DNA from: a virus
Reading direction: 5' to 3' (one strand)
Length of the DNA stretch: 41,840 bases
IMG/VR virus record: IMGVR_UViG_3300035204_000991
Coordinates: 1-41,840 of that record
The notes beneath the pieces were generated by a model. The model saw only the letters and a program-made list of their open reading frames with translations, had not been told where the DNA came from and did not search any database. The translations under genes and the position numbers were made by a program. Positions 1 through 41,840 of the stretch are shown here, one piece after another (positions within the stretch are counted from its first letter, which is position 1; the number at the start of each line of letters is the position of its first letter).

Positions 1-477
1 ATCTAACTCAAGGTGTCCAATAAGGAAGGGTGCTTCTGCTGTCTTGATGAACTCAATGGATTGGTCGTAGTTCTCTTTGTTTACCCACGGAAGAAAAGCA
101 ATATCCAAAGCACCAAAAGTCTTCACAACTGGCTCTTCGTATATGTTTAAGGCAGGAGAGTCACCGAACAACTCAGACATAGAATTGACGCGGTTAGTAT
201 TACGATAATAGACATCGTGATTTCCGAGGATGCAATGCATCTCAATACCTTCATCTTGTAATCTTTCAATGAACTTCTCTCTCACCTGATTCAGGATATT
301 GAAATTGACAAACTTACGCCTGTCCATCAGGTCACCTGCGTGTATGATTGTGTTTATGTTGTTGTCTTTGATGTATGGAAAAAACACATCGTCAAAGAAC
401 TTCATAAAGTAATCAAGGAACACTTGAGAGTCGCCTCTCGCCCCCCAATGGGTATCATTCAGAAGGGCTATCTTCAC
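1..477 (-). CDS. 47: gp47-like recombination endonuclease subunit (SbcD/Mre11 family), N-terminal part
   Basis: This is the first 159 codons of a gene that runs off the left edge. The protein begins VKIALLNDTHWG and carries metallophosphoesterase motifs: D8-x-H10, GDLMD at residues 48-52 and GNHD at 85-88. These are the Mn-binding motifs of Mre11/SbcD nucleases and of T4 gp47, which works with the gp46 ATPase to resect DNA ends for recombination and recombination-dependent replication. I chose the GTG at 477 because AGAGG lies 9 nt upstream and the product then aligns with the start of T4 gp47. The in-frame ATG at 486 has that AGAGG directly abutting it, too close to work as a ribosome site. 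The start lies inside the end of gene 55, so translation is probably coupled. The C-terminal half and gp46 are outside the window. Confidence 0.9.
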   Translation of the reverse strand, partial: MKIALLNDTHWGARGDSQVFLDYFMKFFDDVFFPYIKDNNINTIIHAGDLMDRRKFVNFNILNQVREKFIERLQDEGIEMHCILGNHDVYYRNTNRVNSMSELFGDSPALNIYEEPVVKTFGALDIAFLPWVNKENYDQSIEFIKTAEAPFLIGHLELD

Positions 478-1039
478 TGTTGTCATCCTCTAAAAAATCA
501 TCAAGGGTTGATCCTGCTGATTTCTTGTCTTTGTCTTTCTTTGGTGTAAATTTGTCTATATCCGTATTTGTCAATTGTAAGTAATCTGCTTTGGCGTTTT
601 CCGATTCGGACAGATCTACCCCTTCGACATGTTCGATCCACCTCGGGAACTTTCCTTCAACGTCCAATTCTTCAAGTAATTTGTACTTGATATACATCTG
701 CTTTTTCTCTTTCTGAATGCGTCGAAGAAAGGCGTAGTAGATAATCTGAGTAAAGTAGGAAAATGGATTCTTTGATTTCTCTGGATTAAAATTGTGTGCG
801 TACATTATGCAATTTTCAATTCCATCACTAATCATCTCTTCACGATACTCATAGTTCATAAAATTAGGTCTATAGGACAGGTGCGTTGCTATTTCTAAGA
901 AACATGTTCCGATATACTCGTTTATTGGAGGTCTCGGTTCTCCTGTTTCTTCTGCTTCAATGACAAGATCTTTCCACGCAGTCATTTCCTTGCAGAATTT
1001 CTCATTATCAACATAGTGGTTTGCTTTTTTCTTGCTCAT
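455..1039 (-). CDS. 55: gp55-like sigma factor for late transcription
   Basis: The 194-residue product is close to T4 gp55 (185 aa), the small sigma factor that directs host RNA polymerase to late promoters with gp33 and the gp45 clamp. The recognisable core is at residues 66-114 (REEMISDGIENCI, then NPFSYFTQ and RRIQKEKK), matching EEMIADGIEASI and NPHAYITQ in T4 and corresponding to sigma region 2. Region 4 is absent, as usual in gp55. The acidic C-terminus has STLDDFLEDD at 177-186, resembling the T4 clamp-binding tail SLDFLYE, but with one extra Asp and eight more residues after it. A plausible ribosome site (AAGGA, 11 nt upstream) precedes the ATG. It is preceded by a 64-bp gap and overlaps gene 47. 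It probably reads the TATACATA motifs elsewhere in this window. Confidence 0.93.
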   Translation of the reverse strand: MSKKKANHYVDNEKFCKEMTAWKDLVIEAEETGEPRPPINEYIGTCFLEIATHLSYRPNFMNYEYREEMISDGIENCIMYAHNFNPEKSKNPFSYFTQIIYYAFLRRIQKEKKQMYIKYKLLEELDVEGKFPRWIEHVEGVDLSESENAKADYLQLTNTDIDKFTPKKDKDKKSAGSTLDDFLEDDNSEDSPSE

Positions 1040-1103
1040 TTTATATTTCGTCCTTGACAGTTTTTCACGGGTTTGTATAATTACATGTGTTAGGTTTCAA
1101 TGA

Positions 1104-1793
1104 TTAGGGTTCTGGATTCCAATCTCTAAAATGATTGTCAATCTCAGATATATCATCATTCTCCCAATCCTTCTTGATCATTTTGTTTTTTGCTTGTTCC
1201 ATAAACGATTCGATATCAAATTCATAACTATCATCGTCGTCATTATCATTAAACGAAACAATTCCACTCATTAGAAATGCCATAAACAATGCAGGTGGTA
1301 CAACGAAATTCATCATCACACTCTCTGGCGGGGTTGGTTCTTCTTCGGGGGAAGGTTGCCCTGCGGGGGATGGTTGTTCTATGTTTGGGGTGGGTGGTTC
1401 TAATGCTGACTCTAAATCAGTCATTATTTTGTTTTTCATATATGTTTCCATATCGTTTGTTATTTCACCATTTTGAATCATTTCGTTTGTAATGTCTGAT
1501 GCAACGTCTTCCTTTTCTAACTCGTCGAGGTAGATAGCCACTATTTCTGGTTTGGGTGCTGAATCAGAAATTATTTGTGAACGCATAACGTCGAACTGTA
1601 TTTCATTTGTCATTCGCGCCCACGGTTGAAGTAACATAAATTCCTTAGTCCCGCCCATTATTGGTGTATCGAGTACGACAATTTTTGTAACCATTGGTCT
1701 ATAAAGCGTGACGTATGTGTCATTTGAAGAAATGACCTGTGTAATAATTTCGTCCCCAGAAGCAAGTTTGTAGTTTCTATATGTTTCAGCCAT
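1104..1793 (-). CDS. Conserved phage protein with Sm-like N-terminus and a hydrophobic segment
   Basis: The product has 229 residues. Residues 5-62 (YRNYKLASGDEII, then YRPM and LLQPWA) resemble the short Sm/LSm-like domain of many T4-like marine phage proteins, in which 'GEEII...PM...PW' is the recurring pattern. I recognise this from memory and cannot confirm it by search. A proline/glutamate-rich linker follows at 132-157, then a hydrophobic stretch at 159-181 that could be a membrane segment or a buried hairpin, then an Asn/Asp run at 182-188 and an acidic tail. The ATG at 1793 was chosen over upstream codons because AAGGAG precedes it by 7 nt; it overlaps the end of uvsW by 8 nt. Its position between uvsW and 55 suggests a nucleic-acid or transcription role, but the function is unknown. 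Confidence 0.6.
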   Translation of the reverse strand: MAETYRNYKLASGDEIITQVISSNDTYVTLYRPMVTKIVVLDTPIMGGTKEFMLLQPWARMTNEIQFDVMRSQIISDSAPKPEIVAIYLDELEKEDVASDITNEMIQNGEITNDMETYMKNKIMTDLESALEPPTPNIEQPSPAGQPSPEEEPTPPESVMMNFVVPPALFMAFLMSGIVSFNDNDDDDSYEFDIESFMEQAKNKMIKKDWENDDISEIDNHFRDWNPEP

Positions 1794-3300
1794 CTTTATC
1801 TCCTTCAAGGGTTATAGTGATTGTTCTATAGTCAAATTTTTCAATATTGTAGATTTTCATTCGTTCAATGAAGTGTTTTAGCGTATGGTTGGTCCAACTT
1901 TTCCATGTCAGATCGTCCCCTATATCGTACAATTTTGCTTTGTCCTTATATTTAGACTTTCGCAGTTGTCGTCCAATGGACTGTAGTACCCGAACACGCG
2001 ATTTGGAGGGTGACGCAAAAATAATGTTATGTAATCTTCTGATTGAGATGCCTGTCGAAAATGTCCCATAAGAGGCTACAATGATAGCATTATCGTTCTG
2101 TTCAGTAAGGGTTCGTACCTTTTCCCTATCTTCCGAATCTGTACCACCATACACAAAGTAAACTTCGTGGTTAGGGCACCTATCTTGAATGAGTTTGTGG
2201 AGTTGCTTACCGTGCTTTTCAACCAATTGGAAAAGGATGAGGGTGTTTCCTTTCAACTTCTCTGCCATATCTGCAATGAAATTGTTTCGGGTTTCGTTGC
2301 CCACCAACCATTCCAATTCGTCGAAATACTTGCTTTTGTTCATTTCTTTTCTAACAGCCTCTGGATGTTTGAGAAGAATGCAATCAATAGACAGTTGAGA
2401 TAAAAGGTCATTCTTCATCAATTCGCTAGTCTTTATGACATTATACACTGGACCGAACAGCCCTTCAATAACTAATTTGTGGGTTTGTGTACCATCAAGG
2501 GTTCCTGTTGTTCCTATCCGATACGGGCATGTCTTCAATTTACTCATAATGCTTGTTAGGGACTTGCTCTTGAATAGATGGCACTCATCACCAAACACTG
2601 CTCCAAAATTGTCAAAGTAATTTTGTTTTAGTTTGTAGATGCTTTGCCAGGTTGAAATGACTATTCTGCTTGAATCAATTTTCTTCTTACCAGCATATAC
2701 AGTATGACATTCTCTGTTTGTATCGAACGTATCATCAGCCTGAGAATATTCATTGAAGTCCTCATACATTTGTGTTACTAGCGAAATGGTAGGAACAATG
2801 ATCAGGATTTTCTTTTCTGGTGGGAGGATATCGAGATAATATCGAATAAGAGCATATATGATTAGACTCTTGCCCGATGCTGTAGGGGAAAGCAGAAGAC
2901 ATCTATCGTTATTGATGGCGTGCTGAATTGCATCAATTTGATGATCATACGCTGTTAGGATCTCATTCTTGTATGTTGGTTGTAACTGCTCCATAACACA
3001 TTTGACGACAGATTCTTTTGATATGCTGGTGGGTTTTGTTAGTTTGTCACCAACATCAATCGAATAGTTTCGTTCTTCTGCAAATGTCTTGACATAAGTG
3101 TCAAGCCCAGCAAAGAGGGTTTGACCATAGATGTTATACAGTTTGATAGTACCATCCCACATTTTGTTCTTGTATGCTGGCATAAACTGATAGCCAGGTA
3201 CTTTGAATGTGAAATAGTCAGATAATTCTTGTGCTATACCTCTGTCGCATTTTACAGAGATATGCACGCTATCTTGATATTCAATAGATAAGTCGCTCAT
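1786..3300 (-). CDS. uvsW: UvsW-like DNA/RNA helicase
   Basis: The 504-residue product matches T4 UvsW in length and layout. UvsW is a superfamily 2 helicase that unwinds R-loops and branched recombination intermediates and helps switch replication from origin- to recombination-driven. The N-terminal domain has the family pattern GYQFMPAYKNKMWDGTIKL (residues 36-54). The helicase core shows Walker A PTASGKS at 139-145, the Walker B/DExH box DECH at 238-241, motif III GTTGTLDG at 263-270, and a motif VI of the form QSIGRQLRKS near residue 450. No good Shine-Dalgarno is visible upstream of the ATG, which lies 8 nt after the deaminase stop, so translation may depend on coupling. It sits in a uvsY-deaminase-uvsW string of recombination and nucleotide genes. 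Confidence 0.95.
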   Translation of the reverse strand: MSDLSIEYQDSVHISVKCDRGIAQELSDYFTFKVPGYQFMPAYKNKMWDGTIKLYNIYGQTLFAGLDTYVKTFAEERNYSIDVGDKLTKPTSISKESVVKCVMEQLQPTYKNEILTAYDHQIDAIQHAINNDRCLLLSPTASGKSLIIYALIRYYLDILPPEKKILIIVPTISLVTQMYEDFNEYSQADDTFDTNRECHTVYAGKKKIDSSRIVISTWQSIYKLKQNYFDNFGAVFGDECHLFKSKSLTSIMSKLKTCPYRIGTTGTLDGTQTHKLVIEGLFGPVYNVIKTSELMKNDLLSQLSIDCILLKHPEAVRKEMNKSKYFDELEWLVGNETRNNFIADMAEKLKGNTLILFQLVEKHGKQLHKLIQDRCPNHEVYFVYGGTDSEDREKVRTLTEQNDNAIIVASYGTFSTGISIRRLHNIIFASPSKSRVRVLQSIGRQLRKSKYKDKAKLYDIGDDLTWKSWTNHTLKHFIERMKIYNIEKFDYRTITITLEGDKDG

Positions 3301-3308
3301 CGTTATAT

Positions 3309-3824
3309 TTAGGGTTGAAAATTATCACCGTTCACTAGGATATTGGTTTTGCCACCAACAACACCAGACCAAACGATACATTCTACTCCCGATTCTTTCA
3401 ACATCTCAATACCAATCGAAACTGATTCTTTCCATCTGTCCGGTGTTACGTCAAAGTATTGTTTATGCCCGATAACACGCTTGATACCACACTGTATAAT
3501 CGCCCTTGAGCAATCAGGACAAGCAAACCACGGGCAGTACATTGTCAGCCCTTCGGTTTTGATACCGAGTCGAATTGCTTTGTACAGGACATTTCTTTCT
3601 GCATGTTCAACATAACTGTATTTGAGAGGTCTCTCCCAGTATTCGTCTTTTACTTGAATAGAGTTGGGGATGTTGTTGGATTCCATACAAATGATAGCAG
3701 ATGTGTCATTCGTCAATAAGGCTGCATTTTGGGTGGATGGATCTTTTGATATATTCTTAGCATATTGGTATAGGTGTTTGAAATATACTGGGTGCATCGG
3801 ATCGGTTTGGATGTTATATGCCAT
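3309..3824 (-). CDS. Cytidine/deoxycytidylate deaminase family protein
   Basis: The 171-residue product has the zinc-deaminase signature: HAE at residues 74-76 (zinc His and catalytic Glu) and the zinc-binding CPDC at 102-105, followed by SRAIIQCGIKRVI, which aligns with the T4 dCMP deaminase segment CAKAIAQSGIKKLV. In T4-like phages such enzymes deaminate dCMP to dUMP and balance the pyrimidine pool. The usual PCxxC is ACxxC here, and the N-terminal regulatory zinc region of T4 Cd is not evident, so substrate (dCMP, cytidine or other) is an inference. The ATG at 3824 was chosen because GGAGG lies 9 nt upstream; it overlaps uvsY by 11 nt. The earlier in-frame start at 3875 would overlap uvsY by over 60 nt and lacks support. 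Confidence 0.8.
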   Translation of the reverse strand: MAYNIQTDPMHPVYFKHLYQYAKNISKDPSTQNAALLTNDTSAIICMESNNIPNSIQVKDEYWERPLKYSYVEHAERNVLYKAIRLGIKTEGLTMYCPWFACPDCSRAIIQCGIKRVIGHKQYFDVTPDRWKESVSIGIEMLKESGVECIVWSGVVGGKTNILVNGDNFQP

Positions 3825-4248
3825 TGGTGAATTTCCTCCACTCGATAGCGTTTTTGATTTCCCAGCCTCTTCCATTGATGCTTTTGATGATGGAAGCGAG
3901 ATAGTCTACTTTTTCTTGTTGGAGCGTGATCCTATCGGTCAACACAGAGACATCTTTGTCTGCGTATATGTACCTATCCAAATCTTGTTTGAGAACTTTC
4001 AACTGGAAGGGTTCCCACCCACGCTTGTTCAGTTCTTCTTCGGTCATTTTGCCAGAATAGAACTCCCATTTGTCTCGGAGGAGTTCTCTTTTCTCTGATT
4101 CCAGTTTCTTGAGGAAAAGCCTCTCGTCGTGGAATAAATTCAGGTACTTGTTGTGGAGTTGTGGTATCTTGATCGATTCCATATCGAGCATCGTATCGTC
4201 GATTATCACATCTTTAGCCACCATTTTACGAATATCATCTAATCTCAT
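3814..4248 (-). CDS. uvsY: UvsY-like recombination mediator
   Basis: The 144-residue product aligns along its length with T4 UvsY (137 aa), which loads the UvsX recombinase onto single-stranded DNA coated by gp32. Shared elements are the start MRLDDIRKMVAKDVIID (T4 MRLEDLQEELKKDVFID), the FYSGK segment at 63-67, the LKQDLDRYIYADKDV region at 86-100 and the C-terminal IKSINGRGWEIK...RKF. The ATG at 4248 fits the T4 start. An upstream in-frame TTG at 4266 would add six residues, but it overlaps the TTGAGG stretch that looks like part of the signal upstream of the ATG. A sigma70-like promoter ends 6 nt before the ATG. The next gene downstream is the deaminase, overlapping by 11 nt. Confidence 0.93.
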   Translation of the reverse strand: MRLDDIRKMVAKDVIIDDTMLDMESIKIPQLHNKYLNLFHDERLFLKKLESEKRELLRDKWEFYSGKMTEEELNKRGWEPFQLKVLKQDLDRYIYADKDVSVLTDRITLQQEKVDYLASIIKSINGRGWEIKNAIEWRKFTNGI

Positions 4249-4254
4249 ATAGAC

Positions 4255-4282
4255 AGTATACCTCAATTATCAACGAAGTCAA
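4255..4282 (-). promoter_or_regulatory. Candidate sigma70-like promoter of uvsY
   Basis: Reading the minus strand, TTGACT (4282-4277) and TATACT (4260-4255) are separated by 16 bp; each differs from the sigma70 consensus at one base. A second overlapping TTGACT lies 5 bp further upstream. Normal spacing from the -10 box would put the transcription start at or next to the A of the uvsY ATG at 4248, giving a leaderless or nearly leaderless message. T4 uvsY has a middle promoter, so an early or middle start here fits its role. Prediction from sequence only. Confidence 0.45.
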
Positions 4283-4288
4283 GTCAAT

Positions 4289-4867
4289 TCATATAACGTG
4301 AATGTCATATGATGTATACTGGAACGTAACATTGGCTGTGAGGGGCTCTGGGGCTGATGCGGTACTGTCAAATTCTAGACCACTTAGGTTTTTCGGGATT
4401 ATGTTTTTGAATTGGATCCGAATATTTGGCTTCATTGCACTATTCAAAACAAACAAGTTTGCATCGGAATAGTGTTGTGGAGCATCTTCGATATCATCAA
4501 AATTCTCTTCTGTTGTAATTGACATCATCCAGTTATAGATTTCAAGCCAATTTGATAAATCTTCATCTACTAAAAATTGCATGGTGAGTTCTTCATATTC
4601 TACAGAGCCAGACCGAGGAATGGGAACAAACTGTGTTGGTTGAGGAATCATAGATACAGACACGCCTGGTAAATTTACATTTTGACAGAAGTATGTCATT
4701 GTTGAAGCCCTATCCAACTCCAATTTGAAGTAAGTGGGGAGTAGACCATTTATCTTATCTGGCTGTCTGGAACTTCGATCTTGTGGGGTGTTATTATATC
4801 CGAGCAGACTGTCTTTGTCGGTGGGTGCGGGCGGTGTGCTGCCTTGTGAACTGCCAATGTTTGCCAT
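4289..4867 (-). CDS. Tail-tube-fold protein (second gp19-type paralogue)
   Basis: The 192-residue product has a Pro/Ser-rich N-terminal tail (1-40), then the pattern YFKLELDR...YFCQNVNLPGVSV...EYEELTMQFLVDEDLSNWLEIYNWM and a C-terminal FQYTSYDI. Many T4-like marine phages carry proteins of this type, and the layout of strands, the LPGV turn and the Trp-containing helix resemble tail tube proteins such as gp19. It differs clearly from the gp19 at 10583-11092. It could be the tube initiator or tube-completion protein (gp54- or gp3-like), but I cannot decide between these. It has its own signals: a terminator ends the capsid transcript just upstream, followed by a TATACATA motif and AGGAG 9 nt before the ATG. 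Confidence 0.7.
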   Translation of the reverse strand: MANIGSSQGSTPPAPTDKDSLLGYNNTPQDRSSRQPDKINGLLPTYFKLELDRASTMTYFCQNVNLPGVSVSMIPQPTQFVPIPRSGSVEYEELTMQFLVDEDLSNWLEIYNWMMSITTEENFDDIEDAPQHYSDANLFVLNSAMKPNIRIQFKNIIPKNLSGLEFDSTASAPEPLTANVTFQYTSYDIHVI

Positions 4868-4883
4868 AATAGATCTCCTGTAT

Positions 4884-4891
4884 TATGTATA
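4884..4891 (-). promoter_or_regulatory. Candidate late promoter TATACATA upstream of the tube-fold gene
   Basis: On the minus strand TATACATA lies 16 nt upstream of the ATG at 4867 and directly after the terminator that follows gene 23. It differs from the T4 late promoter core TATAAATA at one base. The predicted start about 6 nt downstream leaves a leader of about 11 nt that just includes the ribosome site. Confidence 0.5.
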
Positions 4892-4896
4892 AAAGA

Positions 4897-4924
4897 TTAG
4901 GGGAGCCCCGAAGGACTCCCCTAA
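4897..4924 (-). terminator. Rho-independent terminator after the major capsid gene
   Basis: In the minus-strand transcript a perfect 12-bp stem (including one U-G pair) closes on a UUCG tetraloop. The outer arms are TTAGGGGAG and CTCCCCTAA, and the stem is followed by TCTTTT. It lies 24 nt after the gene 23 stop codon and ends the capsid transcript before the next motif and gene. This is the only convincing intrinsic terminator seen in the window. Confidence 0.9.
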
Positions 4925-4948
4925 TTCAATCAGATCTATTTGATCCTA

Positions 4949-6319
4949 TCAGGCACCACTTGCAATACCGTGGAGGTTATCAACACGGAAGATGCGGTAG
5001 TAACTGTTGCTTCGACGCGCACCGATATTATCGATGGCAGAAGCAGTGGGGACTCGCGCGAATGGGTTCTCTACCATTCCATATCGAGTCTTGAACCCGA
5101 TCTTGGGCTGGAAGGAATCAGCATCAACGGCTCGTACCATCTGCAAGGGGACATATGGGCAGTAGAAGATACCAGCATCATACTGGCTCTCACCGCGATA
5201 TCCTGCACAGATATAGTTGGTTGTTGCATACGGATCAACATATACCTTGGTTCGTCCGTTGAGGACACCAACAAAGGTATTACCAGTATCGTCAACCTCA
5301 AGGTTTCCGAATGCTGGGGAGTGATCAAGAATACCACTCATCGAAAGAGCAGAAGCGACATCACTTGAAGTGATTACGACGTTACCCTTACCACGACGAG
5401 TTTGCTTGGCGATCTCGTTGCTCTCACGCTCGATCTGGAACATAAGTCCACGGAAGCGTTCTGCACTCCAACGACCATCGGAGTCGTTGATAAGATCGTA
5501 AACACCTTTTGTTGCTCCAGCCCCACCGTCAACAGTCGCACCCGATGAAGAGACTGCAAGATCAGATTGCTGACAACCAAGGATGGCTTGGTGGTAGATT
5601 GTGCGGATAACTTCTCGGTTAATCTCAGCAAGAATTTCGCTTGAGAGAATGTTCGAGAGTTCAGCCTCAGCATCTAAACCGTGGACTGCTTTCAAGTCCT
5701 GAGCGAGTTCGGTGCTATACTCAGCCTTGAGCATTCGGCTCTTGGCTTCGACAGCCACACGCTCGATGGAGAATGCCATCTCCTCAGGAGTTTTACCTTC
5801 TGCCTCTTCGGTTGGCATACCATCACCGAAGGTATAAGCGAATCCGGTTGTAACACCAGCACTTAGTGGATCAGAACCAGCGTGCGATCCGGCACCTGCC
5901 GCAGCAGAACCACCATCAGTACCACCAAAGTCGGTGTCTGCCTCGTTGTAGAATGCTTCTGTACCAGACTGATTGGTATAACGCGAACGCATTGCAAAGA
6001 TAAGACCGGTTGGTCCTGTCATTGGCTGAACACCAGCAATGTCGTATGCAATGAGGTTAGGCATTGCGCGTCGAACGAGACTGATGAGAACTGGATCAAA
6101 TCCAGCAACACCACCGGCTTGAGAGAAGTGTGGAGAACCACCAACGCCCATTGCGTTGTTTGGTGTGGCTTCCATTAGGGCTTGCTCTTGGTTTTCAAGA
6201 AGAATGGTTGTTACGTTCTTCTTATATGAAGTTGGGATCTTGGGAAGATCTTCGTGTTCGAGGACAGGCGCCCACTTCTGTTGAAGTTGCTCTGCCAATA
6301 ATTGTTTTGAATCGTCCAT
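4949..6319 (-). CDS. 23: Major capsid protein gp23
   Basis: The 456-residue product is the HK97-fold shell protein of T4-like heads. The segment LVRRAMPNLIAYDIAGVQPM followed by TGPTGLIFAMRSRY is nearly the same as in T4 gp23 (MVRRAIPNLIAFDICGVQPMNSPTGQVFALR). The prohead protease cuts T4 gp23 after an (L/I)xE motif; the matching place here is LME at residues 48-50, followed by ATPNN, which would leave a mature protein of 406 residues. It is shorter than T4 gp23 (521 aa). AAGGAG lies upstream of the ATG, gene 22 ends 28 nt before it, and a strong terminator follows. No separate vertex protein (gp24) gene is present in the window. Confidence 0.97.
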   Translation of the reverse strand: MDDSKQLLAEQLQQKWAPVLEHEDLPKIPTSYKKNVTTILLENQEQALMEATPNNAMGVGGSPHFSQAGGVAGFDPVLISLVRRAMPNLIAYDIAGVQPMTGPTGLIFAMRSRYTNQSGTEAFYNEADTDFGGTDGGSAAAGAGSHAGSDPLSAGVTTGFAYTFGDGMPTEEAEGKTPEEMAFSIERVAVEAKSRMLKAEYSTELAQDLKAVHGLDAEAELSNILSSEILAEINREVIRTIYHQAILGCQQSDLAVSSSGATVDGGAGATKGVYDLINDSDGRWSAERFRGLMFQIERESNEIAKQTRRGKGNVVITSSDVASALSMSGILDHSPAFGNLEVDDTGNTFVGVLNGRTKVYVDPYATTNYICAGYRGESQYDAGIFYCPYVPLQMVRAVDADSFQPKIGFKTRYGMVENPFARVPTASAIDNIGARRSNSYYRIFRVDNLHGIASGA

Positions 6320-6347
6320 TAGACTTTTCTCCTTGTTGAGTTTAAGA

Positions 6348-7346
6348 TTATAATGCCTTGTTTTCAGCGTTACTAATTCGTGTTAGTGAGGATAAATACT
6401 GCCCCATTTGTGATGTGTAGGTAGTTTCGTTAAGTGTGTTCTCTTCTTCGAGTGAAGAGTCATCATAGTTCGTCGAGTTGTTGAAGTAATTCTCTTTGAG
6501 AATACCCAATTTCTCTTCATATTGCTCTGCGTTATCAAATTCAAGACCTTCGGAGAGATTACGGAGTGTTTCGACTTCTGTAGTAGTGAGTCCGTTGGTT
6601 GAACGCATAAAGGCAATAGCACATTCAAGAATGTTGGTATTTTTAACCATATCTACATTCGTTTGAAGTTGCTCGTTGAGTTTATCCTCTAGAACTTCAA
6701 TCTTTTCGTTGGCTTCTGATAAAGCATCAAAACTTTCATCTGGGATATTGATGTTGTGTGCTTCAAAGAGAGTCTTGAGATCGCCAATAAACGATTCAGC
6801 AATCTCATTTTTGAGACCGTGTTCAATAGCAATTTCGTTCTCGGTTGACCATTCGCTTACGACATAATTTAGATAATCGTCGAGTTTTTCAGCAAGATCG
6901 TCACTGATTCGTTTGGTTTCGTTTTCAAGCAAACCGTCATACTCTTCTTGAATTTCTGAACGGATTGATTCGGTTCGCTCATGTAAAGCACTCTTAAAGA
7001 TAACTTCAGCCTTGTTTCGGAAATCTTCAGATAGATCTTCTCCGCCGAAGAGTGCATCCATATGTTCTTTCAACGCTTCCTCGGAAGCAGCAGATGGTTT
7101 GGTATCAACACTATCTTTGTTCTCTTCTTCTTCATCTTCGTCTGCTTCGGGTTCGTTGACTTCGGCTGCACCTTCGTCGCTATGGGCGACTTGATAAAGA
7201 TCCGAATCCTCAATGCTGTCAGTATCGACAGTCGGGGATTCTTTTCTTTTCTTGTTAGGTGCATCCACGTTTACAGCATCATCTTCAATGAGGGTTTCTG
7301 CCTCAAGGATTTCTTTTGCTAGTTCTAAGGCTTCGTGGTCTGACAT
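6348..7346 (-). CDS. 22: Prohead core scaffold protein gp22
   Basis: The 332-residue, strongly acidic, mostly helical product sits between the protease and the capsid genes, where T4 has gene 22 (269 aa). Scaffold proteins fill the prohead core and are cut to small peptides at maturation. The N-terminal 100 residues are rich in Glu/Asp, with several stretches resembling gp21 cleavage sites (for example ILE followed by AE near residue 15). The middle (about 110-240) looks like long coiled coil (IRSEIQEEYDGLLENETKRI, then EKIEVLEDKLNEQLQ). The call rests mainly on position and composition, since scaffold sequences are poorly conserved. A TATACATA motif lies 31 nt upstream of the ATG and AAGGAG lies close to it. 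Confidence 0.88.
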   Translation of the reverse strand: MSDHEALELAKEILEAETLIEDDAVNVDAPNKKRKESPTVDTDSIEDSDLYQVAHSDEGAAEVNEPEADEDEEEENKDSVDTKPSAASEEALKEHMDALFGGEDLSEDFRNKAEVIFKSALHERTESIRSEIQEEYDGLLENETKRISDDLAEKLDDYLNYVVSEWSTENEIAIEHGLKNEIAESFIGDLKTLFEAHNINIPDESFDALSEANEKIEVLEDKLNEQLQTNVDMVKNTNILECAIAFMRSTNGLTTTEVETLRNLSEGLEFDNAEQYEEKLGILKENYFNNSTNYDDSSLEEENTLNETTYTSQMGQYLSSLTRISNAENKAL

Positions 7347-7377
7347 TTTGATGTCTCCTTTGGGTGTTCTTGCTTAC

Positions 7378-7385
7378 TATGTATA
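7378..7385 (-). promoter_or_regulatory. Candidate late promoter TATACATA upstream of gene 22
   Basis: On the minus strand TATACATA is followed by GTAAGCA and lies 31 nt upstream of the gene 22 ATG, in the 43-bp gap after gene 21. It would give extra transcription of scaffold and capsid genes, the products needed in greatest amount. It is a one-base variant of the T4 late core TATAAATA. Confidence 0.5.
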
Positions 7386-7389
7386 GTTT

Positions 7390-8040
7390 TCAGATATTTG
7401 ACAGGAAGTGTTTGAATACGAGAAGTTTTGCTTTGTTCAGGATTTGCTTGTCGGATTCACTTATCGCCTTTTTGTAGTTTTCGATTAGGCGAGGATGAAG
7501 TATACCGTTGTCCCATACCCATTCTTTGCCTTCCATAATTCCATTCACGAAAGCATCGGGGGCAGAAGGATCAGCCACAATATCTACAGCAGCCAGCATA
7601 AAATCTTCCTGAACGACGTTGGTTCCACTTTTGTTTGGTTTGATAGAACCCATCCCTCTTGAAGACACACCTAGTTTGGCACCTTCGTCGATGAGATTCT
7701 TGACAATTTTACCATATGGTGTGTCCAATATCTTAGCCTTACCAATGATGTTGTTGTCATTTTCTTTGAGTTCTGTAATGAGATGAGATACACGCTCAAG
7801 ATTTAGACTCGGACCTTCTGGATGACCAAGTTCCCCCATTGCTCGTTTGTTCTCAACGAGATCTTTTGTGTATCGTGATACTTCTTTAGTGAGAATCTGT
7901 TTGGGATATATTCGACCATTTCGATTCTTCTGCTCTGCTTGCATGAAGATACCTTCAATGAAGTAGTTTTTCTTAGAATCTTCGGATGATTCTGAGATTG
8001 TGCATTGAATGTCTTCGGTAGTTTCGGTAATTAGGTACAT
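7390..8040 (-). CDS. 21: Prohead core protease gp21
   Basis: The 216-residue product is the size of T4 gp21 (212 aa), the serine protease that matures the head by cutting core and shell proteins at (L/I)xE sites. It shows the phage prohead protease layout: FIEGIFMQAEQKNRNGRIYP (27-46), GELGHPE with candidate catalytic His73, GVSSRGMGS with candidate Ser at 126/127, and VADPSAPDAF (155-164). It starts 3 nt after the stop of the small core gene, with GAGG 8 nt upstream of the ATG. Its neighbours on both sides are its expected substrates. Confidence 0.95.
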   Translation of the reverse strand: MYLITETTEDIQCTISESSEDSKKNYFIEGIFMQAEQKNRNGRIYPKQILTKEVSRYTKDLVENKRAMGELGHPEGPSLNLERVSHLITELKENDNNIIGKAKILDTPYGKIVKNLIDEGAKLGVSSRGMGSIKPNKSGTNVVQEDFMLAAVDIVADPSAPDAFVNGIMEGKEWVWDNGILHPRLIENYKKAISESDKQILNKAKLLVFKHFLSNI

Positions 8041-8043
8041 TGA

Positions 8044-8214
8044 TTATTCCTCATCGGTTGCTGAAATATCTGTTTTGGTAATATTAGCAGATATTTCATT
8101 TTTCTTGTTTTGTACATATTCACCGGTCTTTTGATATAGTATGTTTTGTGTTTCGGAGCGTGCAGCATCTAAGTTGTCGTTGCGTAGTGCGTTGATTATG
8201 TCTTCGGTACTCAT
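8044..8214 (-). CDS. Small prohead core protein, gp67-like
   Basis: This is a 56-codon gene starting MSTEDIINALRNDNLDAA and ending ISATDEE. The pattern DNLDAAR...IL..K.GEYVQNKKNEI matches the short core proteins in this place in marine T4-like phages ('DDLDAAK...L..K...ALDxKKxE'), which correspond to T4 gp67. T4 gp67 is an abundant internal core peptide needed for head shape. The ATG overlaps the previous stop as ATGA and has AAGGAATTTCACT before it, so the ribosome site is good. Its place directly before gene 21 supports the call. The family match is from memory and the protein is short. Confidence 0.7.
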   Translation of the reverse strand: MSTEDIINALRNDNLDAARSETQNILYQKTGEYVQNKKNEISANITKTDISATDEE

Positions 8215-9035
8215 AGTGAAATTCCTTTGGTTTGGTTCTCAACAAACTCTATGATGGTTTTGTGATTCTTTTTATCTATAAAAAGCGATGCTGTAAATTT
8301 TTCTTTGTTGCTTTGTTCGAGCATATCGTATACAAGAGATATTCGTTCAATCATCGATTTATCAAGATTAATTTTCGTTCCATCATTGAGTTTTGTGGTA
8401 TTCTGTAAAATGGTAGTGAAATCGAAGGATTCACCAAAGGTTTGTCGGAGTTGCTTCCATATCCAACTGTTCGGTTTTTCTAGTTCATCTTCAATATCAA
8501 ACATATCAGACATAGCATATGCTGCTTCGGTGCCATTGTCGTACTTTCGTTTGTTCTTTTTGATCCATTTTGATAAATCTGATTTGGATGGTTTGGTATC
8601 TTCTTCGAGCATGAACCCTTCAAATTTCCCATCAATGTTCTCTTTTACCAATTTGCCTCTTTTGATATGTCGTCTTGCTTCTCGTTTTGCAATCTTCGGT
8701 CCAGAGAATATCTCCCAACGCTTTTCGTCAATATATGCAACTACTGGTTTAGTTCGACCAAGTCCCAGACTTTTCAAAACTACACGCTTACCAGCAACAT
8801 CGAACGAATCGATGAAGATTTCTTTTTCGAGTCGGGGATCGAGAGCGATTTCTGCCGAGTCTTGCTTTAGTTCTGTTTCAGCCTCGGGTTCTTCCTCTGC
8901 TTCCTGCAACAAATCTTCTGATATTTCAGCCTTTTTGTCGTCAAGATATGAACGCACTCTCGTTTCTATGATAGACTTAGTGAGTTCTGAGAATGTTTTT
9001 TGGTCTTCTGTTTTGAGTAGTTCGTCAATTGACAT
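8211..9035 (-). CDS. Probable prohead core-associated protein in the gp68 position
   Basis: The 274-residue product (ATG at 9035, sharing one base with the portal stop as TGATG; AGAGG 10 nt upstream) has three parts. Residues 1-47 (FSELTKSII...RVRSYLDDKKAEISEDLL) resemble the gp67/gp68 core-peptide pattern, including an LLQE that could be a gp21 cleavage site. Residues 48-70 are a Glu-rich linker. The remainder (about 75-274) contains a compact charged region (KRWEIFSGPKIAKREARRHIKRGKL) and a C-terminal part beginning LSKWIKKNKRKYDNGTEAAYAM. T4 has only the 141-aa gp68 here, so most of this protein is extra. I do not recognise the C-terminal region; a role inside the prohead is inferred from context. 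Confidence 0.55.
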   Translation of the reverse strand: MSIDELLKTEDQKTFSELTKSIIETRVRSYLDDKKAEISEDLLQEAEEEPEAETELKQDSAEIALDPRLEKEIFIDSFDVAGKRVVLKSLGLGRTKPVVAYIDEKRWEIFSGPKIAKREARRHIKRGKLVKENIDGKFEGFMLEEDTKPSKSDLSKWIKKNKRKYDNGTEAAYAMSDMFDIEDELEKPNSWIWKQLRQTFGESFDFTTILQNTTKLNDGTKINLDKSMIERISLVYDMLEQSNKEKFTASLFIDKKNHKTIIEFVENQTKGISL

Positions 9036-10564
9036 CAATAGTAGTCCTCTGTAGTACCTGTGGATATGATGCCCTTTTCTCGTTCGTTTTCGATCTGAGC
9101 ATCCATTTCTTTGATTTCTTCTTCGGTTTGATTCAACACATTCTTACGAATCCACTCAAGCGAATAGTATTTGCCGATATGTTCATTCATTTGACCAAGA
9201 AGGTTCATTCGTTCATTCAGAATCTCATTATTTTTGAGTTCTGTAAAATACGAATCTCTGGCATACTCAAACTTAACATCATCCTTTATCTTTTCCCACT
9301 CATCCTCCTTCATTATTCCTCGAAGCACCAGTTGGACACGAAGAGCCTGTAAGAATAATTCTGAGAACTTTGTTCGTTGTTTCTCGATAAACTTGAAGAA
9401 TTTCAATTCGTCTCTGGTGATTTCTGATGATCTGCCCATATTGAAACCGTTATCGGCTTCGAGTCGGCTGATCGGTACATTCAATGCTCGATACAGTTTC
9501 TTTTTGAAGTATTCAACATCTTCCATTTCCCCAAGGTTTTCCCCGCCCTGAAGCGTGTCAATTTCTGTGCCTCTGCCACCTTCTCGTCGAGGAAGCCAAA
9601 AGTCTTCGAGCATAGACATGTGTCTTTTGTCGTCGCGTATCTCTCCGGTATTTACATCATAAACCAACTTGTTTCGGTATCGATTCATTATGTCTCGGAG
9701 ATATTGTTCTGCTTTATTCTTCGGCAAGGAACCTACGTCGATATAGAAGATTCTACGCTCAGGCGCACGCGAGATACGGTAGATGACTACAGCGTCCTCG
9801 ATCATACGCAGTTGGTTCAGAGGCTTGATGATCTTTTGGAGATTACCGAATACCCGTTTCTTGTCAACATCATACATTCCAGAGTGAACATAAATGATTG
9901 AATCGGTGTTGATTTTGATTCCTTCTACTGCATCAACTCCACCGAGTCGATCATCTCTGTCCTGATCGGTATATACAAAGAATTCTTCAACGTCCTTAAT
10001 GACTTTGATTCCGTCGTTGCCCGTTTCCTTTTCAACTTTTCGGATCTTTCGGATTGTAGTGGCGTCAACCGGTCGCAATTCTTGGATACCTTGCTTCTTC
10101 TTCTTTGGATCAATGACAATATGAAAATACATTTTCCCGTCAATATACCATTTCCGAAATATTTCATATCCACGAACGCTAAAATGAAGGAGTTTTAGGA
10201 TCTTGTTAAACTCGTCCTGCATCGATTCCTTCACCGTATCAGAAAGATCAACTAGATCTAAGTCCATCTGGACCGTTCGTTTGATGTCATCCTGAACGAT
10301 AGATTCGTTTACAATGTCGTCGATGGCACTATCTACTTCTGCATGAAGAGACATCTCTCGATACTTCTTAATTAACTCAATGTCGTTTCGGATGTTTCCA
10401 TCAAAATCAACATACTGACCAAAGAAATTACCCGCTTCAATCGTCGTTGCTCCGTCGTCGTAGTCAGGAGGAACGAATGAAACAGGTTTGCGAACTGTTG
10501 ATTCTATACCAACTTTGTTCGCATCTTTCTTTCTACCAAATGAAAATCCAAAAAACTCTGGCAT
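9035..10564 (-). CDS. 20: Portal vertex protein gp20
   Basis: The 509-residue product matches T4 gp20 (524 aa), the dodecameric ring through which DNA enters the head and on which the prohead assembles. Recognisable parts are the early segment DIELIKKYREMSLHAEVDSAIDDIVNESIV, the GYEIFRKWYIDGKMYFHIVID segment, RISRAPERRIFYIDVGSLPKNKAEQYL, the segment containing LPRREGGRGTEIDTLQGGENLGEM, and VPISRLEADNGFNMGRSSEITRDE. These are diagnostic of the T4 portal family. It starts 18 nt after gp19 with AAGGA upstream, and its stop overlaps the next ATG. Confidence 0.97.
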   Translation of the reverse strand: MPEFFGFSFGRKKDANKVGIESTVRKPVSFVPPDYDDGATTIEAGNFFGQYVDFDGNIRNDIELIKKYREMSLHAEVDSAIDDIVNESIVQDDIKRTVQMDLDLVDLSDTVKESMQDEFNKILKLLHFSVRGYEIFRKWYIDGKMYFHIVIDPKKKKQGIQELRPVDATTIRKIRKVEKETGNDGIKVIKDVEEFFVYTDQDRDDRLGGVDAVEGIKINTDSIIYVHSGMYDVDKKRVFGNLQKIIKPLNQLRMIEDAVVIYRISRAPERRIFYIDVGSLPKNKAEQYLRDIMNRYRNKLVYDVNTGEIRDDKRHMSMLEDFWLPRREGGRGTEIDTLQGGENLGEMEDVEYFKKKLYRALNVPISRLEADNGFNMGRSSEITRDELKFFKFIEKQRTKFSELFLQALRVQLVLRGIMKEDEWEKIKDDVKFEYARDSYFTELKNNEILNERMNLLGQMNEHIGKYYSLEWIRKNVLNQTEEEIKEMDAQIENEREKGIISTGTTEDYY

Positions 10565-10582
10565 AATATAATGATTCCTTTA

Positions 10583-11092
10583 TCAAGAAATTTCCTCAGA
10601 AGTCCAATATTGATATGAAAGTGACACAGTAAACTCAGCAAGGGTATCGTTAGTATCGAAAGCGACTTCCATAGCACCAAGATTTTTAGGCCAACAACCT
10701 ATCAAGTTGTACTCTCGAATTTTCTCGCCTGCTCGATCGAGTTGAGTTACACTCCAGTCCTGAAAGAGACTATCCTCATAATCAACTTTATTTTCTAAAT
10801 GATTATTCAATTCGTTGTGCCATTTTTCAAATTCCGACCGAAGTTGCATGTCCGAATCTGAAATTACTGTAATTTCCCAATCCTCAAATGTTCTATCTCC
10901 GGGAAGTTTGATTACTCTGCCTCGATACGGAACAGTAATTTCACCGACAGTTGCTGCTGGTAGTGATGCACTTTTAATCAGAAATCCTGCCAGGTTCGTA
11001 TCTACCTTATCGGCTGTTTGAACCCTGAAGAGGTTCTGTCGGACTCCGCCACCCTTTAGGGCATTTGATTTATAATCGTTAATGTTTGGCAT
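10583..11092 (-). CDS. 19: Tail tube protein gp19
   Basis: The 169-residue product (T4 gp19 is 163 aa) forms the inner tube of the contractile tail. The segments FLIKSASLPAATVGEITVPYRGR, DRTFEDWEITVISDSDMQLRSEFEKWHN and the C-terminal FTVSLSYQYW are typical of gp19. It lies directly after the sheath gene and before the portal gene, as in T4, and GGAG precedes the ATG by 8 nt. The 51-bp gap upstream holds a 6-bp GGGTTA/TAACCC inverted repeat at 11118-11138 and an AT-rich TATATAAC 27 nt from the ATG; neither is strong enough to call. Confidence 0.95.
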   Translation of the reverse strand: MPNINDYKSNALKGGGVRQNLFRVQTADKVDTNLAGFLIKSASLPAATVGEITVPYRGRVIKLPGDRTFEDWEITVISDSDMQLRSEFEKWHNELNNHLENKVDYEDSLFQDWSVTQLDRAGEKIREYNLIGCWPKNLGAMEVAFDTNDTLAEFTVSLSYQYWTSEEIS

Positions 11093-11143
11093 ATTTATGT
11101 CTCCTGCCTGTGTTTGGGGGTTATATAATCTCTAACCCTAATT

Positions 11144-13237
11144 TTATGCACCCGCTACTTCGTTGAAATCAACACCAGTACCTACTGCGATAAAGTTGAG
11201 TTGGATGAAGTTGATTGATCGAGCAGGTTTGACATAAATGTCTGCAACAAACTCGTTACGATCAATGACACTGCCAGGGTTGTTTGTTTCGTCACAAACA
11301 ACCTTGAAGTCGAAGATACCTCTTCGTCCTTTGATATCTCGTAAAAATGGTGTTACCATATTTACGAAACTCGCTCGGGTAAAGGCATCATTGAACTCAA
11401 ACAACTTGTATTTTGCTGCGGTTGCAATTGCTTTCTCAAGGATGATAAACAAGCGTCTGACATTGATACGATCAAAAGCACTTGGCTTTCTCTGCATCGT
11501 TTTATCACCATACAACACTGTACCTTCACCGGGGAACGCCACAACTGGGTTGACGTTGTTCTTGTAAAGAGTGTCTCGGTGTGCTTGTTTGGGGTTATAT
11601 GGAAGTCGAACGACACCACGGATTTGCCCACGGTTGAATCCTGCTGGACTCCACCAAGCGTCATTTGTGATTTCTGTTCGTGCTACTAACCCGGCAATAT
11701 CACCGTTGAGCGGAACCCAACGATATACATCGTTATAGTTATCGTACATATACTTCCAACCACCATCAAACACACCATACGAAGATGATTTGTTGAGTGT
11801 GTTGTTATAGTAGTCTACGATGTCTGTAGTAGCAACTCCTGCTGAACTCTGTCCAACGGCATCTGCTCGGAGAGGTGAGAGGAAAGCAACGCAATCCTTT
11901 CGTGCATCACACAGATCAATCAGTTGCCCTGCAAGGGTTGCCTCTGCTGGTCCACCCAAAAGTAAGGCACAATCAACGGTCTCAGCATCTGCAAAATTAT
12001 CATATCCATTCAGATATAATGAATCATTTGAATATGTACCGTTTGATCCACCAGTCATTGATGCGTAGAAGTTACGAGTAAGTTTCTCGAAGTTTTTACC
12101 GGAACCTTCACCTGTTGGTTCAATGTCGGATTCGATGTCTGATAAGAGTGAACCCCACTCTCTACCTTCACCAATACCGGCACCAGAAACACCACCAGAA
12201 ACACCAATCGTGTCGGGGTGATCTCCCCACCAAATGTAATTTGATGAATTGTTGATGACATTGACATAGTAATTGCTTGTTCCATCGAACTTCTTGGCGT
12301 CCTTGGCCTTCGATACAGTGAATCGTTCAAGAACAGTCCCGCGCGTCCCGCTAAACAAACCATCTTCATCGACGACTACGATATCAATCTCATCGTCTGT
12401 TGCTGTAGCAGCCTCTGCATCTGTGGATGTTGATGGTGTTCTATCGAAATTACCAGCATATGCCCAAGTTACAGTTGCATCAGAGGTAGCACCAAGATTA
12501 GTATCTAGTGCATTTACTACTGGGGTAATGTGAATGTGTGTGGTGTCGTCATCGTCTTCTTCTTGGTGCGAAGCAGAAGCACCACCACTAAAACCAGTAA
12601 CGGTATAAGAACCATTTCCTAAACTGAACACATCACCGACTGCAACTTCTCCAAGGAGACCGCCACCTTGAAGTTCCAGTGAACTAGCACCAGCACTTGC
12701 GCCAGTAATAGCATCTGTGAATGAAACGCTGTGCGTGTCAGACATCGACACCTTTAGTGAGTTACCAAGAGTACCTGGCCATTTTGCTGCCCAGTAGTAC
12801 CATTCACCAGAACCACTGATACCCTCATCGGCTGCGCCTGGTCCGGTAGTTCCTAAGATTGTATCCCAATAATGGTCAGAATTCTTGATTTGAAGAGCAA
12901 CATTGCTTACGGTTTCACTATCACCCCGGTCTGTGTTTGCTACAGCCGCGGCGTTATATGCGTTACTGGACACCTTACGAACAACCTGAAGACTGTTTGC
13001 ATAACCAAGGAAGTTTGCTCCAGTGAAGAAATATTCGGTTGGTGCGGCGTCGTCACCTACTGTCGGTTTACCAAAAGTAGTAACAAGACCTGCTTCACCA
13101 GCAATGAGGCGTCGTTCCTCACAGGGGCCCCAGTTGAAGTAACCAGCAATACCAGCCGATGTAGTTGCTACCGCAGGGACGATATTTGTAAGATCTTTTT
13201 CTGTGACGTTTACGCCTGGACTGATTTGGAATCCCAT
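11144..13237 (-). CDS. 18: Tail sheath protein gp18
   Basis: The 697-residue product (T4 gp18 is 659 aa) is the contractile sheath. The N-terminus has the sheath start SPGVNVTEKDLTNIVPAVATTSAG and the C-terminus has GRRGIFDFKVVCDETNN followed by VDIYVKPARSINFIQLNF-type sequence (FVADIYVKPARSINFIQLNF), both typical of T4-like sheaths. The middle (about 130-330), with many Gly/Ser/Thr and a DDDDTTH patch, is the variable surface domain region. GGAG lies 8 nt upstream of the ATG. The 85-bp gap before it is the longest in the window; it holds an AT-rich TATATATA 66 nt upstream and a small TAGCG-TTT-CGCTA hairpin, but no clear promoter or terminator. Confidence 0.97.
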   Translation of the reverse strand: MGFQISPGVNVTEKDLTNIVPAVATTSAGIAGYFNWGPCEERRLIAGEAGLVTTFGKPTVGDDAAPTEYFFTGANFLGYANSLQVVRKVSSNAYNAAAVANTDRGDSETVSNVALQIKNSDHYWDTILGTTGPGAADEGISGSGEWYYWAAKWPGTLGNSLKVSMSDTHSVSFTDAITGASAGASSLELQGGGLLGEVAVGDVFSLGNGSYTVTGFSGGASASHQEEDDDDTTHIHITPVVNALDTNLGATSDATVTWAYAGNFDRTPSTSTDAEAATATDDEIDIVVVDEDGLFSGTRGTVLERFTVSKAKDAKKFDGTSNYYVNVINNSSNYIWWGDHPDTIGVSGGVSGAGIGEGREWGSLLSDIESDIEPTGEGSGKNFEKLTRNFYASMTGGSNGTYSNDSLYLNGYDNFADAETVDCALLLGGPAEATLAGQLIDLCDARKDCVAFLSPLRADAVGQSSAGVATTDIVDYYNNTLNKSSSYGVFDGGWKYMYDNYNDVYRWVPLNGDIAGLVARTEITNDAWWSPAGFNRGQIRGVVRLPYNPKQAHRDTLYKNNVNPVVAFPGEGTVLYGDKTMQRKPSAFDRINVRRLFIILEKAIATAAKYKLFEFNDAFTRASFVNMVTPFLRDIKGRRGIFDFKVVCDETNNPGSVIDRNEFVADIYVKPARSINFIQLNFIAVGTGVDFNEVAGA

Positions 13238-13322
13238 TGCGTTTCTCCTTTGTTATAGTCTAGCGTTTCGCTATGAATCGTTGAAATGATATTTCTTTCA
13301 TCATATATATAAAACCACTAGA

Positions 13323-14969
13323 TTACATTATCCAGCCACCTTCTGTATCAACATCCCACCGTTGTCCCGAACCGTCAATGTATGTAGTCTCTTGAGAACT
13401 CAATCCATCCTCAATGAACCCAAATGGAGTCATATCATCCTCAATTTGCTTCATTTTGTCTTCGTAGAGGTCTTTACGGATATCTAAATTTGTCAATTCT
13501 TTAAAGTACGTTTGAGTTGTCAGCCACCCAAACAGAACCAACGTCATCACTAAGTCATCATGATGACCGGTTTCAGCCTGATATGACTTTTTCTTGGAAA
13601 TGAACGAAACAAACTCTTTGATGATGTCGAAATCTTCGACAATCAGTTTATCTTCTTCGATCATACTTTTTAGAAGCGAGCATCCTACTCGTTTTACTGC
13701 TTCTGTGGTACGAATACCATATTGACTTTGACCAGAACCGAATCCACCATCAAGAGTTTGCCCTTTTCTACCACGGACGGTAGTTACCAGCAAATGATCA
13801 TATTCTAATTCGTGGTGTAGAACATCTGCAACCTGCCCACCAATATCATTCAACTCAACAAGAATGTGTGCTTTGTTATATTGCATTGCAGCCGCATAAA
13901 TTGCATTTGGATATACTAAGGGCGACATTACATTATTTCTGAATTTGGCGACTATTTGATATGGCATCGCTGTAATATCCACAACAGTAAATGCATGGTA
14001 ATCTAATCCCTGACCTCTTGAAACATCCACACACATCACATAAGTGTGATCTTCTTCTGGTTCAACTAGAACATCAAATCCCTCATCATTCCTAAACACA
14101 TATTCTTTGTATGTCAATTCCTTGAGTTTCTTTGATTCAATGAGAGTGTTTACACTACCTACGAAGTCACACTCAAATTCCGTTCGGAACTGTTGTTCGC
14201 TTGTATTCGCAATTGTTTCCTCTTTCCATTTTTCATCACGACCTGGAACTTGACTCCAATGAATCTCAATGGGGACATATGAACTTCTACCATTTACGGC
14301 GTCCGTCCAGAATTTATAGAATAGATTCATGCCGTGCGGTGTAGAAACCATCAATACTTTCGTTGTCTTACCAGAAGTGATGGTAGGATACACCGAACTG
14401 AAGAATTCATCAGCCACTTCGTGAGGAACGAATGCAAATTCATCAAGAAAAATCAGATTGAACGAACTACCACGAATAGCACTGGATGATGTTGCAGATG
14501 CCAAGATTCTCGAACCATTTTCTAATTCAATAGAACCCTTATTCCACTGTTCAACACCTTGCTGTAACCATTTTGGTAAATGTTCGTATGCTAATTGAAG
14601 TCTGTGTAGGAGTTCTCTTGCTGTTGCCTGCTTATTTGCAAGAATGGCAACACTTACTTCTGGATTGAAGAGAACGTAGTGTAGCAGATAAGCAATTGTA
14701 GTTGTAGATTTACCAGACTGCCTCGGTAGTTTGCAAATTACGAAACGATTTTCGTGAATGGTATTTACAATGTTCTCTTGAAAATCATACAATTCAAAAT
14801 TAATCAAACCCCGATCAAGATGAATGATCTTTACATATTTTTTGATGAAGTAGATTGGATCTTGTTGACATTTTAGATATTCACCAACTTGTTCTGTGGT
14901 AAAGTCAACATTGACACCTTTTGCTTTTAGATTTGGATTACCAAGATAATGTTCAGCCTTCTCCATCAT
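13323..14969 (-). CDS. 17: Terminase large subunit gp17
   Basis: The 548-residue product (T4 gp17 is 610 aa) is the packaging motor ATPase and nuclease. The ATPase domain has Walker A PRQSGKS at 82-88, Walker B LIFLDE at 172-177 and the coupling motif STPHG at 209-213. The RNase H-like nuclease domain has candidate metal ligands D315 (CVDVSRG), E372 (VELND) and D471/D472 (HHDDLVMTL). The start overlaps gene 16 by 17 nt; two tandem ATG codons occur (14969 and 14966) with a weak GAGAC ribosome site. It works with gp16 and docks on the portal gp20. Confidence 0.98.
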   Translation of the reverse strand: MMEKAEHYLGNPNLKAKGVNVDFTTEQVGEYLKCQQDPIYFIKKYVKIIHLDRGLINFELYDFQENIVNTIHENRFVICKLPRQSGKSTTTIAYLLHYVLFNPEVSVAILANKQATARELLHRLQLAYEHLPKWLQQGVEQWNKGSIELENGSRILASATSSSAIRGSSFNLIFLDEFAFVPHEVADEFFSSVYPTITSGKTTKVLMVSTPHGMNLFYKFWTDAVNGRSSYVPIEIHWSQVPGRDEKWKEETIANTSEQQFRTEFECDFVGSVNTLIESKKLKELTYKEYVFRNDEGFDVLVEPEEDHTYVMCVDVSRGQGLDYHAFTVVDITAMPYQIVAKFRNNVMSPLVYPNAIYAAAMQYNKAHILVELNDIGGQVADVLHHELEYDHLLVTTVRGRKGQTLDGGFGSGQSQYGIRTTEAVKRVGCSLLKSMIEEDKLIVEDFDIIKEFVSFISKKKSYQAETGHHDDLVMTLVLFGWLTTQTYFKELTNLDIRKDLYEDKMKQIEDDMTPFGFIEDGLSSQETTYIDGSGQRWDVDTEGGWIM

Positions 14970-15483
14970 CTGTCTCTTTCACTTCTACATCAATGATATC
15001 AAAAGATTCCGATTCTTCGATGTCTGCCTCGATCATTTCTTGTTTCTGTCGTTTTAGGAGTTTTTGAAGTTCCGTTGTAGAACCAACAAACAACGAATTG
15101 TTGGTGATGTTTTGAGCCTTTTGTCCACCATCTTCTTTCCTGATCTGTTTCATTTTGTTGTGCATTTCAATGAGATCTTTGTTGACTTCCGATACAGTCT
15201 TGATCATTTGGGCTGCTACTTCATAAGCCCTTGGTGCTTCGGTTTCCGAAGCAACATTCAAAATACCATCAATCGCATCACTACCGACATCGATAATGTC
15301 TTTTAGGTTTTGCCTTACTAAATTGTAGTCTCGTTTCAATTGCATATCTTGAGGGGTAGGAACAATGGGCACACCCCCCGCATTGTCTCCAGTATGGGCA
15401 ATGGGATTGTCTTCATTATGATCAATGGGTTTTATGTCCAATGCATCTGATATTTTGTCATCGACTTTTTGGTTTTCTTTCAT
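14953..15483 (-). CDS. 16: Terminase small subunit gp16
   Basis: The 176-residue product (T4 gp16 is 164 aa) regulates DNA recognition and gp17 activity. It has the family layout: an acidic N-terminus, a central coiled coil (DYNLVRQNLKDIIDVGSDAI, then APRAYEVAAQMIKTVSEVNKDLIEMHNKMKQI; T4 has DYGVVRRNMHFQ and [32 protein letters not shown]), and the segment NNSLFVGSTTELQKLL (T4 NATVFMGSPTELMDE). The ATG overlaps the gp15 stop as ATGA, with GGAG 10 nt upstream. Confidence 0.92.
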   Translation of the reverse strand: MKENQKVDDKISDALDIKPIDHNEDNPIAHTGDNAGGVPIVPTPQDMQLKRDYNLVRQNLKDIIDVGSDAIDGILNVASETEAPRAYEVAAQMIKTVSEVNKDLIEMHNKMKQIRKEDGGQKAQNITNNSLFVGSTTELQKLLKRQKQEMIEADIEESESFDIIDVEVKETDDGEG

Positions 15484-16301
15484 TCTATAATTTCTCCATC
15501 GATATCAATATCACCAGCAGTGCTACCAAATGCATATTTTGTTTTGGTAGGTGTATAATTAGAAACATCTGAAGAAGCCCCAGACGGTCCCGTCACACCA
15601 ACATCGGTTCTACTGAACGCACCAGTTGTTCCTGCCTCATGGGAAGTATGATCTAATAATGTAGTCTGAATCTTTTTGATGATTGCACCAGAAACGATTC
15701 TACCATAGATGTATGATTTAGCCGTAAATCCTAATGTCCAAGTGATGCTTCTTCTCGATTCAAAATCGCCCTCCCAGTCCTCCTCTGGTTGTACCGAATT
15801 GAGAACAATTGGGATATCTACTTTTCTGTTTTGTTCTGTTGGGTTGATACTTACTGTAAATTCTGGAGTGAAGTAAGGTAAAATTTGCTCCATTATTTGC
15901 AAACCGTCCCCCATAAATTTAGCCATAATATACAGGTTGAAATCAATACTATATGGGACTTCAGAATAAGAATAGTCCATAGAACTATCAGAATCTGGAT
16001 CTTGTTTAGAGTATCTTTCCATTGTGTTTCTTTTACGGATAGAATCGTAGTCAATCGAGGTTATATCAAAACTCATCCGTGGAAGAACCAAGGCAACTTG
16101 ACTCCCATCACCTGTTGTGATAGAACCTCCCTCATCTATACGACGAAGGTACTTTTCTTTATTCCCGTATGCTAAAGGAACTCGGATAGTTTCCTTTTCA
16201 CTACCATCTGCATTATATCGCTTCACATAGCAGTTGTTGAATAGCGAACCAAAGGCAACCACTAAATTTCTAATCGATTTGTTATCAAAATGTGCAAACA
16301 T
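15480..16301 (-). CDS. 15: Tail sheath stabiliser / tail terminator gp15
   Basis: The 273-residue product has the same length as T4 gp15 (272 aa), the hexameric ring capping the tail and joining it to the neck. Shared segments are the start MFAHFDNKSIRNLVVAFGSLF (T4 MFGYFYNSSFRRYATLMGDLF), KETIRVPLAYGNKEKYLRRI (T4 KFIRVPITYASKEHFMMKL), LPRMSFDI and QIMEQILPYFTPEFTVSINP (T4 QIVEQILPYFQPHFNTTM). The ATG directly follows the gp14 TAG with no gap; the ribosome site lies inside gene 14. Confidence 0.95.
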   Translation of the reverse strand: MFAHFDNKSIRNLVVAFGSLFNNCYVKRYNADGSEKETIRVPLAYGNKEKYLRRIDEGGSITTGDGSQVALVLPRMSFDITSIDYDSIRKRNTMERYSKQDPDSDSSMDYSYSEVPYSIDFNLYIMAKFMGDGLQIMEQILPYFTPEFTVSINPTEQNRKVDIPIVLNSVQPEEDWEGDFESRRSITWTLGFTAKSYIYGRIVSGAIIKKIQTTLLDHTSHEAGTTGAFSRTDVGVTGPSGASSDVSNYTPTKTKYAFGSTAGDIDIDGEIIE

Positions 16302-17141
16302 CTAGTAACCCCCATCACTGAACGGATCAATGTCTGTGAAGTCAAACAAGTCATCGGCGGTGACTTGGAAATCGTCACTCATATCGAATGGATCTGGTGC
16401 AATGATTTCTGTTGTGTCTGATTGTGATGTGAATGTTCCTGTCGCTCCAGAATCCGAACCTGTCACGATATCATCCCCAGCAATCGAACCTGAAACCCCA
16501 TGGACTCTAAGAGTTTTAGTTCCAGCAGTCCACAAAACTACCTTCGACGAGAAACCACCAACAGTAGTAGCAGATTCACCCACAACGAAGGTTCCTGTAT
16601 AATCCGAGAATACCAGATCAATTGCAGTTTCCTGATTGGTAGTTTCAACCACATCCACATCAGACCACCCAGTATCCATATCCTCTTGACTGTACTGGAA
16701 CAATTCACAGGACAGTTGGTATGTGTAAAGTTTACCTAATTGGTAGAAGGGATTCTGATGTTCTACGAATTTGATCTCGAATAAACCTTTAGACAGAGGG
16801 AAATAAATCAGATCACCCTCAAGAGGTCTAGTCATTGACAGTTCTTGCTCGAATCGCTTCTTCGATACAACAAGTGATATCGAGTCACGCACTTCTAATC
16901 CAAATTTTGAGATGAAGTCCCCATCACCCTCAAAACCATCTACATTTTCAATGTACATTTCAATTTGTGTTCCGCCCTCAAACTTGCTGATGGTGTCTTC
17001 TCCGAAGATGGGATCTTGATCAACAATAGTTCGGGGTATGTATACCATATCCTGACCGTGAATTTTGATAGATTCTATGGTCAGATCTTCAACGATCTCC
17101 TGTTCGTTGTTAGTATGTTTGAAATAAGAATTTCGTGCCAT
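16302..17141 (-). CDS. 14: Neck protein gp14
   Basis: The 279-residue product (T4 gp14 is 256 aa) forms the neck with gp13 and allows head-tail joining. Shared segments are [27 protein letters not shown] (T4 [27 protein letters not shown]), [10 protein letters not shown], and [31 protein letters not shown] (T4 [31 protein letters not shown]). Residues about 178-245 form a Gly/Thr/Val-rich insertion ([14 protein letters not shown], then [10 protein letters not shown]), a beta-rich module common in marine phage structural proteins and absent from T4 gp14. It starts 3 nt after gene 13. Confidence 0.94.
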   Translation of the reverse strand: [279 protein letters not shown]

Positions 17142-17144
17142 CTA

Positions 17145-17894
17145 TTACCCTACTATGAAGCCAGGTGGTTCTTCAAATTTGACTTGAATCTCTTCTTCTA
17201 ATTTCATAATCTCTTCGTGGGACTGATCAAATAACTGCTGCCCATTGAAAGACACCCCACCAGGCAGTTGAATACTTTCAAATTTTGAGAGATTAGAACC
17301 CCATTGTTTCTTGAATAGAGCGGTGACGTATTGCTTTAGTAATCTATCGTCATATACCTTAGTGAATTGTTCAGGATCGATGGTAGCCCATGCTTCGAGT
17401 GTAAGATAATCTCCAACATCAACTTCATCATCCCATTTCATATCGAGATATAGTCTCATTGTCGTTCTGGTAAAACGGAACGACTTTGCAGGATCAAGCA
17501 TTTTCTGAATGAGTGCCATATTTTGTCGAATCATCGCATAGTTTGACATTGTTCCGCCGCTATGCCACCCATACCAATCTGTCAATGCCATCTGATATTT
17601 CAAATTGAACATATTGTTTGTATTGTTGGAGAATTGGAATACGTTTGACACACTCAAAACCGAATCGTCGATGTTTGATATGTCGATATAACCGTTATCG
17701 ATGTCGTCCTGTGTGATAGCGTGTGTGAGGTACAATTTTTCTGCACCGTCATAGTGGTAATCTGCAAAAAACTGAAGTGCATCATCCAATCGATCCTCTA
17801 GTTGAGAATCGTCTACATTGATATCGATTACAGGAGAACCAAGACGCCGGAGAGCATAATCTTTGAGTTGCTGTCTTGATGATGGTATAGCCAT
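17145..17894 (-). CDS. 13: Neck protein gp13
   Basis: The 249-residue product (T4 gp13 is 309 aa) is the head-completion/neck protein that binds the portal after packaging. The start LKDYALRRLGSPVIDINVDDSQLEDRLDDALQFFADYHYDG parallels T4 (NNLGYPTVEVELNEEQLDSRIQRAVDWYHDY), and the end KKQWGSNLSKFESIQLPGGVSFNGQQLF...EEPPGFIV parallels T4 (KWGQNLNKYEVTLAGGGKLNGAAL...EPPDFYMF). The ribosome site is GGAG about 12 nt upstream. A TATACATA motif lies 27 nt before the ATG, so this gene probably heads a transcript covering the neck, terminase and tail-tube genes. Confidence 0.94.
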   Translation of the reverse strand: MAIPSSRQQLKDYALRRLGSPVIDINVDDSQLEDRLDDALQFFADYHYDGAEKLYLTHAITQDDIDNGYIDISNIDDSVLSVSNVFQFSNNTNNMFNLKYQMALTDWYGWHSGGTMSNYAMIRQNMALIQKMLDPAKSFRFTRTTMRLYLDMKWDDEVDVGDYLTLEAWATIDPEQFTKVYDDRLLKQYVTALFKKQWGSNLSKFESIQLPGGVSFNGQQLFDQSHEEIMKLEEEIQVKFEEPPGFIVG

Positions 17895-17921
17895 ATTAGG
17901 TTTCTCTCCTCTTATTCACTA

Positions 17922-17929
17922 TATGTATA
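17922..17929 (-). promoter_or_regulatory. Candidate late promoter TATACATA upstream of gene 13
   Basis: On the minus strand TATACATA lies 27 nt upstream of the gene 13 ATG in the 45-bp gap after the small unknown gene. The bases after it (TAGTGAATAAG) partly resemble those after the other copies. This position marks the boundary between the fibre cluster and the neck/packaging cluster. Confidence 0.5.
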
Positions 17930-17939
17930 AGACAGGGAA

Positions 17940-18320
17940 CTAAAATACAGCCTCTACTTCATAATCTTCCAATAGGTATGAAATGTCCTTCAGTCCAGTT
18001 GCCGAAATTGTTATGTTTTCACCAAGCGAACTGATTTTGATTTTGTCCCACGACACGATAATTTCGGGCGTCAATGCTTTTTGAAGATCTTCGACGAATT
18101 TCTTCTTATTGTCGTTAGACATTTCAAATACACCTTCGTCCGTTTCCTCACTATAGGTCTTTAGGAGTTCTGTCTGAATACGTTCAATTTGCTCTAGATG
18201 GGGGTTGACATCCTGTAAGAATGATTTGAATTTGAGTGTTGTTTGGATAGGCAACGGTTCATTCAATAGATGTTTGAAAGTTGGATAAGATCTATACAAT
18301 TGTTCATAGGTTATTTTCAT
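17940..18320 (-). CDS. Small protein of unknown function, second of a pair after the spike gene
   Basis: The 126-residue product starts MKITYEQLYRSYPTFKHLLNE. The ATG at 18320 overlaps the previous stop as ATGA and has GGAG 7 nt upstream; an in-frame GTG at 18332 is less likely. It looks mostly alpha-helical, with acidic stretches and a helical region at about 30-90 (FLQDVNPHLEQIERIQTELLKT). There is no signal peptide, membrane segment or recognised motif. It lies between the fibre genes and gp13, where T4 has wac (fibritin), but is much too short and lacks fibritin-like repeats. It could assist folding or attachment of the fibres; this is a guess from position. Confidence 0.6.
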   Translation of the reverse strand: MKITYEQLYRSYPTFKHLLNEPLPIQTTLKFKSFLQDVNPHLEQIERIQTELLKTYSEETDEGVFEMSNDNKKKFVEDLQKALTPEIIVSWDKIKISSLGENITISATGLKDISYLLEDYEVEAVF

Positions 18321-18745
18321 TTTGTTCTCCACTTTTTGATCTTTTTAGACAATTCCTTTGCTTTGTCTGTAATATCTATATCACCAAATAAATGCTCCCA
18401 CATTGTCATAACTAATTCGTGTGTTGTGTACTCGTTTGGATCTTTTGGTTCTTGTGTCGTTTTTTCTGGGGTTGATTCGATAAGCCGTTTTTCTTTTTCT
18501 TGATCTTTCTGTACCATCAACAATTCAACTTCTCTTCGGATATACCGATCTCCATCCGGCCAAGGCATCGGTCCAGGCCGTTGATCTGAACCTGTGTAGT
18601 GTAGATGATGTACGTTAGGGATATATTCCTGTGCAACAACACCTTCTGGTAGAGCGTATTCTGGCTCGATCTCAAGAAAGAGTTCCAATTCAATTTTTCT
18701 GCTATTGATTGTTATTGTGCCATCGGCACTATGACGAAAAAACAT
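18317..18745 (-). CDS. Small protein of unknown function, possible fibre accessory or chaperone
   Basis: The 142-residue product starts MFFRHSADGTITINSRKIELELFLEIEPEYALPEGV and has the distinctive segment RPGPMPWPDGDRYIRREVELLMVQKDQEKEKRL (about 57-89), then a charged C-terminal half. The short beta-type N-terminus followed by a Pro-rich turn and a helix resembles small proteins encoded just after fibre genes in other phages, some of which are tail-fibre assembly proteins. I cannot confirm family membership. It starts 4 nt after the spike gene stop, with GAGG upstream, and overlaps the next gene as ATGA, so the three genes are translated together. Confidence 0.55.
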   Translation of the reverse strand: MFFRHSADGTITINSRKIELELFLEIEPEYALPEGVVAQEYIPNVHHLHYTGSDQRPGPMPWPDGDRYIRREVELLMVQKDQEKEKRLIESTPEKTTQEPKDPNEYTTHELVMTMWEHLFGDIDITDKAKELSKKIKKWRTK

Positions 18746-18749
18746 TATA

Positions 18750-20951
18750 TCATTCCTCTCTCACGTTGCTCCCATTTGCTGCCAATGTAGTACCACTTGT
18801 TTGTGTATCGGTGTATATTTGAGAATCAAAATCTGCATGATGACCAGTATATCCATCCGATGTGTTTGATGCAGTTGATCCGTGTACATTGATTGTAGAA
18901 TCTTTAAATGCCTTATACCCATCAAATTGATTGTATCGAGATGCACTATAGTCGGAGTCCATATAGGAACCTCGTAATACTTGATATCCACTTCCGGTAT
19001 TACCAACGCTTCTGCTGTAATCAACATAAGCATTTGAGTATCGTTCAGCATAGATACCATCTGGACCAGCGGGGTTGTGTCCAAATGGATGTGTGTATTC
19101 TACTGGAGATGACGCGATGCCGTTTCTATAAGATGAAAAGTAAAGACCTTTGAGACTTGACGAATTGGTGATTTTTACTCCAGAATGTCCGTTGTATGTT
19201 GCGCGGCCATCGCTTACGTCTGCTGACGAACTATCAGAAACATAAAAACCATTTACATCATTTCGGAATGCATACGAACCCGTCCGTTGGGACCAACCAT
19301 ATCTTTCATCTTCTACTGCGGCAGTACCACCGGCGCCAACCCATGTATACACATCATCTTTATAGTGGTTATGAAATTTTCCGGTTGAACTATCGCTTAC
19401 AGAAAAACCATTTCCGCCGTTGAAACAAGATAATGATCGACGGAAATTACCATATGAATTCTTTTGGATGTCTACGCCGTTGTGGAAATTAGAAGATGAT
19501 ATGGAATCGTCTGCCTCAATGGTACTGGATTCTCTAATAAGATAACCAGTACTACACCCAGAAACGATTGAAGAGTTCGCTATAATATTGCTACTATCTT
19601 CTACGAGAATACCATTATAACAAGAACTGACTATTGATCCTGATGCGTCAGCATTTGAATTTCGTTTTGTTGTAATTCCGTTCTCAAAACCAACAACACA
19701 CAAGTTCGTTGATGAGTTTAAAGATCCACTGTTTTGAATATTGATACCGTTTGATGAATCTTCGGGGGCAGTCCCACCCGACACACCAACAGCAAACCCA
19801 GGTCCACATACCACTAAATCTTGAATGCTGCCTAGGGCAGAACCATTTACTACGATCCCCGATCCACTATCAAAATTTAATCGACATGGATAATGTCGAA
19901 CTTCGATATCAGATCGATATGGTGAATACACGGTATCCCAAGTAATACCATCGGCGCCGTGAGTAGTATCTTGAACCCAGGTCACTCCAAAATTCCCAGT
20001 TGCTCCATCACCCGAATTACCATCGGTAGGAAGACCTCCTCCCCCAGCAGTCTTTCGGTTGCCGGTTGCACCATTAACCCATATATTGCCGTATATAGAA
20101 CCAACGGTATCGTTATCTTTGAACAAAGACGAGTTGGTGTTGTATCTCAGCCCTTGCGGCGTGATATAAGCAGTCGCTCCTGCACCAGAACCCCCCGAAT
20201 GGGTTCCGTCTGTTCCAAGTGGGTTGTCTTGTGTTGTAGAAAATGTTGTTGGGTTATAGTGTCGGACATGCACTAATACAGAATTTGCCTTTGTACCGTT
20301 GTTATTTGAATCGAAACCAATTACTTCGTGACAACCAAATGCTAAAGTTTTTCGCAGGGAGAGTAATCCATAATCCGACGTATATCCTGCACCATCCCCT
20401 TGTGCATATTCATAATTGAAATCTGTTTCTTTTCTGGTTGATCCAGTAACGCCTCCGGCATCATAAGAAGTATCTCTAATCGAAATGAAATCCCCAACTC
20501 TAACGTCGTCGATGTCTCCAACTAGAACTTCCAGTATGTATCCGCCAGTAGCACTGTCGCCCATTGCTCGCAATGAGGTATCATAATAACCAATTCCATA
20601 TAGGGAAAGCGTAGATGACACTTCACCTTTGATGTGGATTTGTGATGCTTGTGCGTGAGCAATGGAAACCTCACTCCCAGATATTTGATAATCATTCCAA
20701 ATTGTGGTGGATCTATCTACTTTTTGAATCTGAATGGTTACGGTTTTTCCCTTCTTGATTCGATATAAATCAAGAAAGGCTAACGCACCCGTCAATGTTG
20801 CAAAGGGATAATCAATAGAATTGAGTTGACCGGTCGTATCGTCCCCACCAGATCCAGTTACATAAACATAACTGTCTGTACTGATTACTTCTTGTATAAT
20901 AGAAGAATCTGTTGGTACGTTAATTGCACTGTTTGAATAATTGCAAACCAT
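18750..20951 (-). CDS. Beta-helix tail spike / fibre protein
   Basis: The 733-residue product opens with a sequence typical of pectate-lyase-like phage spikes (YVYVTGSGGDDTTGQLNSIDYPFATLTGALAFL, residues 32-65). From about 360 to 710 it consists of short repeats of the form 'NGxxVxxSSxxxxxxSxxxxN', rich in Asn, Ser and Gly, as expected for a right-handed parallel beta-helix. Such proteins bind or cut host surface polysaccharide. I see no clear catalytic triad, so enzyme activity is open. There is no collar domain and no obvious trimerisation tail. The ATG has AAGGA 12 nt upstream. A TATAAATA stretch abuts the start codon but is too close to act as its promoter. Confidence 0.8.
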   Translation of the reverse strand: MVCNYSNSAINVPTDSSIIQEVISTDSYVYVTGSGGDDTTGQLNSIDYPFATLTGALAFLDLYRIKKGKTVTIQIQKVDRSTTIWNDYQISGSEVSIAHAQASQIHIKGEVSSTLSLYGIGYYDTSLRAMGDSATGGYILEVLVGDIDDVRVGDFISIRDTSYDAGGVTGSTRKETDFNYEYAQGDGAGYTSDYGLLSLRKTLAFGCHEVIGFDSNNNGTKANSVLVHVRHYNPTTFSTTQDNPLGTDGTHSGGSGAGATAYITPQGLRYNTNSSLFKDNDTVGSIYGNIWVNGATGNRKTAGGGGLPTDGNSGDGATGNFGVTWVQDTTHGADGITWDTVYSPYRSDIEVRHYPCRLNFDSGSGIVVNGSALGSIQDLVVCGPGFAVGVSGGTAPEDSSNGINIQNSGSLNSSTNLCVVGFENGITTKRNSNADASGSIVSSCYNGILVEDSSNIIANSSIVSGCSTGYLIRESSTIEADDSISSSNFHNGVDIQKNSYGNFRRSLSCFNGGNGFSVSDSSTGKFHNHYKDDVYTWVGAGGTAAVEDERYGWSQRTGSYAFRNDVNGFYVSDSSSADVSDGRATYNGHSGVKITNSSSLKGLYFSSYRNGIASSPVEYTHPFGHNPAGPDGIYAERYSNAYVDYSRSVGNTGSGYQVLRGSYMDSDYSASRYNQFDGYKAFKDSTINVHGSTASNTSDGYTGHHADFDSQIYTDTQTSGTTLAANGSNVREE

Positions 20952-20965
20952 CTATTTATAGATCC

Positions 20966-23332
20966 TTATGATATTTCTGCATCTGCGGTATAATGGAATG
21001 AGATTTTATTTCGATATCCCGTTATGAGTACGGTTCCGTTTGGGTCTTCGTGCAAACAGTTTGCACAATATCGTCTAATAGCATGGATGTTTGTGTCGCT
21101 ACCATACACATTTTTTACGTTATGATTTAGGTCTGAACCACTTTCATAGTGTACCATCGTATAACTGTCTTTTTCGCCTGTCTTTGGATTCCAAACGGTT
21201 GTGGTAGGCACTGCTCTTTTTCGAGTTCTATATGGCATATTGAAGTGTGCGGTTGGTACAATCACCCAGTCGTCAACTGTCCGGGCGCCCGCCCATCTAA
21301 CTGTACCGGGTTGATCTGCTGTCATATATGATTTTTCATAGTAACGCTCAAGTTTCGTTAGTTCTTCTGCATAATTCATTTGAGCATATGGAGTACATAC
21401 TGTGCCCGCTTCGAGTTTGACTTGTGCCAAATCCCAATAATCACCAACATTAGCACCACAATTTACCTGACCTTCAATCCCAAGCAGATTTGCATTTTGC
21501 CAAGTGTTTTCCAGTGCTTCTGGAGCAAGAAGGTTTGATGTTGAACTCATTCCCCACCAAATTCTAAGACCTGCTCGATTGCCCTTATGCCAATTGCTAC
21601 TATCCCACACTGGAGTAGGAACTGTCATTGTTATTTTTTGGTATGTGTCTGCTTCTGTTATGGTATATGTTGATGCATAAGATCTCGTCCAATCTTCATT
21701 TCGGAACGTAACACTATATTTACCAACAACATTTGATTTGACCCAGAAACTAAGGGTCATTGATCCAGACATCAGCAATTTGCGGAAATCATAACCTTCA
21801 ACATGATATTGCAACCCCGAATAATCGTTTCCTGACAATACAGGATCCGCCGTCGTGGTGGTAATTCTAAGAGCATATTCGATTGGTGAAGCAGTACCGA
21901 GCGGGAATATATTTGCAGCCGGTAGCGCGGCGGAAACACGTTCCATCGAATGTCGAGAACTACCAATTCGGTAATACGAGAATCTATCAGCGAGATATGT
22001 GCGATATGACATGTCTGATGTTGATGTCCCTCGCTGCCAAAAATCAAAGTTTCCGTTTAGCACAAAATTTTCATTCGTTCGGTGTGTGCTTACAAAGGCA
22101 TCTCTTGTGTCATCGTATACAAGAACATCTGCGTGTCTTGCGACATTGCAGGTTTGAAATACACAGTCATCACTGTCTGTTTTTTGTGTAATATCTACAT
22201 CAGCCAACTCTACCAGCAGCATATTGATAAGGGCTGCATTGGCTTGCGAGGTCGCACGGATAATCCAATTGATGGCGATAAATGGTTGCATATTATTGTG
22301 TGCTTGTCCCGAACCAGCAGGATCAACAATTACACTTTTATACCCTCTACCAGCATCATTATCATCACCAACACTTGGATTGTTGGTCATTGTAGCCCAA
22401 TCGTTACTAACAAGCGGTCCATGTGTACCGATAGCGGTGCAGGTGGCGGGCGCCGGATCATGGACTCCATCATCATGCCCTACGGTATATGCACTACTAT
22501 TGACAGGCACATCCCCAACTGGTCCATATGGTATACCATCAATTGTTTGTGATCGATTTACGTCGTTTGCTAATTCATCAATATATGCTTCATATTTTGC
22601 AGTATGGGTATGGGATGCCATCTCCGGTTCACTCAAGAAATGCTTTTCTTCACCACCAACATCACCGACTGTTCTGGTACTATATGCAGATGTAGTGGTG
22701 TTTACCCCAACTGGTCCCTTTCCTCTGAAATCTGGAAGACGGAACAGCACACCGTCTATTGTACCAAACGAAGAACCAAGAAGAGATGCAAGTTCTGGAT
22801 AATCAGAACTAGAGAACTGGTCCCCATCACATAACAACCATCCACTCGGAACATCTACCTCTTCTTTCCCAGACCAAGGCATTATTGAACCGACAGGAGT
22901 TACTTCATTTAGTTCGACTATGCTGTTGGCTTGAAGACCGTTAGTAGAACCAAGATAATTCACTACAATTCCAAATTGAGTTGTAGTTGTGACCAACATT
23001 GCTTTTTTAATTGTTCCCGTTGCTGTCGGGGCACTGTCAGTCAATGCGCCCGGGCTGGATGTAGATAAGAAGTAAACCCTACCAACTGCAAGACCAGCCA
23101 TCCCCGCAGTGCTGATTTGCCCGGCAAAAACAATCGTAAAGGTATCGGATGTTTGTGTTTCTACAATTCCGAGTGCTTCAGAGTTACATGACGAATCAGC
23201 CTGTGCTTTCACCCAAAGAGTGCCGTCGTGACGTAAAACATCACCAGCGACGAAACCGTGACCTGGTTGTTCGATAGAAGCCTTTACTCCTGCACCGGCG
23301 CCTGCTAATTGTTCAAATGCACTACTTCCCAC
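20966..23332 (-). CDS. Tail fibre with tail-collar domain and carbohydrate-binding-like C-terminus
   Basis: The 788-residue product starts at a GTG with AGGAG 8 nt upstream. Module 1 (about 23-130, HGFVAGDVLR...VVNYLGSTNG) is shared with the next fibre upstream. Module 2 (about 147-215) is a phage tail collar domain: GSIMPWSGKEEVDVPSGWLLCDG, then YPELASLLGSSFG and FRLPDFRGKGPVGV. Module 3 (about 427-670) begins ENFVLNGNFDFWQRGT and ends with ELTKLERYYEKSY, the jelly-roll-like module found in many phage fibres. Collar domains occur in T4 gp12, so this may be the short-tail-fibre counterpart, in the same place in the gene order. Receptor specificity cannot be read from the sequence. Confidence 0.85.
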   Translation of the reverse strand: MGSSAFEQLAGAGAGVKASIEQPGHGFVAGDVLRHDGTLWVKAQADSSCNSEALGIVETQTSDTFTIVFAGQISTAGMAGLAVGRVYFLSTSSPGALTDSAPTATGTIKKAMLVTTTTQFGIVVNYLGSTNGLQANSIVELNEVTPVGSIMPWSGKEEVDVPSGWLLCDGDQFSSSDYPELASLLGSSFGTIDGVLFRLPDFRGKGPVGVNTTTSAYSTRTVGDVGGEEKHFLSEPEMASHTHTAKYEAYIDELANDVNRSQTIDGIPYGPVGDVPVNSSAYTVGHDDGVHDPAPATCTAIGTHGPLVSNDWATMTNNPSVGDDNDAGRGYKSVIVDPAGSGQAHNNMQPFIAINWIIRATSQANAALINMLLVELADVDITQKTDSDDCVFQTCNVARHADVLVYDDTRDAFVSTHRTNENFVLNGNFDFWQRGTSTSDMSYRTYLADRFSYYRIGSSRHSMERVSAALPAANIFPLGTASPIEYALRITTTTADPVLSGNDYSGLQYHVEGYDFRKLLMSGSMTLSFWVKSNVVGKYSVTFRNEDWTRSYASTYTITEADTYQKITMTVPTPVWDSSNWHKGNRAGLRIWWGMSSTSNLLAPEALENTWQNANLLGIEGQVNCGANVGDYWDLAQVKLEAGTVCTPYAQMNYAEELTKLERYYEKSYMTADQPGTVRWAGARTVDDWVIVPTAHFNMPYRTRKRAVPTTTVWNPKTGEKDSYTMVHYESGSDLNHNVKNVYGSDTNIHAIRRYCANCLHEDPNGTVLITGYRNKISFHYTADAEIS

Positions 23333-23342
23333 AGTTATACTC

Positions 23343-26120
23343 CTAGTAAATGCTTGTGTCTATGTGATATATAGACTTCCAAAAATACTGTCCTACGTCA
23401 CTGATGGGTCGATCAATTCTACCGGCATTCACCCATAAAATTCCGTCTGTGGTGCTGCCCGCAGGGACGCCTATTGGTAGATCACTAGCACCAGTCCATT
23501 CGTTTGCCGATACATCCACTGCCTCGGTAATCTTAGATGTCAGTTGGATAGTTATTGGGGTATTTCCTGTATATGGATATGGCTCTACGTCCAATTCAAA
23601 CGGATAACTGGAAGTGAGACCTTCGGCTACTCCATAACCAGATCCCTGAGCGAATATTCTCTGGTAATATCGTTTTACCATCTTAGATTCTACCGAGGGG
23701 TGCCTATATTCCCAATCAGTCGCTCGCTTCCCGGCTTCTAATTGAACCCTTGATAACTCGATTCCAGCAGTAACACCAGTATCCCAATCACCGGGGAGTA
23801 CCCATCGAAGTTCAAGCCAATGCCTTTTTGCAGTAGTTTCCGTACTTCCTGATGCGATTGTTTCCTCTACCGCGTTTAGTTCGTCTATTGAGAATATTTC
23901 AAATACATGTTCTTTTTGTTTCCATTCCATAGTCATATCATCAAACGTAAATCCATTATCAGTGGTACTACCATCGGACACGTTATATCCGAAACACGCA
24001 GATGCACCCCCATCATAGGTTACTCCGTCTGTAGAACCGTCTGTCACCTGCCAGAGTTGTACTCCAACATTATCTAGATTAGATGCCGTCGTTCCTCTTA
24101 TCCAATAACTCAGAGTCGCATAGTTTTTAGTGTCCGGTTTGGACAAACTTCGTACATCTTCAATTCGATGAATCATCCATGCGGTGCCACCTGCTTTTCC
24201 AAGTTTCTCAACACTTATATATTTCTCGGGATGAGGAACATTCGGATTTGTGACAAGGGTGTTTGCGTCATGTCCTTTTTTGTAAACTTCAACAATCGAT
24301 CCACCGTTCTCCCATGTAGCACTACCGGCATTTATATACCACATGTCTGCATTATAACCAGCATCACTATCATATGTAAACTGTGTTCCTGTTAGACCAT
24401 TCCAGTCTACTGCGCCCGTTGGATACCCCATTATCAATCCGTCTTCTGCTCTTTGCCACCAGAGGAAATCACCATTAATGACTCTGTTTCGGAATTCCAT
24501 ATTGGGGACTTGACCAGGATCAACCAGATAATTTGTACCTGTATCGTATTGCACATCGTTTTGCCCACCAACGGCAACACCACCAGTAGCAGGAACAACT
24601 GCACCCAGATAGTTTACAAATAATGCTTCTGTGTTATTGATTGCCAGCAATACAGGTTTGCGAACCGTATCTTCTGCGGTAGGTTCTGCACTGGTGAACC
24701 CACCACTATTACCAGACCAATCTAAGAAATACACCTCACCTGATGTCATCCCACCACCGTCAAACGGCGCACCCCCAGACATCCCCGACAGATCAACAAT
24801 ACCATCATAAACAATCACATATTGGTCTTCTTTTGCAACCCAAGAACCTTCTATTGTGAGTCCGGGGCAATCTTCGACAATACCAATAACTTCAGCATTT
24901 ACTTTATCATCACTGTGAGACTTCCCGTATGTAGTCCCATCTGGAATAAACCGTAAAACATCACCGGCGGTAAATCCATGCGAAGCATGTTGGATGAGTT
25001 TTCGATTAGTCCATCTATAATCAAGATACATATCGCCGGACATTCCCGTAGTGGGAATACCATATTGTGAAGGTTGGTGTTGGAAAGAAGATCCATATGT
25101 TGTACTACCCACAACAATGTCACCATCAAGTTCACTAATTTGTACTGTGCCCTTTTTGGTAAGGGATATAGCACTTTTAGTTATACCGGAGTTGGCATCT
25201 TCATAAAAGAATACCAATCTACCTTGAGGATCAACACCAGAACCAGATTCGGTGTTCTTTCGGATATTCCATATCTTATTTTCATTGTCGATTTGACGGA
25301 AAGTTAGATCCAAATCATCATCAACCATCGAGAACAAATCGAATGATTTATTCTCTGATAGGAACCGAGAATCAGAACTAAGCATCAGATTTATGTTAGA
25401 CTTGAATGAATTGAATTTCAAACCACCGGACGTAACCGTATAGTCGTATGTAAATTCTTTGTCGCCGGATGCACCCTTGATAATGATGCCAGCCCCATCA
25501 AGATTTTGATCGTTTAGATACGCACCACTACCATCAGTTGTGTTGGATGTTGCAAGGAACATATTGATGTCGTCAATAAACAGTTCGCTTGAATTGATAA
25601 CTGTGGTATCACCATCAAAGTAGATATTTCCATAAAATCGATGATCCCCGCATACACCATATGGGAGTAGATCCTTTGCAGGAATGTGTCGAATTGCACC
25701 CGTACCACTTGAGGTATCTGAGAATGCATAGTAGTCGTCTTCGTGAATCCAAGCACCAGACACACCACCAGTTGCATCAGGTAGATTTTCAAAATCTAAG
25801 GTGAGCAATTGTCTGTCTGTGCTTACGTCTGGGTTGCTTGCACCAGTAACACTAGGATCAGCAATAAATCGTAGACCATAGGTGTAGTCCGACGCTGTGA
25901 TTGGGGTTGTGTCATTGTAGAATTCATTTACACCGATGTTTACTCGGAGGGTGGTGGTTCCGTCAATAGAACGATATCGGGATAACCCCCAACCACTATC
26001 AACGTCATAAATATTGATGTTGTTAACAACATCAATCATATCATTGCTTCTCAGGAACCACTCGTTGAATGTGTCTGAGAGTTGAAGAGGCTCAACATAA
26101 TGGAGACTACTAATACTCAT
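23343..26120 (-). CDS. Large tail fibre / baseplate-attached structural protein
   Basis: The 925-residue product begins with a likely baseplate-attachment region (LQLSDTFNEWFLRSNDMIDVVNN, residues 12-34) of a kind common in marine T4-like fibres. A beta-rich shaft follows. At about 374-510 there is a module (HGFTAGDVLRF...GEVYFLDWSG...LFVNYLGA) matching module 1 of the next fibre. From about 547 comes a NGDFLWWQR jelly-roll-like module, with VESKMVKRYYQRIF near 810, again matching the neighbour. The ATG overlaps the preceding small gene as ATGA, with AAGGA 10-11 nt upstream, and its stop codon TAG is part of the next gene's ribosome site. It lacks the collar domain. Confidence 0.82.
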   Translation of the reverse strand: MSISSLHYVEPLQLSDTFNEWFLRSNDMIDVVNNINIYDVDSGWGLSRYRSIDGTTTLRVNIGVNEFYNDTTPITASDYTYGLRFIADPSVTGASNPDVSTDRQLLTLDFENLPDATGGVSGAWIHEDDYYAFSDTSSGTGAIRHIPAKDLLPYGVCGDHRFYGNIYFDGDTTVINSSELFIDDINMFLATSNTTDGSGAYLNDQNLDGAGIIIKGASGDKEFTYDYTVTSGGLKFNSFKSNINLMLSSDSRFLSENKSFDLFSMVDDDLDLTFRQIDNENKIWNIRKNTESGSGVDPQGRLVFFYEDANSGITKSAISLTKKGTVQISELDGDIVVGSTTYGSSFQHQPSQYGIPTTGMSGDMYLDYRWTNRKLIQHASHGFTAGDVLRFIPDGTTYGKSHSDDKVNAEVIGIVEDCPGLTIEGSWVAKEDQYVIVYDGIVDLSGMSGGAPFDGGGMTSGEVYFLDWSGNSGGFTSAEPTAEDTVRKPVLLAINNTEALFVNYLGAVVPATGGVAVGGQNDVQYDTGTNYLVDPGQVPNMEFRNRVINGDFLWWQRAEDGLIMGYPTGAVDWNGLTGTQFTYDSDAGYNADMWYINAGSATWENGGSIVEVYKKGHDANTLVTNPNVPHPEKYISVEKLGKAGGTAWMIHRIEDVRSLSKPDTKNYATLSYWIRGTTASNLDNVGVQLWQVTDGSTDGVTYDGGASACFGYNVSDGSTTDNGFTFDDMTMEWKQKEHVFEIFSIDELNAVEETIASGSTETTAKRHWLELRWVLPGDWDTGVTAGIELSRVQLEAGKRATDWEYRHPSVESKMVKRYYQRIFAQGSGYGVAEGLTSSYPFELDVEPYPYTGNTPITIQLTSKITEAVDVSANEWTGASDLPIGVPAGSTTDGILWVNAGRIDRPISDVGQYFWKSIYHIDTSIY

Positions 26121-26317
26121 TTGTTATGTTCCTTGGTTATAGTTTCCAGAATGGATATAACGCTTTCTAATTTTCTTTCAAGTCGTTCGATTCGGTTGTT
26201 ATCTACGGCTTGTTTATTGAGTTCTATATAATGATTCTTGTTGGTATTGATGATAGCATTTGAAGATGAATCCCTATACAAATACTTCTCGCCCTCCACT
26301 CGTACTCTATTTAGCAT
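26117..26317 (-). CDS. Small conserved coiled-coil structural-cluster protein
   Basis: The 66-residue product starts MLNRVRVEGEKYLYRDSSSNAIINTN and ends in a coiled coil (NRIERLERKLESVISILETI, about 41-60). Small proteins with 'VEGxxxLxRDxxSxAIINTN' followed by a coiled coil are common near baseplate genes of cyanophage-like T4 relatives; I recall the pattern but not a function. The ATG at 26317 shares a base with the preceding stop (TGATG). An upstream ATG at 26341 would add eight residues inside the previous gene and is less likely by homology. It may help trimerise or attach a fibre. Confidence 0.72.
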   Translation of the reverse strand: MLNRVRVEGEKYLYRDSSSNAIINTNKNHYIELNKQAVDNNRIERLERKLESVISILETITKEHNK

Positions 26318-29300
26318 CAATCTAACCCACCTTCTTGCCATTCTTCATCAACCCCAGTAATTGCAAGTTGTGTTACAGTAAGTGGTGCAATACTCACATC
26401 ATACAACGAATATGTTTTCAATTTCTTTGCCTGTGGAATGTCGCTTGTGGAATCGTCACCAGTCAATACAACTTTAGTCATAAAGGACACAAACCCATGA
26501 TCGAGGGTTTGATCAGTATCGGTGAATGAAAATACATATTCATAAAAGTTGTTTTCGCCAACCCCAACCGGGTTGTAATTTGTTTCTGGGTCGAGTTCAA
26601 ACCACTCTTTATTTTCAATTACGTCTTCGTTTTCTCTAAGGTATTTTGCATAAACCTTGACGTTGGTTCCGTGTGGTATGGATGCATCCAAAACAACTTT
26701 TAGTATGTTGCCCTTGGTATCCATACGAACTTGTTTTCCGATATACCGAGCAAAGCCTTCATTCTTGGTGGGGGCTGATGCTTTGATTTCGTCGGTGGTG
26801 TCTAGACTAATTTCATTTTTAGCAGCAATTAGACTTAAGCGATCAACATCTAGAACAGGCGTAAGTATTTCGTCTTCAGTTGTGAGGGTTGCACGAACAA
26901 GTTCTTTGTTGAGTGTAAGATCATATTCGTTTCTTTTTGATAGTTTGACTGTTGTGTTGGGTTGGAGTTCTACTGTCGAATCCATATCATCGACATTGAA
27001 TGTAATTTCAGTCAAAGGATCTTTGATGTATTCTGACATAAGGGTAACTTCGTGAGCCTTTGGGGTTGATACGACTTCACCATCAGAATTTATGGTTGTG
27101 TCTTCTTCACCAACCAAATACAGAACACCGGCGTTTGAGACACCCGTATCATACTTTGCTCTGTTAAGTCTAAACATCAAGGAGGAGTTTGTGTTTTCTT
27201 TTCTTTCACCGTTGTTTTGTGGTTCAAAAATTGGACCAATATAGGGTTGTTTGGATACGTCGTTTATGGTAGATGTACCATCTGCGGTGATACCTTTCTT
27301 ACCAAATTCGCTTGCCCACAACCTATACTTGGAACTGTTTGTTTTGAAAATTATCGCATATTCCCCGGATTCTAAGAAAATTGGACTGGTAAAGTTAAAT
27401 CGTGTGTGGTTTTCTGAATTCGGACCTTTACTAGAAACAACACAATCGTTTGCATCTACCACGACTTCAGATAGAGGAATTGTGGTGGTTGGGTGAGGTA
27501 CGTTATTGACGACCGGTCGCAATTCAATAGAGAATGGAAGTTCTTTATCGTCTGCTTTTTGAAAAAACAGATCGATGCTCGTTGCGAATATTCCTCTTGG
27601 GAATTTGTCTGCGTCAATTACAAATTTTTGTGCCATTGCATCAAAATAATCAGCGACATCACTCAGAACTTGCTTTTTCGACAACGACGCAGCGTCTTGC
27701 GTGATTCGTTCTTTTCTGGCACTGTCTCGTTTTGCAGAAATTTCTCTTGTTGATGTGATCTTTTCGTTGACGCTCTTGACTAAACCATTGGCTACATAGA
27801 AGTTTTCGGCTACTGTAGTAGTATCAGCAACACTATTGGTCATTGAATCACAAATCCGAATGAGCAATTTACCTGCACGGTATTTGCTGTTCTGTGGAAT
27901 CTTGATCGTAACTTCTGCATTACCATTCTTGTCGGTTCTGCCATAATTACTCTTGCTTGTAATCCACGCTATTCTGGATTGTACTGCTGATGTTTCCGAA
28001 GTAGACAACCGAACACCATCGACAAAAACATAATACTTACTGTTTGGACGCATCCCAGTAGCATTACATGTGATTGTTCTTTGACGAACAAACGGGATGA
28101 TGCCTTTATCAACGGTTCTACCTTTAGTTTGTTCTTTTCTGCTGTTGAGGTTTATGTTGTTGTGTGCTAGTTCATCGAGTCTCTGTTCGCCGCTTCGGTA
28201 TTTCCACCAACGTCTGTCTTGTGTTCGTTCTCGAACGACACCCATCTGGTTTGCTGGAACTTTGAATCTGTTGGTGAGAAACTGTTTTCGTAATCTTCTA
28301 GGTAGATTCAGTCTGGAATTCCCCAACCAATTACGATACCACCAATTGTGGAATGCGCCCCATCCATTACGAATCCCCTTATTCTTCTTTTTAAGTCGAA
28401 TGAGATAAGGATCTTTTGAACCATCCACGTTGCTCATCACTGCGGGATTTCGTGTCATATCAAACCAATCATCCGATGATGGTGATAATTTCAAGTTTCC
28501 AACCCAGTTGCTTTTTTCAAATGGATTCACAGGTACTGAAACATTTGCATCAAGGTTGTTCACTGTAGAGATATCCACGCGAGAAGGTTCCAGTGTGTAT
28601 AGGTTGTCCGACGATCCAGTAACACCGCTCGACGAGAGGATAGGAGATTTGATCAGGTTGATGTTTGTCAGTGACGTTGCTGGGCGCAATGTACCAGTGT
28701 CAGGATCGATTGAAACATTGTGATCGGGATTATCAATATCAACAGATTCGGTATTGTAAAAAGAATCGACAACCATAGCATTCATGAATATGGTTTTTCC
28801 ATAAGCGCCGGATTGTGATTTAGCATCGGCTTCATGAACACTTAGTTGAGTTACTTCTTCAAGTTTGGTTACTCTTTCACTTAGTTCACCAATTTGCTCC
28901 ATTGTGAATCTTTGATTGTCGATATACTCGGTAGATACATCTTCGGCATTTACTGTATATGGATTCCAATATAGCAAATACAAAACCATTGCTTCTTCTG
29001 GGTTATGCTCTGGTGGAACTGGTTTGGTTGAAGGGATGCCTTCTAAGATCTTGAACTCTCTGTCCTTCGTCAGAATGAGTTTATCTACTCTTGAAACGTA
29101 GTGTTCATAATCAGAAAAGAACAGTTTGCCGTCTTGCGGTGTATAAACACCGTATACCTTACCAGCATCAGAGGCTGACACATCCCACCCACCAACTTTT
29201 ATTGGGCGGAAGTCAATGACATCTGTGAGGTTTACAGTTTCGCCTGATTTTGGATTTGTGTATGATGGAATATAGTTGTATGTTGTAAATTCATTCGGTT

Positions 29301-31839
29301 CTGCCCATACATCTGTAGATTCTTGGACAAACGTAGCAGTCTCACCACCGTTGTTGAATTCTTTTATTTGATGATCGCTATGAATGTACGAATTTACTGT
29401 TGCTGGATATAGAACAGTACTATGATCCGTAACATCATATCCCAATTGCCATCTCTGATGATCAAAATACAGGAATTGAATTTTGAACCCGGCTCCCGCC
29501 TCAACCCAAGCGTTATCCGGTCCGGCAGTTCCACCTGCCTGTCCAGAATCTAGCACAATCGAGCCCCAATCGTACCTGTGGGGCAACTGTCCATTGTTGA
29601 GAGTGAACATATCAGTGTAGTCTTTGTTGGTTCCTAACTCTGTTACACTTTCAATCATGAATATATCAGAATAACCAAGATTGATTCCCCGGCCTCCACC
29701 GAGTCTGCTGTTCCACATTGACGATGAGTTGTCTGCGTTCGTGTTGTTGGTAATTTCGACGGTATGCCGCATTAGTACCTTCTTGCGATGATAGTGGTTG
29801 TTATCAAAAACGTCATCGTGGTTATTTCGGAGGTTAGCAAGCAAGTATGCTTTTTTGGTTCCTGTCCAAGAATCAGAAGCACTAGAACCAATTTCTATTT
29901 TTAGTTGTGCATTACCAGATTCTGTGGTGAGGGTATTTCCTCCATATGCTCCAATTGATCCAGTACTCATATCGAAAAGATATCCATCAACCGATACCAA
30001 ATATTCATCAAGATTTGTTACATCGTTAATTACATCATCTACGTTTCCTTGAAACAACGATCCGGGTGGGGCAGTTACCGTACCAGTCCAAACTCCAGAA
30101 ATTTCAGTGAGATCTACGGTAAAATCTGTTTGGATGTAGTAATCCAGCCCTGTAACTGTTTTTATTGTGTCCCCTTCAGGAACCTTGAAGAACAAATCTG
30201 TTTTGCCTTCTTCTTTAAGCCCAAGGTCCGCATCATACAATTTACAAATGGTTTTATTTGTGTTTGGGTCGCTTATGTAGGTGACATCTTTGATCGTTTT
30301 GCTGTTGTATTCTGATGAGAATCCCGCATCGCCCCCAAAGGAAATGTCGGTAAGATACACTCGATATAGCACCCCAACACCCAACTCTCCCACCCCAGTA
30401 GAATCCTTGGCAATATGGTATATTCTGGCACACCCAACTGGTTCCAATATACCAGATCCGGGATCTATTGTCAGGTATACCTTTTTGTATTCTTTACCAA
30501 TCAACTGTGATGTAGAATCTCCGTTCATCATACCCGTTTCACCATAGAACAGTGGAGTAGTTCCGTCGAGGTTGTGTTCGACAAGGACGTAATTACCTAG
30601 ATCCACATCAACCAATCTATCGTTCACAGCCCGATAGTGTCGAGATCGTTTTCCCAATAAATGTTCGGTGTTCTGGAGTTCAAACTCAAAACCACGGACA
30701 TATGCTTTACCAGATTCCATTCCAATTGCAACATAATTGTACGGATCAATTCTTCCTGTTTCTTCAGGATCCCATATTTCATTGTAATCTTGTGTGTTGA
30801 TTCCGAACGGAACTACGGTGTAATGCCCAGATTCGTCATAGGTGCGTCTTGCAAGAGTTTCTTCAAGTTTGGCATATTCTGGATATTTGAGTTTCTTGAA
30901 GGTTTGACCTTTGATAATCCTAGCGAACTCAAAATAATCCTCTGTGCTAAAATCAGTTCGATATCCCGATTCATCAAATATGTATGGAATTTGACTGATT
31001 TTCAAATCAATCAAATACCGATCTGCACCGGGAGCATTGTAGTTATAGGAACCCTGTGAGGGGTCTCTTAGCGACGAATCGGTTTCAGGCGAAGCAATTT
31101 CTCGGTTGATACTAAAACCAACAGACACGGTTCTATCATCAGGATTGAATACTCGTATTCCGTTTTCTTCCTCATATACTGGTAGAGTCTGTGCATCATT
31201 CAATACAAAGAAATTATCGGTATAGAAAATCCCTTGATCAATGGATACCAGAATTGCTTCTCCGGTGTGTGGAATTGTACCGATCCCCTCAGTCGCGTCA
31301 CCGACAATAGTGAGCGTTGCATTTAACAAAGGATTGGTAGTTGTAATTGAGGTTGTGCCAGAATCAAAAGCAACACTATCGTCTAATGTACCTTTGATAA
31401 CTTCAATAAACAGAATTTTGTACCCATCTGTACTGGTATCGTCTAGTGTGTGAATTACTTTAGCAGAAACCGTTGTTTTCTGACCGACAAGTTCATCAAT
31501 TTCTTGTTCGGGAATCAAGGGCGATTGAATAGTATGTGTATATTCAATTTCAAATCCAACAAGTTCCTCAACATCAAAGGACGTAGAAGTAGCAGGATCA
31601 ATCCGAATAAATTTGACTTTTCTTTCGGTTATACCACCTCCCTGTACAACAGTGCCCTCTTCAAAAATATGATCCCCGAACCTACCAATTTGGTTATTGA
31701 GAATCGTTTGTAGTTGTGTAAGTTCTCTTGCTTGCAATGCAAACCCCGGCTTGAACAAAACCTGCAAGAACTTATTTGCTTCATCAAAATCATCATAGTA
31801 GGGAGTGACGTTGAATCGTGATTTCTTATTTACTGACAT
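26317..31839 (-). CDS. Giant DUF4815-like baseplate/structural protein
   Basis: At 1840 residues this is the largest protein here. Its N-terminus (YYDDFDEANKFLQVLFKPGFALQARELTQLQTILNNQIGRFGDHIFEEGTVVQGG) is the signature of DUF4815-type proteins of marine T4-like phages, thought to be peripheral baseplate components. A beta-rich repeat-like body follows. Residues about 1145-1230 form a very basic, Trp-rich stretch (KKKNKGIRNGW, NWWYRNWLGN, RRLRKQF, RRWWKYRSG). After it come an ATGMRPNSKYYVFVDG beta-domain and a module around 1410-1570 (AQKFVIDADKFPRGIFATSIDLFFQ... and EYAIIFKTNSSKYRLW) that recurs in such proteins. It occupies the place of T4 genes 9-11, so it probably replaces them in fibre attachment. 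That replacement is inference. Confidence 0.85.
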   Translation of the reverse strand: MSVNKKSRFNVTPYYDDFDEANKFLQVLFKPGFALQARELTQLQTILNNQIGRFGDHIFEEGTVVQGGGITERKVKFIRIDPATSTSFDVEELVGFEIEYTHTIQSPLIPEQEIDELVGQKTTVSAKVIHTLDDTSTDGYKILFIEVIKGTLDDSVAFDSGTTSITTTNPLLNATLTIVGDATEGIGTIPHTGEAILVSIDQGIFYTDNFFVLNDAQTLPVYEEENGIRVFNPDDRTVSVGFSINREIASPETDSSLRDPSQGSYNYNAPGADRYLIDLKISQIPYIFDESGYRTDFSTEDYFEFARIIKGQTFKKLKYPEYAKLEETLARRTYDESGHYTVVPFGINTQDYNEIWDPEETGRIDPYNYVAIGMESGKAYVRGFEFELQNTEHLLGKRSRHYRAVNDRLVDVDLGNYVLVEHNLDGTTPLFYGETGMMNGDSTSQLIGKEYKKVYLTIDPGSGILEPVGCARIYHIAKDSTGVGELGVGVLYRVYLTDISFGGDAGFSSEYNSKTIKDVTYISDPNTNKTICKLYDADLGLKEEGKTDLFFKVPEGDTIKTVTGLDYYIQTDFTVDLTEISGVWTGTVTAPPGSLFQGNVDDVINDVTNLDEYLVSVDGYLFDMSTGSIGAYGGNTLTTESGNAQLKIEIGSSASDSWTGTKKAYLLANLRNNHDDVFDNNHYHRKKVLMRHTVEITNNTNADNSSSMWNSRLGGGRGINLGYSDIFMIESVTELGTNKDYTDMFTLNNGQLPHRYDWGSIVLDSGQAGGTAGPDNAWVEAGAGFKIQFLYFDHQRWQLGYDVTDHSTVLYPATVNSYIHSDHQIKEFNNGGETATFVQESTDVWAEPNEFTTYNYIPSYTNPKSGETVNLTDVIDFRPIKVGGWDVSASDAGKVYGVYTPQDGKLFFSDYEHYVSRVDKLILTKDREFKILEGIPSTKPVPPEHNPEEAMVLYLLYWNPYTVNAEDVSTEYIDNQRFTMEQIGELSERVTKLEEVTQLSVHEADAKSQSGAYGKTIFMNAMVVDSFYNTESVDIDNPDHNVSIDPDTGTLRPATSLTNINLIKSPILSSSGVTGSSDNLYTLEPSRVDISTVNNLDANVSVPVNPFEKSNWVGNLKLSPSSDDWFDMTRNPAVMSNVDGSKDPYLIRLKKKNKGIRNGWGAFHNWWYRNWLGNSRLNLPRRLRKQFLTNRFKVPANQMGVVRERTQDRRWWKYRSGEQRLDELAHNNINLNSRKEQTKGRTVDKGIIPFVRQRTITCNATGMRPNSKYYVFVDGVRLSTSETSAVQSRIAWITSKSNYGRTDKNGNAEVTIKIPQNSKYRAGKLLIRICDSMTNSVADTTTVAENFYVANGLVKSVNEKITSTREISAKRDSARKERITQDAASLSKKQVLSDVADYFDAMAQKFVIDADKFPRGIFATSIDLFFQKADDKELPFSIELRPVVNNVPHPTTTIPLSEVVVDANDCVVSSKGPNSENHTRFNFTSPIFLESGEYAIIFKTNSSKYRLWASEFGKKGITADGTSTINDVSKQPYIGPIFEPQNNGERKENTNSSLMFRLNRAKYDTGVSNAGVLYLVGEEDTTINSDGEVVSTPKAHEVTLMSEYIKDPLTEITFNVDDMDSTVELQPNTTVKLSKRNEYDLTLNKELVRATLTTEDEILTPVLDVDRLSLIAAKNEISLDTTDEIKASAPTKNEGFARYIGKQVRMDTKGNILKVVLDASIPHGTNVKVYAKYLRENEDVIENKEWFELDPETNYNPVGVGENNFYEYVFSFTDTDQTLDHGFVSFMTKVVLTGDDSTSDIPQAKKLKTYSLYDVSIAPLTVTQLAITGVDEEWQEGGLD

Positions 31840-31850
31840 ATGGTGTTATC

Positions 31851-33854
31851 CTAGAATCCAAAGAATAGTTGATATTGTTCTCTTTGCTCTGCTCCGCGAG
31901 TGATTGGCCGCATATTTTGAAGATAAATGATATCACCAGAATTGAATAAAAGGTCTGGTTCATCAATACTATCTATATGGAAAGATGTCGAAGCGTAAGA
32001 ATCGCTCCCGATATAATCATTAGCAGCAAATGTACCTTTCACATTATTTATCACTAATTCACCAGTGGTGCCGTCGTCCGATGGAGTCCAAGCAATACAT
32101 AGCCCTGTGGGTTGTCCGACGCCCCCGGTCGGAGAATCCCCACCCGTAACACCAACATCAACAGTAAATGATGTGCTGTCCAATCCTGGTCCGCTAACTC
32201 CTAATATGTGGGTACATCTAAAAGTTGGTGATTCCGCTTGAACCACCTCTTCAAACCCAGCCACCTTTGCTAACCCGCTATGATGGACTGTCCAGAGATC
32301 ATCAGATTCGCTGATTTCCGCTAATCCCTCACCAAACCCTGTTGCATCGCCAGGAATGGTGAATTTTCCGTTGAGGTTTTTTATTTTCAAAAGACCGTGG
32401 CGAGTTGATAGAGCAGGTCCCCAATCCTCAATAAGGGCAGTTGCTTTAGTGTGCTTACCAATGATATAGTGACCTGGTGTGAAGAGATTTTCTGGTAAAA
32501 AGGACGATTCGGTTGCACTTACTACATCTAAAAATTGAGAGATGTTCGTTGATTGTCCAGCAACCCTAAAAGGCTTTCCGTCCACATTGAGATACTCAGG
32601 ATCTGTATCATTTAGTAAGGGATTTTTGATTATTCCATATTGACGCAATTCCGAATCAATGATGAAATTAGAATTTTCGGTTTTGTCTGCGTTGATCGAT
32701 ATGAGTAGATTATTACACTGCAATTCTTTTACAGCATCGCTTCCATGACCACCAACCGGAGAAACTATTCCTCGAAAAACTGGATCAGAACCATCTGTCG
32801 TTGTTACTCCAGCCGGTTCTAAAGCAAACCACGAATCCGTGTAATACTTGCCCGGATCAGAAACAGAAATTGATGATATTGCCTTTTGTGTTGATGATGC
32901 AACATCATACGTCAGCATATTGATGTATGCATCAGCCGACACTCCATCCCCATACACTACAAGTCTTGGAGCAATTTCATAGCGACTATTTGCAAGAACT
33001 GCTTGGTTCAACCCATCCTCAAAGGTTATGGTGTTGGTAGCGTTATCATAATCCGTAATTATTCGTCGTTGTCCGGCACCGATTCCATCAATTATGGTAA
33101 TGACATAACCATTATATGCATCATCGCTGTCCGAGTGTGCATCGTTGAGTTGAATGGTGGTAGCACCCATTATTGATGTTGTTGCTGTTTTGGCATTAGG
33201 TTCGTATCGAACAATTATTTGATCATTGTCAAAGTTTACGTTGGTGCTTTCTAAGATTATATCAAGACCAGCATCTGCGGCGTTTTGCTGAACCGCCCAT
33301 TGATTTTTACTTTCGATAAACGTACCATCCGATTTCATCTTCCTGACAGGAATATGATCGTCGGTGATGTAAGGTCTAGCAGATGGTGTAATGGTATACA
33401 TGTATTTCCAGATATACCCATCCGCAAGAATAATATTACCATCTGTTTTTGTTCCGGTGGGTTTGATGGTAGATTCCTCATCGTCGTTGTTCCACAGACA
33501 TTTATAGACATTATGTTCGTCGGTCATCACAAAGAAAGTCTTAGAAGACAAATCGACATTATCATCGTATTTGTCATAAATTGTAGAATATGTCCAGTCA
33601 TTCCTATCGATCATAAAATGAGAATTGCCTGTGTCGATACTTTTCATCGCAACCATAGTACGCCAAGTATCAATTTCTTCTTCTCTGGTGTCTGTGGTAT
33701 CTGGTACGTTATCCGATATGCTCCACCCGTCAGTTTTACCAACGAAAAGAAAATACTGATTAGGTGATAGAATATCAAACTCGTCCATCATTGTTTGTGC
33801 TAGATGGTGTCTGAAACTGCCTCTAAATGTTGAATTGTCGCCTGTTAATGCCAT
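31851..33854 (-). CDS. 8: Baseplate wedge protein gp8, enlarged
   Basis: The 667-residue product is twice the length of T4 gp8 (334 aa). The N-terminal part has FVGKTDGWS, DTWRTM and DRNDWTYSTIYDKYD, and DGYIWKYMYTITPSARPYITDDHIPV corresponds to T4 DGYVWEYLFEIPPDV. The C-terminus SGDIIYLQNMRPITRGAEQREQYQLFFGF aligns with the T4 end SGEMIYMENRPPIIMAMDQTEEINILFTF. Between these lie long extra beta-rich segments (about 210-620). gp8 joins the wedge with gp10, gp7, gp6 and gp53. It begins 2 nt after the gp7-like stop. Confidence 0.9.
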   Translation of the reverse strand: MALTGDNSTFRGSFRHHLAQTMMDEFDILSPNQYFLFVGKTDGWSISDNVPDTTDTREEEIDTWRTMVAMKSIDTGNSHFMIDRNDWTYSTIYDKYDDNVDLSSKTFFVMTDEHNVYKCLWNNDDEESTIKPTGTKTDGNIILADGYIWKYMYTITPSARPYITDDHIPVRKMKSDGTFIESKNQWAVQQNAADAGLDIILESTNVNFDNDQIIVRYEPNAKTATTSIMGATTIQLNDAHSDSDDAYNGYVITIIDGIGAGQRRIITDYDNATNTITFEDGLNQAVLANSRYEIAPRLVVYGDGVSADAYINMLTYDVASSTQKAISSISVSDPGKYYTDSWFALEPAGVTTTDGSDPVFRGIVSPVGGHGSDAVKELQCNNLLISINADKTENSNFIIDSELRQYGIIKNPLLNDTDPEYLNVDGKPFRVAGQSTNISQFLDVVSATESSFLPENLFTPGHYIIGKHTKATALIEDWGPALSTRHGLLKIKNLNGKFTIPGDATGFGEGLAEISESDDLWTVHHSGLAKVAGFEEVVQAESPTFRCTHILGVSGPGLDSTSFTVDVGVTGGDSPTGGVGQPTGLCIAWTPSDDGTTGELVINNVKGTFAANDYIGSDSYASTSFHIDSIDEPDLLFNSGDIIYLQNMRPITRGAEQREQYQLFFGF

Positions 33855-33856
33855 TC

Positions 33857-35665
33857 CTATATCGTTCCGTAATTAGTGACACTGGATGTGATTATACCGC
33901 CAGTTAGGTTGGTTGGTGATTCGAGATAAAGGAACGGTTGAATTTCAACACTAGAAAATGAAGTTCCTGTTGGTATACTATCTATACCTCGAATGTTGGG
34001 GTGTGGATAAATTACCCAATATGAACCATTCTCATCAAAATCGCCAGCATCCGCTGTTCCAACAAAACTATACGCGGCTGATGCACCAGAAAACCCATCA
34101 AGAAAGAATACACCCGAACTCAAATTCCACATAGGTCCAGTAGTTCCCGGATCCCATGTCCCACCAGAACCCAAATCATACGCAAACGTATGCCCAGCAG
34201 TTATACTGTCGCTCTGTGCGGTCCTGCCAGGATAATCGTTATACACCAAACCCCAAAATATCGCATCTCTGCCTGTTGCGCCTGTATGGTCATCCGAGCC
34301 TGATTCATCGACGGTTGGTTCGCTGGGGTTATAGCCAAACGGATACAAATCTGTTGCTGCGCTATTGTGTCTTAGATTCTCTGAGGTGTTAAATGTATAC
34401 GGAGTGTAATGCCCGAGTGTAGATATTTCGTAAGCAACCCCGGAGGTATATGTTTCGGTGTTGGTTGGATGGAGTTTCTTGATGAGAATCTGGTTGAACA
34501 ATTTGGTTCCGGCAGGATGAATTAAATCAAGAATAGCACCTTTATATTGCTCTAGTGTGATTTCTGTTTTTAATTCGTATGACCAGTCCTGATAGAAAAG
34601 ATTATCCTGAAGATGCTTCTTTGCACTAGGATGACCGTCTCCATCAATAAAATATCCGGGATGTTCAAACAAAGTACCAGACGAAGCGGTAAATCCAGCG
34701 CCAGTTCCTGTTAGGGTGTTGACACTTACCGTGTAGTCGTCTGTGTTTCTATATCCCACTCCACTACTTCTGAGTTGAATACTTGATATTCCACCATCGT
34801 TGTTTACTGTTGAAATGATTCCTTCGGCGCCTTGACCATTGGTGCTAGACACTGCAACAACCTCACCGATTCTATATCCCCTGCCTCTTTCTACTGTACC
34901 ATCATCAGTTGTATTGACAGACACAGATGTTAAAACAGGATATACCACTTCTTCATTTCCAGTTTCAAACGAAATAGTTTCGTCTGCTATAAAAACACCA
35001 TTGATATCAGTTAGAAAAAGTTCAGTGGTAGTCATAGTAGGAAGTTCATACTTCCTAATACTAGATACCTTTGCGTTTGCAATAAATTTGCCTGCTTTGT
35101 TGGTTTGTGTTATGATCGTTTCAGTAGCATTCCAAATGTCTGTGTTGTGCAATGATGTAATTTTGATACTCTTTTCATCTATCCATTTACCGTCAGATGC
35201 TTTGATTATGTCTTCTTTGGGATAATAGAAATCGACTGTAGTATCATAAAGAATCCTAAAGAGGAGTTGATACGCCTTTTCTGTACCTTTTGCTTTGTAG
35301 AAATCTTTGATTCTTTTGATGAGTCTTTTTTCATCTACAGGTGATCCAGTAGTGTGATCATACGCCAACTGTTCTGGGAAACGATCAAGATATTGTGATT
35401 TAAAATGCTTGATGAATTCTGTTATTGTATGATCAATGTCTGAGAAATCTTTGAGAATGAATGTACTATACAACGCTTCCTCTTTTTGTTCCATCCATTC
35501 ATAATATGCTTCCATGAATGCAACAAGTCGAGGATGATCTAACCGAATAAAATCAGGAAATTGTTCTGATACCAACGACGACACAGAAACAATACTGTCT
35601 TTTTTGACAATTGTATCACGACTTGGTAGTGCCGTGCTATTTGATTGTAATATCAATATTGACAT
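33857..35665 (-). CDS. 7: Baseplate wedge protein gp7-like, short form
   Basis: The 602-residue product matches the C-terminal half of T4 gp7 (1032 aa). Residues 121-145 (DFYKAKGTEKAYQLLFRILYDTTVD) parallel T4 (DFYSTKGIEASYKFLFKVLYNEEVE), the preceding helices (FPDFIRLDHPRLVAFMEAYYEWME) parallel T4 DSNFEAFCEAYIQYL, and AILDLIHPAGTKLF near 380 parallels T4 VIRFVHPVGFGF. The beta-propeller-like N-terminal half of T4 gp7 is missing, while about 200 Gly/Asp-rich residues follow the core at the C-terminus. Position between gp6 and gp8 is as in T4. gp7 is the wedge component that binds gp10 and gp8. Confidence 0.85.
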   Translation of the reverse strand: MSILILQSNSTALPSRDTIVKKDSIVSVSSLVSEQFPDFIRLDHPRLVAFMEAYYEWMEQKEEALYSTFILKDFSDIDHTITEFIKHFKSQYLDRFPEQLAYDHTTGSPVDEKRLIKRIKDFYKAKGTEKAYQLLFRILYDTTVDFYYPKEDIIKASDGKWIDEKSIKITSLHNTDIWNATETIITQTNKAGKFIANAKVSSIRKYELPTMTTTELFLTDINGVFIADETISFETGNEEVVYPVLTSVSVNTTDDGTVERGRGYRIGEVVAVSSTNGQGAEGIISTVNNDGGISSIQLRSSGVGYRNTDDYTVSVNTLTGTGAGFTASSGTLFEHPGYFIDGDGHPSAKKHLQDNLFYQDWSYELKTEITLEQYKGAILDLIHPAGTKLFNQILIKKLHPTNTETYTSGVAYEISTLGHYTPYTFNTSENLRHNSAATDLYPFGYNPSEPTVDESGSDDHTGATGRDAIFWGLVYNDYPGRTAQSDSITAGHTFAYDLGSGGTWDPGTTGPMWNLSSGVFFLDGFSGASAAYSFVGTADAGDFDENGSYWVIYPHPNIRGIDSIPTGTSFSSVEIQPFLYLESPTNLTGGIITSSVTNYGTI

Positions 35666-35673
35666 TTACATTC

Positions 35674-37536
35674 CTACGTTGGGTCTGTGCTGATTCCAGG
35701 TCTACCCCGCGAGGTTTCTACTGTAGTCTTTGCTTCGGTGATTGTTGATTCTGGATCGGTAGAATCTATCGTTAGTATTTGTTTTTGGGTGGCAAATATA
35801 TTGTTGTTTTGTGGTGTCGTTTTGATGGTTATGTATGTGTTGTTTGGGATGAAGAGCGGTCGGAAATCTTTAAGGGAAATTATGCCTTCTTTGTAATCTA
35901 CTACACCCACATCGTCTTTTCCTGTATAGAGTATCTCTTTGTTTCCTAACGAATCAAACGAGTATATTCTCATTTCTCCATATCCATCATCTTCGAGATA
36001 AGATAGACGAATAGCATTTTCATCGTCTTTCATCACAAAGATACTACTTGAAATTATAGGCGCATCGCCGTCACGATGATGTCGAATAGAATTCCCGAAT
36101 GGAATTTTATAGTTTGCTTCAACACCAACTCTCGGAGCAAATCTTTTTTCGAGTTGGATGCTGATTTCGTTGCCTATAATTGCTTCAGATGATGTGTCAA
36201 TGATCTTACTAAGTTTTGAGAAGTAGAGGTCTTTATCAAACTTTTCTAGATCCCCAGAAACATAATCGTTGATGGATTGATTGACAATAGATATCATTTC
36301 ATTTTTGGCTAATATGGTTTTTGCCGAGTCATATGTAAATTTGGTGTGTATTTTCATAAAGATGTAATCTGGATCAACGATCTCAGGAATCACAGAAACC
36401 ACATTTGATTGCTTCAAAATGTTTTCTGAAATGTCTCGTTTCTTCAATGTGTCTATGGTTAGACCACTTTTGGGTTTTATTGCAATAAACACCTTTCCGT
36501 ATTCTGGTGGGTCGTTTTCCTGACCACCCCAAACAACCACAGAATCAATATCTGGATAATCTCGAAGAAGCAACGCTTCATAGTCTCTGGTAGTTACGGA
36601 TCTATTCTGTGCTTGATAACTTTTGGGTGCGTAGAATTTAATGGAATTGTTTGATTCGGGATCACCGCCGCCACCGGCAGGCGAAATCACCTTTACGACA
36701 GTATCGCTATATTGGAATATTCTTGATCCTTCTTTGTCGGTTCTGCCGAATCCGTTCGCTTCGCCACCGCTCGTACTCAAATAATCAATGATGACTACAT
36801 TACCGCTCTTTGGTTTCTTTCCAACAATATCATCACCAAAGTAAATTTCATATTCACCAAGAGAAACTTCTTGGATGTGGAAGGCTTTGTCTTCTTTTTC
36901 GATTGTATTGAAATCGGACGATAGTTGCCATTTGTCTGCAAATCCCGTACTGTCCTCAATTGATTCCTGAATCCTGACATTTACAGTTGTTATGTCTGCG
37001 CTGCTTGGGATTAAAAACTTCTGATCTATGCTGTTATCGACGACATACGATATGTTTTCAAACGCGCCCTCTGCAACAACTATATTGATGGCTGCTATGT
37101 TTCCTTCTGAATCATATGTGTATGCTGCATCATCTAATGTTGAAAATAGTAAAGATGTGTTACCTTGTGTTCCTTGTATGATTGTTCCCTTTGGTATAGT
37201 ATCACCTACAACCTGCGGACCCGTAGCATAAAAGTCAACAATTGCTGTTGCTGCTCTAATAGAAGACGGCGTATACCCCAAATGCTTTGCAATTGAAACA
37301 ATGGAGTTTCGTTTCAAAGCACTATCGAGGAACATTTCGTTGGCTACCATATTAGTATAGAATGCCTGATAGTGTGTGTTGTACGACAACATATCCATCA
37401 GGATATTGATTCCTGCACCTTCAAAGTTGATGTCTTTAAATTCGTCTTGTTTACTGAGGTATTCTTTCAGATTCGATTTGATCGAATCAAAATCTAAATC
37501 AGACACCGACAGTTTTGCATTGAATCTTTCAGACAT
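35674..37536 (-). CDS. 6: Baseplate wedge protein gp6
   Basis: The 620-residue product (T4 gp6 is 660 aa) forms the inner ring joining wedges. The N-terminal region (FDSIKSNLKEYLSKQDEFKDINFEGAGINILMDMLSYNTHYQAFYTNMVANEMFLDSALKRNSIVSIAKHLGYTPSSIRAA, residues 16-98) is the hallmark of gp6/J-like wedge proteins. The middle has RSVTTRDYEALLLRDYPDIDSVVVWGGQENDPPEYGKVFIAIKPK. The ATG shares one base with the gp25 stop (TAATG), with AAGGA upstream inside gene 25. Confidence 0.95.
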   Translation of the reverse strand: MSERFNAKLSVSDLDFDSIKSNLKEYLSKQDEFKDINFEGAGINILMDMLSYNTHYQAFYTNMVANEMFLDSALKRNSIVSIAKHLGYTPSSIRAATAIVDFYATGPQVVGDTIPKGTIIQGTQGNTSLLFSTLDDAAYTYDSEGNIAAINIVVAEGAFENISYVVDNSIDQKFLIPSSADITTVNVRIQESIEDSTGFADKWQLSSDFNTIEKEDKAFHIQEVSLGEYEIYFGDDIVGKKPKSGNVVIIDYLSTSGGEANGFGRTDKEGSRIFQYSDTVVKVISPAGGGGDPESNNSIKFYAPKSYQAQNRSVTTRDYEALLLRDYPDIDSVVVWGGQENDPPEYGKVFIAIKPKSGLTIDTLKKRDISENILKQSNVVSVIPEIVDPDYIFMKIHTKFTYDSAKTILAKNEMISIVNQSINDYVSGDLEKFDKDLYFSKLSKIIDTSSEAIIGNEISIQLEKRFAPRVGVEANYKIPFGNSIRHHRDGDAPIISSSIFVMKDDENAIRLSYLEDDGYGEMRIYSFDSLGNKEILYTGKDDVGVVDYKEGIISLKDFRPLFIPNNTYITIKTTPQNNNIFATQKQILTIDSTDPESTITEAKTTVETSRGRPGISTDPT

Positions 37537-37922
37537 TATCGTATCCTTTCTATTGGCACCACAAGAGATTGAATAGTTGGGATACCTTGTACTTTAAATT
37601 CTATGGTAACTTCTAATCGATTATAGTCGTCATTTTGTATAACCGTCACGCGCTCAACATTTGCCCGTGGTTCATATAATCCAATTATCTCTTCAATTTC
37701 CTTTTTAATTTCAAACGCTGTTATTGGAGAAAAATTATCGAATAAGGAATGACGAACTTTCGATTGTATCTCGGGGTGGAATGGCTTATCAAATTTTCCG
37801 ATGAAAACAAGATTGCGTATGGATCGTTTTACCGCTTCGGTATCAAATTTATGCAAAATGTCACCGGTCAATGGATGCGGTTCTAAATCTAAATCAATAT
37901 CGGAATATTTTTTGTCTGTCAT
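37536..37922 (-). CDS. 25: Baseplate wedge protein gp25
   Basis: The 128-residue product (T4 gp25 is 132 aa) is the small wedge protein that initiates sheath assembly at the baseplate. It has the gp25-like layout: DLDLEPHPLTGDILHKFDTEAVKRSIRNLVFIGKFDKPFHPEIQSKVRHSLFDNF (11-65), EIKKEIEEIIGLYEPRANVERVTV (75-98) and a terminal beta segment IEFKVQGIPTIQSLVVPIERIR. It starts 4 nt after the GAF-like gene. An ATACATAGAGTAA stretch identical to the one at the 38609-38616 motif overlaps its start, but it is too close to the ATG to be its promoter. Confidence 0.95.
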   Translation of the reverse strand: MTDKKYSDIDLDLEPHPLTGDILHKFDTEAVKRSIRNLVFIGKFDKPFHPEIQSKVRHSLFDNFSPITAFEIKKEIEEIIGLYEPRANVERVTVIQNDDYNRLEVTIEFKVQGIPTIQSLVVPIERIR

Positions 37923-37926
37923 TACT

Positions 37927-38580
37927 CTATGTATTCTGTGTTGCTAATTCTGCTTCGATATATCTACGTTTTTCCTCGGCAACCAAAACCACATCCTCAT
38001 CAATTACTGTATCAGCATTTACCCAAGAACACCATTCGATAGATAAACACCCAATTACACTCAATCCGTTCGCATCTCGTATGGGTATAAGCGTAAAGAG
38101 GATAACATTGTTAGATTCAAGGTGTCGTCTATAATGACAATCTGGTAAATCAGATACCGAGAAGGGGGTTGCATCATTTACAGTGACAAAATCAAGCATT
38201 TCTGCGAACATCGTCAAAAGGATATCTTGTCTTTCTGACCTTGTTTCAGAAACCCCACTCCTACAAGATTCGTGCGTAAGAGAAAATCGTTTCATTGCAC
38301 TACCATCTAGGAAATATCCACCATTATGAAACTGTATTATTTGTGTTCTGGCTGATTTCGTTATGACTCTAAGTTCAGTAAGATATTCATGTATTTTTGT
38401 GTGTGTGTTGACAAATTTACGGGATGTGGGCGGATCTTTCCACATGTTCGGTTTTCGTTTATTTTGGACATGACGAATTAATGGTAATGCTAGGAATATT
38501 CCTGCAACCACTGCAACCCCCACCATTCCAATTTCTACCCAAGATCCAATAATATCTATCTCTCCAATCCTATTATCCAT
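37927..38580 (-). CDS. Membrane-anchored GAF-like protein of unknown function
   Basis: The 217-residue product has one membrane segment at about residues 15-35 (VEIGMVGVAVVAGIFLALPLI) followed by basic residues, so the rest should lie in the cytoplasm. Residues about 60-212 look like a GAF-type sensory fold: LTELRVITKSARTQIIQFHNGGYFLDGSAMKRFSLTHE, then CRSGVSET and, near the end, LFTLIPIRDANGLSVIGCLSIEWC. The segment 'QFHNGG...S..KFS.THE' recurs in proteins of unrelated large phages, as far as I remember. Ligand and role are unknown; lysis timing, sensing infection state or a virion membrane component are all possible. It heads the baseplate wedge cluster, with TATACATA 28 nt before its ATG and GGAG close by. 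Confidence 0.65.
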   Translation of the reverse strand: MDNRIGEIDIIGSWVEIGMVGVAVVAGIFLALPLIRHVQNKRKPNMWKDPPTSRKFVNTHTKIHEYLTELRVITKSARTQIIQFHNGGYFLDGSAMKRFSLTHESCRSGVSETRSERQDILLTMFAEMLDFVTVNDATPFSVSDLPDCHYRRHLESNNVILFTLIPIRDANGLSVIGCLSIEWCSWVNADTVIDEDVVLVAEEKRRYIEAELATQNT

Positions 38581-38608
38581 AAACTCTCCAATATAGATAT
38601 GCTTACTC

Positions 38609-38616
38609 TATGTATA
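38609..38616 (-). promoter_or_regulatory. Candidate late promoter TATACATA upstream of the baseplate cluster
   Basis: On the minus strand TATACATA, followed by GAGTAAGCA, lies 28 nt upstream of the GAF-like gene ATG, starting 2 nt beyond the PAAR gene stop. It would drive the GAF-gp25-gp6-gp7-gp8 block. Confidence 0.5.
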
Positions 38617-38617
38617 A

Positions 38618-38905
38618 TCAACCGTTTGCGATTACATTGGGAGAATGAGTAGCACATTTTGATCCACAACAAACAGGATCACCCTTTCGTCCAACTTTCA
38701 AGTTGTTTGCGAATACGTTTGGCGAACCATCACAAAGAACCGAACCATGACAAGGTGGACCACAGCAATGTGGTGCCCAACTATCTGTTACTCTATGTAC
38801 AGGAATGTTGTTTGCAAATACATTTGGAGAACCCTGATTGTTTGGTCTTGGCGGATAACAATCGTGTCCCGTACCAATATCACCCTTTCTATGAACTTCT
38901 GGCAT
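38618..38905 (-). CDS. PAAR-motif spike tip protein
   Basis: The 95-residue product has the repeated PAAR-like pattern SPNVFANN at 26-33, SPNVFANN at 61-68 and SPNVIANG at 88-95, with HRVTD and GRKGDP turns between. PAAR proteins form a small cone that sharpens the tip of the central spike in contractile tails (T4 gp5.4, 97 aa) and coordinate a metal. This copy has eight cysteines (16, 47, 48, 52, 58, 79, 80, 84) and several histidines, more than needed for one metal site. The ATG shares a base with the previous stop (TAATG) and has AAGGAG upstream. Confidence 0.88.
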   Translation of the reverse strand: MPEVHRKGDIGTGHDCYPPRPNNQGSPNVFANNIPVHRVTDSWAPHCCGPPCHGSVLCDGSPNVFANNLKVGRKGDPVCCGSKCATHSPNVIANG

Positions 38906-39618
38906 TATCCGTAACTCCTTACTATTATTTTTCCGTCTGCACCATCAGCGCCTATGTGCCTACTAGGAACTCCAAATTTTCTACCACCACCGCCACCACC
39001 GCCTGGTTGTGTTCCTGTATCTGCATCTCCACTTGCCCAGGCACCTTTACCACCCGCTCCACCATTGGGGTCTGCACCACCTCCACCACCACCACCGTCA
39101 TTTCCTTGATCATCTTGACCATTATTACCGTCTGTGTTTATATCTGCAAATGTTGCTACACCACCATCGCCACCATCACCACCCAATGAACCTATGCTAC
39201 CACCACCACCGCCGCCTGCTTCTATCCCGAAATTTGTTATTGTTGTACTATCTCTTTTATGATGATCTAATGTTGTGTCATCTCCATCATCCCCCGCATC
39301 CCCCGTTGTTGTTCCGCCAGCACCACCCGCACCAACTTGCATTATTAATGTGTCACCAGATCGCATATCTTCTGCACCATAATAGGTTTTCTTACAGTAT
39401 GCTCCGCCACCACCGCCGCCACCCGAATAATATGTTGCACCACGACCACTTCCTGTAACACTTCTTGCGGCACCACCACCACCACTCCCCCACAATTCAA
39501 TTTCAATATACACTACCCCCGATGGAATAGTATAGGTTTGACTTCCCGTACTTGTATACGTTTGAGTATCAAGAAGTTGATATTGTCTTGTACTTGCGGC
39601 TTTGGCAATTCCTAACAT
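38905..39618 (-). CDS. Glycine-rich adhesin-like protein
   Basis: The 237-residue product has a short N-terminus, then YTIPSGVVYIEIELWGSGGGGAA (about 24-46), a core made largely of poly-Gly runs with Ala, Asp, Thr and Asn, and a C-terminus ending GADGKIIVRSYG. This is the pattern of glycine-rich domain proteins in which beta strands frame polyglycine helices, as in the gp38 adhesin at the fibre tip of some T-even phages. It lies between the Cys-rich fibre and the PAAR gene with a strong AGGAGG site. Receptor binding is a reasonable inference. It has only one cysteine, unlike its neighbours. Confidence 0.7.
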   Translation of the reverse strand: MLGIAKAASTRQYQLLDTQTYTSTGSQTYTIPSGVVYIEIELWGSGGGGAARSVTGSGRGATYYSGGGGGGGAYCKKTYYGAEDMRSGDTLIMQVGAGGAGGTTTGDAGDDGDDTTLDHHKRDSTTITNFGIEAGGGGGGSIGSLGGDGGDGGVATFADINTDGNNGQDDQGNDGGGGGGGADPNGGAGGKGAWASGDADTGTQPGGGGGGGRKFGVPSRHIGADGADGKIIVRSYG

Positions 39619-39626
39619 ATTTCCTC

Positions 39627-41840
39627 CTAACTAAAATTCATCCCACCAACAAACCCATAATAGGTTGATCCCCCATCTACAGTCAAGAACGACAACACAT
39701 CCAGTCCCGTCGATAGTGTGGGTGCAGTGCCGCCCGCCCACAGTATTGTCTCGGTGTTGCCTACTGCTGCACACCCATTACAAAACAAACACTCGTCAAA
39801 AGTAAACCCCGCACCATTTTCAATATATACCGTCATTAATCCTGCTTGTCCAGACGGTGGCGCATCATAAATATACAACGAACAGTTCGGTGGTATCGCA
39901 GCACCAGTAGCGGATATCCGTTGAGTGTTACCATCTTCAAACCCAAAGAAACCAATGTAGAATTCTTCATAATCTTTTAGTGATTCGGTGTTGTTTTTTA
40001 ATGTGGGTTCTATCATATCATTGCCCAACATTCCACCCGAACTTGACATCGTAATACCATCATTGAAAATAACTGGTCCGGTAATGCCTATCCTGTTAGG
40101 AACTGCACTCACGAACTCAAAATCACTTGTGCCACCAACAGTTCCATTTTCGTTATATGCGATTCTTACGTCATCAGGACCAAAATCTTCTAATTCATCA
40201 ATTACAGGGCCCTGTGGTCCGACAGGATAATCTGATGGGGATATCTTCCATCCTCCAGTTACAGCACTTCCCGAATGTTGTAGGTGGGAACCATTAACAG
40301 GTTGAATGTTATCGTCAATATCAGCCATTTCAGTTAGATATAGATCATCGACCGATATCCGAATAATGTTGTTAGCCTCATTGGTGTCTAGTTTGATATT
40401 AGAACCAGACACAAACGAAATGATCCCACTATCCCTAATATACCCATCCGAAGAAACGGTAGCAGTTAATGATCCTTTGATTATTTTAGTGGTGGACCCT
40501 GCATTTTCGTAATTTGGTTTCCCTAACCTATCAGAATCCAACAACCCACTAGACGAATACCACGAATATCCTCCAAAGGCGGAGTAGGGCCCTTCTCCCG
40601 GATCTATAGTTTTTAGTTTTTCGTTTGTGGTAAAATTGATAATTTGAAAATTTACATCAGCCTGGACTATTTCTATTGGGTCGGGGACGATTGATATTTC
40701 TTTAGTGAGTTGTGCGTTTGTTCCTAATACTCCATCGTCATTTAAATTTCTAGGAGTGGGAGAGTTGCAATCTGGTATATCGCATGGGCATTCGCCAAAC
40801 TCATCTTGGCAAGGAGAGTTTAAATCATCTTCACAACGAGAAAGACACCCATTGGAACCGGGACCACAATCCCAACACATATCCTGGCACTCCCGACAAT
40901 GACACACTTCCTCGACGCATTCACAATCTGGGGGCGATCCACTGCACTCCAGGCACCCCCCATTGAAACATGCCACTTCATCGTCCCCACAATCAACGGG
41001 GCAGTCAGTAGTGACGACCGTTGCGCAAGCAACCCCTCCTCCGTGCGGAACACCACAATGTGGTGTCCAGAGAGCCGCACCACACACATTTTCACACGGA
41101 TCTATGCAAGGAGGGCATAAATTACCCGTACACGCGAGCCATTCATTCCTCAACCCACAATAATAAGAACATTGACAATCATCTACACCATTCGCGCCCA
41201 TATCACCTTGACACTTGGTGTGGACCGTGCCGCCGCCGTCCAACGGAATTTCTCGCTCTAAGCAGTCACACGGGCAACCGGGTCCGCCCCCGCCCCCGCC
41301 GTCATCTGGTGGACACCCGGTCATCGGCCTCCGTGGTTTTATTAGTTCATCATCCTCACAGTACATGTGACTCGCAGGAACATACGCACAACAGGGATAA
41401 TCGCTGGGTGTGTCCCCACAACAATGGAGTGAACAGGCAGTCCCACAACAGTACTGTTGTCTGAGATCCCCTGTACACGGGTCGTAAACTTTTGGACATG
41501 GACAATCGCCGTCTGCGCACACAGGTTGTCCACTCGCTGGGGTTCCATCAGCATTTCTGGGGCAACACTTATCACCATAACAAAATTCTGTATAATCATT
41601 ACAACATTCATTATTACCACAACATGTTTCATTCGCACCACAACATTTATCACCACAACACTCTTCATTCTCAATGTGACAACATTCATCACCACAACAC
41701 TCTTCATTATCATTACAACATTCATTATCATTACAGCAATCTTCACATCCACAATTATCACCGCAGCATTCTGATGTATTGCAACATGTATCACCACAAC
41801 AACTTACTTCTGGTCCGTCCGGACCCACGAAGAGTCCTTC
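39627..41840 (-). CDS. Cysteine-rich fibre-like structural protein, 5' end outside the window
   Basis: The frame is open to the window edge; the visible start would be a GTG at 41828 but EGLF precedes it in frame without a stop, so the gene probably begins upstream. About 737 residues are visible. The first ~355 hold about 70 cysteines: a tandem array of short CCGDxCC/CCNDNE units (about 10-90), then more loosely spaced Cys with Pro, Gly, Asp and a poly-Gly run. The second half is ordinary fibre-type sequence (NIIRISVDDLYLTEMADIDDNI; VGPQGPV) and ends LSTGLDVLSFLTVDGGSTYYGFVGGMNFS, like the C-terminal tip of many marine phage fibres. The Cys region could be disulfide-bonded or bind metal; neither can be decided here. 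Confidence 0.7.
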   Translation of the reverse strand, partial: EGLFVGPDGPEVSCCGDTCCNTSECCGDNCGCEDCCNDNECCNDNEECCGDECCHIENEECCGDKCCGANETCCGNNECCNDYTEFCYGDKCCPRNADGTPASGQPVCADGDCPCPKVYDPCTGDLRQQYCCGTACSLHCCGDTPSDYPCCAYVPASHMYCEDDELIKPRRPMTGCPPDDGGGGGGPGCPCDCLEREIPLDGGGTVHTKCQGDMGANGVDDCQCSYYCGLRNEWLACTGNLCPPCIDPCENVCGAALWTPHCGVPHGGGVACATVVTTDCPVDCGDDEVACFNGGCLECSGSPPDCECVEEVCHCRECQDMCWDCGPGSNGCLSRCEDDLNSPCQDEFGECPCDIPDCNSPTPRNLNDDGVLGTNAQLTKEISIVPDPIEIVQADVNFQIINFTTNEKLKTIDPGEGPYSAFGGYSWYSSSGLLDSDRLGKPNYENAGSTTKIIKGSLTATVSSDGYIRDSGIISFVSGSNIKLDTNEANNIIRISVDDLYLTEMADIDDNIQPVNGSHLQHSGSAVTGGWKISPSDYPVGPQGPVIDELEDFGPDDVRIAYNENGTVGGTSDFEFVSAVPNRIGITGPVIFNDGITMSSSGGMLGNDMIEPTLKNNTESLKDYEEFYIGFFGFEDGNTQRISATGAAIPPNCSLYIYDAPPSGQAGLMTVYIENGAGFTFDECLFCNGCAAVGNTETILWAGGTAPTLSTGLDVLSFLTVDGGSTYYGFVGGMNFS
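41561..41801 (-). repeat. Tandem CC-G-x-x-CC repeats in the cysteine-rich fibre gene
   Basis: The region encodes about seven short units built on CCGDxCC or CCNDNE, 6-13 residues apart. At DNA level the repetition is also strong: a 21-bp block occurs exactly at 41649-41669 and again at 41688-41708, 39 nt (13 codons) apart. This suggests recent expansion by slippage or unequal recombination. Confidence 0.85.

Follow-up and report, generated by a model that had tools for sequence, protein, structure and literature searches.

Tandem fibre-like proteins with a cysteine-rich stalk encoded among the baseplate genes of an apparently T4-like, uncultured marine-type phage

Introduction

Phage fibres are normally built of beta-helices, coiled coils or collagen-like repeats, and they contain few cysteines. 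A gene at the end of an uncultured viral record encodes a fibre-like protein in which about one-fifth of the residues of a long section are Cys, which raises the questions of whether this section belongs to a tail fibre and what its cysteines do. The window analyzed in this study is the whole of the IMG/VR record IMGVR_UViG_3300035204_000991 (41,840 bases, linear). Because the complete record is linear and of this length, the window is a genome fragment.

Results

Cysteine-rich section of the window protein

The open reading frame at 39627–41840 on the minus strand comprises 737 visible codons with no internal stop, and its 5′ end is open at the end of the window. Its features are as follows.

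39627–41840, minus strand: C-terminal 737 residues of Cys-stalked fibre-like protein 2; open frame cut by the window end, with the start at position 8142 of contig L002
41715–41840, minus strand: stretch of 126 bases identical to L002 10506–10631, forming the join to the missing 5′ half
41559–41801, minus strand: array of CC pairs, residues 14–94, with loops of 3–6 residues and three exact CCGDxCC units
40767–41801, minus strand: visible Cys-rich stalk, residues 14–358, containing 72 Cys, delimited by Cys counts and orthologue conservation
40335–40415, minus strand: block of highest conservation within the fibre domain, FVSGSNIKLDTNEANNIIRISVDDLYL, residues 476–502, without Cys, identified by alignment; a related domain occurs on the Cys-poor fibres L195 and L196
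39771–39791, minus strand: small Cys insert in the tip, CLFCNGC, residues 684–690, present in ORF2-type proteins (window and L135 ORF2) and not in the ORF1 type
39627–39770, minus strand: fibre tip GGTAPTL...GGSTYYGFVGG, residues 691–737, weakly matching phrog_19200 (E 0.009) at residues 691–733

The extreme Cys richness described in an earlier, sequence-only reading was borne out: residues 1–365 contain 72 Cys (19.7%) in a frame supported by orthologues, and the median over the open reading frames of the window is 0.4%. The same residues contain seven His, and no HxH motif, the iron-binding type found in the T4 gp37 fibre, was seen on inspection of the 737-residue translation. The first 95 residues contain 27 Cys and 12 CC pairs, compared with 5.8 pairs expected from shuffling, and only one in 20,000 shuffles reached 12. 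Over all 365 residues, 15 CC pairs were observed versus 11.8 expected, which is not far above chance. Chance pairing was thus clearly ruled out for the first 95 residues and not for the whole section. The arrangement had been read as tandem CCGDxCC units; the strict unit occurs only three times, and what holds is that CC pairs follow one another irregularly, most of the loops between them being 3–6 residues long. When IMG/VR was searched for the exact CCGDxCC pattern, it was found in frame only in L012, which is the same contig as L002. Elsewhere in the window, positions 3312–3875 encode an unrelated 188-aa protein with 3.2% Cys that is conserved in contigs G002 and G003.

Join to the adjoining contig and the tandem paralogue

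Contig L002 (IMGVR_UViG_3300035204_001168) was found by a search with the window protein, and its last frame ends in the 126 bases that are identical to the start of the window minus strand. Because of this identity, L002 is considered to supply the missing 5′ end, with the start at 8142. The join lies in 126 bases inside a repeat-bearing gene, and it is supported by G002, which encodes two complete fibres of 1472 and 1602 aa side by side. The composite protein is about 1525 aa long with 134 Cys, and a complete orthologue of 1602 aa is encoded at L135 9059–13864. A GTG at 41828 was ruled out as the start codon, since the 5′ half of the gene was found on L002. The Cys-rich section with which the visible frame begins is thus not the N-terminus of the protein: a helical domain, a collagen-like repeat and more Cys precede it on L002. 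Immediately after the 126 identical bases, L002 (10632–10666), compared with the window (41615–41714), jumps ahead by 75 bases without a change of frame, which may reflect either a repeat-collapsed assembly or a real length variant of the CC array.

Upstream of this gene, L002 carries a complete tandem paralogue, ORF1, of 1489 aa with 137 Cys, the C-terminal part of which is 37% identical to the window protein (ORF2).

Conservation of the cysteines

Between the ORF1 orthologues of L135 and L002, all 127 stalk Cys were kept, with 51% identity at the other residues and saturation of synonymous sites. Between the ORF2 orthologues, 102 of 119 Cys were kept, with 40% identity elsewhere. Cys was the most conserved residue type in both proteins. 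Because aligners favour Cys matches, the Cys were masked and the proteins were realigned; 122 of the 127 Cys were still matched in ORF1, and the number fell markedly in ORF2, to 79 of 119. Judging from these alignments, the cysteines are selectively retained, the case being strong for ORF1 and weaker for ORF2, the window's own protein, because its array has more gaps. An artefact or a wrong frame was ruled out, since the orthologues preserve the frame and the cysteines while synonymous change is saturated.

Family, architecture and distribution

Members of the family were gathered by a DNA pattern of the CC module, a profile of the N-terminal domain and a profile of the fibre domain, and the family was found on at least eight further uncultured contigs, with up to 269 Cys per open frame. 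The pattern and the N-domain profile yielded members on G002 (two), G003 (two; 134.8 kb), G004, G009 (incomplete, 241 Cys), G010 and L141. The fibre-domain profile added L194, an incomplete open frame of 2429 codons with 269 Cys, and L193, a C-terminal fragment.

In all members complete enough to judge, the parts follow the same order from the N-terminus: a helical N-domain (consensus IEIPFxxLTNEQRxAI...), collagen-like Gly-x-y triplets, a GACC repeat, the Cys-rich stalk, a fibre domain (consensus FVSGSNIxLDTNEAxNIIRISVDDL) and the tip. At least four consecutive Cys-free Gly-x-y triplets were present in eight of nine members, and matches to Pfam Collagen were sub-threshold (7e-4 to 0.1). The stalks are 490–770 residues long and contain 17–22% Cys in local CC-pair repeats; they are acidic, and the composite stalk has seven His in 492 residues. 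The N-terminal domains also hold a few conserved Cys. In the ORF2 type, the N-domain bears an insert of ~250 residues (L002 ORF2, residues about 66–330) that includes GYHTHTIEGVDYYMPNGLGGAGSGIQFHGTYG and looks similar, by eye, to the beginning of the Cys-poor fibres L195 and L196.

The stalk matched no known domain in Pfam, PHROGs, NCBIfam or PDB, so that the array did not prove to be a common, characterized domain, which would have spoken against the earlier reading. Neither the N-domain nor the stalk had a credible relative in the isolate phages searched, where the tip alone has relatives, and a search of one genome per GTDB species gave no credible relative of the N-domain. Two other viral contigs encode extremely Cys-rich proteins, L016 1080–5456 (281 Cys in 1459 aa) and L079 4280–7111 (194 in 944 aa); the former contains 13 STIG1 (PF04885) stretches and a sub-threshold MXAN_6577-like match.

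Gene neighbourhood and phage affiliation

In the window, the fibre gene is followed by genes for tail and baseplate proteins.

38905–39618, minus strand: Gly-rich tail-fibre-associated protein (Gly_rich_2 / phrog_863), the syntenic downstream neighbour
38618–38905, minus strand: PAAR spike-tip protein, 8 Cys in 95 aa (PF05488, E 7.8e-10; phrog_281, E 3.8e-25)
37536–37922, minus strand: gp25-like baseplate wedge protein (PF04965; phrog_261)
35674–37536, minus strand: gp6-like baseplate wedge protein (phrog_219, E 6e-163), 35–38% identical to those of Kyanoviridae phages

The order on the window side is fibre 2, Gly-rich, PAAR, gp25 and gp6 genes; on the L002 side, genes for a hub protein (phrog_350), a Gp5_OB protein and a small protein of 267 aa precede fibre 1 and fibre 2. 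Wherever it is visible, the fibre locus thus lies within the tail and baseplate cluster, flanked by Gp5/hub genes on one side and by the Gly-rich, PAAR, gp25 and gp6 genes on the other. Both G002 (68 kb) and G003 (134.8 kb) show this baseplate-fibre block in the same order, the whole window is colinear with them, and the order from Gp5 to the fibre recurs on G004, G009 and G010, which end inside the fibre. The earlier remark that the PAAR neighbour is also Cys-rich holds for the count (8.4%), and the protein is otherwise an ordinary PAAR_motif / phrog_281 protein. The portal protein is 54% identical to cyanophage portals, and gp6 is closest to those of Kyanoviridae phages. The source is assigned to the uncultured marine-type T4-like (Kyanoviridae-like) phages. 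Between the hub and gp5 genes, L035 (6385–7791; G003 17944–19347) encodes a 468-aa protein whose C-terminal part matches the deoxyribonucleotidase family phrog_2643 and whose N-terminal part matches phrog_5268; proteins of this type occur in G003, G004, G009 and G010, with no match in G001 or G002.

Fibre tip and modularity of the stalk

The tip of L002 ORF1 matched phrog_24774, phrog_7760, phrog_9017 and phrog_19200 with E values from 2.3e-8 (best) to 5.5e-5, and tblastn connected it to fibre proteins of isolates at up to 4e-5. These matches, together with that of the window tip to phrog_19200, uphold the description of the window protein as fibre-like with a phage fibre tip. The Cys-rich part is accordingly placed as a stalk between the N-terminal domain and the fibre domain plus tip, in a gene of the baseplate cluster.

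Related fibre domains occur on proteins of other phages (L195 and L196) that contain 3–4 Cys, and the stalk is therefore regarded as a separable module. In the lineage of L044, L062, L074 and L081, a 910-aa protein with 129 Cys and a different N-terminus is encoded beside gp5 (L081 4358–7096); the genes downstream of it encode a 293-aa protein, a tail fibre whose tip is similar, and a Gly-rich protein. The 910-aa protein is apparently a separate-gene version of the Cys-rich part. A search with the pattern CCPxGxxCCG detected in-frame modules of this kind in bacterial proteins, some of which (L177, L180 and L181) have N-termini that by eye resemble export signals.

Structure models

The AlphaFold model of the window protein was poor (mean pLDDT 36.7), and only residues about 61–95 and 110–140 reached pLDDT 56–71, as short paired strands. 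The N-domain of L135 ORF1 was modelled as helical with a mean pLDDT of 73.6. Comparison of this model with PDB folds gave no credible match (best E 0.05, TM below 0.2). A Foldseek search of BFVD retrieved DUF7217 proteins (E 4.7e-5, TM 0.53/0.61, prob 1.00, rmsd 8.3), and weak profile matches to DUF7217 / phrog_2114 were obtained for 7–8 of nine members (best E 3.2e-4 / 1.5e-4). Because the best DUF7217 score (20.7 bits) is below the curated cut-off of 29 and an hhalign comparison with the Vi01 protein was not significant, the two may be only remotely related. The stalk had no match to Granulin in Pfam or PDB sequences.

Discussion

Role of the cysteines

We consider it fairly probable that these proteins are disulfide-stabilized tail fibres that lie near the baseplate and whose stalk becomes a rod of hairpins on release. 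This reading builds on the gene, its architecture, its synteny and the selective retention of its cysteines, all of which were observed. Two long fibre-like proteins encoded in tandem would be mounted at or near the baseplate of the virion, each chain consisting of a helical anchor, a collagen-like segment, a GACC repeat, a Cys-rich stalk of 490–770 residues, a fibre domain and a receptor-facing tip. Because no export signal is evident, the chain should fold and trimerize in the reducing cytoplasm, presumably through its collagen-like and C-terminal fibre parts. When the cell releases the phage, oxidation of the closely spaced CC pairs would yield successive beta-hairpins braced by disulfides, similar in principle to granulin, and the stalk would become a stiff, protease-resistant rod of variable length from the baseplate to the tip. 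With such a stalk, the fibre-like ends, the position among baseplate genes, the retention of Cys and the similar modules on exported-looking bacterial proteins would all be explained. Against this reading stand the low overall confidence of the window model, the lack of PDB or Granulin matches for the stalk and the fall in matched Cys when those of ORF2 were masked; moreover, searches of these contigs, which are incomplete, detected neither thioredoxin nor DsbA. We suggest more tentatively, with slightly less than even confidence, that an uncultured T4-like lineage has in this way acquired a new rod element with about 50–60 disulfides per chain, reduced in the cytoplasm and oxidized on release, with CC units being gained or lost to adjust its length.

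The selective retention of Cys by itself would look the same if the clusters held metal. A stalk binding Zn, Fe or Cu, whether the metal served a structural purpose or baited host uptake receptors (Ferrojan horse), would retain Cys as ligands; iron bound through HxH motifs has been reported in T4 gp37 and proposed for marine phages (PMC11705849), and the adjoining PAAR protein is also Cys-rich. Such a stalk is nonetheless unlikely, given the seven His in the 492-residue composite stalk, the many CC pairs with 3–6-residue loops, which are unlike HxH sites, the presence of similar modules on exported-looking bacterial proteins and the dozens of metal ions per chain that the Cys number would imply. 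The exported-looking CCPxGxxCCG proteins of bacteria, the acidic stalk, the short paired strands and the precedents of phages Milano and 7-7-1 would favour disulfides. Taken together, the sequence features point to a stalk built on disulfide bonds, metal being the less likely basis.

If disulfides form, they could also be reversible, locking the fibre or baseplate until their reduction at the host surface permits contraction, as has been suggested for Milano, whose contraction in vitro needed DTT and guanidine and whose receptor-binding proteins are disulfide-linked to the baseplate (PMC10811340). The fibre genes adjoin baseplate genes and the N-terminal domains hold a few conserved Cys, as such a switch would have it. 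We regard it as quite improbable, since nearly all Cys sit in the local-repeat stalk and not at putative interfaces, which favours structural bonds within the chain, and no reductase gene was seen in the contigs. An Erv1/Alr search gave no match in the contigs and none in its positive control, and it is therefore uninformative. Finally, the protein might lie outside the virion as a surface-sticking protein released by lysis or a decoy with a borrowed fibre tip; the family is known only from uncultured contigs, and the Cys-rich part is a separate polypeptide in the L081 lineage. This is very unlikely, with the tandem fibre genes lying inside a conserved baseplate operon and a single chain comprising stalk, fibre domain and tip.

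Comparison with known systems

The C-terminal tip is like those of the families phrog_24774/7760/9017/19200, which include the fibre of Prochlorococcus phage P-TIM68 and Roseobacter phage CRP-603, whereas the N-terminal domain and the Cys-rich stalk were absent from all isolates found to carry these tips. The Cys-stalk architecture is known in no cultured phage. The statement of the sequence-only reading that no such phage fibre has been described agrees with the family libraries and the open-access literature searched, outside which most subscription-journal papers fall. Studies restricted to cultured phages would miss the module, as none of the isolate phages searched contains it. A conserved stalk of one-fifth Cys, if confirmed, would represent a different route to fibre rigidity. 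With it, one could test whether virions become oxidized before or after release, or else marine phage tails would prove to be heavily loaded with metal.

The N-terminal domain resembles the ~240-aa Ackermannviridae proteins of DUF7217 / phrog_2114 such as Vi01_142c; the Vi01 protein stands alone, two genes from a gene annotated as tail completion, whereas the domain here is fused. STIG1-like and MXAN_6577-like repeats likewise form very Cys-rich proteins on large viral contigs (L016, 281 Cys), but the repeat is different, with a PF04885 match only in L016, and no fibre domain was seen. The hairpin stack of granulin (PMC7463432) shares the closely spaced CC pairs, and the partly confident region of the model shows paired strands; the Cys spacing here is irregular with no Pfam or PDB match, and any likeness in fold is tentative.

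The closest precedents in virions are the Agrobacterium phages Milano, with 2.1% Cys in its structural proteins and disulfides linking sheath, baseplate and receptor-binding proteins (PMC10811340), and 7-7-1, with a disulfide-networked virion including a capsid network (PMC12796354). They are myophages with Cys-enriched structural proteins, as is proposed here. These phages are partial exceptions to the earlier generalization that virion proteins are rarely so Cys-rich, at about 2% Cys and not at 20%. In Milano and 7-7-1, Cys make up about 2% of the structural proteins and the reported bonds are largely between chains, whereas the stalk described here contains 17–22% Cys arranged in local CC-pair repeats.
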